Part shown: one piece after another, positions 1-64,000 of the stretch
How the letters are laid out: every line of letters begins with the position of its first letter
How positions within the stretch are numbered: the stretch's first letter is position 1
NCBI RefSeq assembly: GCF_019443125.1
Contig: NZ_JAHYXK010000003.1
Span: 1-64,000 of the forward strand
Length of the DNA stretch: 64,000 nucleotides
DNA from: Pontibacter aydingkolensis
GTDB taxonomy: Bacteria; Bacteroidota; Bacteroidia; Cytophagales; Hymenobacteraceae
Direction: 5' to 3'
Position numbers and translations under genes: made by a program
Notes under the pieces: generated by a model
Seen by the model: the letters and a program-made list of their open reading frames with translations, nothing else
Told to the model about the DNA's origin: nothing
The model's database searches: none

Positions 1-1
1 T

Positions 2-112
2 GCCTGGCTATTCAACTTTAGAAGAACATTGGTCAGGCATGAGCACAAGGCTGAAAACTATCTCGCCTTTGTCCTGCTAGCCTGCATGAAAATCATGCTA
101 AGGTATTTTTGA
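2..112 (+). mobile_element. C-terminal end of an IS5-type transposase (partial)
   Basis: The reading frame from base 2 encodes 36 residues and a stop, and runs in from outside the window. The end, with WLFNFRRTLVRHEHKAENY followed by a hydrophobic LAFVLLACMKIMLR stretch, is the typical tail of IS5-family DDE transposases. The stop lies in TTTTGAGATAGCTTC (about 107-121), which is probably the terminal inverted repeat of the element, so the IS ends near 120-125. The other end and the catalytic residues cannot be seen. Identification is by pattern recall. Confidence 0.6.
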
Positions 113-294
113 GATAGCTTCTAGTAAGTTGCCTATATTTTGTATCCCACAAGCCACTTCCAAAGCCGAGACAAGCCTCTCAATCAGACGGAGTTTATAC
201 TTTATCATAGCCCTATGCCTAATGCTCTTAAGGCTTTTTTATAACCTGCTAACTGTCCTGAAAAAAATGTATATTTGATTATCAAACACAGATA

Positions 295-720
295 ATGGAG
301 TACACAGCAAAACACCAGGAATTAAAATCATCTACCGGTAAAGTATACCTTACCATTACCTATGATGAAAAAAACAGGTGCGTGCATAATAATTGGCTTG
401 GATATTTAAGCCTCGAAAACGTTAGGCAAGGCGCAATGGCTGTGCTGCATTTTATAGATACATTTAAAGCACCGCATACTTTAAACGATAACCGAGAATT
501 AGTTGGTCCCTGGGACCAGGCAGTAGACTGGATTGAGCAGGAATGGATGCCACGCGCTGTTGAGGCCGGATTAAAATGTTTTGCTCACGTAGTAGACCAG
601 GACGCTTTTGCTGCTGCAGCTGCCACTGACATGCTTAACAGAGTTAACGGCCAGTTTCAAATGCGTATTTTTAAAGATATATACGATGCAAAACAATGGC
701 TGGGCAGTTGTGAAAAGTAA
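295..720 (+). CDS. SpoIIAA/STAS-like small protein
   Basis: A 141-residue soluble protein with no signal peptide or membrane segment. It shares a pattern with three proteins in the 33-36 kb island: LNDN in the middle, then G-x-WD-x-A-x-x-W, W-x-P and an AG pair, and near the C-terminus F-x-D-x-x-DAK-x-WL. The alternating beta/alpha pattern and length suit the SpoIIAA/STAS fold, whose members often act as partner-switch regulators. No catalytic residue is evident. It sits alone, about 175 bp after the IS end, and starts at ATG 295. The family relationship is visible; the fold and role are inferred. Confidence 0.6.
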   Translation: MEYTAKHQELKSSTGKVYLTITYDEKNRCVHNNWLGYLSLENVRQGAMAVLHFIDTFKAPHTLNDNRELVGPWDQAVDWIEQEWMPRAVEAGLKCFAHVVDQDAFAAAAATDMLNRVNGQFQMRIFKDIYDAKQWLGSCEK

Positions 721-836
721 ACTTACCAGGTCTTTGTTTTAGGTTAAAGCGATAGCCTATACTTCTAATTAAAGTTATCAGGAAACATTTTTTCCTGTTT
801 TAGGCTTTAGAGCTATGTAATACCGTACTAAACCTC

Positions 837-1130
837 ATGAGCAAATCATTTAAAACTCCAGATAAAGTAATTTATGTGTGCACAGGCAGCAAGTGCAAAA
901 AAAAGGGCGGCAAAGAAAACGGTAAAACGCTGCGTAACATGATAAAGGATGCAGGCCTGAAGGGAAGCGTTGAAATAGTCAAAACCGACTGCACTGATCG
1001 CTGCGACTTTGCCCCAGTTATGTGTTTTCAGCCTGAAAATATTTGGATGCACCACGTCACAGATCAGCAGGCAAAGCAGGCTTTTGAAGAGTATATCTTG
1101 AAAAAGACTCCTCCCGCCGAAAAATTCTAG
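837..1130 (+). CDS. thioredoxin-like [2Fe-2S] ferredoxin-domain protein
   Basis: 97 residues. Four cysteines at C15, C20, C52 and C56 (CTGSKC early, DCTDRC later) followed by FAPVM match the thioredoxin-fold [2Fe-2S] ferredoxin family (COG3411), related to the NuoE C-terminal domain. It probably carries a [2Fe-2S] cluster in the cytoplasm; the partner is unknown. The N-terminal KVIYVCTG strand is typical. It is followed at once by a strong hairpin shared with the convergent ferritin gene, so it looks monocistronic. Proximity to ferritin hints at iron handling, but only by context. Confidence 0.75.
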   Translation: MSKSFKTPDKVIYVCTGSKCKKKGGKENGKTLRNMIKDAGLKGSVEIVKTDCTDRCDFAPVMCFQPENIWMHHVTDQQAKQAFEEYILKKTPPAEKF

Positions 1131-1139
1131 CTATAAAAA

Positions 1140-1166
1140 AAGCCTTTGGTGCGAAACCAAAGGCTT
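1140..1166. terminator. bidirectional intrinsic terminator
   Basis: Perfect 11-bp stem AAGCCTTTGGT / ACCAAAGGCTT with loop GCGAA. An A-run precedes it and a T-rich stretch follows, so it can end both the ferredoxin-like gene and the convergent ferritin gene. Confidence 0.85.
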
Positions 1167-1192
1167 TATACTTTTAAGCAATTATAACGTTG

Positions 1193-1729
1193 TTAACCTT
1201 CGTAGGTATCTTCGTACTTGATCTTCGGTACGCGCTTATCAATCTCATAATGCCCGGTTCCTTCTTCGCCTATTATCTCAAACAGTTCCAGGGCACGCCT
1301 TGCTACATACTCTTCCTCAATCTGCTCTTTCAGGAACCACTGCAGAAACGTGAATGTAACATAATCCTTTGCTTTCTGGCACTTATCAGCCATGCGGTTA
1401 AACGACTGCGTTACAGAAATTTCCTGCTGCAGGGCTTGCTCAAATACACTTCTGAAAGACTCGAACTCTACCTGCACACCAGTAATATCCGGCGAAACAG
1501 CGCGGCCTCCCATATCTGACACATACTTAAACAAACGCAGCATATGCTCACGCTCCTCATCCGACTGGTTCTTAAAATAGCCAGCACTGAAATCGAAGCC
1601 GTTGCGGTCGCACCAGCTACTCATAGCCAGGTACATTGCAGAAGCTTCTGCCTCCATTTTGATCTGGTCGTTCAGGGCTTTTTCTATATCCTCGGTAAGT
1701 GATGTTCTTAGTCTGAGTAAATCCTTCAT
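1193..1729 (-). CDS. ftnA: ferritin
   Basis: 178-residue bacterial non-heme ferritin, which oxidises Fe(II) and stores the mineral inside a 24-mer. The diiron ligands line up with E. coli FtnA by spacing: E26, E59, H62, E103 and Q136 (motif DEEREHM around 57-63). The four-helix bundle is full length. The tail VPKIKYEDTYEG is a short extension. The gene is convergent with the [2Fe-2S] protein and shares its terminator. Start is ATG at 1729. Confidence 0.93.
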   Translation of the reverse strand: MKDLLRLRTSLTEDIEKALNDQIKMEAEASAMYLAMSSWCDRNGFDFSAGYFKNQSDEEREHMLRLFKYVSDMGGRAVSPDITGVQVEFESFRSVFEQALQQEISVTQSFNRMADKCQKAKDYVTFTFLQWFLKEQIEEEYVARRALELFEIIGEEGTGHYEIDKRVPKIKYEDTYEG

Positions 1730-1907
1730 TGGGTTAGGGTAGTTTTTAGATTAGATTTGGCAGGCTCTTGTAAAATGGGCCTCCTTATACATACCCAAAA
1801 TACAGAGAATTGTTTTAAATCCGGCTACTGAGTCAAAATATGGAAGTAGTCTAAATAAAAAGGCACAGAGGTTGGGCTGTGCTGAAATAGGAAAGTAAAG
1901 TTTAATT

Positions 1908-2258
1908 TTAAGCCATCTGTGTATACAGGCATTCGTGCAACATACTGTTCAGGTCAAGTGCAAATTTAGCCTGCGCAAGCAATTCTTTAAAGGCATACAG
2001 CTGCGGCAGCGTAAGTACGTAGCATTTGTCGCAACCACAAACTGATATAATCTCAAAATCTGAAGCACGGGATGTACTTCCAGCCATTTCAACCAGATCT
2101 ATACTTTCAACAGCAGTTTTCAAACGCAGAAAAGCATCTACTTTTAAAACTGTAAGCTCTCCGGCAAAATCAATTATAAGCCTGTTACGGCGGTCGCACT
2201 GGTAAACTGCCCCTGCTTCTGAAGTATAAATATCGGTTAATTGAATAGATGTATGCAT
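1908..2258 (-). CDS. small conserved protein, possibly DUF6686-like
   Basis: 116 residues, no signal peptide. It has a CGCDKC cluster (about residues 74-79) and an earlier YQCDRRNRL segment. The layout (a beta strand with YxC, an IDFAG segment, then an F-xx-L helix) recalls a small Bacteroidota family annotated DUF6686, but I assign this only by impression. The cysteine cluster could bind a metal. It lies between ferritin and a cupin gene on the opposite strand, with no clear operon partner. Confidence 0.45.
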   Translation of the reverse strand: MHTSIQLTDIYTSEAGAVYQCDRRNRLIIDFAGELTVLKVDAFLRLKTAVESIDLVEMAGSTSRASDFEIISVCGCDKCYVLTLPQLYAFKELLAQAKFALDLNSMLHECLYTQMA

Positions 2259-2350
2259 CTTGTGTCTTAACTTAGCTGTAGCTGCTTGCTTTTAATATCA
2301 CAAAGCTACATGCTATTTAGAATAAGTCCAAATAAATTTAACTGATATTA

Positions 2351-2734
2351 ATGATCATCCCGATGGAAAGTATAGAAAAGGTAAGTCTGGCAGAGAAATT
2401 CAGCCTGATTCAGGATTACTGGAACCCGCGAATTGCAGGAGAATTAAACGGCCAGCAGGTAAAACTGGCCAAGTTTAAGGGTGCGTTTGAATGGCATCAC
2501 CACGAGCACGAAGATGAATTTTTCCTGGTTATAAGCGGCCAGTTCGAGATGCATCTGCGCGATAAAGTGGTAGTGTTAAATCCTGGAGAGTGTATTGTGA
2601 TACCGCGCGGCGTAGAACACAAACCTGTAGCCCCTGTTGAAGCCGATGTGCTGATGTTTGAACCTGCAAGCACCGTAAACACCGGCAATTTGCAAGACAA
2701 CGAGCGCACCAGAACGGATTTGGAAAGGCTTTAA
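2351..2734 (+). CDS. cupin-domain protein
   Basis: 127 residues with a single small beta-barrel cupin. Motif 1 is WHHHEHEDEFFLVISGQF (histidines 49-53 and the glutamate after them are the metal ligands) and motif 2 is PGECIVIPRGVEHKP. It belongs to the mannose-6-phosphate isomerase-like cupins (COG0662), most of which have no known substrate. The start could be ATG 2351 or the in-frame ATG at 2363 (MESIEK). It stands alone between divergent and convergent neighbours. Confidence 0.85.
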   Translation: MIIPMESIEKVSLAEKFSLIQDYWNPRIAGELNGQQVKLAKFKGAFEWHHHEHEDEFFLVISGQFEMHLRDKVVVLNPGECIVIPRGVEHKPVAPVEADVLMFEPASTVNTGNLQDNERTRTDLERL

Positions 2735-2753
2735 TTGGTGGTTATTAATTGCC

Positions 2754-3788
2754 TCACACCATCTTCGGCACTTTTACGAGTATGGTTTTAAGGTTAAGGC
2801 GAACCAGGTCACCCATACATTTACACTTTAGAAACTCTTTGGAGTTATGATGTTCGGCCAGCTCTTGTTTTAGCTGTTCAATTTTTTCGGGAGTCGAAAT
2901 GGTGTCCTGGCGCATACAGTCTATCAGGTCCTTTAAGCGGTACCGCGCTGATTTAAGTCTACGAAAAATAAGCGTGCGTTCTTCGTTTTGGTACTGCTTT
3001 ACCACATCAGGTTTAAGCAACGTTAGCACCAACTCTACAATCACATTATTGTCTTTAAAAAACTGTGGCAGGTACATGGTTTTCTTGCCTTCGTAAGACT
3101 GCTGGTCGAAGTCGATGGGGCGCACCCGATACTGCTCGTCCTCAAAGTCTGGGGTTACATCTATTACATAGTTATAAGAGCGCATATCGCCTAGCAAACG
3201 GATAAAGCAGCGTTCGTTAAACTTTACAAACTCTTTGGCAATACGCACCTTGTTAGCGCTCTTCCGGTTCAGGTAATCTTTTATAAAAGCATCGCCTGGT
3301 ATACCTGCAATGTGTTCTTCTATCAGAGAGTCGCCGTCAACTAAGTAGTTAATGCGGTTAGGCGACAAGATGTGCTCCAGCTCCAGACCATATACACGAG
3401 AGGCATCGGCCTTTTTAACATAAAAATAATCGTAGTTATCGTTCAGCTGGTTCATGATCTGCACCCTGAACGGGTTGGAGTTGCCAAAGGTGCAGTAATC
3501 TATCCTGGACACATACAAGTGCTCCATCACTGACATATCTCCGTCTGTTTTCAGCAACGCGTAGATCATGGTAAGCCCACGGTTAAGCTCCTGCTGGGCC
3601 TGCTGGTCAAACATCACCGACTCCCACAGCGTGTCGTGCCCCTGCTTATCGTAGTACGGAAATGCATCGGAGTAATGCAGCAGGTCTTCATACTTTACCG
3701 GCAGTTGTGTTTCGCGGTCGTAGTTATGCAGGTACTTGCGCAGCCCTTTCGAGATGGAGTAAAACAGTTTCTTTTTGGAGATGTACAC
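2754..3788 (-). CDS. conserved protein with kinase-like (choline kinase/APH-type) motifs
   Basis: 344 residues, not recognised as a named family. Motifs occur in the order of an aminoglycoside/choline kinase-like fold: YFYVKK (K125/K126, candidate ATP-binding lysine), acidic residues E136/E138, a hinge-like LIEEHIAGIPG (about 156-164), a catalytic-loop-like GDMRSYN (D201 to N206, the D-x4-N spacing of HGDxHxxN) and RPIDFD (about 223-228, like the Mg-binding IDFD). If correct it phosphorylates a small molecule or protein. The loop histidine is absent, so activity is uncertain. The C-terminal 100 residues are charged and helical. Monocistronic. Confidence 0.5.
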   Translation of the reverse strand: MYISKKKLFYSISKGLRKYLHNYDRETQLPVKYEDLLHYSDAFPYYDKQGHDTLWESVMFDQQAQQELNRGLTMIYALLKTDGDMSVMEHLYVSRIDYCTFGNSNPFRVQIMNQLNDNYDYFYVKKADASRVYGLELEHILSPNRINYLVDGDSLIEEHIAGIPGDAFIKDYLNRKSANKVRIAKEFVKFNERCFIRLLGDMRSYNYVIDVTPDFEDEQYRVRPIDFDQQSYEGKKTMYLPQFFKDNNVIVELVLTLLKPDVVKQYQNEERTLIFRRLKSARYRLKDLIDCMRQDTISTPEKIEQLKQELAEHHNSKEFLKCKCMGDLVRLNLKTILVKVPKMV

Positions 3789-3961
3789 TTTCAGGAATTA
3801 TAAATGCTGGATTATTAACTATGAATGGTGGTATGGCAGAAAACTATACTTCTGAACGACTGCTATAGTTTTGCTTATACCTACCAATTTAGGTAATCAA
3901 AGTATAAATCTAAACTTCCCTTAACTCTTAATTTATAATTCAACATTCATAATTCAGCCAA

Positions 3962-4714
3962 CTACGCTTCGAGCAGGTTGTTTTTGCCCAGTACCTGCAG
4001 CACTTCGTTTTTGTAAAAGCGGCCAATCGGGATCTCGGTTTTGCCAATATCTACGGCAGTAGCTGAGAAAGCCTGTATCTTATCCAGGGCTACGATAAAA
4101 GACCGGTGTACGCGCAGGAATTTATCTGTTGGCAGCTTTTCTTCCAGAAAGGAGATTTTTTGGTATGAGATAATTTCTTTACCCTCAGTTTTTACCCGGA
4201 TGTAGTCTTTCAGACTCTCAATGTAAAGTATATCAGCAAGCATGACCTTCACCATTTTCTTGTCAGCTTTTAAGTAAATAAAAGCCTCTTTGTAGTCGGT
4301 TGTAGTGGTAGTGCCGGCCAATGAAGTGGCAGGAGTAGTCGTGCTGGCCGGTTTTGTAGCTTCAAAGGTGCTTACTTTAGAAACGGCCTTCAAAAACCGC
4401 TCAAATGAAATGGGTTTAAGCAGATAATCCACGACGTTTAACTCAAAGCCTTCCAGGGCGTAGTCGCGGTAGGCAGTGGTAAAAATAACTTTAGGAGGGT
4501 TAGATAAGGTTTTCAGAAAATCAATGCCAGTTAGCTTTGGCATCTGGATATCAAGAAAAAGCAGGTCTATATCGTGGGTTTGCAGGCAATTATAAGCCTC
4601 TACGGCGTTATTGCAACGGCATACCAACTCCAGGTTGTCCAGCCGTTCGATAAACGTTTCCAGCACATCCAGCGCCAGCGGCTCATCGTCTACTATCATG
4701 CATTTAATTTTCAT
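3962..4714 (-). CDS. LytTR-family response regulator
   Basis: 250 residues. N-terminal receiver domain (about 3-120) with acidic pocket VDDEP, phospho-acceptor D55 in FLDIQMP, and K100 in LLKPIS. A Thr/Ala-rich linker (about 121-140) leads to a LytTR DNA-binding domain (about 141-243) with ILYIESLKDYIRV and FLRVHRSFIV. It probably regulates transcription under control of the sensor kinase encoded directly upstream, 77 bp away on the same strand. The target genes are not visible. Confidence 0.92.
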   Translation of the reverse strand: MKIKCMIVDDEPLALDVLETFIERLDNLELVCRCNNAVEAYNCLQTHDIDLLFLDIQMPKLTGIDFLKTLSNPPKVIFTTAYRDYALEGFELNVVDYLLKPISFERFLKAVSKVSTFEATKPASTTTPATSLAGTTTTTDYKEAFIYLKADKKMVKVMLADILYIESLKDYIRVKTEGKEIISYQKISFLEEKLPTDKFLRVHRSFIVALDKIQAFSATAVDIGKTEIPIGRFYKNEVLQVLGKNNLLEA

Positions 4715-4791
4715 AGTTTTTATTTTAAGGTTAACCAGGGCTAAGTTGTTACCAATGTTCCGAGATATAATTTTTATACGTAGGTTTATAC

Positions 4792-5895
4792 TTAATCAAG
4801 TATGACCTCCAGCCTTGCAGAATAGCTGTCTGGCTCGTCTTCTATCTCCAGCTCAAATTTGCCATCGTAAAGGAGTTCCAGGCGGCGCTGCAGGTTCTTA
4901 AGACCTATACCGGAAGCCATGTCGCGGGTGCTGCTGCTTGCTTTTACACTGCACTTACAGTTTTCTACCAGCAACACCAGCTCATTGTCTGTTACCTTTA
5001 CATCTATGCGCACCCAGGCGTTTTCGGTTTCGGTGGTAACACCGTGCTTAAAGGCATTCTCTACAAATGGCAGCAACAACATAGGCGCAATTTGCTTGCC
5101 TGCTATACTTCCCGACTCTGTAAACTGCACATCTACCCTTGTTCCGTAACGCATCTGCTCCAGGGCCAGGTAGTTTTTTATGTAAGCCAGTTCTTTCTCA
5201 AGCGGCACCTTGGCGGCGTTGGCATCGTAAAGCATGTAGTCCATCAGGCTGGATAGCTTAAGTACTACCTCCGGGGCATTATCAGACTTTTTTAGAGTAA
5301 GCGAGTACAAACTGTTAAGCGTGTTAAACAAAAAGTGCGGGTGGATCTGGGCTTTAAGCACTTTAAGCTCGGCCTCCAGTTTGTCCTGCGTAAGGTTCTG
5401 GGCGGCTTTCTGATGCCGGTACCAGTTCTTAAGCAGGGCAATTGCCGCTGTTATGGCAACTACATAGTTTATGTTTACTCCGTTTCTAATAAAGCGGTAA
5501 AGCGTAAGATTATCTTTGGTGCAGGTAGTAGGGCAAAAGAGCGGGTGGATCAGAAACGGTAGCAGCACAAACTGCATTATCGATGTAATGACTCCCATCA
5601 TCAGCAAAAGGTATACAACAAACTCTAGGTAGCGCTTCTCCAGCAGGTAACGCGGCATCAGGTAGTACATATTAAAGTATACCAACAGCATTTTAAAAGG
5701 AAGCTCTACCAGCTCCACCATAAAAGCATTGTAGTAGTCGTCTATGTAGCTGCCATAAAGTAATCCAAAAAACAGCACATAGGCTGCCCAGAAAAGCACG
5801 TGCAGCAACAAGCGGTTCTGCGTAATATTACGCACCTCCGGCAAACTCCAGGTTCTCGGCTCTATGGCACTTGCTGTACCCAACTTTATCTCCAT
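4792..5895 (-). CDS. LytS-type sensor histidine kinase
   Basis: 367 residues with four or so membrane segments in the first 155 residues and no large periplasmic sensor. A His_kinase domain follows with the QIHPHFLFNTLNSL box (conserved H187) and a HATPase_c domain with PFVENAFKHG (N box) and GIGLKNLQRRLELLY (G box). It should autophosphorylate and pass phosphate to the LytTR regulator downstream. The short membrane-only input domain is typical of the Bacteroidota YehU/LytS-like kinases, whose signals are unknown. Confidence 0.92.
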   Translation of the reverse strand: MEIKLGTASAIEPRTWSLPEVRNITQNRLLLHVLFWAAYVLFFGLLYGSYIDDYYNAFMVELVELPFKMLLVYFNMYYLMPRYLLEKRYLEFVVYLLLMMGVITSIMQFVLLPFLIHPLFCPTTCTKDNLTLYRFIRNGVNINYVVAITAAIALLKNWYRHQKAAQNLTQDKLEAELKVLKAQIHPHFLFNTLNSLYSLTLKKSDNAPEVVLKLSSLMDYMLYDANAAKVPLEKELAYIKNYLALEQMRYGTRVDVQFTESGSIAGKQIAPMLLLPFVENAFKHGVTTETENAWVRIDVKVTDNELVLLVENCKCSVKASSSTRDMASGIGLKNLQRRLELLYDGKFELEIEDEPDSYSARLEVILD

Positions 5896-6294
5896 ACTAC
5901 AAAGTTATACTTTATACTGCTGTGTGCTAGTGTGCTATACTTTGTTTTAGACAGGTAACTGCAAAAATTAGCCAGGAAACAGCAATTGCAGGTCCAACAG
6001 CTTTTGAGGAATGGTCCTGATACCCGTGCCTGAGTTTAGCAGCAGCAAAAAATCTCACGCGTTACTTTACCAGTTGCAGTATCCTTTAGCTTGGCCATGC
6101 TTCACTTCAATAAAATGCCTTGTCTAACTGCCCAGACGCGGGTTCCTTAAGCTTCAGCACTCTTAATCATTAAATACTACAGGATCGGACTAAACTTTAA
6201 TTCACCTTTACAAGAACAAAAAACACTCTGAACGGGGCTTCGACATTTAAAAATTCTATACTTTTATGCACCATACCACCCTTAACATGGCATT
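5896..6294. other. intergenic region, 399 bp
   Basis: Separates the divergent histidine kinase and ECF sigma genes and must hold both promoters. I see several copies of TATACTT (for example near 5901, 5935 and 6257) but no convincing TTG-N19-TAnnTTTG promoter and no extra gene. Confidence 0.4.
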
Positions 6295-6843
6295 ATGCCT
6301 GACGAGCAGAACAAACTTAAAGCATACGAAAGCCTCTTCCGGAGTAATTATCAAAAGCTGTGCAGCCGGGCCTGCCGCATCACAAATGACATGGCAGCTG
6401 CGGAAGACCTTGTACAGGAGGTATTTGTAAACTACTGGAACAATGCAGAGTATCAGGTAATAGATACGCCTGAAGCTTATCTTTACACTGCAGTAATCAA
6501 TAAAGCACTAAACTATTCCACCAGCCAGAAACGCCGGTTAGAAATAAACGCACAGTACCTGGAGTTGCAGTCTAAAGCAGGCAACAGCATTGAGCAGGAA
6601 ATACTTGATCAGGAGTTCCAGCAAAAGATACAACAATCAATAGAGGCTTTGCCCCCTGTGTGCCAGAAAGTATTTCTATTGAGCCGTTATGAAGAAATGA
6701 CCCATAAAGAAATTGCGAACTTCCTTAACATCTCCCCTAACACCGTTGATAACCATATTAAAAAAGCGCTTGCCATACTGCGGAAAGTACTCCTGAGTAT
6801 GTCTATGGCACTATCTGAAATTTATTTTCACTTTTTTTCCTGA
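6295..6843 (+). CDS. ECF RNA polymerase sigma factor, FecI-like
   Basis: 182-residue sigma-70 factor of the extracytoplasmic-function class. Region 2 contains AAAEDLVQEVFVNYWNN (about 34-50). Region 4 contains LSRYEEMTHKEIANFLNIS with NTVDNHIKKAL, the HTH that binds the -35 element. The gene is followed by a FecR-type anti-sigma factor, a TonB receptor and a lipoprotein, the usual Bacteroidota cell-surface signalling unit. It should direct transcription of the receptor genes when ligand is sensed. Start is ATG 6295. Confidence 0.93.
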   Translation: MPDEQNKLKAYESLFRSNYQKLCSRACRITNDMAAAEDLVQEVFVNYWNNAEYQVIDTPEAYLYTAVINKALNYSTSQKRRLEINAQYLELQSKAGNSIEQEILDQEFQQKIQQSIEALPPVCQKVFLLSRYEEMTHKEIANFLNISPNTVDNHIKKALAILRKVLLSMSMALSEIYFHFFS

Positions 6844-6962
6844 GAGACTAGCGGTAAAGCAACTCTCACCTGTCATCTATATGAATAACACGAACTATAA
6901 GGTGCCCCTGGCGAAAGCCTCCAAGCTAGAAACAAACTTTAATACACCAAGCGCTACCAGAT

Positions 6963-7946
6963 ATGGAGGGTAAATATTGGGACATTGTAACTAAACAATT
7001 AGCCGGCAAGGCCAGTGCGTCAGAGCTACAGGAACTCCAGGATTGGTTAGCAGAGTCGCCGGAACATGAGGCTGAATACCAGGCGCAAAAACGCCTCTGG
7101 CAGTTAACACCTCCTTCAGACGTAGATGACACAGACGTAGAAGCAGCCTGGAAAAAAGTAAAAAGCCAGCTGGTAGATAAGCAACCTGCTAAAGTAATCC
7201 CGATGTACCACAATGTCTGGCGTGTGGCTGCTTCTGTTATTTTGTTGATTGGTATATTTTGGCTGGCCAAGTACTTTCTCTTCCCACACTTTGGTATGGA
7301 GGTAGTGGAATCAGGTAACAGGCGAATAGCAGTTGTATTACCAGATAATAGCCAGGTATGGCTAAACACAGGCAGTAAGCTCATTTATGATAAAGATTTT
7401 GATGGGAATGAACGGAAAGTGCAGTTAGAGGGTGAAGCATTCTTTGATGTAAAACGTGATGTGGAGCGGCCTTTTATTATTCATTCAAATGAAGCACGGA
7501 CTAAGGTATTAGGCACCTCCTTTAACTTGCGGGCCTATCCGGATGAACCGCTGGTTGAATTAGCTGTGGCAACAGGAAAAGTTGCTTTTAGTTCGAGGAA
7601 GCAAAGAAACGAAGTTATTGTAACACCAGGCTTTGCGGCACAACTCAATACTCTGAGCAACGAGTTAAGAAAAGAAGCGATTGCGGGAGAAAATGTATGG
7701 GCCTGGAAAACAGAGAAACTACAATTCCAAAATGAAGAACTAAGAAATATACTGCCCATCCTGGAGCGATATTATGACACAGAAATAGAGTTAAAGAACG
7801 GTACGTTAGGCACCTGTCGCTTTACAGGTACTTTTCAGCAAGCTGAACTGGAGGAGGTTTTACAAGTGCTGGCAGCAACCATGCAGTTAAAATACATTGA
7901 GCAGGATAAGCAGGGTTATTCCCTGACCGGACAGGGCTGCAAATAA
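6963..7946 (+). CDS. FecR-family anti-sigma factor with DUF4974
   Basis: 327 residues. The cytoplasmic N-terminus (about 1-80) should bind the sigma factor. One membrane segment (about 86-107, VWRVAASVILLIGIFWLAKYF) crosses the inner membrane. The periplasmic FecR domain contains VVLPDNSQVWLNTGSKLIYD and GEAFFDVKRD, and the C-terminal DUF4974 (about 250-320) has LEEVLQVLAATMQLKY. It senses the STN domain of the adjacent TonB receptor and releases the sigma factor. Spacing to the sigma gene is 119 bp. Confidence 0.93.
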   Translation: MEGKYWDIVTKQLAGKASASELQELQDWLAESPEHEAEYQAQKRLWQLTPPSDVDDTDVEAAWKKVKSQLVDKQPAKVIPMYHNVWRVAASVILLIGIFWLAKYFLFPHFGMEVVESGNRRIAVVLPDNSQVWLNTGSKLIYDKDFDGNERKVQLEGEAFFDVKRDVERPFIIHSNEARTKVLGTSFNLRAYPDEPLVELAVATGKVAFSSRKQRNEVIVTPGFAAQLNTLSNELRKEAIAGENVWAWKTEKLQFQNEELRNILPILERYYDTEIELKNGTLGTCRFTGTFQQAELEEVLQVLAATMQLKYIEQDKQGYSLTGQGCK

Positions 7947-7970
7947 CAAACTTAACAGATTTATTAGCCG

Positions 7971-10649
7971 ATGAGTAAATTTTTACTATGCTTTAGCGTG
8001 GGGTGGCTTGCCTTTGCCCTTTCTGTACTGGCTCAGACTTCAGTGCTGGACCAACAGGTGACGGTACACCAGCGTAATGCCACCATTCAGGAGGTGCTCA
8101 CAGAACTTTCAGAGAAGTATAAGATCAGCTTCTCGTACAGCAATAACCTGGTGCCTTTGCAGCGAAAAGTAAACCTGCAAACCGGGCAAAGACAGCTGCG
8201 CCATGTGCTGGATGAGTTGTTGCGCGGCACTAATATGAGCTATAGCCTAATTGGGAGCCAAATTGTCCTGCAACCTGCAAAACCACTGGCTGATAAAAAA
8301 GAGAAAGCGTGGTATACTATCAGCGGACATGTGATTGATGAGGCTTCTGGCGAGGCCCTGGCAGGTGCCACCATAACAGAAGGTGTAACAGGCACCTCCA
8401 GTAACGCCTATGGCTTTTACAGCTTACAAACGGCCGCAGGGCAGCCACAGCTCCAGATCCGCTATTTAGGATATGCACCGCTGCAGGTAAAACTTGCACC
8501 TCTAACCCAGGACACGGTCATTATATGGAAACTGCAGGCGCAAGCAAATAACCTTAGCGAGGTAGCAGTAACGGCTGAAAAAATAACTGACCTGCAGCAG
8601 GCAAACCGCCTTTCTATGCGCAGTCAAGAGATAAAGCAGTTGCCCCGCTTTATGGGAGAGTCCGATGCCGTAAAAGCACTCCAGCTAATGCCAGGAGTAC
8701 AGGGCGGCAGAGAAGGTTCCTCTGACCTCATCGTGCGTGGCGGCAGTCCTGACCAGAACCTGATCCTGCTTGATGGAGTGCCTGTATACAATGTATCGCA
8801 CTTATTAGGCACCTTTTCAGTATTTAACCCTGATGCCGTTAAGAATGTGGATATGATCAAAGGTGGGTTTCCTGCCCCTTATGGCGGCAGGTTATCTTCG
8901 GTGATAGATGTGCAGCTAAAAGAAGGAAATAATAAGCACTTTGCAGGCGAAGGGGCTATCGGGCTTATCTCTTCTAAACTACTTCTGGAAGGCCCGATTA
9001 AAAATGATAAAACCTCTTTTCTGATTGCAGGCCGCCGTACCTATCTCGACCTGCTGGCGATGGCTGCAGCAGCCATGAGCGGGGAGTCAATACCGCGTTA
9101 TAATTTTGGTGACTTGAACGCCAAAATAAACCATACTTTTTCATCTAGAGACAGAGTATATCTCAGCCTGTATGGAGGGCAGGACAAGTTTGCCGACAAC
9201 TACACTTTTGAACGCCTATTGGAGAGTGAGGTGCAAAATTTTAAGATGCACTGGGGTAATACAACTGGCGCTCTGCGCTGGAACCATGTATTTGGCCCAA
9301 GGTTGTTCAGCAATGTTACCCTTACACACAGCCGCTACAGTTTCAACCAGTTCAGTGAAGTGAAGCGAAATCAGCCTGATAATATTACATCACGGGTAGT
9401 AGACTACTCCTCCAGTATAAAAGACTGGGGAGCCAAGGCAGATTTTGATTTTGCAGCCTCAAATCAACATAAAATGCGGTTTGGAGCCAGCTATACCTAC
9501 CATAACTTCAGACCGGAATCTGTTCTACTGCAGACTGATACCTTAACGCTCACATCAGATTCCTTTTCAAAAATAATGGCTCATGAGTTTTATACTTATG
9601 CAGACGACCAGATTCAGTTAAGCGAGCGTCTACAGGCAATCCTGGGGCTACATTTCTCAGGTTTCACTGTAAATGGCCGGACTTTTACGTCACTGCAGCC
9701 GCGCCTCGGCCTGGGTTATACATTTCCAAAAGGATTTAGCATCAGGGGCTCCTATGCTACCATGGCGCAGTACATGCACCTGCTAAGCAATACATCTACA
9801 GGCACTCCTACCGATGTATGGGCACCTGCCACCGATAAGGTTAAGCCGCAGCGTTCATGGCAGGTCACCTTAGGGGCAGCTGCACTACTAAAGCAGGACC
9901 AACTGGAGCTTACCTCGGACCTCTATTATAAAGAGATGAAGGATGTAGCTGAATTCAAAGATGGTGCAGATTTTATAACGGACTTTATGCGAAGTGGGCC
10001 TAAAACCAATTTCGCTAATTTTGTTGCCCCACCATACGAAACCCGAGTAGTTAGCGGCAGAGGATGGACCTATGGTTCTGAATGGATGTTGCGTAAACGG
10101 CAAGGTAAAACGACAGGCTGGGTCAGCTATACCCTAGCCTGGTCGTGGCGCCAGCTCGACAGCATCAACTTTAATCAGAAATATCCCTACACCTACGATA
10201 GCCGGCATAGTGGTTCTGTGATTATCAACCACCAGTTTAATGAGAAGTGGAGCGTCGGGGGAAGCTGGATTTACCGGACAGGTTATGTTACGACCCTCCC
10301 TCTGACCCGCTATAAAGCTTACAATGAATTTGAAGACCAGCCTGGCTCAAGTTCACCTTACATCGCTAACGTGGACCATGTGGGAGAGCGGAACAACTAC
10401 CGCATGCCCTCTTATCACCGTCTGGACCTAAACCTAACCCACACAAAAAAGAAAAAATGGGGAGAGCGTTACTGGAATTTATCAGTGTACAATGCCTACA
10501 ACCGGCAAAACCCTTACTTCCTGCAGCTAAGTGAAAACAGCAGGGAGAGTACTGGCAATGATGGTAGCAGCTCTTCACGCAAACGCTACCTGTATCAGAC
10601 TTCCCTGTTCCCAATTCTGCCTTCCTTTAGTTATGGCTTCAAATTCTAG
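7971..10649 (+). CDS. TonB-dependent receptor with STN and carboxypeptidase-like domains
   Basis: 892 residues. A signal peptide is followed by a secretin/TonB short N-terminal (STN) domain (about 30-100, signalling to FecR), a CarboxypepD_reg-like domain (about 107-195, GHVIDEASGEALAGATI), the plug (MPGVQGGREGSSDLIVRGG, LLDGVPVYN) and a 22-strand barrel ending in FSYGFKF. It imports a ligand across the outer membrane using TonB energy. The substrate is unknown; iron siderophores or other organics are possible. It lies in an apparent operon with the FecR gene (24 bp) and a DUF4249 lipoprotein (11 bp). Confidence 0.93.
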   Translation: MSKFLLCFSVGWLAFALSVLAQTSVLDQQVTVHQRNATIQEVLTELSEKYKISFSYSNNLVPLQRKVNLQTGQRQLRHVLDELLRGTNMSYSLIGSQIVLQPAKPLADKKEKAWYTISGHVIDEASGEALAGATITEGVTGTSSNAYGFYSLQTAAGQPQLQIRYLGYAPLQVKLAPLTQDTVIIWKLQAQANNLSEVAVTAEKITDLQQANRLSMRSQEIKQLPRFMGESDAVKALQLMPGVQGGREGSSDLIVRGGSPDQNLILLDGVPVYNVSHLLGTFSVFNPDAVKNVDMIKGGFPAPYGGRLSSVIDVQLKEGNNKHFAGEGAIGLISSKLLLEGPIKNDKTSFLIAGRRTYLDLLAMAAAAMSGESIPRYNFGDLNAKINHTFSSRDRVYLSLYGGQDKFADNYTFERLLESEVQNFKMHWGNTTGALRWNHVFGPRLFSNVTLTHSRYSFNQFSEVKRNQPDNITSRVVDYSSSIKDWGAKADFDFAASNQHKMRFGASYTYHNFRPESVLLQTDTLTLTSDSFSKIMAHEFYTYADDQIQLSERLQAILGLHFSGFTVNGRTFTSLQPRLGLGYTFPKGFSIRGSYATMAQYMHLLSNTSTGTPTDVWAPATDKVKPQRSWQVTLGAAALLKQDQLELTSDLYYKEMKDVAEFKDGADFITDFMRSGPKTNFANFVAPPYETRVVSGRGWTYGSEWMLRKRQGKTTGWVSYTLAWSWRQLDSINFNQKYPYTYDSRHSGSVIINHQFNEKWSVGGSWIYRTGYVTTLPLTRYKAYNEFEDQPGSSSPYIANVDHVGERNNYRMPSYHRLDLNLTHTKKKKWGERYWNLSVYNAYNRQNPYFLQLSENSRESTGNDGSSSSRKRYLYQTSLFPILPSFSYGFKF

Positions 10650-10660
10650 TTATTACAACC

Positions 10661-11518
10661 ATGAGAAAGAGCACATTTAACCTATGCCTTTTGTTTAGTT
10701 CTGCACTTTTGCTGTGGAACTGTACCAATGTGATAGAACTTGAACTACCTGAGCATAAGCAACGCCTTGTAATAAACGGCATCTTTAACCCGGATAGCAC
10801 CTGGAGCATTGATATTAGCGGCAGTCAGAATGCTCTTTCCAGTGAGCCCTATGAGCAGGTACAGCATGCAACAGTTGGAGTGTACCAAGGCGATAGACTT
10901 TTGTACAACCTGACTCATACAGGAAATGGAAAGTATAACGCCGAAGAAAGCACGCCAAAAGAATTAGAGCACTACACACTCAAAGCTTCTGCGCCAGGTT
11001 ACCCTGAAGTTCAAGCCACAGGGTTTGCTCCAGGCAAGCCTGCTGTTAGCAACCTTAGAGGTAAAATAATTAATACTTCTGATGGTTCACGTGAAGTAGA
11101 GTTAACATTTGTGTTGAATGACGTGCCGGACTTACAGAACTATTATTTTATTAGCGCCTTTCACAATGATACCAGTTATTATAATAACCAGGCCTTTAAA
11201 CATTACACTAGTATAAACTTTGAGGCGCCTATAGAGCATGAATTCAGCTTAGGCTGGCTCTATTTTTTCAGCGATAAATTGATAGATGGCAAGTCTGTTA
11301 CACTAAAAGTACGATATGGATACCCTGGGAAAGGCAAACTTCTATACTTCAACATAGCGCAGGCTAGTCCTGATTATTACCACTATGTAAGAACGCTTAC
11401 TAAGCAGGCTACTGTTGATAGTTTTTCACACTCACCTACCACAGTACATAACCACATACAGAATGGCTATGGCATTTTTGCTGGTCACCATATTCGTACC
11501 TATCGCATACAACATTAA
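10661..11518 (+). CDS. DUF4249 lipoprotein
   Basis: 285 residues. The lipoprotein signal peptide ends at SALLLWNC (Cys 21). The mature part begins with an IELELPEHKQRLVINGIF strand typical of DUF4249, a family nearly always encoded after a TonB receptor of this type. It probably sits on the outer membrane and helps capture the receptor ligand. It follows the receptor by 11 bp. The C-terminus, with NGYGIFAGHH, is complete. Its stop overlaps the antisense tail of a broken ATL fragment. Confidence 0.85.
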   Translation: MRKSTFNLCLLFSSALLLWNCTNVIELELPEHKQRLVINGIFNPDSTWSIDISGSQNALSSEPYEQVQHATVGVYQGDRLLYNLTHTGNGKYNAEESTPKELEHYTLKASAPGYPEVQATGFAPGKPAVSNLRGKIINTSDGSREVELTFVLNDVPDLQNYYFISAFHNDTSYYNNQAFKHYTSINFEAPIEHEFSLGWLYFFSDKLIDGKSVTLKVRYGYPGKGKLLYFNIAQASPDYYHYVRTLTKQATVDSFSHSPTTVHNHIQNGYGIFAGHHIRTYRIQH

Positions 11519-11544
11519 GCAGTAAGTACAGCAACCCCGGATTT

Positions 11545-11622
11545 TGAATTCTCAAGCTCCAGCAACTCCTTCGCCGGATCCCAGAACAGTTTTTGAACTC
11601 CACCACCTGGTTATTCTCTACC
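11545..11622 (-). pseudogene. 3' fragment of an alkyltransferase-like (ATL) gene
   Basis: On the minus strand the translation gives GVENNQVVEF, then after a one-base deletion KLFWDPAKELLEL. This matches the C-terminus of the intact ATL gene at 13274-13615 (VENNQVVDFYKLFWDPAKEL). The DNA of the two copies is also clearly similar over about 75 bp. No upstream part of the gene is present. It is a remnant of a duplication or insertion that left copies on both sides of the 12002-13225 genes. Confidence 0.8.
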
Positions 11623-12001
11623 CCTAACAAATAAAATATTGTCTAAAACAGCCCAATTTAAATATTAGAAATATTTTGAATAATAGGTGCCACGGCTAAA
11701 ATTAACTGGGTGAAATTACAAGCTAAAATAGGTCTATTTGTATGCTATAGAATTTACTTTCCGTGAGCTGTGCTATTGAATAAGATGTATTACCCAACTT
11801 GAGTTAATAAAGTAAAGTCAATTGTAAATTCACCTCCTGTTTTAATATCTCTGCTAAATATCCTGATACAAGGAAAGATTACCTGCAGCAAGGCCGTACA
11901 TACTTAAAGGAACTTACAAGTGAGTTACACATCAAAACAAAGATCTGTACCTAGTTTAACTGTACATTACATGCACCTATTTAGATTTAATTACAAGGTT
12001 T
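11623..12001. other. intergenic region, about 380 bp
   Basis: AT-rich and without a credible ORF. It precedes the PKD lipoprotein gene. No hairpin, consensus promoter or AAGTATA copy was found. Confidence 0.4.
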
Positions 12002-12781
12002 ATGAAAAAGAGATTTCATTCCTTGACAATGACAGTGTTCATTTTCTTGTTGATACTTGCAGCCTGCTCAAAAGATGACGCTGTCAGCCCTCTTCAACCT
12101 GGTCAGACAATTGTTCCACCGCCCTTTGCACCTAATCCGCCGCCTCCTTCCATTCCTCCACCTCCACCACCTGTTAGTAATGTAGCACCAGTCGCCCAAG
12201 CTGGCAACGATACAACCATTCATGTTCCTTTTAGCACTTATACCCTAAATGGTAAAGCAAGTACAGGTAGCATTGTTTCTTATACATGGAAATTGATAAA
12301 AAGCCCTTCTCAGCAGGAAACAATAAATTATGGCACCTCTGATAAGCCTAAAACATTTGTAGACAGGCTTGTGAAAGTTGGTGTTTATGAATTCGAACTA
12401 ACTGTGACCAATGCCTATAATGTATCATCGGCAGATACGGTAAAGGTTACTATTGCTGAGCCTACCTGTACCACTGCGAATAAAGAAGTAATCATTAAAG
12501 ACTTAAAATGGACCCACCCCTGGTACACTCAGATCAGCATATCTAATGTTTTTTCTTACCTGCCAGCAAACAGTTACATCAAGAACTTTTATATAAAAAG
12601 AGACAAGTCAGACCAATGGGAGTTAGTACTTCCTTGGGACTACAATTCATCTATCTACAACGGACAACATACATGGGATTATGTTGAATATTTTGAATAT
12701 GGCACTTGGGTATTAGCTATCTACCCTGGCAGTAACACTACAGACGACACTCCTGATGTAAAAATAGAATATTGTAATTAA
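12002..12781 (+). CDS. PKD-like lipoprotein with proline-rich linker
   Basis: 259 residues. The signal peptide ends at a lipobox, LILAACSK, predicting a lipoprotein. A linker of about 25 residues is very rich in proline (runs of three to six), then a PKD/REJ-like beta-sandwich (about 57-150) with AQAGNDTTIHVPFSTYTLNG and VGVYEFELTVTNAYNVSSADTVKVTI. The C-terminal 100 residues are not recognised and contain many aromatics. It is probably displayed on the outer membrane. It lies between a broken and an intact ATL copy, which suggests it arrived by insertion. Function unknown. Confidence 0.75.
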   Translation: MKKRFHSLTMTVFIFLLILAACSKDDAVSPLQPGQTIVPPPFAPNPPPPSIPPPPPPVSNVAPVAQAGNDTTIHVPFSTYTLNGKASTGSIVSYTWKLIKSPSQQETINYGTSDKPKTFVDRLVKVGVYEFELTVTNAYNVSSADTVKVTIAEPTCTTANKEVIIKDLKWTHPWYTQISISNVFSYLPANSYIKNFYIKRDKSDQWELVLPWDYNSSIYNGQHTWDYVEYFEYGTWVLAIYPGSNTTDDTPDVKIEYCN

Positions 12782-12784
12782 CCG

Positions 12785-13225
12785 TTGGCCGTTAATATAC
12801 TTACCGAAACTATTATCCAACGTCCTGCCGATGAGGTGGCAGCTTATGCAGCCAACCCGGATAACGCACCAGAGTGGTATGTGAACATCAAGGCTGTGAA
12901 ATGGAAAACACCAAAGCCCTTGCAGGTTGGTTCACAAATAGCTTTTATTGCCAAATTTCTGGGCCGGGAGCTTGCTTATACTTATGAGATAGTAGAGTAT
13001 GTGCCCGGTCAAAAACTGATGATGCGAACTGTGCAGGGTCCCTTTCCTATGGAAACCACTTATACCTGGGAGGACCTTGGAAATGGGCAGACCCGAATGA
13101 CGTTAAGAAATGCAGGAGAGCCTTCAGGTTTCTCAAAACTGTTCTCTCCTTTTATGGCTTCAGCGATGCGGCGGGCCAACGAAAAAGACCTGAAGAAGCT
13201 GAAGGAATTGCTGGAAAGCAGGTAA
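12785..13225 (+). CDS. SRPBCC-family protein (polyketide cyclase-like fold)
   Basis: 146 residues with the START/Bet v1-like pattern: ETIIQRPADEVAAYAANPDNAPEWY at the N-terminus, a beta sheet with FPMETTYTWEDLGNGQTRMTL and a long C-terminal helix. These proteins bind hydrophobic ligands in a cavity; the ligand is unknown. There is no ATG near the expected start, so TTG 12785 is chosen because it gives a full domain. It begins one codon after the stop of the lipoprotein gene and in the same frame, which is odd. It may be translationally coupled, or have lost its native start when the lipoprotein gene was inserted. Confidence 0.75.
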   Translation: MAVNILTETIIQRPADEVAAYAANPDNAPEWYVNIKAVKWKTPKPLQVGSQIAFIAKFLGRELAYTYEIVEYVPGQKLMMRTVQGPFPMETTYTWEDLGNGQTRMTLRNAGEPSGFSKLFSPFMASAMRRANEKDLKKLKELLESR

Positions 13226-13273
13226 GTATACTTTGCTTCGGTTTACTATACTTTAACTCCAAAACTCTCTAAC

Positions 13274-13615
13274 TTAAATCAGCTCCTTGGCCGGGTCCCA
13301 GAACAGTTTATAAAAATCTACCACCTGATTGTTCTCTACCTTTACTCCCTCCTGCTCCAGCCTTTCCTGCATGGCATTAGGCTCATCAAAATGCTGGCTA
13401 CCTGTTAGCATCCCGATACGGTTTACTACACGGTGTGCCGGTATTTTGGTAAAAGGATGCGAGGCAATCAATGCCCAGCCAACCATGCGCGCAGAGCCTT
13501 TAGACCCCAGGTAACTGGCAATGGCACCGTAAGACGTCACCCTGCCTTTAGGTATCAGCTTGACTACTTCATACACATCTTCGAAAAAATTTCGCTTCGT
13601 ACTGTTTTCGCTCAT
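13274..13615 (-). CDS. alkyltransferase-like (ATL) / MGMT-family DNA-binding protein
   Basis: 113 residues, the C-terminal DNA-binding domain of O6-alkylguanine-DNA alkyltransferase: an IPKGRVTSYGAIASYLG HTH segment and IPAHRVVNRIGMLTG. The methyl-accepting cysteine of the PCHRV motif is alanine here, as in ATL proteins, which bind O6-alkylguanine and hand it to nucleotide excision repair without removing the alkyl group. There is no N-terminal domain. A broken second copy of its 3' end lies at 11545-11622. Confidence 0.9.
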   Translation of the reverse strand: MSENSTKRNFFEDVYEVVKLIPKGRVTSYGAIASYLGSKGSARMVGWALIASHPFTKIPAHRVVNRIGMLTGSQHFDEPNAMQERLEQEGVKVENNQVVDFYKLFWDPAKELI

Positions 13616-13842
13616 AACGGGACTAATTTCGCTGTACTACTGTTAAAACACAGAAACTAACTGTTTGTCGTGCTAAAATACCTGTTTGCAGAGGATGTAG
13701 TGTACATGTTTTTCTTATACCTACCAAGTTAGTAATTTTAAACGTTTTACTATTTAGACTGTCTAAGTACGAACCATACGCTACTAGCCTTGTTAAGGCT
13801 TTAGCATTTAGAACTATACATAAAAACCCGGAAAAAACTCAG

Positions 13843-14919
13843 ATGAGTAAACCTGTCAAATCCATACTAATTCTGGTAGCAGTTGTGGCTGTAGGCTACC
13901 TCCTTTATTCAAAAATATTTACTGGCGAAGAACAAGTGGCACAAGGCGTCGCAGGCCCAATGGCCCAGAAAGTGGCCGTAGATGTGTACGTGGTATCGCC
14001 AACAGCTTATCAGAACAAAATCGTATCGACAGGTACAGTATTACCAAACGAGGATGTGGAGTTACGCAGCGAGATAGCTGGCCGGGTAACCAATATTAAC
14101 TTTGAGGAAGGCAGCCGTGTGCGCAAAGGGCAGTTGTTATTAACTGTAAATGCCGCTGAGATGCAGGCTCAGCTGCAGAAGCTGCAGTCTAACCAGAAGC
14201 TTTACCGCGATATGGAACAACGCCAGCGCACCCTGCTGGAGAAAGACTACATCAGCAGACAGGAGTATGACCAGGTAAGCAACCAACTGGCTACTGCCAC
14301 AGCAGACATACAGGCACTAAGAGCCACCCTCGATAAAGCGTATGTTCGTGCGCCGTTTAACGGTGTGGTTGGCCTGCGCCAGGTAAGTGAAGGCAGCTAT
14401 GTTACTGCCACTACTCCTATTGCACGCATTGTTGATGTTAGCCCTGTTAAGATAGAGTTCGCTATTCCGGGCCGTTACAGCCAGATGATAAAGGAAGGCG
14501 ATAAAATAACATTTACAGCTGAGGGCAGCCCTGAGAATTATGAAGCCAAGATCTATGCGATTCAGCCTAACATTGACCCTACTACGCGAACCCTGCAGGT
14601 ACGTGCCCTTTATGCAAACGCGAACGAGGAAGTAAGGCCGGGTGCTTTTGTGAGAATAAACATTGGCCTTAAAGAAGTAGAGGAAGCTATACTTGTACCA
14701 ACAGAGTCCATCATACCTGAGGCAGCTGGGCACAAGCTGTTCCTGGTAAAAGGTGGCAAAGCAGTACCGCAAATGGTTAAAATCGGGCAACGTTCCGAAA
14801 CCCTTATCCAGATTCTGGAGGGTGTGCAACCCGGCGATACCATTATTCAGTCTGGCGTGCTGCAGGCGCGTCCAGGTTCTGACCTGACCATCCGACGTGT
14901 AAAATCGTCAGGAGAATAG
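13843..14919 (+). CDS. RND efflux periplasmic adaptor (membrane fusion protein)
   Basis: 358 residues. One N-terminal membrane anchor (about 5-23), a lipoyl-like half (DVELRSEIAGRVTNINFEEGSRVRKGQ split around an alpha-hairpin, about 90-165), a beta-barrel domain and a membrane-proximal domain. HlyD/AcrA family. It joins the inner-membrane pump encoded next to the outer-membrane channel. First gene of a three-gene operon (77 bp to the pump). It has no lipobox, so it is anchored by the uncleaved N-terminal helix. Confidence 0.93.
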   Translation: MSKPVKSILILVAVVAVGYLLYSKIFTGEEQVAQGVAGPMAQKVAVDVYVVSPTAYQNKIVSTGTVLPNEDVELRSEIAGRVTNINFEEGSRVRKGQLLLTVNAAEMQAQLQKLQSNQKLYRDMEQRQRTLLEKDYISRQEYDQVSNQLATATADIQALRATLDKAYVRAPFNGVVGLRQVSEGSYVTATTPIARIVDVSPVKIEFAIPGRYSQMIKEGDKITFTAEGSPENYEAKIYAIQPNIDPTTRTLQVRALYANANEEVRPGAFVRINIGLKEVEEAILVPTESIIPEAAGHKLFLVKGGKAVPQMVKIGQRSETLIQILEGVQPGDTIIQSGVLQARPGSDLTIRRVKSSGE

Positions 14920-14995
14920 TTATTGGATGTAACGATGCCAGAGGCTCTTTTGGCTTATTAACCCATCCGCAGTTTATTTTTGATCTAGAAAAAGT

Positions 14996-17900
14996 ATGGC
15001 AAGCTTATCATCCATAAGTATAAAACGACCGGTGCTGGCAATTGTGATGAGTATCACGATTGTCGTGTTCGGTATCATTGGCATCTCCATGCTGGGTGTG
15101 CGCGAATACCCAAGCGTAGACCCGCCTATCGTAAACGTATCCACGAGCTATACAGGTGCTAACTCCGAAACTATTGAGTCGGAGATCACAGAGCCGCTCG
15201 AGGAATCTATCAACGGTATTGCGGGTATCCGTACGCTTACCTCCTCCAGCCGCGAGGGAAGTAGCAACATTACCGTAGAGTTTAACCTGGGCGTAGACAT
15301 GGAGGCGGCAGCAAACGATGTACGTGACCGTGTGGCCCGTGCCCAGCGCAGGCTCCCTGACAACGCAGACCCTCCTACTGTTTCCAAAGCCGACGCAGAC
15401 TCGAACCCGATCATATTTGTGGGTATTAAGAGTGCCACCCGTAATTTGCTGGATATTTCTGCTATTGCCCAGAACGTATTTAAAGAGCGTTTACAAACCA
15501 TACCGGGCGTGAGTTCTGTGGATATATGGGGCGAGAAACGCTACGCCATGCGCCTGTGGCTTGACCCTGATAAACTGGCTGCCCTGCAGGTTACCCCTAT
15601 CGAGGTGCAGAATGCATTGGTCCGCCAAAACCTGGAGCTGCCATCCGGTAGAATTGAAGGTGCCACTACAGAGCTTTCGGTTCGTACCATGGGCCGTATC
15701 TCTACTCCTGAAGAATTTAACCAGCTAATTGTTCGCGAAGATGCAGACCGCCTTATCCGCTTCAGCGATATCGGCCATGCTGAGCTTGCCCCAGAAAACG
15801 AGAAATCCATACTTCGCCGCGATGGTATACCAATGGTGGGTGTGGTGCTTATACCGCAGCCGGGCTCTAACCAGGTAGAGATAGCAGATGAGTTTTATGT
15901 ACGCCTGGAGCAGATCAAGAAAGACTTACCCGAAGACATTGAAGTAGTTATCGGTTTCGACAATACCAAGTATATCAAGGCCTCTATTTCCGAGGTAAAA
16001 GAAACCATCTTCGTAGCCTTCGGACTGGTGGTAATCATCATCTTCCTGTTCCTGAGAGACTGGCGTTCTACCGTTATACCTGTAGTTGCTATTCCGGTAT
16101 CGTTGATTGGTGCGTTCTTTATCATGTACCTGATGGATTTTTCCATTAACGTACTAACATTGCTGGGTATCGTACTGGCTATTGGTCTGGTAGTGGATGA
16201 TGCCATTGTAATGCTGGAAAACATCTACTCCAGGATAGAGAATGGGCAGGAACCGATGAAGGCTGCCAAAAAAGGCTCAGAGGAAATATACTTTGCCATT
16301 ATCTCTACTACAGTGGCTTTGGCTGCTGTATTTATGCCCGTTATTTTCCTGGAAGGTATAACCGGCCGACTGTTCCGTGAGTTTGGTTTGGTAGTGGCAG
16401 GCTCTGTTATCATATCATCCTTTGTCTCGCTTACGCTAACTCCGATGATGTGCTCGCGCATGCTAAAGCACCGCGAAAGGCCAAACTGGTTCTACCGGAA
16501 AACAGAGCCATTCTTCACCGGTTTAACAGATGGCTATAGAAGCAGCCTTGAAAGCTTTATGCGTGTTCGCTGGGTTGCCTTTATCATCGTTGTTGTATCG
16601 GCTGGCGCTATTTTCATGTTCATGAAAACACTGCCATCCGAACTTTCGCCGGATGAAGACAGAAGCGGGCTGCGTGTAAGTGTTACTGGTCCTGAGGGTG
16701 CGTCGTATGAGTTTATGGATGAATACATGAGTGAGTTAACTCAACTTGTGAACGATTCCATTAAAGGCATTGACAATATGGTAGCCATGACCTCTCCGGG
16801 CTTTGGTGGTGGTGGTTCTAACTCCGGCTTCTTACGTGTAAGATTAGTTGACCCGGAAAAACGCAGCCAGACACAGCAAGAGATCGTGGACGAGATCGGA
16901 AGGTTATCTAACCAGCTAACCGGTGCCCGTGCTTTTGGCTCAGGAGACAAAGGCCTTGGCGGCGGACGCGGATCGGGACAACCGGTACAGTTCGTGGTAC
17001 AGTCGCCGGATGGCTCTAAACTGCGTGACATTATTCCGCAGATAATGGATGAAGCACGACAGGACCCAACTTTTGGCTTTGTAGATGTTAACCTGAAGTT
17101 TAATAAACCTGAACTGCGCGTTGACATCAACCGTGAAAAGGCACAGGCCATGGGTGTGAGCGTACGCGATGTGGCGCAAACACTACAGGCAGGGCTTAGC
17201 GGTCAACGTTTTGGTTACTTTATAAAAGACGGAAAGCAGTACCAGGTATTAGGCCAGGTAGCCCGCGAAAACCGTTCTGCACCGATTGACCTGCGCAGCC
17301 TTTATGTAAAAAACAACCAGGGCAAGTTAATACAATTGGATAACCTGATAGAGCTGAGCGAAGAAAGTGCCTCACCGCAACTTTACCGTTTTAACCGTTT
17401 CGCTTCTGCTACCTTCAGTGCCTCGCTTGCAAAAGGAAAAACCATCAGCGATGGTATCACTGCAATGGAGACCATCGCCGATAAAGTACTCGACGAAACT
17501 TACCAGACATCCCTGGCAGGCCAGTCACGTGACTTCTCAGAAAGCTCCAGCAGTTTGCTATTTGCGTTTATACTTGCCCTTGGCCTGATCTACCTGGCGC
17601 TCTCGGCGCAGTTCGAGAGTTTCAGAGATCCGGTTATTATCATGTTTACAGTACCGCTTGCCCTGGCAGGAGCCTTACTAAGCATCTGGTATTTTGGCGA
17701 AACGCTTAACATCTTCAGCCAGATCGGTATGATCATGCTGGTGGGCCTTGTGACCAAGAATGGTATCCTGCTTGTGGAGTTTGCCAACCAGCGCAAAGAA
17801 GCAGGCCTTAGCAAGCTGGAGGCAGCCACTGATGCAGCCGTACAGCGTTTCCGCCCTATCCTGATGACATCCATGTCAACTATACTTGGTACCTTGCCTA

Positions 17901-18118
17901 TTGCTTTGGCTTTAGGTGCTGGTGCAGAAAGCCGGGTGTCGATGGGTATTGCCGTAGTAGGAGGCCTTATTTTTTCAACTGGTTTAACGCTTTATGTAAT
18001 TCCGGCTGTTTATTCATACTTCTCATCTGCAGAGGCCAACGTAGCACGCATGCAGGACAATGACGAAGAGGAAGCACCAAAAGTAAAGCAGCAGCCAGAG
18101 CCTGCCTTTAGCAAATAA
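14996..18118 (+). CDS. RND efflux pump, AcrB/MexB type
   Basis: 1040 residues, full length for the hydrophobe/amphiphile efflux family. Twelve membrane segments with two large periplasmic loops. The proton-relay aspartates are in GLVVDDAIVMLENI (TM4). The N-terminus SISIKRPVLAIVMSITIVVFG and the FRPILMTSMSTILG motif are typical. It exports drugs, solvents or lipids by proton antiport with the adaptor and TolC-like protein of the same operon. Substrate range cannot be read from sequence. The C-terminal tail is acidic and charged. Confidence 0.95.
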   Translation: MASLSSISIKRPVLAIVMSITIVVFGIIGISMLGVREYPSVDPPIVNVSTSYTGANSETIESEITEPLEESINGIAGIRTLTSSSREGSSNITVEFNLGVDMEAAANDVRDRVARAQRRLPDNADPPTVSKADADSNPIIFVGIKSATRNLLDISAIAQNVFKERLQTIPGVSSVDIWGEKRYAMRLWLDPDKLAALQVTPIEVQNALVRQNLELPSGRIEGATTELSVRTMGRISTPEEFNQLIVREDADRLIRFSDIGHAELAPENEKSILRRDGIPMVGVVLIPQPGSNQVEIADEFYVRLEQIKKDLPEDIEVVIGFDNTKYIKASISEVKETIFVAFGLVVIIIFLFLRDWRSTVIPVVAIPVSLIGAFFIMYLMDFSINVLTLLGIVLAIGLVVDDAIVMLENIYSRIENGQEPMKAAKKGSEEIYFAIISTTVALAAVFMPVIFLEGITGRLFREFGLVVAGSVIISSFVSLTLTPMMCSRMLKHRERPNWFYRKTEPFFTGLTDGYRSSLESFMRVRWVAFIIVVVSAGAIFMFMKTLPSELSPDEDRSGLRVSVTGPEGASYEFMDEYMSELTQLVNDSIKGIDNMVAMTSPGFGGGGSNSGFLRVRLVDPEKRSQTQQEIVDEIGRLSNQLTGARAFGSGDKGLGGGRGSGQPVQFVVQSPDGSKLRDIIPQIMDEARQDPTFGFVDVNLKFNKPELRVDINREKAQAMGVSVRDVAQTLQAGLSGQRFGYFIKDGKQYQVLGQVARENRSAPIDLRSLYVKNNQGKLIQLDNLIELSEESASPQLYRFNRFASATFSASLAKGKTISDGITAMETIADKVLDETYQTSLAGQSRDFSESSSSLLFAFILALGLIYLALSAQFESFRDPVIIMFTVPLALAGALLSIWYFGETLNIFSQIGMIMLVGLVTKNGILLVEFANQRKEAGLSKLEAATDAAVQRFRPILMTSMSTILGTLPIALALGAGAESRVSMGIAVVGGLIFSTGLTLYVIPAVYSYFSSAEANVARMQDNDEEEAPKVKQQPEPAFSK

Positions 18119-18166
18119 AGTATAAAGAAACTTTCCGTTTAAGAACCAATTTTGGACAAACGATTA

Positions 18167-19504
18167 ATGTCTCCATTAAAAGTTGCAGCGCTACTGCTAA
18201 CCATGGCAGCGCTGCTTTTGCCTGTAACCTCGTATAGCCAGGAGCAACTGTCGCTTCAGGAAGCTATCCGTATCGGACTGGAAAAGAACTATGATATCAG
18301 AATTGCCGACAGGCAGGACGATATTGCAGCCAATAACGTAACCCTCGGGAATGCCGGTTTTCTGCCGGCAGTTGATGGCCGGGCAACCCGTTTGTTCAGC
18401 GAGAATAACTCCCGGCAGGAATTCCAGGCCAGACCGCCGGTTGTGCGTTCCGGGGCCAGCTTTAACAACATAAACACCAGCGTAAACCTTAACTGGACCA
18501 TTTTCGATGGCATGGGCATGTTCATTGAGTTAGACAGGCTGAGGGCACTGGAAAAATCAGGGAAGTTATTTACGAGACAAACTGTAGAAAACACTGTAGC
18601 TGATATCTCTGATGCATACTTTGAAGTGGTACGCCAGAGCCGCAGAATTCAGGCCTTGCAGGATGCCATAGCCATTTCGCAGCAACGCATAGACCTGGCA
18701 CAGGCGCAATATGAGGTAGGCGTTAGCGCAAAGGTAGAGATACTTCGGGCACAGGTAGATTACAATGCAGACCGTTCGGACCTGCTCAGGCAGGAAGAGG
18801 CACTGCAAAATGCCAAAATAGACTTGAACCAGTTGCTGGGCCGTGCACCGAACATAGCTTTTGTTCCGACAGACTCCATACAGGTAGACCACACGCTTAA
18901 CTATAGCCAGGTTGATAATGGTTTACTCGCTGCCAATCCGTTGTTACAGCGCCTGCAGCTGAACCGCGATATTGCCAGCCTGGATGTTAAAGCTGTAAGA
19001 GCGAGTCGGTTCCCTGTTGTAGGGGTTACAAGCGCGTATAACTTCTCACGTTCTGAGGCCGAGCCGCTAAATGAATTCCAGGCGCAGTTTAACAGAAACT
19101 ATGGCTACAACTATGGCTTAACCCTAAGCCTCCCTATTTTTAATGGCTTTAATATTAATCGTCAGGCACAGAATGCCCGAATTTCATTAGAAACAAGCAA
19201 CCTGGAATTGCAAAGAGAACAGAACCGCCTGCAGTCTGAAGTAGCCAGAGCCTATAGCCAGTACGCCAACCGGTTAAGACTACTCGAACTGGAAGAGTCT
19301 AACGTGAAACTGGCCCAGGAGAATGCGAACATTGCCTTAGAACGTTATAGGTTGGGTTTGCTTACGGCTATTGAGTTGCGCGAGGCGCAACGAAACCAGC
19401 TTATAGCAGAAAATCGCCTGATAGACATAAAGTATGAAGCTAAAACCGCTGAGACAGAGTTGAAACGCCTGAGCAGCACGTTGCTTCAGGAAAGCCAGCT
19501 GTAA
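18167..19504 (+). CDS. TolC-like outer-membrane efflux channel
   Basis: About 445 residues. The signal peptide MSPLKVAALLLTMAALLLPVTSYS precedes two OEP repeats of long helices (about 30-210 and 240-445), with SLQEAIRIGLEKNYDIRIA at the start of repeat 1. It forms the trimeric exit duct for the RND pump just upstream (48 bp). A TTG at 18152 would add five residues (MDKRL); ATG 18167 is preferred because it gives a normal signal peptide. It ends before a strong palindromic terminator. Confidence 0.92.
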   Translation: MSPLKVAALLLTMAALLLPVTSYSQEQLSLQEAIRIGLEKNYDIRIADRQDDIAANNVTLGNAGFLPAVDGRATRLFSENNSRQEFQARPPVVRSGASFNNINTSVNLNWTIFDGMGMFIELDRLRALEKSGKLFTRQTVENTVADISDAYFEVVRQSRRIQALQDAIAISQQRIDLAQAQYEVGVSAKVEILRAQVDYNADRSDLLRQEEALQNAKIDLNQLLGRAPNIAFVPTDSIQVDHTLNYSQVDNGLLAANPLLQRLQLNRDIASLDVKAVRASRFPVVGVTSAYNFSRSEAEPLNEFQAQFNRNYGYNYGLTLSLPIFNGFNINRQAQNARISLETSNLELQREQNRLQSEVARAYSQYANRLRLLELEESNVKLAQENANIALERYRLGLLTAIELREAQRNQLIAENRLIDIKYEAKTAETELKRLSSTLLQESQL

Positions 19505-19538
19505 TTGCATCACATTTAGCCCTATATCTAATATAAGT

Positions 19539-19568
19539 ATAAAAGTATAGCCATGGCTATACTTTTAT
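19539..19568. terminator. perfect 30-bp palindrome, probable terminator of the RND operon
   Basis: A 15-bp perfect stem centred between 19553 and 19554, built around AAGTATAGCC / GGCTATACTT and flanked by A and T runs. Apart from the CCATGG centre it consists of the 7-mer common in this genome. It lies 35 bp after the channel gene. Confidence 0.7.
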
Positions 19569-19606
19569 CGTTTATGGCAGTAAATTAAGCGCATAAACAT
19601 TACATT

Positions 19607-20872
19607 ATGGAGACAGAGCTCTTCCAGAAATTAGCTATTTCTCTTGGCTTGGGTTTACTCGTGGGACTACAGCGGCAGCACGAAAAGTCTGAACTAGCCG
19701 GCATTCGCACATTTCCGCTTATCACACTTTTTGGTTCCGTTGCAGCTTTGCTTTCGCAGGAATTTGGCGGATGGGTTATTGCGGCCGGCTTACTTAGCCT
19801 GACCTTGCTTGTCGCCATTGCAAACATTCTAAAGAGAAAAAACCCCCATTTTGATCCGGGCTTAACTACTGAGGCAGCCGCCCTCCTGATGTATGTGGTA
19901 GGCGCTTACATTATGCTGGGCAGTGGTGCTGTTGCCATTGCCATAGGAGCCACCACCGCCGTTCTCCTGCACCTGAAAGAAACATTGCACCGCATTGTAG
20001 AACGCATCGGCGAAAAAGACTTGAAAGCGATCATGCAATTTGTGGTTATACTTTTGGTTATACTACCGGTATTGCCCGACGAAACTTACGGTCCTTATGA
20101 AGTTTTGAATCCGCATAATATCTGGCTGATGGTCGTGCTGATTGTAGGGATAAGCCTGCTGGGATACTTTGCCTATAAGATATTCGGAGGCAGGGCGGGC
20201 ATTATTCTCGGGGGCATTCTTGGCGGGCTGATATCGAGCACAGCAACCACAGTTAGTTATGCGCGCCGCAGCAAAGGTGCCGACACCAGCGTTAGCCTGG
20301 CGGCCATTGTTATTTTTATTGCCAGTATTGTTTCTGTGGTCCGTATTATTACTGAGGTAGCCGTTGTGGCTCCAGCGGCTTTAACTGTTGTTTTACCGCC
20401 GCTTGCTGCCCTGTTAATACTGATGCTACTGATAGGCGGCATTACGTATATGTTCAGCAACAAAGAACATGATATTATGCCCGCGCAGGGCAATCCTGCC
20501 CAGTTTAAAACTGCGCTTGTTTTTGGACTTATCTATGCCATTGTTATACTTGCCACTGCTTTTGCTAAAGACCAACTAGGCAATAAAGGGCTATTTATTG
20601 TAGCCATTATCTCCGGCCTTACCGATGTAGATGCCATAACATTATCCACTGCACGCCTCATGAACATCGGAAACCTGGAGGAGCAAAGCGGATGGAAGGT
20701 TATACTGGTAGCAGCTTTATCGAACTTAGTATTTAAAGGCGCACTGGTTGGCTTTTTGGGGAACAAAAAGGTATTTGTAAGGGTAGCGCTTTTGTTTGGA
20801 ATCGTGCTGGCTGGGGGGCTTATAGTGCTTTGGATGTGGCCTGCTGGGTTTAGCATATCATCTTTTAAGTAG
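19607..20872 (+). CDS. MgtC/SapB and DUF4010 membrane protein
   Basis: 421 residues, very hydrophobic with about 12 membrane segments. The N-terminal MgtC/SapB domain (about 5-135) contains LGLGLLVGLQRQHEK, AGIRTFPLITLFGSVAALL and GLTTEAAALLMYVVGAY. The C-terminal half is DUF4010 with GGRAGIILGGILGGLISSTATT and ISGLTDVDAITLSTARL. The family is widespread; it may take part in ion homeostasis but its transport role is unproven. It stands alone with its own upstream terminator. Confidence 0.88.
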   Translation: METELFQKLAISLGLGLLVGLQRQHEKSELAGIRTFPLITLFGSVAALLSQEFGGWVIAAGLLSLTLLVAIANILKRKNPHFDPGLTTEAAALLMYVVGAYIMLGSGAVAIAIGATTAVLLHLKETLHRIVERIGEKDLKAIMQFVVILLVILPVLPDETYGPYEVLNPHNIWLMVVLIVGISLLGYFAYKIFGGRAGIILGGILGGLISSTATTVSYARRSKGADTSVSLAAIVIFIASIVSVVRIITEVAVVAPAALTVVLPPLAALLILMLLIGGITYMFSNKEHDIMPAQGNPAQFKTALVFGLIYAIVILATAFAKDQLGNKGLFIVAIISGLTDVDAITLSTARLMNIGNLEEQSGWKVILVAALSNLVFKGALVGFLGNKKVFVRVALLFGIVLAGGLIVLWMWPAGFSISSFK

Positions 20873-20902
20873 GTTAGGTAGCAAACAGATAAACCAATTG
20901 TT

Positions 20903-21047
20903 TTATAGCCTGAAGAGTATACGCTTCGTAATACTAAACTCTTCTCCTTCTACCCGCACCAAATAAAGCCCTGCACTCATTTCTTTTAATTGTAGATCCA
21001 CAAGATTTTCGCCTACTTCAACCCCTTTTTCTACGTAGATTTTCCTG
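20903..21047 (-). pseudogene. out-of-frame T9SS sorting domain of the 21018-22346 gene
   Basis: One frame away from the end of the upstream ORF, the minus strand continues as KIYVEKGVEVGENLVDLQL, then LKEMSAGLYLVRVEG and TKRILFRL, with a stop at 20903-20905. This is a standard T9SS type A C-terminal sorting domain (about 46 residues). A single extra base near 21040-21055, in a run of G and A, moves the ORF out of this frame. It may be a real mutation or a sequencing error. Confidence 0.75.
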
Positions 21048-22346
21048 CCCCTGCACATCGAGAACCTGAACTGATATGGTCCCCCATGCCATAGTGTTTA
21101 CTTTAACAGTTAGATTTCCTCTGGAGGAGTTCAGGTAAATAACAACTTTATCAGTTGGGTTAACCACTCCATTAGCTGCAACTATTTTGCTGTATATAAA
21201 AGATCCGTCCAAATCAACTTGCTTTAGTCTATAGTAATAAATACCGCTGCTCAAGATAACGTCTTTGTGCATATACTTCTGCAGGTTGTTACTATTGCCT
21301 TTCCCATCTACTTTTCCAATTGCTGCGTAACTTTGTCCGTCGGTACTTCTTTCTATTATAAAATAGGCATTGTTTACTTCTGAGGCTGTCTCCCAGGTTA
21401 ATAATACATTACCGTTATTCAGACTATTGGCACTGAAACGAAGCAACTCTACGGGCAGCGGCTCTACATCAGATTCAGATACTACTGGGACATAATAAGA
21501 TGCGTTCTCAGAATTGGTACTACTTGTGGTACTGCGAGCTGTATAAGTAAATGTTGATGTTCCTTTAAACTCTGTAACTGGAGCAAACCATAGATTTTCG
21601 GCTTCTGCCACTGTCAGTTCCTGGTAACCTCCAGGTAGTTCTGTGATTGCTGTTTGTAAACCGGTTGCTGAGCTTATAGTATAAAGCACACCTTCTGCAG
21701 AGGGCGGAATGCTGGTAAGCCTATAACTTCCAATCGCTGTGCCTGTTGCCTTTAAGCTGTTGATTTGTACCTCGCCACCTGAGTTCAGCATCCATTGCGA
21801 CATAACAGTAGCAGGAGTAGGAGTAGAAGGAGCATATAAGCTACCTACAGGTATAGAATAGGTGGAAGGATTAGAGACAGCCCCATCACTGTCTGTAGCT
21901 CTAAAGGTAAAAGTATAAATACCTGACTTTAGGACTCGTAATAACAGCAAATCTATAGAGGTTGGCGGCTCATAATACAGATTGGAGGCTTCATCAGCAG
22001 TAAGCGTACCACCAGCGGCAAGAGCACTTCCCCCACTGCTCCCAATGTATAACTTCCCTTCGCCTGGCACGCTAGTCAGAGAGAATAAAGGAATTGGCCC
22101 CTCAGCATCATAAGCGATTGGCGCAATTATAGCTTGTCGCCCTATAGTCGTTATGGTGTTTGCCACAACATTGCTTGCAACAGGAGTATGGTTATTTAGT
22201 TGTGGATAAGCTGGAAGGCAGGATAAGGCTGTAACGAAAAAAGGTACAACAAAATAGGTAATACTCTTTTTGAATGAAATAGAAAAGTATTGTAAAGTAA
22301 ATGCTCCCCTCAAGAACTGAGGAACATTTTTGTAAATTTGCTTCAT
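21018..22346 (-). CDS. secreted repeat protein, T9SS-type, frameshifted near its end
   Basis: 442 residues. A long positively charged N-terminus precedes a hydrophobic signal sequence (about 30-48). The body has two cadherin-like or Ig-like repeats (about 55-160 and 170-290, each ending near YSIPV or YYVPV) and a domain common in T9SS proteins: PVELLRFSANSLNNGNVLLTWETASEVNNAYFIIERS through YYYRLKQVDLDGSF. The sorting domain starts with VQVLDVQGQ and is cut off by a frameshift, so the product would stay in the periplasm or be degraded. Function unknown. Confidence 0.8.
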   Translation of the reverse strand: MKQIYKNVPQFLRGAFTLQYFSISFKKSITYFVVPFFVTALSCLPAYPQLNNHTPVASNVVANTITTIGRQAIIAPIAYDAEGPIPLFSLTSVPGEGKLYIGSSGGSALAAGGTLTADEASNLYYEPPTSIDLLLLRVLKSGIYTFTFRATDSDGAVSNPSTYSIPVGSLYAPSTPTPATVMSQWMLNSGGEVQINSLKATGTAIGSYRLTSIPPSAEGVLYTISSATGLQTAITELPGGYQELTVAEAENLWFAPVTEFKGTSTFTYTARSTTSSTNSENASYYVPVVSESDVEPLPVELLRFSANSLNNGNVLLTWETASEVNNAYFIIERSTDGQSYAAIGKVDGKGNSNNLQKYMHKDVILSSGIYYYRLKQVDLDGSFIYSKIVAANGVVNPTDKVVIYLNSSRGNLTVKVNTMAWGTISVQVLDVQGQENLRRKRG

Positions 22347-22931
22347 TTGTAGTATAGGTAATAGTGTCTCAAATACTTATACAGCAAAGCGATACCGCCT
22401 TGCTGTACGCACCTTCGCATAGCATACAGGAAAACTGCTTTAACACAGTCAATCAAAAACAGAAAAATTAACAGCTACTTCAGAACAGATGCAGCATATT
22501 TATTAGTAATAGAAGTACTTATTTCACTCTGATTTAAAATATTCCTTTTTACTATAGTTTCAGTTCAAAAATATAGTTAGCATTTTTCAGATGCACAAAT
22601 ATTAGTACTATTAATCCTATTAAAATTTAAAAACCTAAATAAGATCTGCAGTTAAAGGGTTCAGCCACAATTTCATAGTTCAGGCAATAAGAGGATTATA
22701 AAATGAAGAGAAGATTTTATCTTTTTTGACTCTTGAATTTACCGATTATTAATTATTTCGAAGAAAATTTAACCTTTCACTGTTTTAGTACAGGTATAGC
22801 AACGACATAATTATGCCATGAAAATAAAATGATCAGAAGAGACTCTGGTTTTAACCTCCAAGTTATGGTTACTTGAATTTTTGAAGCTTGTTATTTAACG
22901 GCTGGATGCTGCATGAAACCCATGGAGATTT
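22347..22931. other. intergenic region, 585 bp
   Basis: AT-rich, with no ORF of note, no clear hairpin and no match to a known RNA that I can recognise. It should contain the promoter of the T9SS protein gene. Confidence 0.4.
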
Positions 22932-23219
22932 TTACTTACGACTAATTCGGATAAAGCCATTATCGTATACTTTCTTCCCAGTCTCTTTGTCCACATTGTA
23001 CCAGATATCAGCCACAAAATCCGGTGTGATATAGGTTGTGGCAAACTGCTGGGTTCCGTCAATGGTTTTGTAGTCTGTTACCATTTCGCAGCCATCCTCC
23101 AATGCTTTGTAATAGGCCTCGTCGTCGTCAAACTCATCCAAGTACTGGTTGTAAACCTGGTGGTATTTAGCAGTTACGGCTTCATAAATACGCTGCAACT
23201 GCGACGTTTCGAACTCCAT
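22932..23219 (-). CDS. small hypothetical protein
   Basis: 95 residues, acidic (DEFDDDEAYY in the middle), no signal peptide, no cysteine pair. Predicted helix-rich first half and a beta-rich second half (FATTYITPDFVADIWYNV). Not recognised. It is on the same strand as the queE gene's cluster but downstream of it (127 bp), so co-transcription is possible but there is no functional hint. Confidence 0.55.
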   Translation of the reverse strand: MEFETSQLQRIYEAVTAKYHQVYNQYLDEFDDDEAYYKALEDGCEMVTDYKTIDGTQQFATTYITPDFVADIWYNVDKETGKKVYDNGFIRISRK

Positions 23220-23345
23220 AAAGCCCTCCTCGTCTTTCGTCCACCAGCCTGTAGTTCCATTGCCTATACTTTTATACTTACCTGATGTGCTATACTTTGA
23301 CGATTGCCATGGTATACTTGCAGCCTTCCCTTAAGTTGAGCCTGG

Positions 23346-24068
23346 TTATTCTACGTTCAGTATTTTATGGGTTTGCACTGAAACGCGCCATTCCGGGTTA
23401 TCCAGGGCGTAGTTGATTGCCATTTGCGTTGCTTCCTGCAGCCTTGTTCCATCCTCAGGCTGAAGCCACAGCAAGGGCAGTGGATTGTTTTGTACTTCGT
23501 TGTATCGCTGCCGCTGTGCGAAAGCCTGGTAGTTTTTGGGATGGTAATCAGGCAGCACAAGTTTTAGCTCGTCAAAATACTCCAGTGTAAGCTCTTCTTG
23601 TGGCAGTTTAGGGCTGCACACGATCCAGTCCGGAGCTAGTAATTTGCCATGCGTTTCGCTCCAGCAGGCTTCCTGCAAAGGCACGGTGCCGTTTGTTTCG
23701 ATAGCGATAAAGAAGCCTGCCTGGTGCAGTGCCTCTACTAAAGCGGCATCCAGGTGCAGTAATGGTTCGCCGCCGGTTACAACGCAGAAGTTAATATCGC
23801 CGCCTTTGCTGCGCATTTCCTTAGCAAGTTCTGAGGCTGTGTAGGCTTTGCTTCCTTCTTTGGTAAAATCGGTGTCGCACCACATCGGGCAGCTTGCTCC
23901 TGTGCGTGCAGCATCCCGCTCTCGGGTATCTGCGTAGCCAGACCACAAATTGCAGCCCACCATACGCACAAACACAGCCGGACGTCCCGCAAACAAGCCC
24001 TCGCCCTGCAGCGTTTTCCAAACCGACTTTACTCTATACTTTGTCTCTTTTACGATCTTAACATCCAT
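23346..24068 (-). CDS. queE: 7-carboxy-7-deazaguanine synthase (QueE), radical SAM
   Basis: 240 residues. Converts 6-carboxytetrahydropterin to 7-carboxy-7-deazaguanine, third step of preQ1/queuosine synthesis. TLQGEGLFAGRPAVFVRMVGCNLW starts the radical SAM domain; VVTGGEPLLH is the SAM-binding GGE motif. The cluster cysteines are spaced C-x20-C-x2-C (Cys in GCNLW, then CPMWC), longer than the C-x14-C-x2-C of the Burkholderia form. The insertion is YADTRERDAARTGAS-like. It lies in an operon with queC (15 bp) and queD. Confidence 0.92.
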   Translation of the reverse strand: MDVKIVKETKYRVKSVWKTLQGEGLFAGRPAVFVRMVGCNLWSGYADTRERDAARTGASCPMWCDTDFTKEGSKAYTASELAKEMRSKGGDINFCVVTGGEPLLHLDAALVEALHQAGFFIAIETNGTVPLQEACWSETHGKLLAPDWIVCSPKLPQEELTLEYFDELKLVLPDYHPKNYQAFAQRQRYNEVQNNPLPLLWLQPEDGTRLQEATQMAINYALDNPEWRVSVQTHKILNVE

Positions 24069-24083
24069 GGTGCCAACTCTCTT

Positions 24084-24767
24084 TTAACCTAACCAGCCAT
24101 TTGCTTTTGCCTCTTCGTAGCCTTTTGCCCGAAGTATAGATGCTGGGTTATCCAGCTTTCCGTATCCCCATTCATTGTAAGTTGTCCGGTCGCCGTTGTA
24201 ATCGGTATGTGACATATCGCGCACAATATCCAGCACCTGCAGGTCATGGGCCAGTTTCCAGGCTTCTGCCTTACTCCTATACATAAGCGGAGTATGTATA
24301 CGCACATCTTTATCCAGCGCCAGCGACATAGTGGTTTGCAGGGAGTCTATAAACACGCGGCGACAATCAGGGTAACCAGAGTAATCTGCCTGGCACATGC
24401 CTCCAACTATATCAGTAATGTTGCGGGTAAAGGCGTGGCTGATGGCAATGGTGAGGAACACAGCGTTTCTGCCTGGCACAAAAGAAGCAGGAAGATCCTC
24501 GTTCAATTCATGCGGTGCCGACATGTCTTTATCATGCTCGGTAAGGGCTGACCCCTGCAACATGCCGCTGATATCTATCACATTAAAGGGCACCTGTGCT
24601 TTCCCAGCAATAAGGCGCGCCTGCTCTAACTCTATTTCGTGCTTTTGGCCATACCTAAAGCCAAGCGCCTCTACATGCTTAAACTGCTCTTTCGCCCAAA
24701 ACAAACATGTGGTAGAATCCTGACCTCCCGAAAAAAGTACGAGTGCTTTATCTGTCGTTAATGACAT
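24084..24767 (-). CDS. queC: 7-cyano-7-deazaguanine synthase (QueC) lacking zinc cysteines
   Basis: 227 residues. Makes preQ0 from 7-carboxy-7-deazaguanine, ATP and ammonia. The PP-loop is LFSGGQDSTTCL (about 11-22) and the SFVPGRNAVFLTIA and GMCQADYSGYPDCR motifs are typical. The C-terminal zinc site, normally four cysteines (TCYNG, then CGxCxxC), is replaced: TDYNG and YGKLDNPAS. No cysteine remains after the DCRR position. The fold and length are otherwise normal. The zinc must be dispensable or replaced here. Second gene of the queD-queC-queE set. Confidence 0.92.
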   Translation of the reverse strand: MSLTTDKALVLFSGGQDSTTCLFWAKEQFKHVEALGFRYGQKHEIELEQARLIAGKAQVPFNVIDISGMLQGSALTEHDKDMSAPHELNEDLPASFVPGRNAVFLTIAISHAFTRNITDIVGGMCQADYSGYPDCRRVFIDSLQTTMSLALDKDVRIHTPLMYRSKAEAWKLAHDLQVLDIVRDMSHTDYNGDRTTYNEWGYGKLDNPASILRAKGYEEAKANGWLG

Positions 24768-24797
24768 ATTGGTATTGATAATCTTTATATCGTTGTG

Positions 24798-25277
24798 CTA
24801 AAGAGTGAATGCCTCCGCAACACGTTTCTCATTTATCTCTGCCTGCAATTCGGCTATACTTACCTCGTGCGTTGCATAACAACTTTCAGTTTCCTGAAGC
24901 TTTACATGGATGGAGTTTACCTGCTGTTGCAAAAGTAAGTCTAATGCGTTCTCGGCTAGGTAGCTTATCACATACCGGCAAATGTTCTCCGAGGTGGTAT
25001 CGTAAGGCAACGTATAATGCTTGGACTTAAGCAGCTCCATTGCTTTGAGCAATTCGGTATCTGTTTCAGCCACCAGCACGGCATGATCCCAGGCTTTTAC
25101 CAGCGGAGCCAGCACTTTTTTGATATCCTTGAAATCCAGCAGCATGCCGTTTTCACCTGTCGGTCCGCTAAGCTCAACCCACAACTGGTACGAGTGCCCG
25201 TGCAGGTTCTGGCATCCGTCTGTATGCCACGGAAGCCTGTGCGCTCCCTCCCATCTAAATCTTTTGGCTACTTTCAT
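24798..25277 (-). CDS. queD: 6-carboxy-5,6,7,8-tetrahydropterin synthase (QueD)
   Basis: 159 residues. Converts 7,8-dihydroneopterin triphosphate to 6-carboxytetrahydropterin, the second step toward preQ1. Zinc ligands are the histidines in GAHRLP and LHGHSY; catalytic Cys lies in DGCQNLHGH; WDHAVL and QETESCYA complete the active site. Start is placed at ATG 25277 (MKVAKRFRWEGAHRL), the family's usual start; a longer form from 25304 adds nine residues. First gene of the operon, 30 bp before queC. Confidence 0.93.
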   Translation of the reverse strand: MKVAKRFRWEGAHRLPWHTDGCQNLHGHSYQLWVELSGPTGENGMLLDFKDIKKVLAPLVKAWDHAVLVAETDTELLKAMELLKSKHYTLPYDTTSENICRYVISYLAENALDLLLQQQVNSIHVKLQETESCYATHEVSIAELQAEINEKRVAEAFTL

Positions 25278-25392
25278 CACTACTTTACTATTGGCACAAC
25301 ACAAATCCTGAATTATAAATTTCTTATGAGGGCTGATGTTCTTACTTTATACTTGGCTGTTAACCGATATAAAGCGGGTGCTTAATTTTCTG

Positions 25393-25400
25393 CAAAGGTA
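25393..25400 (-). promoter_or_regulatory. candidate -7 box of the queD operon
   Basis: Minus-strand TACCTTTG fits the Bacteroidota consensus TAnnTTTG and lies about 115 bp upstream of queD. No TTG at the expected spacing, so support is partial. The same octamer occurs upstream of queF. Confidence 0.4.
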
Positions 25401-25516
25401 TTTCATTTAAAATTAATAGCGCCTTTTACCTTGCAAGTTTGTCATTATTTGCCCGTGTTTTTAAATCTTTCCTGCCTTGGGCTTAGATATTTATACAAAT
25501 AGCACCAATTATGTAA

Positions 25517-25524
25517 TACCTTTG
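25517..25524 (+). promoter_or_regulatory. candidate -7 box of queF
   Basis: TACCTTTG fits TAnnTTTG. Transcription would start near 25531, giving a leader of about 25 nt before ATG 25556, too short for a preQ1 riboswitch. No -33 TTG is present at the right distance. Confidence 0.45.
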
Positions 25525-25555
25525 TTGCACAAAAAAATCATGACAAGTAAAAGTG

Positions 25556-26056
25556 ATGAACAGTACAGAAAAGGTAGATATTAAAGAACAACTTAAAGAC
25601 TCTTACAAAAAAGCATTAGAGCACACAAGCAGCGCGCTTGACTACATGGCTGAATATGGAATTAAGCCAGATGGTAAGTTCGGACTGTTTTTTTCTCCGG
25701 ACACCCGCCAGCAGGAAATCCACATTATGCCTTACAAGCATAAGGCGAAGCAGGTAGTAGTATATGAAACAGAACCAGGTGAGTTCTCGGCACTTTGCCC
25801 TTTTTCAGGTTTGCCTGATTTTGGAACGCTGCGCGTAGAGTATGTACCAGGCTCTGATATACTTGAGCTGAAAAGCCTGAAATACTACCTTCTTTCGTGG
25901 AGAAACATAGGCTCGGCACAGGAAGACATTACAGCGTATGTTTTTGAAGACCTGAGCAGAATACTGACTGACGCTGATTACATAAAAGTAACTACTGTAT
26001 ACAATGTACGAGGTGGTATTAATACTACCTGCGAGATAGACAGCAGAATGCAGTAA
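25556..26056 (+). CDS. queF: preQ1 synthase, NADPH-dependent nitrile reductase (QueF)
   Basis: 166 residues. Reduces preQ0 to preQ1, the last step before insertion into tRNA. Contains the active-site cysteine in ALCPFSGLPDFGTL, the LELKSLKYYLLSWRN motif that binds NADPH, and a C-terminal YNVRGGI. Unimodular (short) QueF type. The residues after RN are IGSAQE, not the common HGxFHE. Start ATG 25556 is preferred over GTG 25553. Divergent from queD, so the pathway after FolE is complete here. Confidence 0.92.
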   Translation: MNSTEKVDIKEQLKDSYKKALEHTSSALDYMAEYGIKPDGKFGLFFSPDTRQQEIHIMPYKHKAKQVVVYETEPGEFSALCPFSGLPDFGTLRVEYVPGSDILELKSLKYYLLSWRNIGSAQEDITAYVFEDLSRILTDADYIKVTTVYNVRGGINTTCEIDSRMQ

Positions 26057-26065
26057 TTATAAGCT

Positions 26066-26116
26066 AAAAAGGAACAGCCCACTTCATTACAGACATGAAG
26101 TGGGCTGTTCCTTTTT
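26066..26116. terminator. strong bidirectional terminator
   Basis: A 22-bp perfect stem with a 7-nt loop (TACAGAC). Arms 26066-26087 and 26095-26116 begin with AAAAAGGAACAG and end with CTGTTCCTTTTT. It separates queF from the convergent T9SS protein gene. Confidence 0.92.
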
Positions 26117-26172
26117 AAAGTATACCCTATACAACTGGTAGTAGATAGCAGGCTTTTAATGACCTGGCAGTT

Positions 26173-28455
26173 TTACCGCATCAACAGCTTTACTACCTGC
26201 ACGCCTGAGGCAGTAGTTACCCTACCCATATACATACTCTTACGCCCTATACTTCTATCTATTGTGAAAGACAACTCACGGTTAGCTTCAGCATTGCCGG
26301 AATAAAGCTTTCTTACAACACGCCCTGACAGGTCCACAATTTCAATAGTCACAAAACTGCTTTCCTTAAGTAGGACAATAAGCTGAGAAGTTTCCGTGAC
26401 CGGGTTTGGAAAAACGACAATGTCTGTGGTACTTACTAATTTGACTTCGGCCAAATAATCAGCTATTGCTTTATTGGTTCCTGTTGCTGACAAACTAGTT
26501 GTTGTATTTGTAGCCGTACCCTGGCCTCCCGCACGAGATGGCGGGCCCGGGGATGCAGGCGGACCAGGACTTGTTGGCGGCCCTGGGGATGTTGGAGCAC
26601 CCGGCTCAGTTGGCTTATTCTCTTTGCCTCCGTTACTATTCTGCATTAGTACGTTTACAGTTACCTTACTTACACTTGAACAGCCCAGTGCATCGGTTAC
26701 AGTAACTGTATAGGTAGTAGTATCAGTTGGGCAAACATTTATACTTTGTGACGTCTCTCCGGTACTCCAGCTAAAAGTATAAGGCAAGCTTCCGGCAGTG
26801 GCGTTAGCAGTTAATGTAACACAACTCTGCTGCCCGCGGCCCCCTACAACATCCTGGTCCGGACCTGCATTGGCTATTGGGGTTTCGTTAATTGTTATCT
26901 GGCTGGATGCGGTGTTGCTGCAGCCGTTACTGTTAGTATAAGTATAGTATAATGTATGGGAGCCAACCCCAACCTGACCAGGATCGAATACTCCATTCTC
27001 TACTCCTGCTCCAGAGTATACTCCCCCTGCCGGATAACCGCCGGAAAGGGTTATAGCACCGGCATTAACACAAAGTGCGGCTGGTAAGCTTAGAGTTACA
27101 TCCGGCAGAGGATTTGCCTCCAGCGTAACACTAACCGGTTCGCTAAGGCACCCTATCGCATCCTTTACAATAGCAGTGTAATTTCCTGCAGACAGGTTTC
27201 TAAAATCAGGGGTACTTTGAAAGGTTACGCCATTATCTAGTGAATAGGAATAGGGCATAATACCCTCTGTGGCACTAAGTACAACCTTGCCATTACTGCT
27301 ACCCATACAAGGTTTGGCAGTAGTGCTGTAAGTTACCAAAACCCTGCATGGCTCTACAGTTATACCAATACTTACCTGCGTAGAAACAGGTGGCTGCTGA
27401 TTATCAGTGGCTACAAACTGTACACTATAATAGCCTGCTGTACCCTTACCCGGAGTCCAGGTAAAGGTGCCTTTAGCCGGATTGCCCTGTGCTGTCTGAA
27501 TAAACGAAGCACCATTTGTTAGCGCAGCACCATAAGCAGTTAATGTTACATGTTGCCCTACAGTATCCGAAGCTTCTACTTCAAAAGATAAAGTTTGCCC
27601 TTCTCTTATGGTTTTATCCTGAACGGGCACGAACACCGGAGCATCACTGCCGTCAGAGGAGCTGACACTGATGATAAATTCACGGTCAACGTAAGCTCCT
27701 GTATAACTACCTCCAATCTTTTCGTGCAGTCTGATGTTTACCAGCCATTTTCCCTCCAAAGGGTTTTGCCACTTAACGGTCCCATCTTTTTCTACCTGGA
27801 AACCTGTAGCCAGCATGGCATCATACGCTGTTGTAGATAAGCCGTAGGGCAGTTGTAGCGTATATTCCTGCTCATGCCCGTCCGGGTCGCCGCCATTTAT
27901 ACTATGGTTTATTGCCTGCCCTGTTTTAAAACTAAAAATTGGATAATCAGAGAAGTGAGGCGATGAACTGGGTAAATTCGGGTTATAGTTGACTGAGGCA
28001 AAAAGCCCGTTTGAATTATTATCGAAGTTTGAACCAACGCCTCTGCAACATGTTTTCCAGGAAACCTCATAAGTCCCTGGCTGAGACCACGTAACTGTTT
28101 GCTTTTGCACATGCTCTACAGTTCTACCATCAGGCAACAGCGTTTGCGACACCGTAACGGGTGCGCCGCTTAATGCCGGAAAGCCCTGGTATCGGGGAAG
28201 TATAGATCCCACTTCTTTCACATCCCAGTATCCTTTAATAAGAAACTCATACTTGCCCCCTCCAAGGTATTTATAGGACATGTGCCCTCCCTTAAAATGA
28301 GAAGCGAATCCCATATTAGTTGCTAACCCTAAAAGCAGTAAAACAAGTAAAGCCCGTGATTGAAAAACTTTCAAAAGTATACTCAATAAAGCAGTCTGCG
28401 GCTTACCACCTTTAGCTACATTATCAGAAAAGATGCAGGGTAGATTTCTCTTCAT
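26173..28455 (-). CDS. large secreted adhesin-like protein with T9SS sorting domain
   Basis: 760 residues. A long N-terminus with a hydrophobic segment (about 33-50) acts as signal peptide. HFKGGHMSYKYLGGGKYEFLIKGYW starts an N-terminal domain common in Cytophagales surface proteins. Then come an Ig-like repeat (about 275-370), a SprB-like repeat (GKVVLSATEGIMPYSYSLDNG) and PKD-type repeats (TYTVTVTDALGCSSV). A collagen-like stretch of SPGPP repeats (about 612-640) precedes the type A sorting domain (VVFPNP, DLSGRVVRK, VVKLLMR). Probably exported by T9SS and attached to the cell surface. Confidence 0.85.
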   Translation of the reverse strand: MKRNLPCIFSDNVAKGGKPQTALLSILLKVFQSRALLVLLLLGLATNMGFASHFKGGHMSYKYLGGGKYEFLIKGYWDVKEVGSILPRYQGFPALSGAPVTVSQTLLPDGRTVEHVQKQTVTWSQPGTYEVSWKTCCRGVGSNFDNNSNGLFASVNYNPNLPSSSPHFSDYPIFSFKTGQAINHSINGGDPDGHEQEYTLQLPYGLSTTAYDAMLATGFQVEKDGTVKWQNPLEGKWLVNIRLHEKIGGSYTGAYVDREFIISVSSSDGSDAPVFVPVQDKTIREGQTLSFEVEASDTVGQHVTLTAYGAALTNGASFIQTAQGNPAKGTFTWTPGKGTAGYYSVQFVATDNQQPPVSTQVSIGITVEPCRVLVTYSTTAKPCMGSSNGKVVLSATEGIMPYSYSLDNGVTFQSTPDFRNLSAGNYTAIVKDAIGCLSEPVSVTLEANPLPDVTLSLPAALCVNAGAITLSGGYPAGGVYSGAGVENGVFDPGQVGVGSHTLYYTYTNSNGCSNTASSQITINETPIANAGPDQDVVGGRGQQSCVTLTANATAGSLPYTFSWSTGETSQSINVCPTDTTTYTVTVTDALGCSSVSKVTVNVLMQNSNGGKENKPTEPGAPTSPGPPTSPGPPASPGPPSRAGGQGTATNTTTSLSATGTNKAIADYLAEVKLVSTTDIVVFPNPVTETSQLIVLLKESSFVTIEIVDLSGRVVRKLYSGNAEANRELSFTIDRSIGRKSMYMGRVTTASGVQVVKLLMR

Positions 28456-29056
28456 ATGAATATATTATTTTACAAATTCTTAAGCAGTATAAAATAAATT
28501 CAATCATAAAGCAATACACCTGATATTGTACTTTTACATAAACATAGCGATTGTTAAATATCTGCAAAAAATAGTTTGCAAATAACAACTAAACCTCCTC
28601 TGGTTTAAATATTTATTGAACTTTAACAACAAACCAATCACTACAACACTTTAACATCAATTCAATAAAGCACCTAAATACTATCCCAGCCAATTGCACC
28701 ACCCTGCCCACAAACCCCTGTTTATAGCCACAAACTCATTACCTGTTAAAAAAACAGTATAATACACTATTACTCTTAGCACGAAAGAGGCAGCAACTCA
28801 ACATTCACACAGCACAGGCAGCGCCTTTACAAAATATAACTATTCCAAATGCAATCAAACTTAAAAAAGAAAGACTATCACTATATCATGAATCTTAACA
28901 CAGCCTGTTTATTAATCTGTTTTTACACTATATATTAGTCATAAGCTATGTTTTATCTAATCACAAAGGGTATTTAGGGGGAGTTAAATACCCAAAATAA
29001 TTTTATTTAACAACCATGCAACTTTAAGAAATGTAAAAGAAACTTTACTAAAGAAG
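28456..29056. other. intergenic region, 601 bp
   Basis: AT-rich stretch between divergent T9SS protein genes. No ORF, hairpin or TTG-N19-TAnnTTTG promoter stands out. It should hold both promoters. Confidence 0.4.
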
Positions 29057-30178
29057 ATGAACATACTTTCTACCTGCCTCATTAAAGGCTTTCTGTTGGG
29101 TTGCATATTTATTGGCAATCCTGAGACAACTGTGGTAGCTGCTTCCCCTGGCAAAATATCAGGCAACACCACCCCATTACAGGCGCTGGCAGTTACCGAC
29201 ACCGGCCTACCTCAGGCATGTGCAGACAACCTGATTACGACAATTCTGATTTCAGAAGCCCCTACTATTATACTGGACAGCAAAATAGGAACGTTCAGTG
29301 CAGAGGCAGGCACCCAACAGCAGCCACCTTATCCTGATTACTATTATGTTGATGGTTTCAATTTCCCTCCAGGGCAGGTAGTCCAGATTGTCTTAAGCGA
29401 CCCATCTGGTGCTTTCTTACTCTCTACCACTGGCAACGCAGATGACTTCAGCACCACTATAGAAGTCAAAGCTGGCATTGATAAAAGAATCGAAGAGATG
29501 ATAATTGTGAAGTATGAGCCCAAAGAGCCCGGCAACCATGTTGCCACAATACTTCATGCAAGTGATGGCGCAGAATCCAAGACTCTCACCCTAGAAGGAA
29601 ATGCCACTAGCCCAATGCCAGTAGAACTCATTTCTTTTAAAGCAGTTACTCAAACCAAGTATGCCGTTCTGAACTGGGCTACAGCCTCTGAGCAAAACAA
29701 CTCGCATTTTGAAATTGAGCTATCCAGAGCTGAGGCAAATGACTTTAGAAGTATAGGCCGGGTAACCAGCAAAAACATCAACAGCAATATACTTACAAAC
29801 TACAGTTATCAGCACTTATTAACCGGTAAGGCAGAGACATTATACTTTCGCCTGAAGCAGGTTGATATAGATGGCACTTATACTTATAGCAAAATTGTAG
29901 CTTTGGAAGCACCTGCTACGGGCACGTCAGAGATCTTATTAGCCCCAAACCCCATAGAACCATCTACCCGCCTAACTATTTTTACAACTGAACATGGTTT
30001 AGTTAAGATCAGGGTATTTAATATGAGTGGCAAGGAAGTTTACATCCAAAACCTTCTCATATACGCAGGAGAAAATAGTATAAGCCTGGAAATGTATAAT
30101 AAGATTTCTCCGGGCATATACATGCTAACCACGGAGTTTAATAACGTAGTTAGCCGGCTAAAGCTTATAAAAGATTAG
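29057..30178 (+). CDS. secreted protein with T9SS type A sorting domain
   Basis: 373 residues. Signal peptide (about 1-29, LIKGFLLGCIFIG). A beta-rich first domain with YYYVDGFNFPPGQVVQIVLSD (about 95-180) is followed by the domain common to T9SS proteins: MPVELISFKAVTQTKYAVLNWATASEQNNSHFEIELS and YFRLKQVDIDGTYTYSK. The C-terminal sorting signal has LLAPNPIEPS, KIRVFNMSGKEVY, GIYMLTTEF and a basic end. It is similar in design to the protein at 21018-22346, but intact. Surface function unknown. Confidence 0.85.
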   Translation: MNILSTCLIKGFLLGCIFIGNPETTVVAASPGKISGNTTPLQALAVTDTGLPQACADNLITTILISEAPTIILDSKIGTFSAEAGTQQQPPYPDYYYVDGFNFPPGQVVQIVLSDPSGAFLLSTTGNADDFSTTIEVKAGIDKRIEEMIIVKYEPKEPGNHVATILHASDGAESKTLTLEGNATSPMPVELISFKAVTQTKYAVLNWATASEQNNSHFEIELSRAEANDFRSIGRVTSKNINSNILTNYSYQHLLTGKAETLYFRLKQVDIDGTYTYSKIVALEAPATGTSEILLAPNPIEPSTRLTIFTTEHGLVKIRVFNMSGKEVYIQNLLIYAGENSISLEMYNKISPGIYMLTTEFNNVVSRLKLIKD

Positions 30179-30242
30179 CTACGCTACATTCAAGGTCTAC
30201 TAAGCATCAGGCATACGTTGGTGGGAAAGCGTTAAATACAGC

Positions 30243-30317
30243 TTAATTGTTGGCTCGCATCTTCAGATCATCCATAATATAGGCCAGTTCGGAATCAGTA
30301 AAGGGCTTCTCAAGATA
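30243..30317 (-). pseudogene. C-terminal remnant of a response regulator receiver domain
   Basis: Minus strand reads YLEKPFTDSELAYIMDDLKM and a stop. The LEKPF(T)..EL pattern is the end of a receiver domain (conserved Lys-Pro after beta-5). Nothing of the earlier part is present. It marks the left edge of the decayed region. Confidence 0.55.
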
Positions 30318-30372
30318 ACATCTACATTGAACACTCTAAAGGGAAAGAACTTGAAATAGGCGTGTCAAAGTA

Positions 30373-30780
30373 ATTGTTGGTACGGGCTAAAGATTACTTT
30401 ATAGTCAGCATACTTACTGCAAACAGGATATCAGATTTACGCAACATAAAACGCCACCATATTGAACTGGGAAACAAAAAGCGAAGAAGACCAATGCCGG
30501 GTTCCTGCTCACCTCCAACTAGACAATCGTATAATTGCTGGAAAAGAACAGCTACAATCTTAATATGAATGATGGGAAATACAACAAGTGTATTAAGGTT
30601 TTCTTGATGCAATTTTACAGAGAATACTTAAAGAAAGTGGATCGGGTATGGGTAGTTGAATGGCGTGGTAAATATGCGCAGTATCAAGAAGTGGATAACT
30701 ACTCTCTTGCTGGTAACCACTCAGACAGGCGCTCATTGGTCTTTGGAAGCTTACAAAAAATTATCTGTGCAACTTCTTGA
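30373..30780 (+). pseudogene. decayed tyrosine recombinase (integrase), catalytic half
   Basis: In pieces across frames the plus strand reads AKDYFIVSILTANRISDLRN (catalytic Arg in NRISDL), then after stops LLEKNSYNLNMNDGKYNKCIK and VDNYSLAGNHSDRRSLVFG (the HxxR box, NHSDR). This is the catalytic domain of a Bacteroidota phage-type integrase, broken by several stops and shifts. The terminal Tyr region is not clear. It points to a mobile element at the left side of the island. Confidence 0.7.
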
Positions 30781-30791
30781 CTAACACTGTG

Positions 30792-30941
30792 GTTCCAACA
30801 TCAGATATTTTTGTCTTAGATGTTTTAGATGATGAACAAAACCTGCTAATTTGTCTAATCTCAAAAGAAGATATACACCAAGTGCATGAACACGCTACAC
30901 GGTTGAAGAGAGTTATTGCTGACATCGTTCCTGAACTCTAA
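30792..30941 (+). other. unassigned ORF remnant
   Basis: An open frame of about 49 codons without an ATG start reads SDIFVLDVLDDEQNLLICLI and later HEHATRLKRVIADIVPEL before a stop. It looks like the tail of a real protein but is not recognised. Probably another decayed gene. Confidence 0.3.
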
Positions 30942-31035
30942 ATAGAACAGAAGTTTCTATTTACTTCAATGTATCATATACATAGCCAAATAGTTATACA
31001 AAACACATCAACATTGTTAGAACTATATTTATTGA

Positions 31036-31191
31036 TCATACTTCTTCCCATCTTGCTATTTCATAGCAGTTAGCATTAGATATTCGGTGCTCTTTAAATG
31101 TCTGCGTTAAGCCATCTAAATCTTTCCAGTTTACCATTTGCAGTACATTCTCAACAGATGAAAACAGTAATTCCACGAGATTATCATCCAT
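31036..31191 (-). CDS. very small hypothetical protein
   Basis: 51 residues from ATG 31191 (MDDNLVELLFSSVENVLQMV, later CYEIARWEEV). Soluble, acidic, probably two helices. It is short enough that it may be chance, but the composition is protein-like and the region has no other gene. Divergent from the PAS protein. Not recognised. Confidence 0.3.
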   Translation of the reverse strand: MDDNLVELLFSSVENVLQMVNWKDLDGLTQTFKEHRISNANCYEIARWEEV

Positions 31192-31307
31192 AGCGAAAAT
31201 GACTCAGAAAATTCTCTGATCAATTTTTAATATAAAGAGTATACAGTTCTCAGGCAAAGTAATATTGGTTAGCTTTGTAGCGTATTATTGACTTTGAAAA
31301 GCATCTT

Positions 31308-32564
31308 ATGCTGGATTTATATAAACTTTTAGTTCACCTTCCTGATGCCGTTGTTCTGCTTTCCCCAGACCTCAAAGTACTGGAAGCCACGGACGAGTAC
31401 CTTCGGGTAACGCTTCGCAGCAGAGAGCAACTAATTGGCAAAGATTTTCTCAAAGAGTTCCCAGACAATCCGAAGGAGCCAGAATCCAAAAACGAGCAAC
31501 TGCTTCGAAAATCCTTGGAAACTGCTCTGCGCACCAAGAAGCCAGACAACCTGGATGTGCTGCGCTACGACATTCCCAGGTCAGATGGCAGCTTTGATGT
31601 GCGGTATTGGGAAGCCGTACACACCCCCGTACTGGATGAAGCTGGCAACGTGAGCTTCATCATACAGAAAACATCGGACATAACGGAGCGAGAGCTGAAC
31701 AAACATGCGCTTGCCGTGCAGGAGAGCAAGTTCAGGTTTATGGCGGATGCCATGCCTCAACTTATTTACATGACAGACGAGAACGGCACGATTACTTATT
31801 ACAATAAGCGCTGGTTTGACTACACGGGGAACAGCGCTTCTGACTTGCAGTGGGAAAAGTCCATTCATCCTGATGATCTGGAAGTATTGAAAAGCAAGTG
31901 GAAAGAGGCACAGCGCTCTGTTACACCGCTTCAAGCCGAAGTACGCATGAAGGATGCTGAAGGCAGGTATCGCTGGCACTTAACAAGAGCCGTTCCAATG
32001 CGTGGTGAAGATGGCAAAGTGATGATGTGGGTGGGCAGTTCCACAGACATTCATGAAACACGACTATTGGTACAAGAGCTACTTTCATCCAACGAGCAAA
32101 TGGTAACCATGGCTGACCAACTTCAAGAAACGTATCAGAAAGCCGAGGCAGAGCGCAAGATAATGGAGCAACTAATTCAGAAAGCTCCTTTCTTCTGCTG
32201 CATCCTCAAAGGTGCAGCGCATCGCTTTGAGTTGGCTAACGAAAACTACCAGAAACTGATGCCTGCAAAGGATCTGATCGGCAAAACAGTAGTGGAGGCA
32301 TTGCCTGAGGTAGTGGAGCAAGGCTTTATAGCAATACTGGACAAGGTGTATCAGACAGGTGAAGAGTTTGTTGCCGAAAATATGCCTGTGAAGCTTGACC
32401 GTTACAACACAGGCAAGCTGGAAGACGTGTACGTTACCTTCATCTATCAGGCAATGCGCAACGAGTATGGTGAGATTGTCGGCATTCTTGTCTTCGGGCA
32501 TGACGTAACAGAGCAGGCGTTGCTCATAAACAAAGCCAAAGCTTTAGGAATCAGTTTAGCATAG
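31308..32564 (+). CDS. three-PAS-domain sensory protein without output domain
   Basis: 418 residues. PAS 1 (about 5-130, with LLSPDLKVLEATDEYLRVT and VSFIIQKTSDITERE), PAS 2 (about 138-255, FRFMADAMPQLIYMTDENG, with a PAC end WVGSSTDIHET), a coiled coil (about 255-288), then PAS 3 (about 289-405, APFFCCILKGAAHRFELAN, ending ILVFGHDVTEQ). It stops 14 residues later, where a histidine kinase would normally begin. No membrane segment. A candidate TAGCTTTG -7 box lies at 31270-31277. Either a truncated kinase or a partner-type sensor. Confidence 0.85.
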   Translation: MLDLYKLLVHLPDAVVLLSPDLKVLEATDEYLRVTLRSREQLIGKDFLKEFPDNPKEPESKNEQLLRKSLETALRTKKPDNLDVLRYDIPRSDGSFDVRYWEAVHTPVLDEAGNVSFIIQKTSDITERELNKHALAVQESKFRFMADAMPQLIYMTDENGTITYYNKRWFDYTGNSASDLQWEKSIHPDDLEVLKSKWKEAQRSVTPLQAEVRMKDAEGRYRWHLTRAVPMRGEDGKVMMWVGSSTDIHETRLLVQELLSSNEQMVTMADQLQETYQKAEAERKIMEQLIQKAPFFCCILKGAAHRFELANENYQKLMPAKDLIGKTVVEALPEVVEQGFIAILDKVYQTGEEFVAENMPVKLDRYNTGKLEDVYVTFIYQAMRNEYGEIVGILVFGHDVTEQALLINKAKALGISLA

Positions 32565-32607
32565 GCGAAAATCATATAACATAAGAGTGTAGAGGGCATG
32601 GCAGGCA

Positions 32608-32961
32608 ATGGATATAAGCCAGATTGATTTTCAGCAGCTTCGGGTAAAGCACATCTACTTTAAGACCAAGGTAAGGGCACTACTCTATGGAGTGGGATTT
32701 GACGAGCAGTTCTTCTCTGATAAATCTCCCTTAAGCGTATGGTTTGATACCACAGGGAAGCAACGGTATGCAGGCTCTCCCGAGATCATCCAACTGGCAA
32801 GGCTGCACCAAGAACTTATCTTTTCGGCACGTGCGCTCCACCGCCAGTACAGCAACGGTGAGATAGAGCAAGCGCATGAAGCATTCAAAAGTATCAACCA
32901 GCAGTCAGAGCGGTTCCTTTCTATTCTTGATCAGATGGAGCAACGTTTGACGCTAACATAA
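32608..32961 (+). CDS. CZB-like helical protein (degenerate zinc site)
   Basis: 117 residues, all helix. The order KHIYFK, SPLSVWF, GKQRYAGSPEI, LARLHQELIFSA matches the chemoreceptor zinc-binding (CZB) domain, in which H, C and HxxxH ligands bind zinc. Here the cysteine of CxLGxW is replaced (SPLSVW) and the second histidine of the HxxxH pair is missing, so zinc binding looks doubtful. CZB domains sense hypochlorite, zinc or redox in other proteins. It follows the PAS gene by 43 bp. Assignment by pattern only. Confidence 0.5.
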   Translation: MDISQIDFQQLRVKHIYFKTKVRALLYGVGFDEQFFSDKSPLSVWFDTTGKQRYAGSPEIIQLARLHQELIFSARALHRQYSNGEIEQAHEAFKSINQQSERFLSILDQMEQRLTLT

Positions 32962-32994
32962 GCATACTGCTTCCGGTGTTGAAAAGAAAGTATT

Positions 32995-33402
32995 TTGTCA
33001 AAACATAGTACATTGAAAGGCAGGATTTTATTAAAAAAACTACACATTACCATTGGATATGATATCCTGATGGTGGATTGGACGGGCGATCAGACGAAGG
33101 AGAGCGTGATGGATGGCTGTGAGCGGATGTTATTCTACCTTAATACCTATAAAGTCAGCAAAGTGCTCAACGATAACACCCACGTAACCAGCATCTGGGA
33201 TGATGCCTCGAAGTGGGTGGCGGTGGACTGGTTTCCCCGTATGCACCTGGCTGGCTGCAGGTTGTTTGCGTGGGTATACTCCCCAAACCTATACAGCAAG
33301 CTATCGACAGACAAAAGCCTCTCTTATGGCATAAAAGGAGTTATCGCAACCACGTTTGACAGCAAAGAAACAGCGATGGCTTGGCTTATTGCCATGACAT
33401 AA
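32995..33402 (+). CDS. SpoIIAA/STAS-like protein, copy 2
   Basis: 135 residues. Shares VLNDN, S-x-WD-x-A-x-x-W, W-x-P and FDSKETAMAWL with the proteins at 295, 35200 and 35645. There is no ATG; TTG 32995 gives the family length and is 33 bp after the CZB-like gene. Single-domain and cytoplasmic. The N-terminal strand KKLHITIGYDILMVDWTG is more divergent than in the other copies. Role inferred to be protein-protein regulation. Confidence 0.6.
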   Translation: MSKHSTLKGRILLKKLHITIGYDILMVDWTGDQTKESVMDGCERMLFYLNTYKVSKVLNDNTHVTSIWDDASKWVAVDWFPRMHLAGCRLFAWVYSPNLYSKLSTDKSLSYGIKGVIATTFDSKETAMAWLIAMT

Positions 33403-33483
33403 TGAAAGTGATAGCCTGTTGTGCATTTTGCATAAAAGGCATTACCTTTATGAGTTTTATAAATTTCTGTAACAGCATACCTT

Positions 33484-33894
33484 GTGATACTCTACGACAA
33501 CAGCATCTTAAAATTAGATTACGATCCCGCCACTGACATATTGGAAGTAGCTTACCCTGACCTGCACGACTTTCTTCTGGTAGAAATCAAATACAGCATC
33601 GATCAGCTAATCGAGAATGTGAATAACTACGATGTAAAACGCCTGCTGCTTGATTCATCCCGTACTGTGATTGCGGTGAATGGGGAAAGGAGCAGGGAGA
33701 TTACCTCATATTTGGCAGCCAGTCTTTGTAAAACAAGGCTGCAAAAGCTGGCAAGGCTTCAGTCGCCTGACTCAACCGTAGAAGTAACTGCGCAAAGTAA
33801 CATCAAACACATAGAAACACATCTACATCTTCCGTTTGTGCTACGCAACTTTACAAGCCGAAAAGAAGCCTGTGGTTGGCTAACGACAAACTAA
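33484..33894 (+). CDS. SpoIIAA/STAS-like protein, second subfamily
   Basis: 136 residues starting at GTG 33484. LKLDYDPATDILEVAYPDL, then a helix IDQLIENVNNYDVKRLLLDSS, and a C-terminal FTSRKEACGWL that matches the FxDxxDAKxWL end of the other copies. It resembles the others in layout but lacks the LNDN and GxWD motifs. A decayed copy lies at 36885-37080. It precedes the H-NOX gene by 58 bp on the same strand, so both may be co-transcribed. Confidence 0.6.
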   Translation: MILYDNSILKLDYDPATDILEVAYPDLHDFLLVEIKYSIDQLIENVNNYDVKRLLLDSSRTVIAVNGERSREITSYLAASLCKTRLQKLARLQSPDSTVEVTAQSNIKHIETHLHLPFVLRNFTSRKEACGWLTTN

Positions 33895-33952
33895 CTTATC
33901 ATACCACAATGCCCGTAATACATTTTAGTAAAAGGAGTTATAATATTTAAGA

Positions 33953-34522
33953 ATGGATAAACCTCAAAAGATAGATGTGATGCATGGTTCGCTGTTTGTG
34001 CTACTCAAGCGTTTCGTAGAGTACCAGCATGATTACAGTACTTGGGTAAAGCTGCTGGGAGAAGCAGGCGTGCAACACAGCACTTATCAGATGCAGGAGA
34101 TGTATCCAACCCAAGAGTTATTCGACATTATAGAGAGCGCATCCAAGCTAACGGGAATCTCGACGTATGAACTCATGGAGAAGTATGGTGAATTTATTGT
34201 GCCCGACCTGATGCTGGTATACACGAAATACGTAAAGCCCGAGTGGCGTACGTATGAGATGCTGTTGCACACCGAAGAAGCCATGCATGAAGCGGTAAGA
34301 AAAGAAGACAGCAGAACTACACCGCCAAAGCTGCTGATTACGAAAGTGGGCAGCAAACAGCTTATTATTGATTATTATTCGAAACGCAAGATGGCAGGTG
34401 TTGCGGTAGGTATCATTAAAGGGATCGCCCGATATTTTAACGAAAGCGATTTAGTGGAGATCACTCGTGTAACGCCTGCTGATCAGGAAAGAGTACAGAT
34501 AAGAGTGAATTTTTTGCCTTAG
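33953..34522 (+). CDS. H-NOX (heme NO-binding) protein, orphan
   Basis: 189 residues, the length of a stand-alone H-NOX domain. It has MHGSLFVLLKRFVEYQHDYSTW at the start, YELMEKYGEFIVPDLM, the proximal heme histidine H112 in EAMHEAV, and the heme-propionate YxSxR motif as Y141, S143, R145 (YYSKR). Binds heme and senses NO (or O2) in the cytoplasm. Bacterial H-NOX genes usually sit beside a histidine kinase or cyclase; here the neighbours are SpoIIAA-like and GAF proteins. Start at ATG 33953. Confidence 0.85.
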   Translation: MDKPQKIDVMHGSLFVLLKRFVEYQHDYSTWVKLLGEAGVQHSTYQMQEMYPTQELFDIIESASKLTGISTYELMEKYGEFIVPDLMLVYTKYVKPEWRTYEMLLHTEEAMHEAVRKEDSRTTPPKLLITKVGSKQLIIDYYSKRKMAGVAVGIIKGIARYFNESDLVEITRVTPADQERVQIRVNFLP

Positions 34523-34652
34523 CGAAAGCTTACTGTTGGCAGTTAAAGCCGACAATATGTAAGGTATGCAACTATGTGTAGTAAACCTTTGTTAGCTTAG
34601 TTGGTATATCATGCGCTTAAAAGCAGTTCTGCCTTAAACTCAAGACCTCCTA

Positions 34653-35156
34653 ATGAAAAACAATAGTTTCGGAATGCCTATCATTCCAGATAATGAAGAA
34701 GAGAGGCTAGCGAAACTGCGCAGCCTTAACCTATTAGATACCTACGAAGAAAATGGCACTTTTAAGCATATCGCTGCTATTGCCTCCCGTATGTTCAACG
34801 TCCCAATTGCCCTTGTCAATCTAGTGGACAGAGATTTTGTTGTAACCAAAGCGCAGGCAGGCATGGATGGAATAACAAAAGTGGAAAGAGGCATCAGCCT
34901 GTGCTCACTATCCATTTTGCGGTCAGAAGTAACTGTTTTTGAAAATGCCAGAGAAGAGCCATGTTTGTTGGCAAACCCGATGGTAACTGGTGAGTTTGGA
35001 TTACAGTTTTATGCCGCCGCACCGTTGACCACAAAAGATGGTTTTAATATTGGGGCTGTCTGCATCGTAGATAAAGCGTCACGTAAGTTCCCCGAATCAG
35101 ACCAGAAGATGCTCGAGAGCCTTGCGGCAGTGGTGATGGAAGAGATAGAGAAATAA
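34653..35156 (+). CDS. single GAF-domain protein
   Basis: 167 residues: one GAF domain (about 20-165) with EERLAKLRSLNLLDTYEENG, FNVPIALVNLVDRDFVVTKA, LCSLSILRSEVTVFENA and FYAAAPLTTKDGFNIGAVCIVD. This is the type usually found at the N-terminus of histidine kinases or diguanylate cyclases. No output domain is attached. Related to the minus-strand GAF protein at 36128-36688. Ligand unknown. Confidence 0.85.
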   Translation: MKNNSFGMPIIPDNEEERLAKLRSLNLLDTYEENGTFKHIAAIASRMFNVPIALVNLVDRDFVVTKAQAGMDGITKVERGISLCSLSILRSEVTVFENAREEPCLLANPMVTGEFGLQFYAAAPLTTKDGFNIGAVCIVDKASRKFPESDQKMLESLAAVVMEEIEK

Positions 35157-35199
35157 GAGTTAACTATCTTATTTTAAACAAGATGCCGTAGCAGTACTG

Positions 35200-35631
35200 T
35201 TAGGTTGTGGATTTCATTGCCTCCACCGAAAGCAGCCATGCTTTGGCATCTTCATCATCTTCAAATGTCCTGATCTCGAACTGATCATCTATTTTATGTA
35301 TCAGTGATTCAATAGTCAGCGTGGCGTAAATGCTGGAAGGAACGACCTGCGCTATGTATCGCAGTCCTGCTTTTTTCATCTGTGGCGCCCACTCATTCTC
35401 TGCCCACTCGAGTGCCATATCCCAAGACCCAAGCACATGCTTGTTGCTGTTTAACAGCTTTGCGTAAGGCTTCTCAAGCATCATTTCAAGCATCTTGTAA
35501 CCTCCCTCTTTCACTGTTTCCACAGACTGCACGCCAAACCACTGTGCATTGACATAGGCATTTTCCCCCACTCGCTCAGCAGTAAAGAACACATCTCCGA
35601 ACACTTTCTTTAACTCTATCTTCTGTTCCAT
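35200..35631 (-). CDS. SpoIIAA/STAS-like protein, copy 3
   Basis: 143 residues. LLNSNKHVLGSWDMALEWAENEW, P and AG, then FEIRTFEDDEDAKAWL, matching the family pattern seen at 295-720. Soluble. It follows the copy at 35645-36082 by 13 bp and that follows a GAF gene, so the three minus-strand genes form one operon (GAF, copy 4, copy 3). Regulatory role is inferred. Confidence 0.6.
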   Translation of the reverse strand: MEQKIELKKVFGDVFFTAERVGENAYVNAQWFGVQSVETVKEGGYKMLEMMLEKPYAKLLNSNKHVLGSWDMALEWAENEWAPQMKKAGLRYIAQVVPSSIYATLTIESLIHKIDDQFEIRTFEDDEDAKAWLLSVEAMKSTT

Positions 35632-35644
35632 TCTCTACGATTCC

Positions 35645-36082
35645 TTACCTGCTAATTTTGCTTATCCTATTTTGGTTTAAGGAGTACTGGCGCAACCAGT
35701 CTTTAGCATCCGCTATATCGTCAAAGACCATTACTTCAAAGGCTTTCAGGCTCTCATAAAAGCTTGTTGCGGTTGAATCTGCAAAAGATTCGGGCTTGGT
35801 GATAATCGCAAAGTGCGCTATACCAGCATTGGCTGCCTGCGGACTCCACTGATTCACTACCCAATCAAGCGAGTGATCCCACCCACCGAGTACTTGACTT
35901 GTATCGTTTAGCACGCAGCAAAAACCTGACTTTTTCACTGCCTTGGTATAGGCAAGCGCACCTGTCATGATGTTATCCTTCGTGAGATACCCAATCCAGT
36001 TCGTATGCACCCACCTATTCTTAGTATCAACTTCTACTTCCAGGAAAACTCTACCGAAAGCGTTCTTTAATTCTTCTCTCAT
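35645..36082 (-). CDS. SpoIIAA/STAS-like protein, copy 4
   Basis: 145 residues. The most like the 295-720 protein: FGRVFLEVEVDTKNRWVHTNWIGYL, VLNDTSQVLGGWDHSLDW, W-x-P, AG, FDDIADAKDWL. The C-terminal 15 residues are an extra basic tail. Middle gene of the minus-strand trio with a GAF gene upstream and copy 3 downstream. Confidence 0.6.
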   Translation of the reverse strand: MREELKNAFGRVFLEVEVDTKNRWVHTNWIGYLTKDNIMTGALAYTKAVKKSGFCCVLNDTSQVLGGWDHSLDWVVNQWSPQAANAGIAHFAIITKPESFADSTATSFYESLKAFEVMVFDDIADAKDWLRQYSLNQNRISKISR

Positions 36083-36127
36083 GATGTCAGTTCAGCAAAC
36101 CTATTACTGAATTTATAGACAATTTGT

Positions 36128-36688
36128 TTAAGCAGATTGATTGCTTTTTAGAATTTTTATCTCCTCTTCGAGTTGGGTTATACGTTCTTTACTTTCCGAA
36201 ATAGCGTTGCGTGCCGATAACCTCAGTTCCATTTCATCCATCACAATGCCAGCCAATTCCTGCAGCATCTCCATCTGCTCCCTGTTGATGTAGCGTTGGT
36301 TTTTGTCAATGATGCAGAGCGTTCCAAGGTTATAGCCATTGTGAGTGTGCAAGGGTGCGGCAGCATAGAAACGCAGCCCAAATTCTCCGCATACAAGAGG
36401 ATTTGTAAGTGTACGGGGATCCTCAATAGCATTCTCAACCAAATACACTTCTTTAGAGAAGATCGCAGAGGCGCAGAGCCCAGGGACCCTGTCGATCTGT
36501 GTTACACCTTCTAAACCGCTTTTAGATTTGAACCAGATCCTGTCATGGTCTACCAGCGTGATCAGGGCGATGGGCATGTTGAACATCTTGGCTGCCAGAG
36601 CCGTAATGCGGTCAAAGCTGCCATCGGGTGGAGTGTCCAGTATCTGGTAGCGGTGCAAGGCACTTATTCTTTCTTCTTCAATTACCAT
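36128..36688 (-). CDS. GAF-domain protein with C-terminal coiled coil
   Basis: 186 residues. A GAF domain (about 5-155): EERISALHRYQILDTPPDGSFD, MPIALITLVDHDRIWFK, CASAIFSKEVYLVENAIEDPR, FYAAAPLHTHNGYNLGTLCIID. A charged helix (about 155-184, ERITQLEEEIKILKSNQ) could form a coiled coil for pairing. No catalytic domain. It heads the minus-strand trio with two SpoIIAA-like genes. The ligand is unknown. Confidence 0.83.
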   Translation of the reverse strand: MVIEEERISALHRYQILDTPPDGSFDRITALAAKMFNMPIALITLVDHDRIWFKSKSGLEGVTQIDRVPGLCASAIFSKEVYLVENAIEDPRTLTNPLVCGEFGLRFYAAAPLHTHNGYNLGTLCIIDKNQRYINREQMEMLQELAGIVMDEMELRLSARNAISESKERITQLEEEIKILKSNQSA

Positions 36689-36884
36689 GGTCTTCTGTAT
36701 TAGTAAGCTTATATCCCAAGATCATTAACTACAGAAATCGGATAGCAGGGCAAATCAGCTAAGCGCAAGTTACGGCATTAAAGCCAAAGCAACTAATTAC
36801 TACCATAAAGTCTTGAATATTAGGCTACAACAATAGCCTATCTTTAAGATCAAATAGCATCATATAGTCAACTATCCTGCATCA

Positions 36885-37080
36885 ATTTAGGCTATATACG
36901 ACAGATTACCCTATCACGATCCTGCAACCGACATATAAGAAGTAGCCAACCTCCAACTTGCCCGACTTTTAGCTTCAATAGATCAAATAAAGGATTGATA
37001 AGTTGACTAAGAACGTGACTAGCTACGATGTGAAATGTCTAGGCTTGGCTCACCCTGTATGATAGTGGATGTGGAAAGAA
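36885..37080 (+). pseudogene. decayed copy of the 33484-33894 SpoIIAA-like gene
   Basis: Plus-strand DNA reads D-P-ATDI, EVA, SIDQIK, then RIDKLTKNVTSYDVKCLGL, with stops and shifts between. It parallels DPATDILEVA and IDQLIENVNNYDVKRLLL of the intact gene in the same order. No start or C-terminus remains. Confidence 0.7.
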
Positions 37081-37185
37081 GTTGAGAGGAATGTATTGTT
37101 AACCCATAATTGAGATTTCATACAATATACTTTATTGCATGTATAACAACAGAAAGTAACGAAACTCAGTTAGATATTCAGATTA

Positions 37186-37372
37186 AAGCTCGCGATGCGC
37201 CTCGTATACCTTTACCTGCAGGGTGTTTAGGTAACTATTCAGGCACTTAACGGTTTCTTTCATTCCAGTTTCCCTGCCAGAAGCTGAAAACCGTTTGCCG
37301 GATTCACAGCCCTACCAGTTACCCACTTAGTACGCTTGCCGGCAACAATAACGCGAAAAAATGGATACAGGA
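37186..37372 (-). pseudogene. decayed tyrosine recombinase, arm-binding N-terminal part
   Basis: On the minus strand: FFRVIVAGKRTKWVTGRAVN, then in another frame KETVKCLNSYLNTLQVKVYE followed by AHREL. This is the Arm-DNA-binding domain of Bacteroidota phage integrases joined to the start of the core-binding domain. The frame is broken once and the rest is missing. It lies at the right edge of the island, about 300 bp from tRNA-Ser. Confidence 0.7.
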
Positions 37373-37621
37373 CCAAACTGGTAACCCTTAAGCTTTTAAG
37401 ATAAAAGAGGAGTTTGAAGTTGATGCTCATAACTGTGACATTGAAGGTTAAACAAATGTAGCCTTGCAGTCACCCGCTGTCAAGATGCACATCGATTGTA
37501 CACCTTATAAATCAATCAGTTACGTGATATCTGGTGAGTAAATTTATTGCTTTCACAAACTCACCAAATCACTCACCTAAACTTTGCAAAAAAGTGGCGA
37601 ATTTGGTAAACTTATAAAAGC

Positions 37622-37656
37622 AAAAAGCCTGCAAATCAAGTATTTGCAGGCTTTTT
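37622..37656. terminator. terminator downstream of tRNA-Ser
   Basis: A 15-bp perfect stem, AAAAAGCCTGCAAAT / ATTTGCAGGCTTTTT, with loop CAAGT. It lies 22 bp past the tRNA 3' end (minus direction) and can work both ways. Confidence 0.88.
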
Positions 37657-37678
37657 TTGATTGTGGTATGGCTACCAG

Positions 37679-37763
37679 CAGAGAGTGAGGGATTCGAACC
37701 CCCGGACCTGTTACAGTCAACGGTTTTCAAGACCGCCGCGTTCGACCACTCCGCCAACTCTCT
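37679..37763 (-). tRNA. tRNA-Ser (UGA)
   Basis: 85 nt on the minus strand. Acceptor stem AGAGAGT / ACTCTCT with discriminator G; anticodon loop CTTGAAA gives anticodon TGA (serine UCA codons). It has a long variable arm typical of tRNA-Ser and a T-loop GGTTCGAATCC. CCA is not encoded. The 3' end faces the decayed island, the orientation expected if the gene served as an integration site. Confidence 0.95.
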
Positions 37764-37887
37764 AATTATTTCGAGTACAAAAGTATGGCACCGCACTGGA
37801 TTATCAAAGCTATACTCGAAAATTTTTCAGCAGTTAGGCGCTCACAAAGTATAAGTTTCTGATTTTGAAGCTGAAAATTTTATCTGA

Positions 37888-39714
37888 TTAGGGCACTTGT
37901 ACAAAAAGCAATAGCTTCGCATCGGTAGTTTTACACTTCTTACCTTTCTGGTTGCCGCTTAGCTCTTGCAATACCACTTGTATTCGGGCTTGTTTACCCT
38001 GCAAAGTATAGGTTAGCTCAGATTTAGTACGGATGCTGCCCGACATCTTATTTAGCTTTTTAATTATCGGCTCTAAGTTAAGGTACAGGCTTTCCTGCTG
38101 TATTTGGAAGTATAAACTGTTATCCCGCATCGAAACGATCAGTGGATTTTTACCCAGCTTTAGTTCCTGACGTCCATCACCATTACCAGAAAATAGAACC
38201 TCAGCCACATAATCGTACTCTGCTATAGTATAAACTTCACTTTTATCTTCGTAGGCATAGCCATTCATCGTAAAACTGAAGTAGCGTTCTACAGGAGCCT
38301 TACTTATGGTAGTATAATCCAGCCCCATCAACTCCAAAACCAGGTCACGGGTAACTGCGCGTCTCCCCCACTTACTGTCAGTATTAATGGCTGCAGTGTC
38401 TATGGCTGTACTTAAATCTACTGTAAACCAGTCTTCCAAACTATCAAAGTCATGATTTTCGGATAGGTAATCCACAATGGCGCTGATCTCTGCTTTTGCT
38501 TCCTGTTCTACAGGTCCGTGCTTTGGATTAACCTTACCAGCTTCCATAATGCCATTTTCCCGCAGCAGGTTTTGCAGGCGACTTACCTGGCTCCATTCCG
38601 AAACCACAAACATATTCACCGGACCAAAAGCAGCCAGCAGGGTAACTATGCTTAGTGTAACAGGTATAAATTTAATGTTTTCAGCACTACTGAAAAGAAA
38701 GTATAAAACTGCGATCAGTAACCAGACAGCAAGTGCCAGCACAACGTAACGTTCTTCTGTTATGCCATATTCTGATACTCTTCGCCAAATAGCCAGCGCC
38801 AAAAGAATGGTAAGAGGGAACAATGCCCTGTAAAACCATTTAGAGAATGTACGGATCCAGGTGTTACCAGCGAGGTTGCGAATGGGATGAATAAGCAGCA
38901 GCGATAAAATACCAACTATAGAAAATACCAGCACGAGCACAGATACCCAACCCTCAGGCCACTCCCACTGCACCACAATCTTCCCGAAGTAAGCGTAAAG
39001 TATAACAAGGTAAATAGTAACCAGCGTCAGCAGCACAAACTGCGTGAATACCTTCAGGCCTTTGGGGTAATCCTGCGCCTCCTCCAGCTCCTCTACATTT
39101 AGCGGCACGCCAGCCAGGAAAAACCAGGTATTGAATACACCTACCATAAATACCCATAGCTCCGGGTATATCTTTTCATCAACTTGAATGGCAAAAAGCT
39201 GATCTAAAGCAACTATAGCTACAACAAGACCAATATACAGCACTCCAGAGTAAAGCACTGAAGTAAGCACCCGCAGAAAAAGGGATTTGTTAAACTGCCA
39301 GAAAGCGTTCTCCTGCCGGCGGTTCAGGAACATAGCATAAGAAGCCATTAAGTGCAGGACAAATACAAGTGCCAGGTGGCGCAACATAGATTTAAAATCA
39401 GGTTCCTCAGGCAGCAGGAAAAAGTATAGTACCAGAAAAGACAAACCGCCCAGCCAGGTTAGCATCCTGCCCCGCTGCGCCAGTTTGTACCGCCGCACCA
39501 GCAGCTCCAGGGTAAAGAACAGGATTAACCCCACAGAGCTTATTAAAACCAACTTTATTAACCACTCTTTCGGCTCACTGCTTTCCAGTTCAATAAGTAG
39601 TATAACAATGGCAGTGCCTGTAATGGCAGAGAGCAACACCATCGGAAAACGAAAAAAGGTGTGCAGGGCGACTTGCCAGAGTTGCTGCAGCGAAATGTTC
39701 TTAAAAAGTGACAT
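37888..39714 (-). CDS. DUF4153-type multipass membrane protein
   Basis: 608 residues. About 11 membrane segments in residues 10-390; the last 200 residues are soluble and contain ISAIVDYLSENHDFDSLEDWF. This layout matches Bacteroidota DUF4153 proteins of unknown function. It stands on the minus strand between tRNA-Ser and a BrkB-type protein gene. No catalytic motif is seen. Start at ATG 39714. Confidence 0.78.
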   Translation of the reverse strand: MSLFKNISLQQLWQVALHTFFRFPMVLLSAITGTAIVILLIELESSEPKEWLIKLVLISSVGLILFFTLELLVRRYKLAQRGRMLTWLGGLSFLVLYFFLLPEEPDFKSMLRHLALVFVLHLMASYAMFLNRRQENAFWQFNKSLFLRVLTSVLYSGVLYIGLVVAIVALDQLFAIQVDEKIYPELWVFMVGVFNTWFFLAGVPLNVEELEEAQDYPKGLKVFTQFVLLTLVTIYLVILYAYFGKIVVQWEWPEGWVSVLVLVFSIVGILSLLLIHPIRNLAGNTWIRTFSKWFYRALFPLTILLALAIWRRVSEYGITEERYVVLALAVWLLIAVLYFLFSSAENIKFIPVTLSIVTLLAAFGPVNMFVVSEWSQVSRLQNLLRENGIMEAGKVNPKHGPVEQEAKAEISAIVDYLSENHDFDSLEDWFTVDLSTAIDTAAINTDSKWGRRAVTRDLVLELMGLDYTTISKAPVERYFSFTMNGYAYEDKSEVYTIAEYDYVAEVLFSGNGDGRQELKLGKNPLIVSMRDNSLYFQIQQESLYLNLEPIIKKLNKMSGSIRTKSELTYTLQGKQARIQVVLQELSGNQKGKKCKTTDAKLLLFVQVP

Positions 39715-39832
39715 GTTTGTTTATAGCTTACTTCGTATTTTGCTGCCCTGAATGGCACAGCTCATTCCAAGATAAGTATAAATCGTGTAAAATAGCAGAA
39801 ATGCTATGTTAAGGGAAATGGATTGCTATGAT

Positions 39833-40801
39833 CTATACTTTAGCCGGAACATGAACCGCTTTTCCGCCTGCACGCACAAGACGTTTTGTAACTGTATCAA
39901 TGCTCACGTTTATCTCAAAGCCAAGTATAAGGATCATTGATACAAAGTCCAGCCAGATCATCAGACCGATAAGAGCCCCGATGGAGCCATAGAATTTGTT
40001 GTAGGTATCAAAAGCGCTGATGTAACTGGAGAAGATCATCGACACCAGAAAGATAAGACCGGTTGCCACCACAGCCCCCGCCGAGAAGAAGGGCCATTTA
40101 TCCTCTATTGCCGGCACAAAGTAATACACAATGGATGTAGCCAGCAAAAACAAAAGTATAATGGCGATGTACTTAAGTATTACGATCAAAGTATAGGTAT
40201 AACTCTCCGTTACCACCTCATAAAACACCAGCACATCCAATATCCACTGCCCAAAGAAAATAGCCGCCACCGCCGTGAAAAGTATAAGCGATAGCACAAC
40301 AGTTAAAGCTGTGGCAATCAGTCGCTTTTTAAGGTAACTGCGTTTGTAAAACGTATGGTATTTTTTGTCAAAAGCATCCATCAACGACATAATGCCATTC
40401 GTGGAAAGTATAAGCGCAAACAAAAAACCGAAAGACAGCAATCCGCCGCGCGGTTTGTTCACAATATCCTCGATGGTAGTATAAGCCGCTGCATACATCT
40501 CTTCGGGCATAAAATCGCCTAAAAAGTCCAGTATACTTTCGCCAAGATCCAGGGAAAGTATGTTAGGGATGTATGGGATGAGTGTGAACAGGAAGATGAT
40601 GCTCGGGAAAATGGCCAGCGTAAAGTTAAATGCCATGTAAGAGGCCCGCTTTGTAACAGAGTCGAGGCGCAACTCCCCTATCAGCACATCGGCAACATCA
40701 AACACTGAAGACTGCCCATTATTGAACCGCCATCGTTTTAAGAAAACGATGAACTTACGGTACGCTCTGCGGCGCTTCAGGTATTGCTGGTTAAGCCTCA
40801 T
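39833..40801 (-). CDS. YihY/BrkB-family membrane protein
   Basis: 322 residues with six membrane segments: about 55-80, 115-140, 160-185, 200-225, 235-260 and 270-300. FNFTLAIFPSIIFLFTLIPYIP and FFSAGAVVATGLIF are typical of the family (formerly misnamed RNase BN). Role unknown; perhaps transport. The start codon overlaps the end of the thioesterase gene by 4 bp, indicating coupling. Confidence 0.88.
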   Translation of the reverse strand: MRLNQQYLKRRRAYRKFIVFLKRWRFNNGQSSVFDVADVLIGELRLDSVTKRASYMAFNFTLAIFPSIIFLFTLIPYIPNILSLDLGESILDFLGDFMPEEMYAAAYTTIEDIVNKPRGGLLSFGFLFALILSTNGIMSLMDAFDKKYHTFYKRSYLKKRLIATALTVVLSLILFTAVAAIFFGQWILDVLVFYEVVTESYTYTLIVILKYIAIILLFLLATSIVYYFVPAIEDKWPFFSAGAVVATGLIFLVSMIFSSYISAFDTYNKFYGSIGALIGLMIWLDFVSMILILGFEINVSIDTVTKRLVRAGGKAVHVPAKV

Positions 40802-41211
40802 GCACTAAAGTATGCGTCCAGTTTTTCGTGAATCAGATCCGGCACTGCAGTAGGCCTGCCAGAGTTCATGTCTACAAAAACCATCGTGGTCTCCCCTATG
40901 TTTAACAGGGTTTGCTCTTCGTTGTATACTTCATACTCAAAAAGTATACGAGAACCCTTTGGCTTCTGCTTAAGTAACAACTTGATCGTGAGCAGGTCAT
41001 CATACTTAGCAGGGCGCAGGTATTTACACTTTAGCTCCAGTACAGGCATCATGGTACCGGTTGCTTCCATCTCTTTGTAATGGATACCCAGCCTTCTGAA
41101 AACCTCTGTGCGCGCAACCTCATAGTATGCTGCATAGTTACCATAGTAAACATACCCCATCTGGTCTGTTTCGGCATAACGCACCCGTATCTGTACTTCT
41201 GATTCAAACAT
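40798..41211 (-). CDS. acyl-CoA thioesterase, YbgC/FadM type (hotdog fold)
   Basis: 137 residues. Hydrolyses acyl-CoA thioesters. The active-site motif is RYAETDQMGYVYYGNYAAYY, with catalytic Asp in TDQMG. Start is placed at ATG 41211 (MFESEVQIRV); an upstream ATG at 41247 would add 12 residues unlike the family. It overlaps the BrkB gene by 4 bp and lies about 100 bp downstream of mltG. Confidence 0.88.
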   Translation of the reverse strand: MFESEVQIRVRYAETDQMGYVYYGNYAAYYEVARTEVFRRLGIHYKEMEATGTMMPVLELKCKYLRPAKYDDLLTIKLLLKQKPKGSRILFEYEVYNEEQTLLNIGETTMVFVDMNSGRPTAVPDLIHEKLDAYFSA

Positions 41212-41307
41212 AGCTTTTTTGACAAAGGATTGATAGACAAAAGACAAAGGACTTTAAATTTACGCTTCTTTCGTCCTTTGTCTAAAAGTCTTTTGTCCAA
41301 TTAAACA

Positions 41308-42378
41308 TCACTTAAGAATATTCCGGGCATTCAGCGCTGCGTGGAAGCGGCGGGCATTGGCCTGATGCTCAGCTACGGTACGGGCAAAAGCATGGTAGCC
41401 CGAGAAGTCTTCTCTTGCGCAGAAGTAAATATACTCGTGCTGCTCAGGATTAAGAACCGCATCTATACTTGAAATGGTAGGCACATTGATCGGGCCAGGA
41501 GGCAGGCCTTTGTTAATGTAAGTATTGTAAGGCGACTGGTGGCGCAGGTGTACATTAAGCACACGGCGAATCGTAAAATCACGCACCGCAAACACAACGG
41601 TTGGGTCTGCCTGCAACAGCATGCCTTTCTGTAAACGGTTCAGGTAAACACCTGCCACGCGGGGCTTCTCGTCGTTTTTAATGGTTTCGGCTTGTACAAT
41701 AGAGGCAAGTGTACTTACTTCCTGCTGGCTAAGCCCTAACTGATCTGCCTTAGACTTACGCTCTGCCGTCCAGAACTTGTCGTACTCCGTTTTCATGCGG
41801 TTCAACAGTTCCGGGGCAGTGGTAGTCCAGTATACCTGGTAGGTATTCGGAATGAACATACTTACGATGGTAGTGGTGTCGAAGCCTAGTGTGGCCAGGT
41901 ATTGTTCATCATTTAGCAGGCTGTCCAGTTCTTGTTCGCTTGCTTCAATCTCTGTAGCGAGTTTAGTTGCCAGTTGGCTGCGCAAACGTATGTTGGCAAA
42001 GGTAAGGTTAACGGGAGTTTGCTGACCAATGCGGAGCACGCCAATTAACTGACGGTTGCCCCAGCCATGTTCCAGTTTGTAACGCCCTGGCTTTACAAGT
42101 TCATCGTAATCCATGAGCTTTGCCATAAAGCGCAGCGAAAGCTTGTCTATAATAACCCCGGTTGCTTCAATAGAATCCATTGCCTGCTCGTAGCTTGCTC
42201 CGGTAGGTATGGTTACAAAGGTGTCGCGCTTTTTAGTGTCTACGTTAGGGGTGTATACAATCTGAAAAGCGTAGTAAGAGAAGCTTACAAAAAGAAACAG
42301 GCCAAGCACGATAATGCCCGGCACCAGTATGCTTTTCTCTTTTTTCTTTCTTCTGGGTGTGTTAGGATTTTCAGCCAT
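41308..42378 (-). CDS. mltG: endolytic murein transglycosylase MltG
   Basis: 356 residues. Cuts nascent peptidoglycan strands and so sets glycan length. One N-terminal membrane anchor (about 17-40), a LysM-like domain (about 55-115) and the YceG catalytic domain. The catalytic glutamate is in SIVQAETIKNDEKPRVAGVY. The GLPPGPINVPTISSIDAVL motif and HAFARTVAEHQANARRF end are typical. Minus strand, upstream of the thioesterase and BrkB genes. Confidence 0.94.
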   Translation of the reverse strand: MAENPNTPRRKKKEKSILVPGIIVLGLFLFVSFSYYAFQIVYTPNVDTKKRDTFVTIPTGASYEQAMDSIEATGVIIDKLSLRFMAKLMDYDELVKPGRYKLEHGWGNRQLIGVLRIGQQTPVNLTFANIRLRSQLATKLATEIEASEQELDSLLNDEQYLATLGFDTTTIVSMFIPNTYQVYWTTTAPELLNRMKTEYDKFWTAERKSKADQLGLSQQEVSTLASIVQAETIKNDEKPRVAGVYLNRLQKGMLLQADPTVVFAVRDFTIRRVLNVHLRHQSPYNTYINKGLPPGPINVPTISSIDAVLNPEQHEYIYFCAREDFSGYHAFARTVAEHQANARRFHAALNARNILK

Positions 42379-42610
42379 AGTGTAATTAAAAGGCCTGGAA
42401 AAGCTTTTAGGTTCCGGGCCAAACTGTATTCAGGCAGCAAAAATAATACTTATGTTCTTAATTGTGTATGAGTGGATGTGTGAATGAGAGAATTATCTTT
42501 GCCACGGCATCAGCAAAAGTATAGCATATATTGCAATACAGCCTCACCATAACGTTTGGCTCCCGAAAAGAGTATGCCTATTTTATACTTGCACACTTAA
42601 AACCAAAACT

Positions 42611-43237
42611 ATGGCCAACGCTATTTTCCTGCAGATACATCCTGATAACCCACAAGAGCGAAAAATACAGGAGGCTGTTGAGATCCTGCGAAACGGAGGT
42701 ATCGTTATCTACCCCACTGATACGATTTACGGCATTGGATGCGATATTCATAACAACAGAGCCGTGGAGCGTGTGTGCCAGATAAAAGGAGTTAAGCCTG
42801 ATAAAGTAAATCTATCTTTTATCTGCTCAGACCTCACGCACATTTCCGACTACGCCAAAATAGACACGCCCACTTATAAGGTCATGAAAAAGGCTTTGCC
42901 CGGTCCTTTTACCTTTGTGCTTGATGCTACGAGCAGCGTACCAAAATATGCCGGCGGCAAAAAGAAGACAGTGGGCATTCGTGTCCCAGATAATAGAATA
43001 GCGCTGATGCTCGTGAAAGAACTGGGCAACCCCATACTTTCCACCTCCATCCGCGACGAAGACGAAGTAATAGAGTACAGCACCGACCCCGAGTTAATCT
43101 ATGAAAAGTATAGAAACCTGGTTGACTGTGTGATTGATGGCGGCTATGGCAACAACATTGCCTCTACGGTAGTAGATACCAGCAACAATTTTGAAGTACT
43201 GCGCCAGGGCGCCGGGGATATTGAAGAGTTTTTGTAG
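42611..43237 (+). CDS. yciO: YciO/Sua5/YrdC-family protein
   Basis: 208 residues. Closely resembles E. coli YciO in length and pattern: FLQIHPDNPQERKIQEAVEIL, GGIVIYPTDTIYGIGCDI, SFICSDLTHISDYAKID, GPFTFVLDATSSVP, KTVGIRVPDN. The family fold binds ATP and threonine for making threonylcarbamoyl-AMP (tRNA t6A), but YciO members have weak or unclear activity, so a true TsaC may be elsewhere. The gene stands alone. A TATCTTTG -7 box is at 42494-42501 without a TTG at 19 bp. Confidence 0.85.
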   Translation: MANAIFLQIHPDNPQERKIQEAVEILRNGGIVIYPTDTIYGIGCDIHNNRAVERVCQIKGVKPDKVNLSFICSDLTHISDYAKIDTPTYKVMKKALPGPFTFVLDATSSVPKYAGGKKKTVGIRVPDNRIALMLVKELGNPILSTSIRDEDEVIEYSTDPELIYEKYRNLVDCVIDGGYGNNIASTVVDTSNNFEVLRQGAGDIEEFL

Positions 43238-43338
43238 TTAGTTTGGTAGGTAGGGGGTTAGAGAGGTAATATTATTACGTGTTTTTAAATGAAATCCTGC
43301 TGCGAGTTTAGCGATAGCGCAACTTGTGGCAGATAGAT

Positions 43339-43358
43339 AGACGCAAAATATTGCGTCT
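43339..43358. repeat. short dispersed palindrome, GACGCAA type
   Basis: AGACGCAA-AATA-TTGCGTCT, followed by CTACAG. Palindromes of the form GTAGAGACGC...GCGTCTCTAC recur between genes in many bacterial genomes. It lies between the convergent yciO and lpxL-like genes and could also act as a weak terminator. Confidence 0.55.
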
Positions 43359-43390
43359 CTACAGTTATACTTTCCTAACTTGCAACCTTT

Positions 43391-44299
43391 CTACCTTTCA
43401 ACCTCAGCGCCCACAGGCCGCTTGTGTTTCCAGCGTTTGTGGGTCCAGAGGTAATCTGCAGGGCTTCGGCAGAGGGATGCTTCCAGTTTTCGGGCAAATA
43501 TTTCCGTAATAGAGGGTTGATCTAGAGCAGCAGTAGTCCCATCAGAAATAAGCTCGAAGGTAAGCGTGTAATGTCCCCGGCTGGTTCGTTTTACATCAAG
43601 GAACAATACCGGGCAACCAAAGCGAGTGGCTAACTTTTCGGCACCTTCATAAAAGGGCGTATCCTGATGAAGGAAAGTTGTCCAGAAGGTAATCTCGCTT
43701 TTTAAAGGAGTCTGGTCTGATAGCATGGCTACTACGCGCGGCTGGTTGCGGTTTGCTGCAAAGTCGCGTAGTGTATCCTTCATTTTTATCAATTTTGCCC
43801 CTAACTGGCTTCGCGTTTTTAGCATAAAGGCATCAAAAAACGGGTTGTTCAAAGGCTTGTAAATACCGTAGGCTGGAAAGTTAAACTGCACAGCACCCGC
43901 AGAAAGTACCCACTCCCAATTGGCAGAGTGCGAGCCCATCGTAATAACCGTTTTGCCTTGTTTTACAAAATTGTCCAGCAATTCCTGGTTAGGGAAAGTT
44001 ATGCGGCGGTCCATCTCTGCAGCACTCATAGACCTAAGCTTTAGCGTCTCTACCACCACATCCATAAACTGCTTGTAAAAGTCTTTTGTAATTTGGTGTA
44101 TCTCTGCATCGGTTTTTTCCGGAAAGGCATTGCGCAGGTTATTTACCACAACCTTTTTGCGGTAGCCAACCACATAGTATACTACAAAGTATAAAAAGCC
44201 GGAAAGCAGGTACAGTACAGAAAGCGGTAATATAGACAAGCCCTTTAGCAACAGCCAGAGCGGGTAATAAAGCGGCGGTATTTTTATACTTTTATCCAT
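43391..44299 (-). CDS. LpxL-like lysophospholipid/lipid A acyltransferase
   Basis: 302 residues. Transfers an acyl chain to lipid A or a related lipid in the inner membrane. One N-terminal membrane segment (about 12-45), then the acyltransferase core with GSHSANWEW (H-x4-E catalytic pair), AMLSDQTP and TPFYEGAEKLATRFGCPVLF. The C-terminal YLWTHKRWKHKRP is the family tail. Start ATG 44299. It stands alone on the minus strand. Confidence 0.9.
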   Translation of the reverse strand: MDKSIKIPPLYYPLWLLLKGLSILPLSVLYLLSGFLYFVVYYVVGYRKKVVVNNLRNAFPEKTDAEIHQITKDFYKQFMDVVVETLKLRSMSAAEMDRRITFPNQELLDNFVKQGKTVITMGSHSANWEWVLSAGAVQFNFPAYGIYKPLNNPFFDAFMLKTRSQLGAKLIKMKDTLRDFAANRNQPRVVAMLSDQTPLKSEITFWTTFLHQDTPFYEGAEKLATRFGCPVLFLDVKRTSRGHYTLTFELISDGTTAALDQPSITEIFARKLEASLCRSPADYLWTHKRWKHKRPVGAEVER

Positions 44300-44387
44300 T
44301 AGCTAAACAGCAGCCGCAAATGTACAACCAACCGCCGGCATTATGAAATCTCATAATTCATGCTTATTTAGCAGGAAAGCGTATCAC

Positions 44388-44527
44388 GTAGCACGAATCA
44401 AGTATCACGACTATACCAGATATTAATTATATAGGTAAAGTTTTAAAACACGATGCATAAACTTATCTGTCTCGCAGTTATTTGTAAATTGTTTATTGAA
44501 GAAGTCGTGATACTTGATTCGTGCTAC
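44388..44527. repeat. 25-bp perfect inverted repeat around a 90-bp AT-rich spacer (MITE-like)
   Basis: Left arm 44388-44412 starts GTAGCACGAATCAAG and ends TATCACGACT; right arm 44503-44527 is its exact reverse complement. The left flank carries a second GTATCACG. The spacer has no ORF. Size and form suggest a small non-autonomous element or a repeat family, but no target duplication is visible. Confidence 0.6.
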
Positions 44528-44584
44528 TCAAATGTCTTTGTCATACTTGTATCTCTCTAACTTTCTAACGCTTTAACTATAAAA

Positions 44585-45190
44585 GTGCTTCTCCTTACTG
44601 AAATAATGTACAACCCGCCTGCCCGGTATTTTGCTCATGCTTTGCATGCCGATGGAACTTTGATAGAGGCCCATGAAAATTATGTAAAGCAAAGTTACCG
44701 CAACCGTTGCCATGTGTTAACGACGCAGGGCGTGCAACCACTAAGTGTGCCCATACTTAAAGGCAACAGCAAAGACAAAACACTAATAACTGATATAGAG
44801 ATAGATTATAGTCAGAAATGGTACAACGTGCATTGGCGCACTATACAGGCAGCGTATGGCCGGGCACCCTATTTTGAATTTTATAGTGACTATATAAAAG
44901 AGGTATACGAAAGGCAGCCAAAATTTTTATTCCAATTAAACGTTGATTTATTACAGCTTTATTTTAAATTACTAAAGCTAAATAAGCCACATCAATTTAC
45001 AGCGTTTTACAGCGAACATGCTCCGGAAAACGTACTGGATCTTAGAAATAAAATCCATCCAAAAATCTATCCTGACAATTTGCACGTAAAACCCTATACA
45101 CAAGTATTTGGCAAACATTTTGTACCAGAGCTAAGTATAATTGACTTGTTGTTTACCCAAGGGCCAGCATCGCTTTCATATCTGCAGTAA
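44585..45190 (+). CDS. WbqC-family protein
   Basis: 201 residues. LLLTEIMYNPPARYFAHAL, ENYVKQSYRNRCHVLTTQG, LSVPI, WRTIQAAYGRAPYFEFY and FSIIDLLF-like end (SIIDLLFTQGP) fit the WbqC-like family, found in polysaccharide or glycolipid clusters and of uncertain activity. No ATG at the expected place; GTG 44585 gives the family start. It precedes clpC by 113 bp. Confidence 0.85.
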   Translation: MLLLTEIMYNPPARYFAHALHADGTLIEAHENYVKQSYRNRCHVLTTQGVQPLSVPILKGNSKDKTLITDIEIDYSQKWYNVHWRTIQAAYGRAPYFEFYSDYIKEVYERQPKFLFQLNVDLLQLYFKLLKLNKPHQFTAFYSEHAPENVLDLRNKIHPKIYPDNLHVKPYTQVFGKHFVPELSIIDLLFTQGPASLSYLQ

Positions 45191-45303
45191 GGGTTCGTGA
45201 TTACTGAACATAAATACTGTACAGCTTGTTTAAAGGTAGAGTTCTAAGTAAGCCTAAGCCAATTATCAATTTTTGACTTTTTTTAAGATTATAAACAGTA
45301 TAC

Positions 45304-47913
45304 ATGGAAGCTAAATTCTCAAACCGAGTGAAAGAGGTAATCTCGCTCAGCCGTGAGGAAGCTATTCGACTTGGTCATGATTACATCGGCACCGAACACC
45401 TGGTGCTGGGCATGATTCGGGAAGGAGAAGGTACAGCCATTGCTCTGCTTAAGAAGCTGGGCGTTTCGATAGATGAATTAAAGTACGCTTTAGAACAAGC
45501 TACCCGAAATACAGCTACCCAAAGCAGCAACATTACCGGCAGTATCCCGCTTACAAAGCAGACTGAGAAGGTGCTCAAGATAACATACCTGGAGGCTAAG
45601 ATCTTCAAGAGTGATATCATTGGTACAGAGCACCTCTTATTATCCATCCTAAGGGATGAAGACAATATTTCTTCTCAAATCTTAGCGAAATTTAACGTGA
45701 ACTACGAAGCAATAAGAGACTCCCTGGATTATCATAGCAATAATCCACTTGCGTCGTCTGATACAGACGATACCGATGATTCCGACAAGTTCCTGGGCAG
45801 TTCGTCTTCCCGCTCTGGCAGCTCAAGCAAAAAGCCTGGCGAAAAGTCGCGTACGCCTGTACTCGATAACTTTGGCCGCGACTTAACCAAGCTGGCTGAA
45901 GATGACAAACTGGACCCTATTGTTGGCCGTGAAAAAGAAATTGAGCGTGTAGCTCAGGTACTTAGCCGCCGCAAAAAGAACAACCCTATACTTATAGGTG
46001 AGCCGGGTGTTGGTAAAACAGCTATCGCGGAAGGTCTTGCCCTGCGCATTATCCAGAAAAAGGTAAGCCGCGTGCTTTTCAATAAGCGTGTAGTTACTCT
46101 GGATTTAGCATCGTTGGTTGCCGGCACAAAGTATAGAGGTCAGTTTGAAGAGCGTATGAAAGCGGTGATGAATGAATTGGAGAAGTCTCCGGACGTAATC
46201 CTGTTCATTGATGAGCTGCATACCATTGTTGGTGCCGGCGGTGCATCAGGCTCACTGGATGCCTCTAATATGTTCAAGCCTGCGCTTGCCCGCGGCGAGA
46301 TTCAGTGCATCGGTGCTACTACCTTGGATGAGTATCGCCAGTACATCGAGAAAGATGGTGCTTTGGCCCGTCGTTTCCAGATCGTAATGGTAGACCCTAC
46401 CACACCGGAAGAGACAATCGAGATATTGAACAATATCAAGGACAAGTACCAGGATCACCACCATGTAAACTATACCGATAAGGCAATCGAGGCCTGCGTT
46501 AAGCTAAGTGACCGCTACATGAGTGATCGCTTTCTGCCAGACAAAGCCATCGATATTTTGGATGAGGCTGGTGCGCGTGTGCACATCAACAACATTATTG
46601 TACCGGATGATATCCTGAAGCTGGAAGAGCAGATTGAGAACATCAAGGTAGAGAAAAACCGCGTTGTAAAGAGCCAGAAGTATGAAGAGGCTGCCCAATT
46701 GCGTGATAAAGAGAAAAAACTGATTGACCAGCTTGAAAGTGCTAAGAAAAGCTGGGAAGAGGAGACTAAGAAGAAGCGTTATACCGTAAAAGAGGAAAAT
46801 GTGGCAGAGGTTATTGCCATGATGACAGGTATTCCGGTAAAACGTATCGCTCAGAAAGAAGGCGTTAAGCTGCTAAACATGGGCGATGAACTAAAAGGCA
46901 AAGTGATCGGCCAGGACAAAGCCATTACACAGTTAGTAAAAGCTATTCAGCGCACGCGCGTTGGCCTGAAAGATCCGAAGAAGCCAATCGGTTCGTTTGT
47001 GTTCCTTGGTCCGACTGGTGTTGGTAAAACAGAGCTTGCAAAAGTGCTGGCTACTTACCTGTTCGATAAAGAAGATTCGCTGGTGCGTATCGACATGAGT
47101 GAGTACATGGAGAAGTTCAGTGTGTCTCGCCTGGTAGGAGCGCCTCCGGGATATGTTGGTTACGAAGAAGGTGGCCAGCTTACCGAGAAGATCCGCCGTA
47201 AGCCATACTCTGTAGTATTACTGGACGAGATAGAGAAAGCGCACCCGGATGTATACAACCTGCTTTTACAGGTATTGGATGATGGTATACTTACAGATGG
47301 ACTGGGCCGCAAGGTTGACTTCCGTAACACAATCATCATCATGACATCGAACATCGGTGCCCGCGACCTACAGGATTTCGGAGCTGGTATTGGTTTCATG
47401 TCGAAGAGCAAGCAAGAGAACGTAGACGATATCATGAAGAGCACAATTGCCAGCGCTTTAAAGAAGACGTTCTCGCCTGAGTTCCTGAACCGCCTGGATG
47501 ATGTGATCGTGTTTAACTCGCTTAACCGTGAGGACATGCACAAGATTATCGAGCTTTCGCTTGGCAAGCTGTTCAAGCGTGTGGAGGCATTGGGTTATAC
47601 GATCGAGCTTACAAAAGAGGCAAAAGACTTTGTGGCCGAAAAAGGATATGATCCAAAGTATGGTGCCCGTCCGTTGAACCGCGCTATTCAGAAGTATATC
47701 GAAGATCCGATTGCTGAGGAAATTCTGAGAGCTGAGGTAAACCAGGGCGACGTTATTCAGGTAGACTATAAGGAAGGCGAAGAAAAGTTAACCTTTAAGT
47801 CTAAGAAGAGTAACAGCAAAAAAGCCAAAGGTGCTTCTGACGAGACAGAGGAAGAAAAAGAAGCTTCCAAGTCATCAGGAACGGATAAGACACCGGACAA
47901 AGAAAAAGAATAA
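45304..47913 (+). CDS. clpC: ATP-dependent Clp protease ATP-binding subunit ClpC
   Basis: 869 residues. Two Clp_N repeats (about 5-70 and 80-145), a low-complexity Ser/Asp linker (about 150-185), AAA module 1 ([13 protein letters not shown]), a UVR-type coiled middle ([16 protein letters not shown]), AAA module 2 ([14 protein letters not shown]) and a ClpB-type C-terminal domain, then a charged tail. It unfolds substrates for ClpP. The long acidic/basic tail is not part of the core family. Terminator follows. Confidence 0.95.
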
Positions 47914-47931
47914 CATTTGTTAAAGTATAGT

Positions 47932-47967
47932 AGAAGGGCTGCCTGCATCAGGCAGCCCTTCTTTTTT
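47932..47967 (+). terminator. clpC terminator
   Basis: A 13-bp stem, AGAAGGGCTGCCT / AGGCAGCCCTTCT, loop GCATC, followed by a T run. Confidence 0.9.
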
Positions 47968-48135
47968 ATCTAAGCTATCTGTTTCTGTAACATAAGAGGC
48001 TGCCAGATTCATTTTTAATAGACTGGTAATCTATATATTCAAAAAATGCTGCAATTGTAACGGATTTAGGTACATAGTTTTTAAATTTGAGGATTAATCA
48101 ATCCGAATCGCTTACATAAGTTATACCACACATAC

Positions 48136-49695
48136 ATGGCCGGAGAAATCAGACAAGCCCAAATAGAAACACTTGAGCGCAAAAACGCAGAAGCCCTGCT
48201 GGGTGGCGGAGAAGACCGAATAGAAGCCCAACACAAAAAAGGCAAACTAACCGCCCGCGAAAGAATTCACCTGCTGATGGATGAGGGCTCTTTTGAAGAG
48301 ATCGGCAAGTTTGTAATGCACCGCTCCAAAGACTTTGGCCTGGACAAGCAGTACTTTTTAGGCGATGGCGTAGTAACTGGTTATGGTACGATTAATGGCC
48401 GCCTGGTTTATGTCTTTTCCCAGGATTTTACGGTATTGGGAGGTTCGCTTTCTGAGACTCACGCTGAGAAGATCGTGAAGATAATGGAATTGGCCATGAA
48501 GAACGGTGCGCCGGTAATTGGCCTGAACGACTCTGGCGGTGCCCGAATTCAGGAAGGAGTTGTATCGCTGGGCGGTTATGCCGACATTTTTTACCGCAAC
48601 ACCCTTGCCTCTGGCGTTATCCCTCAAATATCTGCCATTATGGGGCCATGCGCAGGTGGTGCTGTATACTCACCGGCTATCACAGACTTTATCATGATGG
48701 TACAAGATACGTCTTACATGTTTGTGACAGGCCCGAACGTAGTAAAAACCGTTACCCACGAAACAGTAACATCCGAAGAGCTTGGAGGAGCCAGCACGCA
48801 CAGCGCCAAAAGCGGCGTAACGCATTTCTCCTGCGCAAATGAGGTAGAGTGTATCAACTACATCAAAAAACTGTTGAGCTACGTGCCTCAGAATTGCGAA
48901 GAGCTGCCGCCAGCATTGCCTTACGAGACACAAGGCGACGAAACGCGTGATGTACTGGATACCATCATCCCTGAAAACCCAAACCAGCCTTACGACATAC
49001 GCGAGGTAATTGAAGGTATAATCGATGCTGATTCTTTCTTTGAAGTACATAAGAACTTCGGAGAGAACATCGTAGTAGGATTTGCCCGCCTGGCAGGCAG
49101 AAGTATAGGCATTGTAGGCAACCAGCCTGCTGTACTTGCCGGTGTACTGGATATTAATGCCAGCACGAAAGCAGCCCGTTTCGTTCGTTTCTGCGATAGC
49201 TTTAATGTGCCTTTGCTTGTACTTGAGGATGTCCCAGGCTTCCTGCCGGGTACTGACCAGGAGTGGCGAGGCATTATCACTAACGGGGCCAAACTTTTGT
49301 ATGCTTTCTGTGAGGCTACGGTTCCGCGTATTACTGTAATTACACGTAAGGCTTATGGGGGAGCTTATGATGTAATGAACTCGAAACACATCGGGGCAGA
49401 CATGAACTTTGCCTGGCCAACTGCCGAGATCGCCGTTATGGGTGCACAGGGTGCAGCAGAGATCATCTTTAAGCGTGAAATTGCTACTGCCGAAGATCCG
49501 GCTGCCAAACTAGCCGAAAAAGTACAGGAGTACAAAGACAAGTTTGCAACGCCTTACCGTGCCGCGCACCGTGGTTTTATTGATGAGGTAATTATGCCGT
49601 CTGAAACCCGAACCAAGTTAATTAAAGCGTTTAAGATGCTGGAAAACAAAGCCGTGTCGCTTCCGCGTAAGAAGCACGGTAACATTCCGCTTTAA
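48136..49695 (+). CDS. pccB: acyl-CoA carboxylase, carboxyltransferase (beta) subunit
   Basis: 519 residues, full length for PccB-type carboxyltransferases. [37 protein letters not shown] and [20 protein letters not shown] with [11 protein letters not shown] are the two crotonase-like halves with their oxyanion glycines. It transfers carboxyl from biotin to propionyl-CoA or a related acyl-CoA. The alpha/biotin subunits are not in the window. Monocistronic with a weak terminator after it. Confidence 0.92.
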
Positions 49696-49716
49696 AAACA
49701 CATATACTATACTTAC

Positions 49717-49753
49717 AGCCTGTGCCAGGGTTTCTCAGCCAAAGGCACAGGCT
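49717..49753 (+). terminator. possible terminator of the carboxylase gene
   Basis: Arms AGCCTGTGCC / GGCACAGGCT with a 17-nt loop and TTATT after it. Loop is long, so strength is uncertain. Confidence 0.5.
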
Positions 49754-49792
49754 TATTAGATTCTAACACTAACCAACAACCTCACCTTAAAC

Positions 49793-50863
49793 ATGAGACA
49801 AGAATCTTTTGATTTTTTACAGAAATACCTAAATAACTCTTCTCCTACGGGTTTCGAGTCGGAAGGCCAAAAAATGTGGCTGGAATACGTAAAGCCATAC
49901 ATCGACGAGTATTTTGTGGACACTTACGGCACTGTTGTAGGTGTTATTAACCCAAATGCAGAGTATAAAGTAGTTATTGAGGCCCACGCTGATGAGATCT
50001 CCTGGTTTGTAAACTACATAACACCGGAAGGCTACATTTACTTAAAACGCAACGGCGGTTCTGATGCTTTAATCGCTCCCTCTAAACGCGTAAATATTTA
50101 TACTTCCAAAGGCATTGTAAAAGCTGTTTTTGGCTGGCCGGCCATCCACGTTCGCAAAGTTGAAAACGACAAAGCACCTACCATCGAAACCGTATTCCTG
50201 GACTGTGGTGCCAGCAACCGCGAAGAGGTGGAAGAAATGGGCATACACGTAGGTTGCGTGGCTACCTTTGAAGACGAGTTTACGGTAATGAACAACAAGT
50301 ACTACGTTGGGCGTGCCTTAGACAATCGTATTGGGGGATTTATGATTGCCGAAGTAGCGCGCATGCTGAAAGAGAACAATAAAACGTTGCCATTTGGTTT
50401 GTACGTGGTTAATGCCGTGCAAGAAGAAATTGGTCTGCGTGGGGCCGAGATGATCGCACACCGCATTAACCCGGATGTAGCCATCATTACTGATGTTACC
50501 CACGACACGCAGTCACCGATGTACGATAAGAAAACCAGCGGCGACATACACTGCGGCAAAGGCCCGGTTATCGCTTATGGCCCGGCAGTACAGAACAACG
50601 TCCGCGACCTGATCATCAGTACAGCGAAGGAGAAGGACATCCCATTCCAGCGTTCTGCCGTGTCGCGTGCCACAGGCACAGATACCGATGCGTTTGCTTA
50701 CTCTAACGCTGGCGTTGCCTCTGCCCTTATTTCGTTGCCGCTCAAGTACATGCACACCACCGTAGAAACCGTGCACAAAGACGACGTGGATAATGTGATC
50801 AAGATGATTTACGAAACTGTACTTAAGATTCAGGACAAGCAGGATTTCCGTTACCTGAGTTAA
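49793..50863 (+). CDS. M42-family aminopeptidase (FrvX-like)
   Basis: 356 residues. Dinuclear zinc or cobalt metallopeptidase. Metal ligands and catalytic residues: VIEAHADEISW (His, Asp), GRALDNRIGG (Asp), VNAVQEEIGLRG (catalytic Glu pair), ITDVTHD (Asp) and LKYMHTTVETVH (His). A PDZ-like insertion domain spans about 75-165. Cytoplasmic; trims peptides. Start ATG 49793. Followed by a hairpin terminator. Confidence 0.92.
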   Translation: MRQESFDFLQKYLNNSSPTGFESEGQKMWLEYVKPYIDEYFVDTYGTVVGVINPNAEYKVVIEAHADEISWFVNYITPEGYIYLKRNGGSDALIAPSKRVNIYTSKGIVKAVFGWPAIHVRKVENDKAPTIETVFLDCGASNREEVEEMGIHVGCVATFEDEFTVMNNKYYVGRALDNRIGGFMIAEVARMLKENNKTLPFGLYVVNAVQEEIGLRGAEMIAHRINPDVAIITDVTHDTQSPMYDKKTSGDIHCGKGPVIAYGPAVQNNVRDLIISTAKEKDIPFQRSAVSRATGTDTDAFAYSNAGVASALISLPLKYMHTTVETVHKDDVDNVIKMIYETVLKIQDKQDFRYLS

Positions 50864-50882
50864 GATTTATACTTTATACTTT

Positions 50883-50919
50883 AAAAGCCTCACATGCCGC
50901 TTTGGTTTGTGAGGCTTTT
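50883..50919. terminator. terminator of the M42 peptidase gene
   Basis: 12-bp stem AAAAGCCTCACA / TGTGAGGCTTTT with a 13-nt loop. Confidence 0.8.
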
Positions 50920-50970
50920 GCTTTATTTGCATGCTATCCGTATCTTATACTTGAAACAAGCCTTATACTT

Positions 50971-51213
50971 ATGAACCGCTACCTGTTTTGGATACTAATG
51001 GTTTTACCATGGATAGCTTTAACAATGTATTTGAAATCCTCTGCTGAGACGGAGATAACAACTGCAATTTTTATAATGCTGTTTCTTTACCTTATTACTG
51101 TAGTTGAAATAAGGAGAAGAACTGTAAAAATCTCAGTTATAGATACCTTAAAAGCACAGATTCCTTTTTGGGGTTGGGAAGAACGAAAGCGTTTATACTT
51201 TACCAAACCCTAA
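50971..51213 (+). CDS. small membrane protein
   Basis: 80 residues from ATG 50971 (MNRYLFWILMVLPWIALTMYL). Two membrane segments (about 4-19 and 28-48), then a basic helix (VVEIRRRTVK) and a cytoplasmic tail with FWGWEERKRLYF. An earlier in-frame start at 50902 would overlap the terminator hairpin and is not favoured. Not recognised. Confidence 0.55.
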   Translation: MNRYLFWILMVLPWIALTMYLKSSAETEITTAIFIMLFLYLITVVEIRRRTVKISVIDTLKAQIPFWGWEERKRLYFTKP

Positions 51214-51282
51214 ATACCAACAGTTTTAAAGATGCTATGAGGTTCATAGCTATTCTTAATTCATTATTCATAATTCCTGAAA

Positions 51283-52065
51283 GTGACCTTCACTGATCAA
51301 ATGGGCAACAGCATTTTGCTCGAACAAGTCCCCCAACGTATTGTATCGTTAGTACCCTCCCAAACAGAGCTACTTTTTGATCTAGGTTTAGGAGATCATA
51401 TTGTTGGCGTTACCAAGTTTTGTATACATCCCAAAGAGCACGTTAAGCAGAAAAGTAAAGTTGGCGGCACCAAAAATTTCAACTTTGATGTAATTGACCA
51501 GTTGCAACCCTACCTGATCATCGGTAATAAGGAGGAGAACTATAAAGAAGGCATAGAGCAACTGCAACAGAAGTATAAAGTATGGATGAGTGATATTTAT
51601 ACTTTAGATGATGCGCTGGAAATGATGCTACAGGTGGGGCAAGTAACCGGTTCAGAAATCAGAGCTCATGAACTTACGCAAAGTATAAATGCTGGTTTCG
51701 AACAGCTACGCCCATTGGAACCAAGAATTAAAGCAGCATACTTTATCTGGCGAAAACCTTACATGGCCGTTGGCAGCAATAACTTTATAGATCACGTGTT
51801 GCAGCGGTGTGGTTTTGATAACGTCTTTAATAAAATGGCTCGCTACCCCGAAATAACCGCTGAACAACTGCAACAAGCCAACCCACAACTTATACTTTTA
51901 TCATCGGAGCCCTACCCTTTTAAAGAAAAGCACATACAGGAGTTTCAGGAGATTTGCCCACAGGCAAGTATAAAAATAGTAGATGGCGAGATGTTTAGTT
52001 GGTATGGCAGCAGGCTACTTAAAGCTCCGGCTTATTTGCAGCAGGTAATTGAAGAGGTTAGGTAA
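51283..52065 (+). CDS. helical-backbone metal receptor / ABC substrate-binding protein (BtuF-like)
   Basis: 260 residues. Two lobes joined by a long helix; PQRIVSLVPSQTELLFDLGLGDHIVGVTKFC opens the first lobe, with FNFDVIDQLQPYLIIG and VGSNNFIDHVLQRCGFDNVF later. This is the BtuF/FepB type that binds cobalamin, heme or iron chelates. It has no signal peptide, so if exported the signal is missing; many Bacteroidota homologues look the same. Start is GTG 51283 or ATG 51301. No transporter genes are nearby. Confidence 0.82.
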   Translation: MTFTDQMGNSILLEQVPQRIVSLVPSQTELLFDLGLGDHIVGVTKFCIHPKEHVKQKSKVGGTKNFNFDVIDQLQPYLIIGNKEENYKEGIEQLQQKYKVWMSDIYTLDDALEMMLQVGQVTGSEIRAHELTQSINAGFEQLRPLEPRIKAAYFIWRKPYMAVGSNNFIDHVLQRCGFDNVFNKMARYPEITAEQLQQANPQLILLSSEPYPFKEKHIQEFQEICPQASIKIVDGEMFSWYGSRLLKAPAYLQQVIEEVR

Positions 52066-52441
52066 AACCTAAGTATCTCGCCGTCTGAAAGCTTTCGGGA
52101 TGGCTAAGTATGGCAGCAGTTCTCAACTGCTTTGCTTTGAAAAAGCAAGGGCTGTAGTGGCTGGATCTATACTTTGACTACAAATCTGCTACAGTATAAA
52201 ATCTGCTGAAACTGGCGTTGATTTGTAGGGGCAGGTCGCGACCTATCTGCAGATGGCCTAAGCTATACTTCATACTTTGGCTACTGTGGATTAACCCACC
52301 CCTACCCCTCCCAAGAGGAGAATTTCCCAAAAAGTATAAATCAAATAAAGTATACTTTTCTGCTTGCGCAGAAAGCCAGTTAAAAACTGCTGTCGGACTT
52401 AGCCACATTTACACTTCGCTAAACTTGAGGAATGTATACAC
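52066..52441. other. intergenic region with repeat-like segments, 376 bp
   Basis: Between convergent genes. Holds a perfect 12-bp palindrome AGGTCGCGACCT (52233-52244) within TGTAGGGGCAGGTCGCGACC and a C-rich stretch, CCCACCCCTACCCCTCCC (about 52290-52311). Both look like dispersed intergenic repeats of this lineage. Four or more TATACTT/AAGTATA copies are present. No gene. Confidence 0.45.
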
Positions 52442-52966
52442 TTACAACCTATCCAACAGTAGTAGCGCCTTCTCTGAAACGTCTTCAAAGTATGCGACAT
52501 CAGCCTTTAGCTGCGCTACTGTTTTGCCCTTTATCTCGCGTTTATTCATAGGGTCTGCCAGTGAGGTCAGAGTAATGATCTTTCGTATTCGTTGCTTTTT
52601 ATCTGAACTTATACTTTCAAACTCTTTATCCTCCAACTGCTGCACCAACACATGCCGAAAATTTTTCTGCTCCAGTGCTTCTTCATCGAGTAAGCGCATA
52701 ACTGCAGCCACAGCTTCATCCTCAAAAGGAGATTCTATGGCAACGGTGATTAACTCTTCTGTAGTAGGTAACGGAAGCCTGATCAGCAGTTCGTAACCAC
52801 CACTACTTTGTTCGCCGGCAGTGGTATAACATTTCATCCAAAACCTGCCAGAGGCAACATCTTTGTAAACAGCTGCCCAGCCCCCAGCTGCCTCCTCCAT
52901 CAGCTGCATTTTGTTCAGCAACTCATTTATAAGCCTGCCCTCTCCATACAGCCTCCGCTCTTCCAT
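52442..52966 (-). CDS. hypothetical protein, N-terminus Imm27-like
   Basis: 174 residues, soluble, acidic. GGWAAVYKDVASGRFWMK with SGGYELLIRL (about 27-63) recalls the Imm27 immunity family, in which an aromatic GRYWE motif precedes a Gly-rich bend. The C-terminal half is helical and charged. It lies 5 bp after aroA in the same direction, so it may ride on the aro operon. No toxin gene is nearby, so immunity is only a guess. Confidence 0.45.
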   Translation of the reverse strand: MEERRLYGEGRLINELLNKMQLMEEAAGGWAAVYKDVASGRFWMKCYTTAGEQSSGGYELLIRLPLPTTEELITVAIESPFEDEAVAAVMRLLDEEALEQKNFRHVLVQQLEDKEFESISSDKKQRIRKIITLTSLADPMNKREIKGKTVAQLKADVAYFEDVSEKALLLLDRL

Positions 52967-52971
52967 TAGCT

Positions 52972-54201
52972 TTAATCGTTATACTTTATATTAAACCCAG
53001 CTTTTTCCAGGTCTTCCCAAAATCTTGGATACGACTTTCTGACAACACTAGGTTCTTGAATCTCAACGGGAGCAAGCAAGGAAAGCGGGGCAAAAGCCAT
53101 AGCCATGCGGTGGTCCTGGTACGTGCGAAAATTGAGACTCTTTTTAGTGATGATTCCCGGTTGTACCCTAAATACTCCGGGTGTTACCTCCTCCATTCTA
53201 GATCCCATCCCCAGCAATTCTATCTGCAACGCCTGAATCCGATCTGTTTCTTTAATGCGCAGACTTTCAAGGCCTGTCATCTCCAGGGTTACACCAAGCG
53301 CGGCGCTAAGGGCAACCACCGTCTGAGCCAGATCGGGGCAATCGGAGAAATCGTAGAGCAGGTGCTTTTCGTGCCGCTTTTTAATCAGGTTGACTCCCTC
53401 GCTGGTAAAGGTGGTGTACACGCCAAGGTGCTGCATAATGTCTGCCACAGCGCTATCTCCCTGAAACGAGTTTTCTTTTGGCCCCAGAAGGGTAACATCA
53501 GCCTCTTTGGCCAAAGCCACCATACTGTACCAATAACTAGCCGCCGACCAGTCTGACTCCACGTGAAAGCTCGCTGGTTTATACTTTTGATGCGGAACAG
53601 TAATGGTATTGCCCTTAAAAGTAGCCTCTGCGCCAAAGTGCCGCATAATGGAAAGCGTCATGTCGATATAGGGCTTCGAGCCGATCTTGCCTTCCAGCTC
53701 CAACGCTAAACCATCCGGAAGCAGAGGCGCTATCATCAACAAAGCTGAAATGTACTGGCTACTGATATCGGAGCGTATTTTAAGCTGCTTTTTACCATTG
53801 CCCTTAAAAGTGTCTATCTTTAAGGGAGGATACCCTTCTTCGCCGAGATAATTTATACTTGCTCCAAGCTCACGCAAAGCATCCACTAACACTTTTATAG
53901 GCCGCTGGCACATACGATCTGTACCGGTTAAAACTTTCTGCTGGCCAGTAACGGCATAATAAGCTGTTAAAAACCGCATTACCGTGCCGGCATCCTCAGC
54001 ATCTATGGTGTCATCATCGCTTTTAAGCAGGCGCTGTAGCAGCTGTGTATCGTTGGCTTCGGATAAATTATGTAGTTCTGCTGTTCCTCCGGATAAAGTT
54101 GAAATAATAAGCGCACGGTTAGCCTCGCTTTTGGAGGCCGGCAACTTTATACTTGTGTGTAAAACACCTGTAGGGTGCGTTAGGGTAAGGCTTTTACTCA
54201 T
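52972..54201 (-). CDS. aroA: 3-phosphoshikimate 1-carboxyvinyltransferase (EPSP synthase)
   Basis: 409 residues. Joins phosphoenolpyruvate to shikimate-3-phosphate. LPASKSEANRALIIST, EDAGTVMRFLTAYYAV, ISSQYISALLMIAPLLPDG and LRIKETDRIQAL, with DHRMAMAFAPLSLL, are the substrate sites. Slightly short (usual about 430) but with all motifs. Its start overlaps the end of aroB by 4 bp (coupled). Confidence 0.95.
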   Translation of the reverse strand: MSKSLTLTHPTGVLHTSIKLPASKSEANRALIISTLSGGTAELHNLSEANDTQLLQRLLKSDDDTIDAEDAGTVMRFLTAYYAVTGQQKVLTGTDRMCQRPIKVLVDALRELGASINYLGEEGYPPLKIDTFKGNGKKQLKIRSDISSQYISALLMIAPLLPDGLALELEGKIGSKPYIDMTLSIMRHFGAEATFKGNTITVPHQKYKPASFHVESDWSAASYWYSMVALAKEADVTLLGPKENSFQGDSAVADIMQHLGVYTTFTSEGVNLIKKRHEKHLLYDFSDCPDLAQTVVALSAALGVTLEMTGLESLRIKETDRIQALQIELLGMGSRMEEVTPGVFRVQPGIITKKSLNFRTYQDHRMAMAFAPLSLLAPVEIQEPSVVRKSYPRFWEDLEKAGFNIKYND

Positions 54202-55235
54202 ATAAGGGTATAGTAACGTAACGACTCCACTATTTGCTGCACCGTCACAGGCTGGTTGTACACCGCCTCTCCAATTCCGCTAAGCAATGTACAGTTAATG
54301 GTAGTACGTGTATTTTTTTTATCCTGCAGGGCAAGCTGGGCTATACTTTGAATATCGGCCTCGCTTAGCTGCACTTTCTCGTAAACTGACACTAAAAATG
54401 TTTCAATTTTATCCAGCTCTTCCTGCTGCAACAGTTTATGGTTAACCGATAACCAGGCTTCGCAAAGCATGCCTAACGCCACTGCCTCGCCGTGAAGAAG
54501 TTCCCGCCCCGGTTTTTCAAGCAGATAGCTTTCTACAGCATGCCCAACCGTATGGCCAAAGTTAAGTACCTTACGGTAACCGCCCTCCAATGGGTCTGCC
54601 TCCACTACCTTGGACTTTATACTTACCGAGTGGCGAATAAGGTCCTCCCAGTCTTCGGTAAATAAACCCACATGGCGCTGTGTCTGGAAAGCATCTGCAT
54701 CGGCAATTAACCAATGTTTAATGATCTCGGCATAGCCTGACTTAAGCTGCTTTGGTGGTAACGTTTGCAAAAAGGCAGGGTTGATGAATACAGCTTGTGG
54801 TTCTTGGTATACGCCAATGTGGTTTTTAAGGCCATGGAAATCAATACCGGTTTTACCGCCTACGCTGGCATCTACCTGTGCAAGTAAGGTAGTAGGCACC
54901 TGCACAAAGTATAAACCGCGTTTAAAAACAGCCGCACAAAAACCACCCATGTCTCCGATTACGCCACCACCAAGATTTACAAGTACCGCCCACCGGTCCA
55001 GGTTAAGCTCCGTCATGCGTTGCCAGATGTGCTCGCAGGTTTGCAGTGTTTTGTGTTCTTCGCCACTTTTTACCTGAATAAGGTCATGCTCGGACAAGTA
55101 TGGCTTTATAGCCGGATAGCAGTGGTACAGCGTATTTTCATCAACAAGCACAACCACCTTGCTAAAAGCACGGTTCCGCAAAAAGTCCGACAGATCCTGT
55201 AGCACGTCCTGCCCAATGTATATAGCTTCGTTCAT
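54198..55235 (-). CDS. aroB: 3-dehydroquinate synthase
   Basis: 345 residues. Converts DAHP to 3-dehydroquinate with NAD and a metal. NLGGGVIGDMGGFCAAVFKRG, VQVPTTLLAQVDASVGGKTGID (substrate and nucleotide site) and NFGHTVGHAVES with ELLHGEAVALGM (metal ligands His). Overlaps aroA by 4 bp. An inverted-repeat leader lies between it and the DAHP synthase gene upstream. Confidence 0.95.
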   Translation of the reverse strand: MNEAIYIGQDVLQDLSDFLRNRAFSKVVVLVDENTLYHCYPAIKPYLSEHDLIQVKSGEEHKTLQTCEHIWQRMTELNLDRWAVLVNLGGGVIGDMGGFCAAVFKRGLYFVQVPTTLLAQVDASVGGKTGIDFHGLKNHIGVYQEPQAVFINPAFLQTLPPKQLKSGYAEIIKHWLIADADAFQTQRHVGLFTEDWEDLIRHSVSIKSKVVEADPLEGGYRKVLNFGHTVGHAVESYLLEKPGRELLHGEAVALGMLCEAWLSVNHKLLQQEELDKIETFLVSVYEKVQLSEADIQSIAQLALQDKKNTRTTINCTLLSGIGEAVYNQPVTVQQIVESLRYYTLI

Positions 55236-55259
55236 AAGACCACAGATTAAAACCGGTGA

Positions 55260-55313
55260 TTAAGGATATTTTATAGATTTAAATTGATTAGGAAATCTAT
55301 AAAATATCCTTAA
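55260..55313. promoter_or_regulatory. 21-bp hairpin in the aro leader, nested in a larger inverted repeat
   Basis: Arms 55260-55280 and 55293-55313 are perfect 21-nt complements around a 12-nt loop (AAATTGATTAGG). An outer pair, ACCGGTGATTAA (55252-55263) and TTAATCACCGGT (55396-55407), overlaps the DAHP synthase stop. No T-run follows the hairpin on the minus strand. It could be a terminator, an mRNA-stabilising stem or an attenuator between the DAHP synthase gene and aroB. Confidence 0.5.
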
Positions 55314-55399
55314 CCCATTTAATTCCCGGCGCATTCAAGGTTTATATTTTATTTTATCTAATCAGGAAATCATACTTAATACCGGTCAAATCCCTTTAA

Positions 55400-56491
55400 T
55401 CACCGGTCCTCGTTTAGTATCTGAGTTTGCTTGCGGATAGATTCCACGTGGATTAGCTTGTAAAGCTCAGCTACAAAATCAGGGTTAATGCCTGCTTCCT
55501 CAGCCCACTCAACACGACTCCTGAAAATCTCTTTCCAGCGTTCCAGCTGCAGCACCTGCACGTTATTCTGCTTTTTATACTCTCCTATCTGCTCTACAAG
55601 CGCCATGCGTTTAGCCAGTGCGGCAATTATATCATGGTCGGCAGCATCTATTTGCAGACGCAGTTCTTCGGCACGGTTTTCCAGCTCCGCATCATCGTAA
55701 GCGGTTTTGCGCACCTGCAGTCTTTCAAGTATATCTTTCAGGGCGTTTGGTGTTACCTGCTGCTCTGCATCGCTTAAGGCATTTTCCGGGTCCGGGTGCG
55801 TTTCTATCATTACACCGTCATAACCTAAATCCAGCGCTTTCTGCGATACCGCAAAAATCAGGTCCCGGTTACCGGCTATATGGCTTGGGTCTACAATAAT
55901 AGGCAGGCTCTGGAAACGAGCCTTCAACTCTATCGGAATTTGCCACACCGGTACATTTCTATACTTTGACTTTTGATAAGATGAAAACCCGCGGTGTATG
56001 GCTGCCAGATCGGTAACGCCAGCATTATAAATACGCTCTAATGCGCCAATCCAAAGCGCCAGATCAGGGTTTATAGGATTCTTAACCATAACCGGCACCT
56101 GTACGCCCTGCAAAGCATCGGCAATTTCCTGTACGGCAAAAGGGTTAACTGTAGTGCGGGCCCCGATCCAGAGAGCATCAATACCATACTTTAACGCTTC
56201 CTCCACGTGTCTTGCATTGGCAACCTCTGTAGTTACTTTTAAGCCAAGTTCCTGCTTTACCCGGCTCAGCCATTCCAGTCCTTTATACCCTACACCCTCA
56301 AATGTATTTGGCCTGGAGCGCGGCTTCCAGATACCTGCCCTGAACATATGTACATCCTGTTTTGCAAGTGCCTGTGCTGTAAGCATAACCTGCGCTTCGC
56401 TTTCTGCACTACAAGGTCCGGCAATAATTAAGGGGCCTTGCTCCTTTACACGCAGCTTCGTAAAAAAAGACTCTTTATTATTAAACTTCAT
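55400..56491 (-). CDS. bifunctional DAHP synthase / chorismate mutase
   Basis: 363 residues. N-terminal class I-beta type DAHP synthase (about 10-260): GPLIIAGPCSAES, VHMFRAGIWKPRSRPNTFEGVG, IHRGFSSYQKSKYRN, PIIVDPSHIAGNRD. C-terminal AroQ chorismate mutase (about 270-360): LRLQIDAADHDIIAALAKRMALVEQIGEYKK. The first pathway step and the branch point to Phe/Tyr are thus fused, as in other Bacteroidota. Start at ATG 56491 (MKFNNKESFF); a longer reading from 56728 overlaps the divergent promoter and adds an unrelated 79 residues. Feedback regulation is likely through the mutase domain. Confidence 0.93.
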   Translation of the reverse strand: MKFNNKESFFTKLRVKEQGPLIIAGPCSAESEAQVMLTAQALAKQDVHMFRAGIWKPRSRPNTFEGVGYKGLEWLSRVKQELGLKVTTEVANARHVEEALKYGIDALWIGARTTVNPFAVQEIADALQGVQVPVMVKNPINPDLALWIGALERIYNAGVTDLAAIHRGFSSYQKSKYRNVPVWQIPIELKARFQSLPIIVDPSHIAGNRDLIFAVSQKALDLGYDGVMIETHPDPENALSDAEQQVTPNALKDILERLQVRKTAYDDAELENRAEELRLQIDAADHDIIAALAKRMALVEQIGEYKKQNNVQVLQLERWKEIFRSRVEWAEEAGINPDFVAELYKLIHVESIRKQTQILNEDR

Positions 56492-56690
56492 CCTTAACTC
56501 TAATTCCTGTAAAGTTAACCTTTGTTTAGACAAATGACTACTGATTACGTATATCTGACGCTCAAACGTATTATGGACAAAATCATAGTTTGCAAGATGT
56601 GGCTGTTCCGTATACTGAACACGTAGGCAGACACAACTGTTTCTGGTTTGGGATTTGAGCAAATAAAGCCGTAATTGCTCCCTTAAATGG

Positions 56691-56720
56691 TTGTGAACTA
56701 TACCCGAAGCAGTATCTTTG
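56691..56720 (+). promoter_or_regulatory. consensus promoter of the proline dehydrogenase gene
   Basis: TTG at 56691-56693, exactly 19 nt, then TATCTTTG at 56713-56720. This matches the Bacteroidota primary sigma consensus TTG-N19-TAnnTTTG. Transcription would start near 56727, about 13 nt before the start codon. Confidence 0.8.
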
Positions 56721-56739
56721 CAGCGCAAAATTTTCTTAC

Positions 56740-57924
56740 ATGAACCCGATTACCAAAGTATCTTTCGATGATACAGCCGTTGCGTTCTCATCGAAATCCG
56801 ACGCCGAATTATACAAAATGTACCTGCTGTTTAAATCAATGAACAGCAACAACTTTGTAAAAGTAGGCGGCAGCCTTCTTAACATGGCAATAAACCTGCA
56901 TCTGCCGGTTAAGTTTCTGATCAAGCCAACCATCTTTAATCACTTCTGCGGTGGCGAAACAATAGAAGAATCTGAGAGGGCTATTAAACAACTGAGTAAG
57001 TATAACATCGGCACCATCCTGGATTACTCTGTAGAAGGAGAAGGCAATGAGAAAAGCTTTGACGCTACCCGCGACGAACTGCTGCGTGCCATCGAAAAAG
57101 CCCATGGCAATAAGAACATTCCTTTTGCGGTTTTTAAGATTACAGGCCTGATCGACATTAACCTGCTGGAGAAGGTACAGAAGCAGCAAGAGCTTTCTGC
57201 GGATGAGCGTGCTGCCTTTGAGCGCGGGCGTGATCGTGTAAACGAGATCTGTAAAAGATGTTACCAGAGAGATGTGCGTGTTTTTGTGGACGCAGAGGAA
57301 AGCTGGATACAGGACACCATCGATAACCTGACATATGAGATGATGGAGCTTTACAATAAAGAGAAGGCCAACATCTACAACACATACCAACTTTACCGCC
57401 ACGACCGCCTGGATGTACTACAGCGCGACCATGAAAATGCGATAAAGAACGGGTATTACCTGGGTGCTAAGTTAGTGCGCGGCGCCTACATGGAAAAAGA
57501 GCGTAAGCGTGCCCAGCAGGAAGGATACCCAAGCCCGATAAACCCAACCAAGCAGGCCTCTGATGAACTGTTCGACAATGCACTGCGCTTTTGCATGGAG
57601 CACCTCGACAGGGTCTCGCTTTGCAACGGCACCCATAACGAAGAGAGTTGTTATTTGCTTATGGAGTTGATGGACAAGTATAATGTTGCTCCGAATGACC
57701 CGCATGTATACTTTGCACAATTGTATGGCATGAGTGATAACCTGTCTTATAACCTGGCAAACGCCGGTTACAATGTAGCCAAGTACGTACCTTACGGACC
57801 AGTTAGAGAAGTAATGCCATACTTGCTGCGTAGGGCAAACGAGAACACTGCTATCGCAGGCCAGAGCAGCCGTGAGTTCCAGCTTATAAAAAGCGAGATA
57901 GAGCGCCGCAATAAGAAGAAATGA
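56740..57924 (+). CDS. proline dehydrogenase
   Basis: 394 residues, monofunctional ProDH. Oxidises proline to pyrroline-5-carboxylate with FAD. TIM-barrel motifs: FAVFKITGLIDINLLEKV, DVRVFVDAEESWIQDTIDNL, KLVRGAYMEKERKRAQ, PHVYFAQLYGMSDNLSYNLA and PYLLRRANENTAIAGQSSRE (the YxxRRxxE proline-binding motif). The aldehyde dehydrogenase half is not fused and not in the window. Own promoter at 56691-56720. Confidence 0.94.
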   Translation: MNPITKVSFDDTAVAFSSKSDAELYKMYLLFKSMNSNNFVKVGGSLLNMAINLHLPVKFLIKPTIFNHFCGGETIEESERAIKQLSKYNIGTILDYSVEGEGNEKSFDATRDELLRAIEKAHGNKNIPFAVFKITGLIDINLLEKVQKQQELSADERAAFERGRDRVNEICKRCYQRDVRVFVDAEESWIQDTIDNLTYEMMELYNKEKANIYNTYQLYRHDRLDVLQRDHENAIKNGYYLGAKLVRGAYMEKERKRAQQEGYPSPINPTKQASDELFDNALRFCMEHLDRVSLCNGTHNEESCYLLMELMDKYNVAPNDPHVYFAQLYGMSDNLSYNLANAGYNVAKYVPYGPVREVMPYLLRRANENTAIAGQSSREFQLIKSEIERRNKKK

Positions 57925-57928
57925 TCAG

Positions 57929-57955
57929 AAGGGCCAGTTACAAGCTGGCCTTTTT
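57929..57955 (+). terminator. terminator of the proline dehydrogenase gene
   Basis: Stem GGCCAG / CTGGCC with short loop, extended by A-T pairs, followed by TTTTT. Confidence 0.75.
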
Positions 57956-57992
57956 AATTAGGCATCAACTCTAATAATAACATAAACGCCAT

Positions 57993-58031
57993 AAAAAAAG
58001 CAGGACCTCGCACTTAAGTACGAGGTCCTGC
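57993..58031 (-). terminator. terminator of the small lipoprotein gene
   Basis: Arms GCAGGACCTCG (58000-58010) and CGAGGTCCTGC (58021-58031) around CACTTAAGTA. On the minus strand it is followed by a run of seven T, so it ends the lipoprotein gene. Confidence 0.85.
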
Positions 58032-58076
58032 CTTGTGTTTCGAACTATAAGCTATTCGCTGAAGTTCTTGCTTTAA

Positions 58077-58268
58077 TTACTGTACTGGAGCAACAGTAGT
58101 GTCAGCCTCAACAGCAGTAGTGTCTTCTACTACAGTCTCTTCCACAACTGGAGTTTCTTCAACAACTTCAGTCTCAACTGCTTCAGTTTCAGTAGTTGCT
58201 TCTTCGTTGTTGCAAGCTGTGAAAGAAAGAGCAAGAGCTACGATAGCGAAAGTGAATAAATTTTTCAT
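58077..58268 (-). CDS. small Thr/Glu/Val-rich lipoprotein
   Basis: 63 residues. Signal peptide MKNLFTFAIVALALSFTAC with a lipobox cysteine at 19; the rest is a low-complexity acidic repeat of T, E and V (EETPVVEETVVEDTT). Probably a lipid-anchored tail with little fold. Its promoter has the same GGGTTAC-N16-TATAAA pattern as the divergent sigma-factor gene, so it is likely part of that sigma regulon. Function unknown. Confidence 0.7.
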   Translation of the reverse strand: MKNLFTFAIVALALSFTACNNEEATTETEAVETEVVEETPVVEETVVEDTTAVEADTTVAPVQ

Positions 58269-58309
58269 TTTGTGTTTGTGTTTAAGTGTTTTGGTTTCGA
58301 TTTTGGAAC

Positions 58310-58338
58310 TTTATACCGGAACCGTAGATAGGTAACCC
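58310..58338 (-). promoter_or_regulatory. ECF-type promoter of the small lipoprotein gene
   Basis: Minus strand GGGTTAC (58338-58332), 16 nt, then TATAAA (58315-58310). The same motif and spacing occur on the plus strand before the sigma gene (58373-58401). Leader about 35 nt. Confidence 0.6.
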
Positions 58339-58372
58339 GACTTTTTAAAAAATTTAAAAATATTTTTTTTGT

Positions 58373-58401
58373 GGGTTACAATCCTGCCTTTAATGTATTA
58401 A
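58373..58401 (+). promoter_or_regulatory. ECF-type promoter of the sigma-factor gene
   Basis: GGGTTAC (58373-58379), 16-nt spacer, TATTAA (58396-58401). Mirrors the lipoprotein promoter. Suggests the sigma factor drives its own gene. A start near 58408 leaves almost no leader before ATG 58414. Confidence 0.6.
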
Positions 58402-58413
58402 AAATTGACTGGA

Positions 58414-58986
58414 ATGAAGAAGAGTTTGTATGAGACGGATGAGGCGGTGATAGAAGGCATCCGGCGCGACGACGAGCGCGCGCTGGCTTATCTGTACAAA
58501 CTTTATTTCCCGATGATCTCTCATTTTATTTTGAGCAACAGCGGAACCGACGACGAGGCCAAGGACATTTACCAGGAAGGCGTTATCGTGTTCTATGAAA
58601 AAACAAGAGATAACAGCCTGGAACTTAGCTGCCAGATAAAAACGTACCTGTACTCTGTCTGCAGAAGGCTATGGCTGAAAAGACTGGCTGAAAAAGGACG
58701 CTACGCCTCTAAACTGGAAGAAACAGACAGTTTTGTGCAGGTTGAGGAAGACACCAGTCAGCACGAGGAGCAGGAAAGGCAGTTTGGCGTGATGGGTGAG
58801 GCGCTTGGCCAACTGGGGGAACCCTGCCGCTCTTTATTAGAGGATTATTACATTAATACTCAAAGCATGCAGGTAATTACGGAGAAGTTTGGTTACACCA
58901 ACTCTGATACCGCTAAAAACCAAAAGTATAAATGCCTGCAACGCCTTAAAAAGATATTTTTTGCCACCTATAAGCCAGGTGTTTAA
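58414..58986 (+). CDS. ECF RNA polymerase sigma factor
   Basis: 190 residues. Region 2: ALAYLYKLYFPMISHFILSNSG, DEAKDIYQEGVIVFYEK. Region 4 is a helix-turn-helix ending with NQKYKCLQRLKKIFF. Start ATG 58414 is used because the upstream TTG 58405 lies before the likely transcription start. It is followed 46 bp later by a membrane protein with an anti-sigma-like N-terminus and a protease domain, and shares its promoter pattern with the small lipoprotein. This is not the FecI type. Confidence 0.88.
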   Translation: MKKSLYETDEAVIEGIRRDDERALAYLYKLYFPMISHFILSNSGTDDEAKDIYQEGVIVFYEKTRDNSLELSCQIKTYLYSVCRRLWLKRLAEKGRYASKLEETDSFVQVEEDTSQHEEQERQFGVMGEALGQLGEPCRSLLEDYYINTQSMQVITEKFGYTNSDTAKNQKYKCLQRLKKIFFATYKPGV

Positions 58987-59032
58987 TATAAGCTTAAATA
59001 ATAACGAGGCTTTTGGCCATATTTAAACAAAG

Positions 59033-60118
59033 ATGTTAGAGTACCGCGCTTACGAACAGATTGAACGCTACCTGAACGGAGAAATGGCAATAGAGGAGCA
59101 GCAGGCTTTTGAGGCTTTGTTGCATACTGATGTGCGCCTTGCCGAGCAAGTACGTGAGCACAAGCAACTGCTCGATTCCATGCAAAAGTATGGCAGGCGA
59201 CAGGCGCTGAAACAGCAGTTACAAAATATTCATGCAGATATGGAGGCTGAAACCATGCAGGCCTCGCCAGGCGCCTGGAAAGTATTCTGGAACCGCCACA
59301 TGCAAACTGTTGCCGTTGCCGCAAGCGTATCTTTATTATCTGTTTTCGGTACACTTTGGAGTGTACAACAACTAAAGGCACCAGTACAGCAACAAACAGC
59401 GCGCTACGTAGAGCTTCGCCGTGAAGTAGAGCGCCTCAAAAAAACACAAACAGCTATTATCAATGGTATAAATGACGCCTCTAAACCAGCACCCCGCGCG
59501 GCTGCATTTAGCGGAACCGGCTTTGCTATTTCTGCTGACGGCTACCTGGTTACCAGTTCGCACGTAGTGGAAGGCGCCGACTCTATCATGATCGAGAACA
59601 AAGCTGGTTTAAAGTATAAAGTAAGCGAAGTATACCGCGACGAAATTCATGACCTGTCTATACTTAAGGTTTCAGACCCTGCCTTTTCTGGTTTCGGTAA
59701 GCTGCCTTATACTTTTAAAACAAACGAGTCTGATCTTGGCGAGAAGGTTTTCACGTTAGGCTACCCGCGCGAAGACATCGTTTTCGGCGAAGGCTCCCTT
59801 AGCTCCGGTTCCGGCTTTGAAGGCGACACAACCTCTTATCAGGTTTCTATACCATTAAACCCAGGCAACAGCGGCGGCCCCTTACTCGACGACAAAGGCA
59901 ACCTGATCGGTGTTATCAGTGGTAAACAGGCAGGTCAGGAAGGTGCAGCTTTTGCAGTTAAGTCGGCTTACCTGTTGCAAATGATTCACGAATTGCCGGC
60001 TTCTACTACTATGGCGCCCATGTCTCTTTCTAAGCATAATTCACTTTTAGGAGTTTCGAGACCTCAACAGCTAAAAAAACTAAAAGACTACGTTTTTGTG
60101 GTTAAGGTCTATAATTGA
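59033..60118 (+). CDS. membrane protein: anti-sigma-like N-terminus fused to HtrA-like serine protease
   Basis: 361 residues. Cytoplasmic anti-sigma-like segment (about 1-70: YEQIERYLNGEMAIEEQQAFE), a membrane segment (about 91-111, QTVAVAASVSLLSVFGTLWS), a coiled coil (about 120-145), then a trypsin-like S1C protease in the periplasm with catalytic H177 (SSHVVEGAD), D207 (IHDLSILKV) and S280 (NPGNSGGPLL). No PDZ domain. It probably holds the sigma factor encoded just upstream and couples release to periplasmic proteolysis; that link is inferred from context. Start at ATG 59033. Confidence 0.82.
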   Translation: MLEYRAYEQIERYLNGEMAIEEQQAFEALLHTDVRLAEQVREHKQLLDSMQKYGRRQALKQQLQNIHADMEAETMQASPGAWKVFWNRHMQTVAVAASVSLLSVFGTLWSVQQLKAPVQQQTARYVELRREVERLKKTQTAIINGINDASKPAPRAAAFSGTGFAISADGYLVTSSHVVEGADSIMIENKAGLKYKVSEVYRDEIHDLSILKVSDPAFSGFGKLPYTFKTNESDLGEKVFTLGYPREDIVFGEGSLSSGSGFEGDTTSYQVSIPLNPGNSGGPLLDDKGNLIGVISGKQAGQEGAAFAVKSAYLLQMIHELPASTTMAPMSLSKHNSLLGVSRPQQLKKLKDYVFVVKVYN

Positions 60119-60272
60119 TCTGTCAACATACTTTTCTTCTTAGTAAACTTATGTTTCCGCTATATTCCTTGAGAGCCCTTACAAGGATTTAGGCTAACAT
60201 TTTCTTGCTATTTCAGTTAAACAATAGGTGTATGGATTATTTAACTTACACTATGAACCAGAAATACAAGCT

Positions 60273-60935
60273 ATGAAAAAGAGATTATTAACACCGGTTA
60301 TTGCAGTTGCAATAGTATCTTGTTCACTATTCGGCTGCGCAGGGTCCAGTGAGACCACAGCCATGGAATCTACTACCATGAGCGAAACGCAAACAATGGC
60401 TGGCGATACCGAGATGGAGACAACTACCTCTCCTGCCCTATCTGTTACAAACGAGGAGGAATATGATGAGATGTTTACCAATGTTGATGATACAAAGCAA
60501 TATGATCTCATTTCCTTAGCCAAAATCAGCCCTAACTTATCAACTTTTGCCACCCTGGCAGAAACAGCAGGCATAGCCAACGCACTTACCGCGGATGGTA
60601 AATACACTATTTTTGCACCTACAAACCAGGCATTCAGTTCTATGCCAAGAGCAAAACTTGAAAGGCTTTCAAAGCCTGAGAATAAGGCTGAACTAATCAA
60701 AGTCCTTCAGCTCCACATTTTGCCTAACGAGGTGGCGTCTACCCGCCTATCAGACAACCAGCGCATTAAAGCCGGCGAGGATCAGTATATCACTATAAAT
60801 GTGGATAGTAACACCCGTGCTGCTACCATAGGAGGCGCCACCATCATGCGACCTGATATAGAAGCATCTAACGGGGTTTTACACGTAATAAATGGTGTAA
60901 TAACCACCACTCCTGGCACAGGTATAACCCGGTAA
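60273..60935 (+). CDS. fasciclin (FAS1) lipoprotein, copy 1
   Basis: 220 residues from ATG 60273; an upstream ATG at 60228 would add 15 residues before the signal peptide. Lipobox SLFGC, a Thr/Met-rich linker, then one FAS1 domain (about 85-218): LAKISPNLSTFATLAETAGIA, YTIFAPTNQAFSSMP and VLHVINGVIT. FAS1 domains mediate adhesion or protein binding at the cell surface. First of three tandem copies. Confidence 0.85.
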   Translation: MKKRLLTPVIAVAIVSCSLFGCAGSSETTAMESTTMSETQTMAGDTEMETTTSPALSVTNEEEYDEMFTNVDDTKQYDLISLAKISPNLSTFATLAETAGIANALTADGKYTIFAPTNQAFSSMPRAKLERLSKPENKAELIKVLQLHILPNEVASTRLSDNQRIKAGEDQYITINVDSNTRAATIGGATIMRPDIEASNGVLHVINGVITTTPGTGITR

Positions 60936-61054
60936 TCACCCGAAAAGCATTTATTAAATAGCCTATACTTTGCTAATAATAAAGTGTAGTCTAAAACCTT
61001 ATCCGGACAATTAAGTTGTCCGGCTGATCAATTTTTAACTTAAAATTTAGAATT

Positions 61055-61747
61055 ATGAAAATGATAAAACCTTTAGCTGTAGCAGCCTTTGCATCTACAG
61101 CACTATTTGGTTGTGCAAGCTCTGATACTACAGCCGACACAACTACTATGAGTGAAACGCAAACCATGGCAGGTACAACGGCCGATATGGATGACGCAGA
61201 AAGTGTGGTAGTAGAAAGAGAGGTAGCTGTACCGGTTGCCACCATAACTCTTGCTACGTTATCCCTCACTAATACAGAGGATGTAAGTGATATGTTTGAG
61301 AACATAGATGATTCTGAGAAGTATAACCTGATTGAACTGGCTAAGATGAGTCCGAACCTAAGCACTTTTACTCAGTTGGCAGAAGCAGCAGGTATTTCCG
61401 ATGACTTGATGCGTGATGGAGACTTTACACTTTTTGCACCGACAAACGAAGCTTTCTCTAAGTTATCAAAAGAGGATCTGGAAATGTTGTTGCTACCGGA
61501 AAACAAAGCTAAGCTGGCTGCAGTACTGCAGACTCATGTGCTTCCTTCAAAAGTATCCTCTACTATGTTTAATAATAGCCAGCGTATTACATTGGCAAAC
61601 AACAGATACATACCTGTTAGTGTAGATAATAATGTTATCTCGTTAGGAGGCGCCACTGTACAGGTTTCTAACGTAGAAGCATCTAATGGTTACATACACG
61701 TTGTGGACAGCGTAATCATACCTAGCCAGGATGCAATAGACAAATAA
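61055..61747 (+). CDS. fasciclin (FAS1) lipoprotein, copy 2
   Basis: 230 residues. Lipobox ALFGC, Thr-rich linker with TMSETQTMAG shared with copy 1, then FAS1 (about 90-225): LAKMSPNLSTFTQLAEAAGI, FTLFAPTNEAFSKL and IHVVDSVII. It lies 119 bp after copy 1. Followed by a terminator. Confidence 0.85.
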   Translation: MKMIKPLAVAAFASTALFGCASSDTTADTTTMSETQTMAGTTADMDDAESVVVEREVAVPVATITLATLSLTNTEDVSDMFENIDDSEKYNLIELAKMSPNLSTFTQLAEAAGISDDLMRDGDFTLFAPTNEAFSKLSKEDLEMLLLPENKAKLAAVLQTHVLPSKVSSTMFNNSQRITLANNRYIPVSVDNNVISLGGATVQVSNVEASNGYIHVVDSVIIPSQDAIDK

Positions 61748-61773
61748 GTAAGCGATCAACAAGATTAGATATT

Positions 61774-61808
61774 AAAGGCTCTTCCTCTGCAGGGAGGGCT
61801 TTTTTTTA
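61774..61808 (+). terminator. terminator of FAS1 copy 2
   Basis: Imperfect hairpin AAAGGCTCTTCCT / AGGGAGGGCTTT with one bulge, followed by a T run of eight. Confidence 0.7.
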
Positions 61809-61874
61809 TGTGAAATACCCCTGAACATAAGTTTACCGTAGTAAAAGCTTAAAAGACATAACTCTAATAAGACT

Positions 61875-62519
61875 ATGAAAACAAAACATGGATATCCACT
61901 TTTTATAATTGCTATAGCCTCAATGTCACTGCTGGGGTGTGCCAGTTCTGATACTAATACAGATACAACCACAGGCACTACACTGGAAAGCGAAATAAAG
62001 GAAGACACCTCAGGTTCTAAGAAGGCAATGGACCCAGACACAGATATGACGGCAGAAGATACTACAGATACTAATGTATCGGCCAGCAATCAGATTGGCA
62101 GGGAGATGAACATAGTTGCACTTGTACAGCAGAATCCAAATCTGTCTACCTTTCTGGAACTTATAAAGGCGGCGAACATGATCGTAACTTTAGAAAGTCC
62201 TGCACCCTACACCGTGTTCGCTCCCACAAACCAGGCTTTTGCAGCATTACCAGCAGGTACAGTAGAAGCCTTTAAACAACCTGGCAACGAGCTGGAACTA
62301 AGGCGGCTGATACAGTCCCATATTCTTCCTAACAGAATTACCTCAGCAGATATACGTGATAATATGCCAATGAAGACAGCCCAGGGAGAAGAGGTGATTG
62401 CAAGGAGAAAAGGACAAACTTTTACGGTGGGTGGAGCCACAGTATTAACTGCTGATGTAAATGCATCGAATGGTGTGGTGCACATAATAGACAAGGTACT
62501 TGTGCCGCCAAAAGAATAA
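61875..62519 (+). CDS. fasciclin (FAS1) lipoprotein, copy 3
   Basis: 214 residues. Lipobox SLLGC, Thr/Asp-rich linker, FAS1 domain (about 75-212): LVQQNPNLSTFLELIKAANM, YTVFAPTNQAFAAL and VVHIIDKVLV. The most divergent of the three but of the same order. 127 bp after copy 2 with its own start region. Confidence 0.85.
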   Translation: MKTKHGYPLFIIAIASMSLLGCASSDTNTDTTTGTTLESEIKEDTSGSKKAMDPDTDMTAEDTTDTNVSASNQIGREMNIVALVQQNPNLSTFLELIKAANMIVTLESPAPYTVFAPTNQAFAALPAGTVEAFKQPGNELELRRLIQSHILPNRITSADIRDNMPMKTAQGEEVIARRKGQTFTVGGATVLTADVNASNGVVHIIDKVLVPPKE

Positions 62520-62704
62520 GCATTAAGAGCAGGACTTAGGCGGCTACTGAACTGATACTTATGCTAGGTATTAAGTACTATGGCCACATTCAGTACTGCT
62601 TTCCTATCGTAACTAAAAGCATTTGGAGCCGTTATTATAAACCAACAGCAAAAAAACAATAGCTGTTATATTTCTATAATTGATCAAAACAATAAATAAA
62701 AGCT

Positions 62705-63244
62705 ATGATGGACAAAAGAGATAACGATGGCATGATGACTGCCATGTTCCGTGACAGAGAAAGCGCAGAACGTGCATATAACGAATTGCGCGCACGCGGA
62801 TACGATAAAGATGATATTAACGTAGTGATGTCGGATAAAGCCCGTGATCGCCACTTTGGTGATGACGTTGATGAGCGTGGCGATACAGAATTAGGTAACA
62901 AATCATTGGAGGGTACTGGCGCAGGTTCTGCTATTGGTGGTACTTTAGGCGCTATTATTGGTGCAGTTGCGGCTATTGGTACTTCGATTGCGATACCAGG
63001 CTTAGGACTGGTGGTTGCTGGTCCGTTGGCAGCTGGTTTAGCCGGTGCAGGCGCAGGTGGATTAACTGGTGGCTTAATTGGTGCCCTAGTAGGCGCAGGC
63101 ATACCTGAAGAGCGTGCCAAAGTATACGAAACAGGCATTAAAGAAGGTAATATAGTACTTGGCTTTAAACCTCATAATGCAGAAGATGCGCGCTACTTTG
63201 AGTCGCATTTCCAGAAGCATAGAGGCGAACACATCTATTACTAA
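62705..63244 (+). CDS. glycine-rich general stress protein (DUF1269/YflT-like)
   Basis: 179 residues. N-terminal TAMFRDRESAERAYNELRARGYDKDDINVVMSD is like the general stress protein 17M fold. The centre (about 75-140) is a hydrophobic Gly/Ala repeat (IGGTLGAIIGAVAAIG, GPLAAGLAGAGAGGLTGGL) that may insert into or associate with membrane. End: KEGNIVLGFKPHNAEDARYFE. It could be a stress-induced protein of the sigma regulon region, but no motif links them. Start ATG 62705 or 62708. Confidence 0.75.
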   Translation: MMDKRDNDGMMTAMFRDRESAERAYNELRARGYDKDDINVVMSDKARDRHFGDDVDERGDTELGNKSLEGTGAGSAIGGTLGAIIGAVAAIGTSIAIPGLGLVVAGPLAAGLAGAGAGGLTGGLIGALVGAGIPEERAKVYETGIKEGNIVLGFKPHNAEDARYFESHFQKHRGEHIYY

Positions 63245-63262
63245 GCTTCGGCTTAAATGCTT

Positions 63263-63300
63263 AAAACACCTGCCCTACAATACATTAGGGCAGGTGTTTT
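63263..63300 (+). terminator. strong terminator of the stress protein gene
   Basis: 15-bp stem AAAACACCTGCCCTA / TAGGGCAGGTGTTTT with an 8-nt loop (CAATACAT), followed by a further T. Confidence 0.9.
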
Positions 63301-63408
63301 TCATTTCAGCACTTACTGCCAACTAAACCTTACACATTGCTTAGGCAAACAATTTACGCTTGTTGCGTATGCAAATGATAGACACAATTGTATCAAACAA
63401 ATAAACCT

Positions 63409-64000
63409 ATGAAAAAATACCTGATAGGCGTAATTTGCCTCACTTTCCTGTCTGGATTGCCAGCCTGCGATTCTGGTAGTAACGGCCAAGCTAACGGTAC
63501 CACAGAAACCGCTGCAGACTCAACCTTAACAGAAGAAAGGCAGGAACTGCTTGCCTATACATCACGCCACATGATGCTGCAAAAAGAACTTGCCTCACTG
63601 GCACAACAAAGAGCTCAGACTGACAGCTTAAAGCGCTACGCTCAGGATCTCAATAACTGGGCTACTATAAAACTAAATGAGCTTAAGGACCTGGAGCAAC
63701 AATACAGTTTATCATTACCACAACAGCTAACAGAGGACGAACAGGAATACCTTGAGAAGCCACGTGAAACTGAAGCTGACAAGTTTGATGCAGAGCTTTG
63801 GGATAATCTTGTAAAGGCTCAGAAAGACGCGATTAAACACATCGACGATAATTCAAAAGACATTGAACAGACAGATGCCACGGCTTTTGCCATTTGGGAA
63901 CGCAATACCTTAAAAGAATTAAGAGCCCGTATGGAGCAGGCCGCAGCTTATGAGCTGGAACTTAAAAACCGCAGCGACAGAGGTGGCATTTCAAAACCAA
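63409..64000 (+). CDS. DUF4142-like lipoprotein (partial, runs off the window)
   Basis: At least 197 residues from ATG 63409; the 3' end lies outside the window. Signal peptide ends at SGLPAC (lipobox). The mature part is helical: YTSRHMMLQKELASLAQQRA, LKRYAQDLNNWATIKLNELK and AQKDAIKHIDDN. The helical, Gln/Lys-rich pattern recalls DUF4142 (ferritin-like) outer-membrane proteins, although the fit is only partial. Confidence 0.6.
   Translation, partial: MKKYLIGVICLTFLSGLPACDSGSNGQANGTTETAADSTLTEERQELLAYTSRHMMLQKELASLAQQRAQTDSLKRYAQDLNNWATIKLNELKDLEQQYSLSLPQQLTEDEQEYLEKPRETEADKFDAELWDNLVKAQKDAIKHIDDNSKDIEQTDATAFAIWERNTLKELRARMEQAAAYELELKNRSDRGGISKP

Follow-up and report, generated by a model that had tools for sequence, protein, structure and literature searches.

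A putative anti-sigma factor and a trypsin-like protease joined in one membrane protein beside an ECF sigma factor gene in Bacteroidota

A gene pair in the Pontibacter aydingkolensis DNA analysed here (the window, a stretch of 64,000 nucleotides) encodes an ECF sigma factor and, directly behind it, a protein that joins a helical anti-sigma-like domain, one membrane helix and a trypsin-like protease in one chain. Synteny, homology and modelling give good support both to this one-chain build and to its association with the sigma factor. The reading that we favour, and consider somewhat more probable than its competitors taken together, is of a self-contained envelope-stress circuit in which a membrane anti-sigma factor would carry its own site-1 protease and the sigma factor would drive envelope-lipoprotein genes. 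As far as sequence goes, this circuit is supported by the architecture, the catalytic triad, the linkage to the sigma gene, the homology of the N-terminus, a promoter motif and the lipoprotein genes behind that motif. Sigma binding, a trimer, self-cleavage, the S2P step and the signal are what we infer. Normally a separate site-1 protease with a sensor of its own is needed to free a membrane anti-sigma factor, and the fusion would depart from this arrangement.

The sigma factor gene and the fusion gene

The sigma factor gene (58414..58986, forward strand) encodes 190 amino acids. Its product matches TIGR02937 (sigma70-ECF; E 1.3e-17, 63.9 bits against a cut-off of 42.9, residues 23-180) and Sigma70_r2 (25.6 bits, cut-off 24), both above cut-off. 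Region 4 gave no separate Pfam match in the 190-residue protein. After a gap of 46 bases comes the fusion gene (59033..60118, forward strand, 361 amino acids), which is identified by domain matches, a structural model and conserved neighbours. The original prediction of an ECF sigma factor followed by a one-chain fusion was exact in both coordinates and frames.

All parts of the fusion are given on the forward strand. Residues 1-78 (59033..59266) make up the helical anti-sigma-like domain. Hydropathy shows a single hydrophobic stretch, with 93-111 as the best 19-residue window, and the one membrane helix that had been predicted falls at residues 92-112 (59306..59368), a part of the model with low confidence. 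Next comes a predicted periplasmic helix at residues 121-147 (59393..59473; low to moderate model confidence), a stalk and a possible coiled coil. The monomer model has helices at 2-14, 20-32, 34-76, 81-112 and 121-147. The helix of the proposed coiled coil was therefore recovered, but because pLDDT is below 50 at residues 92-125 and 144-154, its coiled-coil nature comes down to a predicted helix of low to moderate confidence. The trypsin-like (DegS-type) protease spans residues 159-320 (59507..59992), with the codons of the triad at 59561 (H177), 59651 (D207) and 59870 (S280). The chain ends in a conserved helix-strand tail at residues 341-361 (60053..60115), where a PDZ domain would be.

Three tandem lipoprotein genes lie 3' of the fusion gene (60276-62519, forward strand); Thr/Glu-rich stretches follow the lipobox of their products. 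Fasciclin is matched by the first two products, and the third is alike by eye. Strict scans for the promoter motif described below found no site 5' of these three genes.

Distribution of the gene pair

A scan of a genome collection gave 55 named loci, and in 54 of them the gene of a full fusion has a sigma homologue directly upstream. The nearest of these loci, from P. cellulosilyticus, is 94% identical, and in 7 of 54 loci the two genes overlap by 4 bases. They were also adjacent in a further 20 of 20 fusion loci (L089-L108). When the 27 closest sigma matches in a 69-genome order sample were fetched (L249-L275), a fusion gene followed all 27. Chance pairing of the two genes was considered as an explanation and is ruled out by the 54 of 55 named loci together with the further locus sets. 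One locus, L088, was left out of the alignments and promoter counts; it encodes a Deg-type protease that by eye has a PDZ domain, and no sigma gene was found there.

How widespread is the module? From the window's own family 150 genomes were sampled, and each has some match, in a tally that does not separate fusions from other proteases. A survey across Bacteroidota had been suggested along with the original prediction. A full or near-full fusion is listed in 21 of 296 genomes of the phylum sample, spread over several families (3/3 genomes in f1, 1/2 in f3, 7/7 in f4 and 10/10 in f5). The order sample adds the fusion-bearing families f53, f54, f58, f62-f65 and f69. As a guess, f4 probably corresponds to Sphingobacteriaceae and f5 to Chitinophagaceae, and a family used below for comparison, f7, probably to Flavobacteriaceae.

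The protease domain and a proposed mechanism

Trypsin_2 (PF13365) matches residues 161-294 of the fusion with an E value of 3.8e-22 (80 bits, cut-off 27.6). The protease model superimposes on DegS-deltaPDZ (2qf0_F; Z 19.5, rmsd 2.2, 169 residues) and on HtrA1 (3tjn_B; Z 20.0, rmsd 4.5, 172 residues), the two being tied. HtrA-type NCBIfam models are matched by 24 of 24 family members, with the window protein far below their cut-offs; against the DegS equivalog TIGR02038 it reaches 54.2 bits, where the cut-off is 422.95. H177, D207 and S280 had been numbered correctly in the original prediction and are invariant in all 102 aligned rows, the window included, a set in which at least four genomes appear twice and some loci are near-identical. 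No PDZ domain was matched in the fusion at E<=1, and the chain runs on for only about 40 residues beyond the protease domain. HtrA/Deg proteases have a trypsin-like domain with a His-Asp-Ser triad and at least one C-terminal PDZ domain; the fusion shows the first of these features, with a DegS-like fold, and not the second.

Alignments A1 and A3 have 24 rows (the window plus 23 of the 54 loci) and A2 has 15 (the window plus 14 of the 54). Of seven regions measured, the tail (residues 341-360) is the best conserved: averaged over the 23 rows that A1 holds besides the window's, its identity to the window protein is 71.5%, compared with 66.5% for the protease and 40.0% for the N-terminus. In the model the tail forms a helix (343-351) and a strand (354-360). 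Proteases of the same type at L109-L113 occur in secreted or lipoprotein form, have no anti-sigma part and by eye carry a comparable C-terminal tail, so the tail seems to be part of the protease module. Perhaps it takes the place of the PDZ domain.

The circuit might work as follows. At the inner membrane, the ECF sigma factor would be held by the N-terminal helical domain of the fusion, which the single transmembrane helix would connect to the PDZ-less, HtrA-type protease in the periplasm. The fusion is probably trimeric via its protease core: HtrA proteins act as trimers, according to PMC11642142, and such a trimer would bring three inhibitor chains together. A disturbance of the envelope would activate the protease, which would then cut the juxtamembrane segment of its own or a neighbouring subunit, acting as a built-in site-1 protease. 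What suggests this self-cutting step is that all rows have an intact triad and that the protease is tethered close enough to its stalk to reach it. Degradation would then be completed by an S2P-type intramembrane protease and by proteases of the cytoplasm, and the sigma factor would be freed. S2P-family genes are present in the genome, which says little since they are also present in 14 of 14 control genomes. Once free, the sigma factor would transcribe from GGGTTAC-N15-GTATNAA promoters, the predicted targets being its own operon, the divergent acidic lipoprotein gene and a few further envelope genes. Transcription of its own operon would act as feedback and would also yield fresh inhibitor-protease. 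A single substitution at S280, together with a reporter driven by a GGGTTAC promoter, would be enough to test sensing and cutting in the fusion.

What if the protease does not cut its own chain? In this scenario the fusion is a membrane anti-sigma factor with a built-in quality-control protease that degrades misfolded envelope proteins. The sigma factor would be released either because the occupied and empty states of the protease shift its conformation or because another protease makes the first cut. The protease evidently has a job of its own, given that its relatives at L109-L113, with a tail judged comparable by eye, exist without an anti-sigma part, and the lack of a PDZ domain means that there is no known peptide switch. 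However, membrane anti-sigma factors are usually freed by site-1 proteolysis (PMC8103513, PMC12203970), and in the fusion the anti-sigma chain itself carries a protease whose triad is intact. We regard the quality-control scenario as unlikely, although it is the alternative that fares best. Self-cutting remains the preferred reading. Its most far-reaching version is distinctly doubtful: anti-sigma factor and site-1 protease in a single chain, which would sense envelope damage through the protease core and the conserved C-terminal tail in place of a PDZ domain, cut itself in trans within the trimer and be tuned by feedback from the small acidic lipoproteins made under its sigma factor, making a complete sense-cut-respond loop out of one operon and a divergent gene across many Bacteroidota families.

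The N-terminus as an anti-sigma domain

The fusion has two features of a membrane anti-sigma factor: its gene adjoins a sigma gene in 54 of 55 named loci and it has a single transmembrane helix. Against NF052375 ('anti-sigma factor') the window fusion scores 24.1 bits (E 3.1e-5), below the cut-off of 100. The same model is matched at E<=0.01 by 21 of 24 family members, the best with 1.6e-9. Pfam gave no consistent family on the 24 N-termini. The anti-sigma-associated family zf-HC2 was weakly matched by 10 of them (best 0.0035). The hallmark of zinc-binding anti-sigma (ZAS) domains is a His/Cys zinc motif, and residues 1-82 of the window fusion contain no Cys and hence no motif of the ZAS type.

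The best support comes from relatives of the sigma factor whose partner has no protease. At the three loci fetched next after the 27 closest sigma matches (L276-L278), the sigma gene is followed by the gene of a plain transmembrane protein; these are next in the order of fetching, not in rank, since three better or equal matches between were left out. The N-terminal profile of the fusions aligns with that of these plain partners in HHalign with a probability of 97.6% (E 2.8e-12). Fusions and plain partners thus appear to be of the same sigma/anti-sigma stock, with an exchange of the periplasmic part. NCBIfam on the three plain partners gave faint anti-sigmaE matches in two (0.016 and 0.082). 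The plain partners also share, by eye, a short C-terminal region of their own, perhaps the mark of another envelope circuit.

Structure adds a hint. Modelled alone, the N-terminal domain reaches a pLDDT of 88. Foldseek against the whole PDB returned three matches at E<=10, two of which are the anti-sigma factors RslA and RsiW, each in complex with a sigma factor. At E values of 6.8 and 9.8 and Z scores of 5.2-5.7, which helical bundles reach by their arrangement alone, this likeness of the model is suggestive, not significant. The N-terminal profile searched against PDB sequences gave chance-like matches only (PPAR, 14-3-3 and others; best E 0.059) among the best 60 of 129.

The anti-sigma-like N-terminus claimed at the outset is therefore upheld by the relatives, through the 21 of 24 NF052375 matches and the homology to the plain partners, but not by the score of the window protein itself, which stays below cut-off. 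Poor scores against anti-sigma models are to be expected in this phylum, since a published survey recognised a class I anti-sigma domain near only 6% of Bacteroidetes ECF sigma factors (PMC7406223). N-termini that score poorly against known families, such as those described here, may belong to the missing Bacteroidetes anti-sigma set.

One observation against the anti-sigma reading concerns family f3, in which three of three fusions seen (L254, L259 and L264) start at profile position 40-41, with the first two N-terminal helices missing. These natural truncations are still encoded directly downstream of a sigma gene.

Could the N-terminus be no inhibitor at all, and the fusion a membrane-anchored protease that is a mere member of the sigma regulon? 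The weak anti-sigma scores and the truncation in f3 would fit. However, the N-terminus shares homology with the transmembrane partners of a related sigma factor, NF052375 is matched by 21 of 24 members, and the strict gene pairing with its 4-base overlaps points the same way, so this idea is improbable. Another suggestion, to which we give slightly less credence still, is that the fusion is a co-activator or dual regulator of the sigma factor whose protease makes the active fragment. A role as co-activator or dual sigma regulator has been proposed for RskA (PMC7509140). In favour, the fusion was never apart from the sigma gene in the fusion loci examined. Against this, inhibition is the commoner mode of anti-sigma factors.

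Comparison with known systems

The proposed circuit is of the same kind as the sigma-E/RseA/DegS and RsgI systems; what is new is the combination of inhibitor and serine protease in one chain, the absence of a PDZ domain and the lipoprotein-centred set of predicted targets. The E. coli sigma-E/RseA/DegS/RseP system likewise consists of an ECF sigma factor, a single-pass membrane anti-sigma factor and a periplasmic protease of the DegS fold, and RseA is cleaved by DegS and RseP (PMC3306311; for DegS also PMC8103513). In contrast, inhibitor and protease are here one chain with a conserved tail in place of the PDZ domain, and small acidic lipoproteins make up most of the predicted targets. The original prediction spoke of a single-chain sensor-inhibitor-protease. 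Both the one-chain architecture and the association with the sigma factor hold, through synteny, homology and modelling, but the analogy with RseA/DegS is weakened: with no PDZ domain, and so no signal input of the DegS kind, it leaves the switching-on of the fusion protease unexplained.

RsgI-type anti-sigma factors of Clostridium thermocellum and Bacillus subtilis are similar in that the anti-sigma chain itself would make the first cut; RsgI cuts itself (PMC12203970). However, RsgI uses an autocleavage domain, whereas the periplasmic part of the fusion is a trypsin-like protease with a tail, and no RsgI-type autocleavage domain was matched by Pfam in the window fusion at E<=1. The plain single-pass partners described above (L276-L278) resemble the fusion in their homologous N-terminus, single transmembrane helix and gene position right behind the sigma gene, but their periplasmic part is no protease.

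MarP-type serine proteases have a membrane-anchored trypsin domain without PDZ. Their model NF033740 is the second-best NCBIfam match and is found by 24 of 24 members, although the window protein reaches 76.2 bits, far below the cut-off of 250. To our knowledge MarP has no anti-sigma domain. Literature searches, going by titles and the openings of abstracts, brought up no anti-sigma/trypsin fusion that we recognised; work on the classification and evolution of ECF sigma factors may mention such a group. The module could show how switches of this sort sense damage without the usual separate parts.

Promoter motif and predicted targets

A divergent gene upstream of the sigma gene (58077..58268, reverse strand) is an ORF for a putative acidic, Thr/Glu-rich lipoprotein of 63 amino acids with a signal peptide, a lipobox Cys and a low-complexity tail; Pfam gave no match to it at E<=0.01. 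Two putative sigma-dependent promoters lie in the intervening DNA. One points toward the lipoprotein gene (GGGTTAC-N15-GTATAAA, 58310..58338, reverse strand) and the other, putatively autoregulatory, toward the sigma operon (GGGTTAC-N15-GTATTAA, 58373..58401, forward strand). Promoters were counted in 55 rows, the 54 named loci plus the window. Of these rows, 53 have a forward site GGGTKAC-N15-GTAT before the sigma gene, 48 have the reverse site toward the divergent lipoprotein gene and 48 have both. A short divergent ORF with a lipobox (55-79 amino acids) is found in 53 of 55; the lipobox rule is loose and was satisfied at 233 of 2000 random positions. The sigma factor probably controls the adjoining small lipoprotein gene, and a regulator is thereby proposed for tiny acidic lipoproteins that have no Pfam family.

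Strict motif counts were compared with counts of the reversed pattern as control. In Pontibacter, 73 strict sites were found in 26 of 26 genomes against 4 control sites, 51 of them at the sigma locus and 22 elsewhere. Family f4 has 44 sites in 19 of 21 genomes against 1 control, and f5 has 32 in 17 of 20 against 12, a control that is not low. Family f7, with one site in 21 genomes against 4 controls, is at chance level. None of its 29 members in the phylum sample had a full match, which is why f7 is treated as free of the fusion; of the 21 genomes scanned for the motif, 2 (G302 and G329) were among those searched for the fusion. The window's own genome holds three strict sites against one control, two at the sigma locus and one before a DUF2062 gene, and relaxed scans there are little above control (6 versus 3, and 15 versus 9), so the case for a regulon rests on relatives. 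The motif drifts or is absent in more distant sets, as the strict form is missing before 7 of 20 (L089-L108) and 16 of 27 (L249-L275) sigma genes.

Perhaps the GGGTTAC elements are instead an inverted-repeat operator of another regulator and the lipoproteins no sigma targets, as the two sites at the locus, facing apart as an inverted pair, might suggest; but sites away from the locus stand alone, the spacing of 15 bases to the second element GTATNAA is preserved and site density tracks the families that hold the fusion, which makes this the least credible of the alternatives.

What stands behind the sites, read as sigma promoters, can be listed for f4 and f5, where 67 distinct sites out of 76 motif sites were classified. 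They precede 24 sigma genes, 32 small ORFs with a lipobox (one of them, L236, counted for two neighbouring sites) and 11 other genes; at random positions of these loci the lipobox rule was satisfied 260 times in 2000. Among the 11 others are four DUF4349-like lipoproteins (two tested; L190 and L203 assigned by eye only) and three AMPK1_CBM-like proteins (two tested, one above cut-off; L226 assigned by eye only). In Pontibacter, 20 of the 22 sites away from the sigma promoter pair were examined, with Pfam run on one member per type. Nine lie before genes for another kind of small acidic lipoprotein and four before one for a Polysacc_synt_2 dehydratase; four are unclear, and the others precede one copy of the divergent lipoprotein, one DUF4349 protein and one AMPK1_CBM protein.

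The second lipoprotein family (L154-L156, L158-L161, L163 and L164) is of an MKK type by eye, most members having EEQPP-like ends, and is unlinked to the sigma locus; at L164 the start of the lipoprotein falls within a longer ORF whose own start is 5' of the motif. In the four Pontibacter genomes with the Polysacc_synt_2 dehydratase (L166-L168 and L170; Pfam on L170 only), the motif is 13-15 bases before the start codon, and the window's own genome has such a dehydratase gene with a GGGTGAC variant of the motif (L123/L186). DUF4349 lipoproteins follow the motif both in Pontibacter and in f4 (L165, L195 and L202; L190 and L203 by eye). Finally, in one genome the lipoprotein promoter occurs twice in identical form, 656 bases apart (G013:C37:36874-36902 and 37530-37558), which suggests a local duplication.
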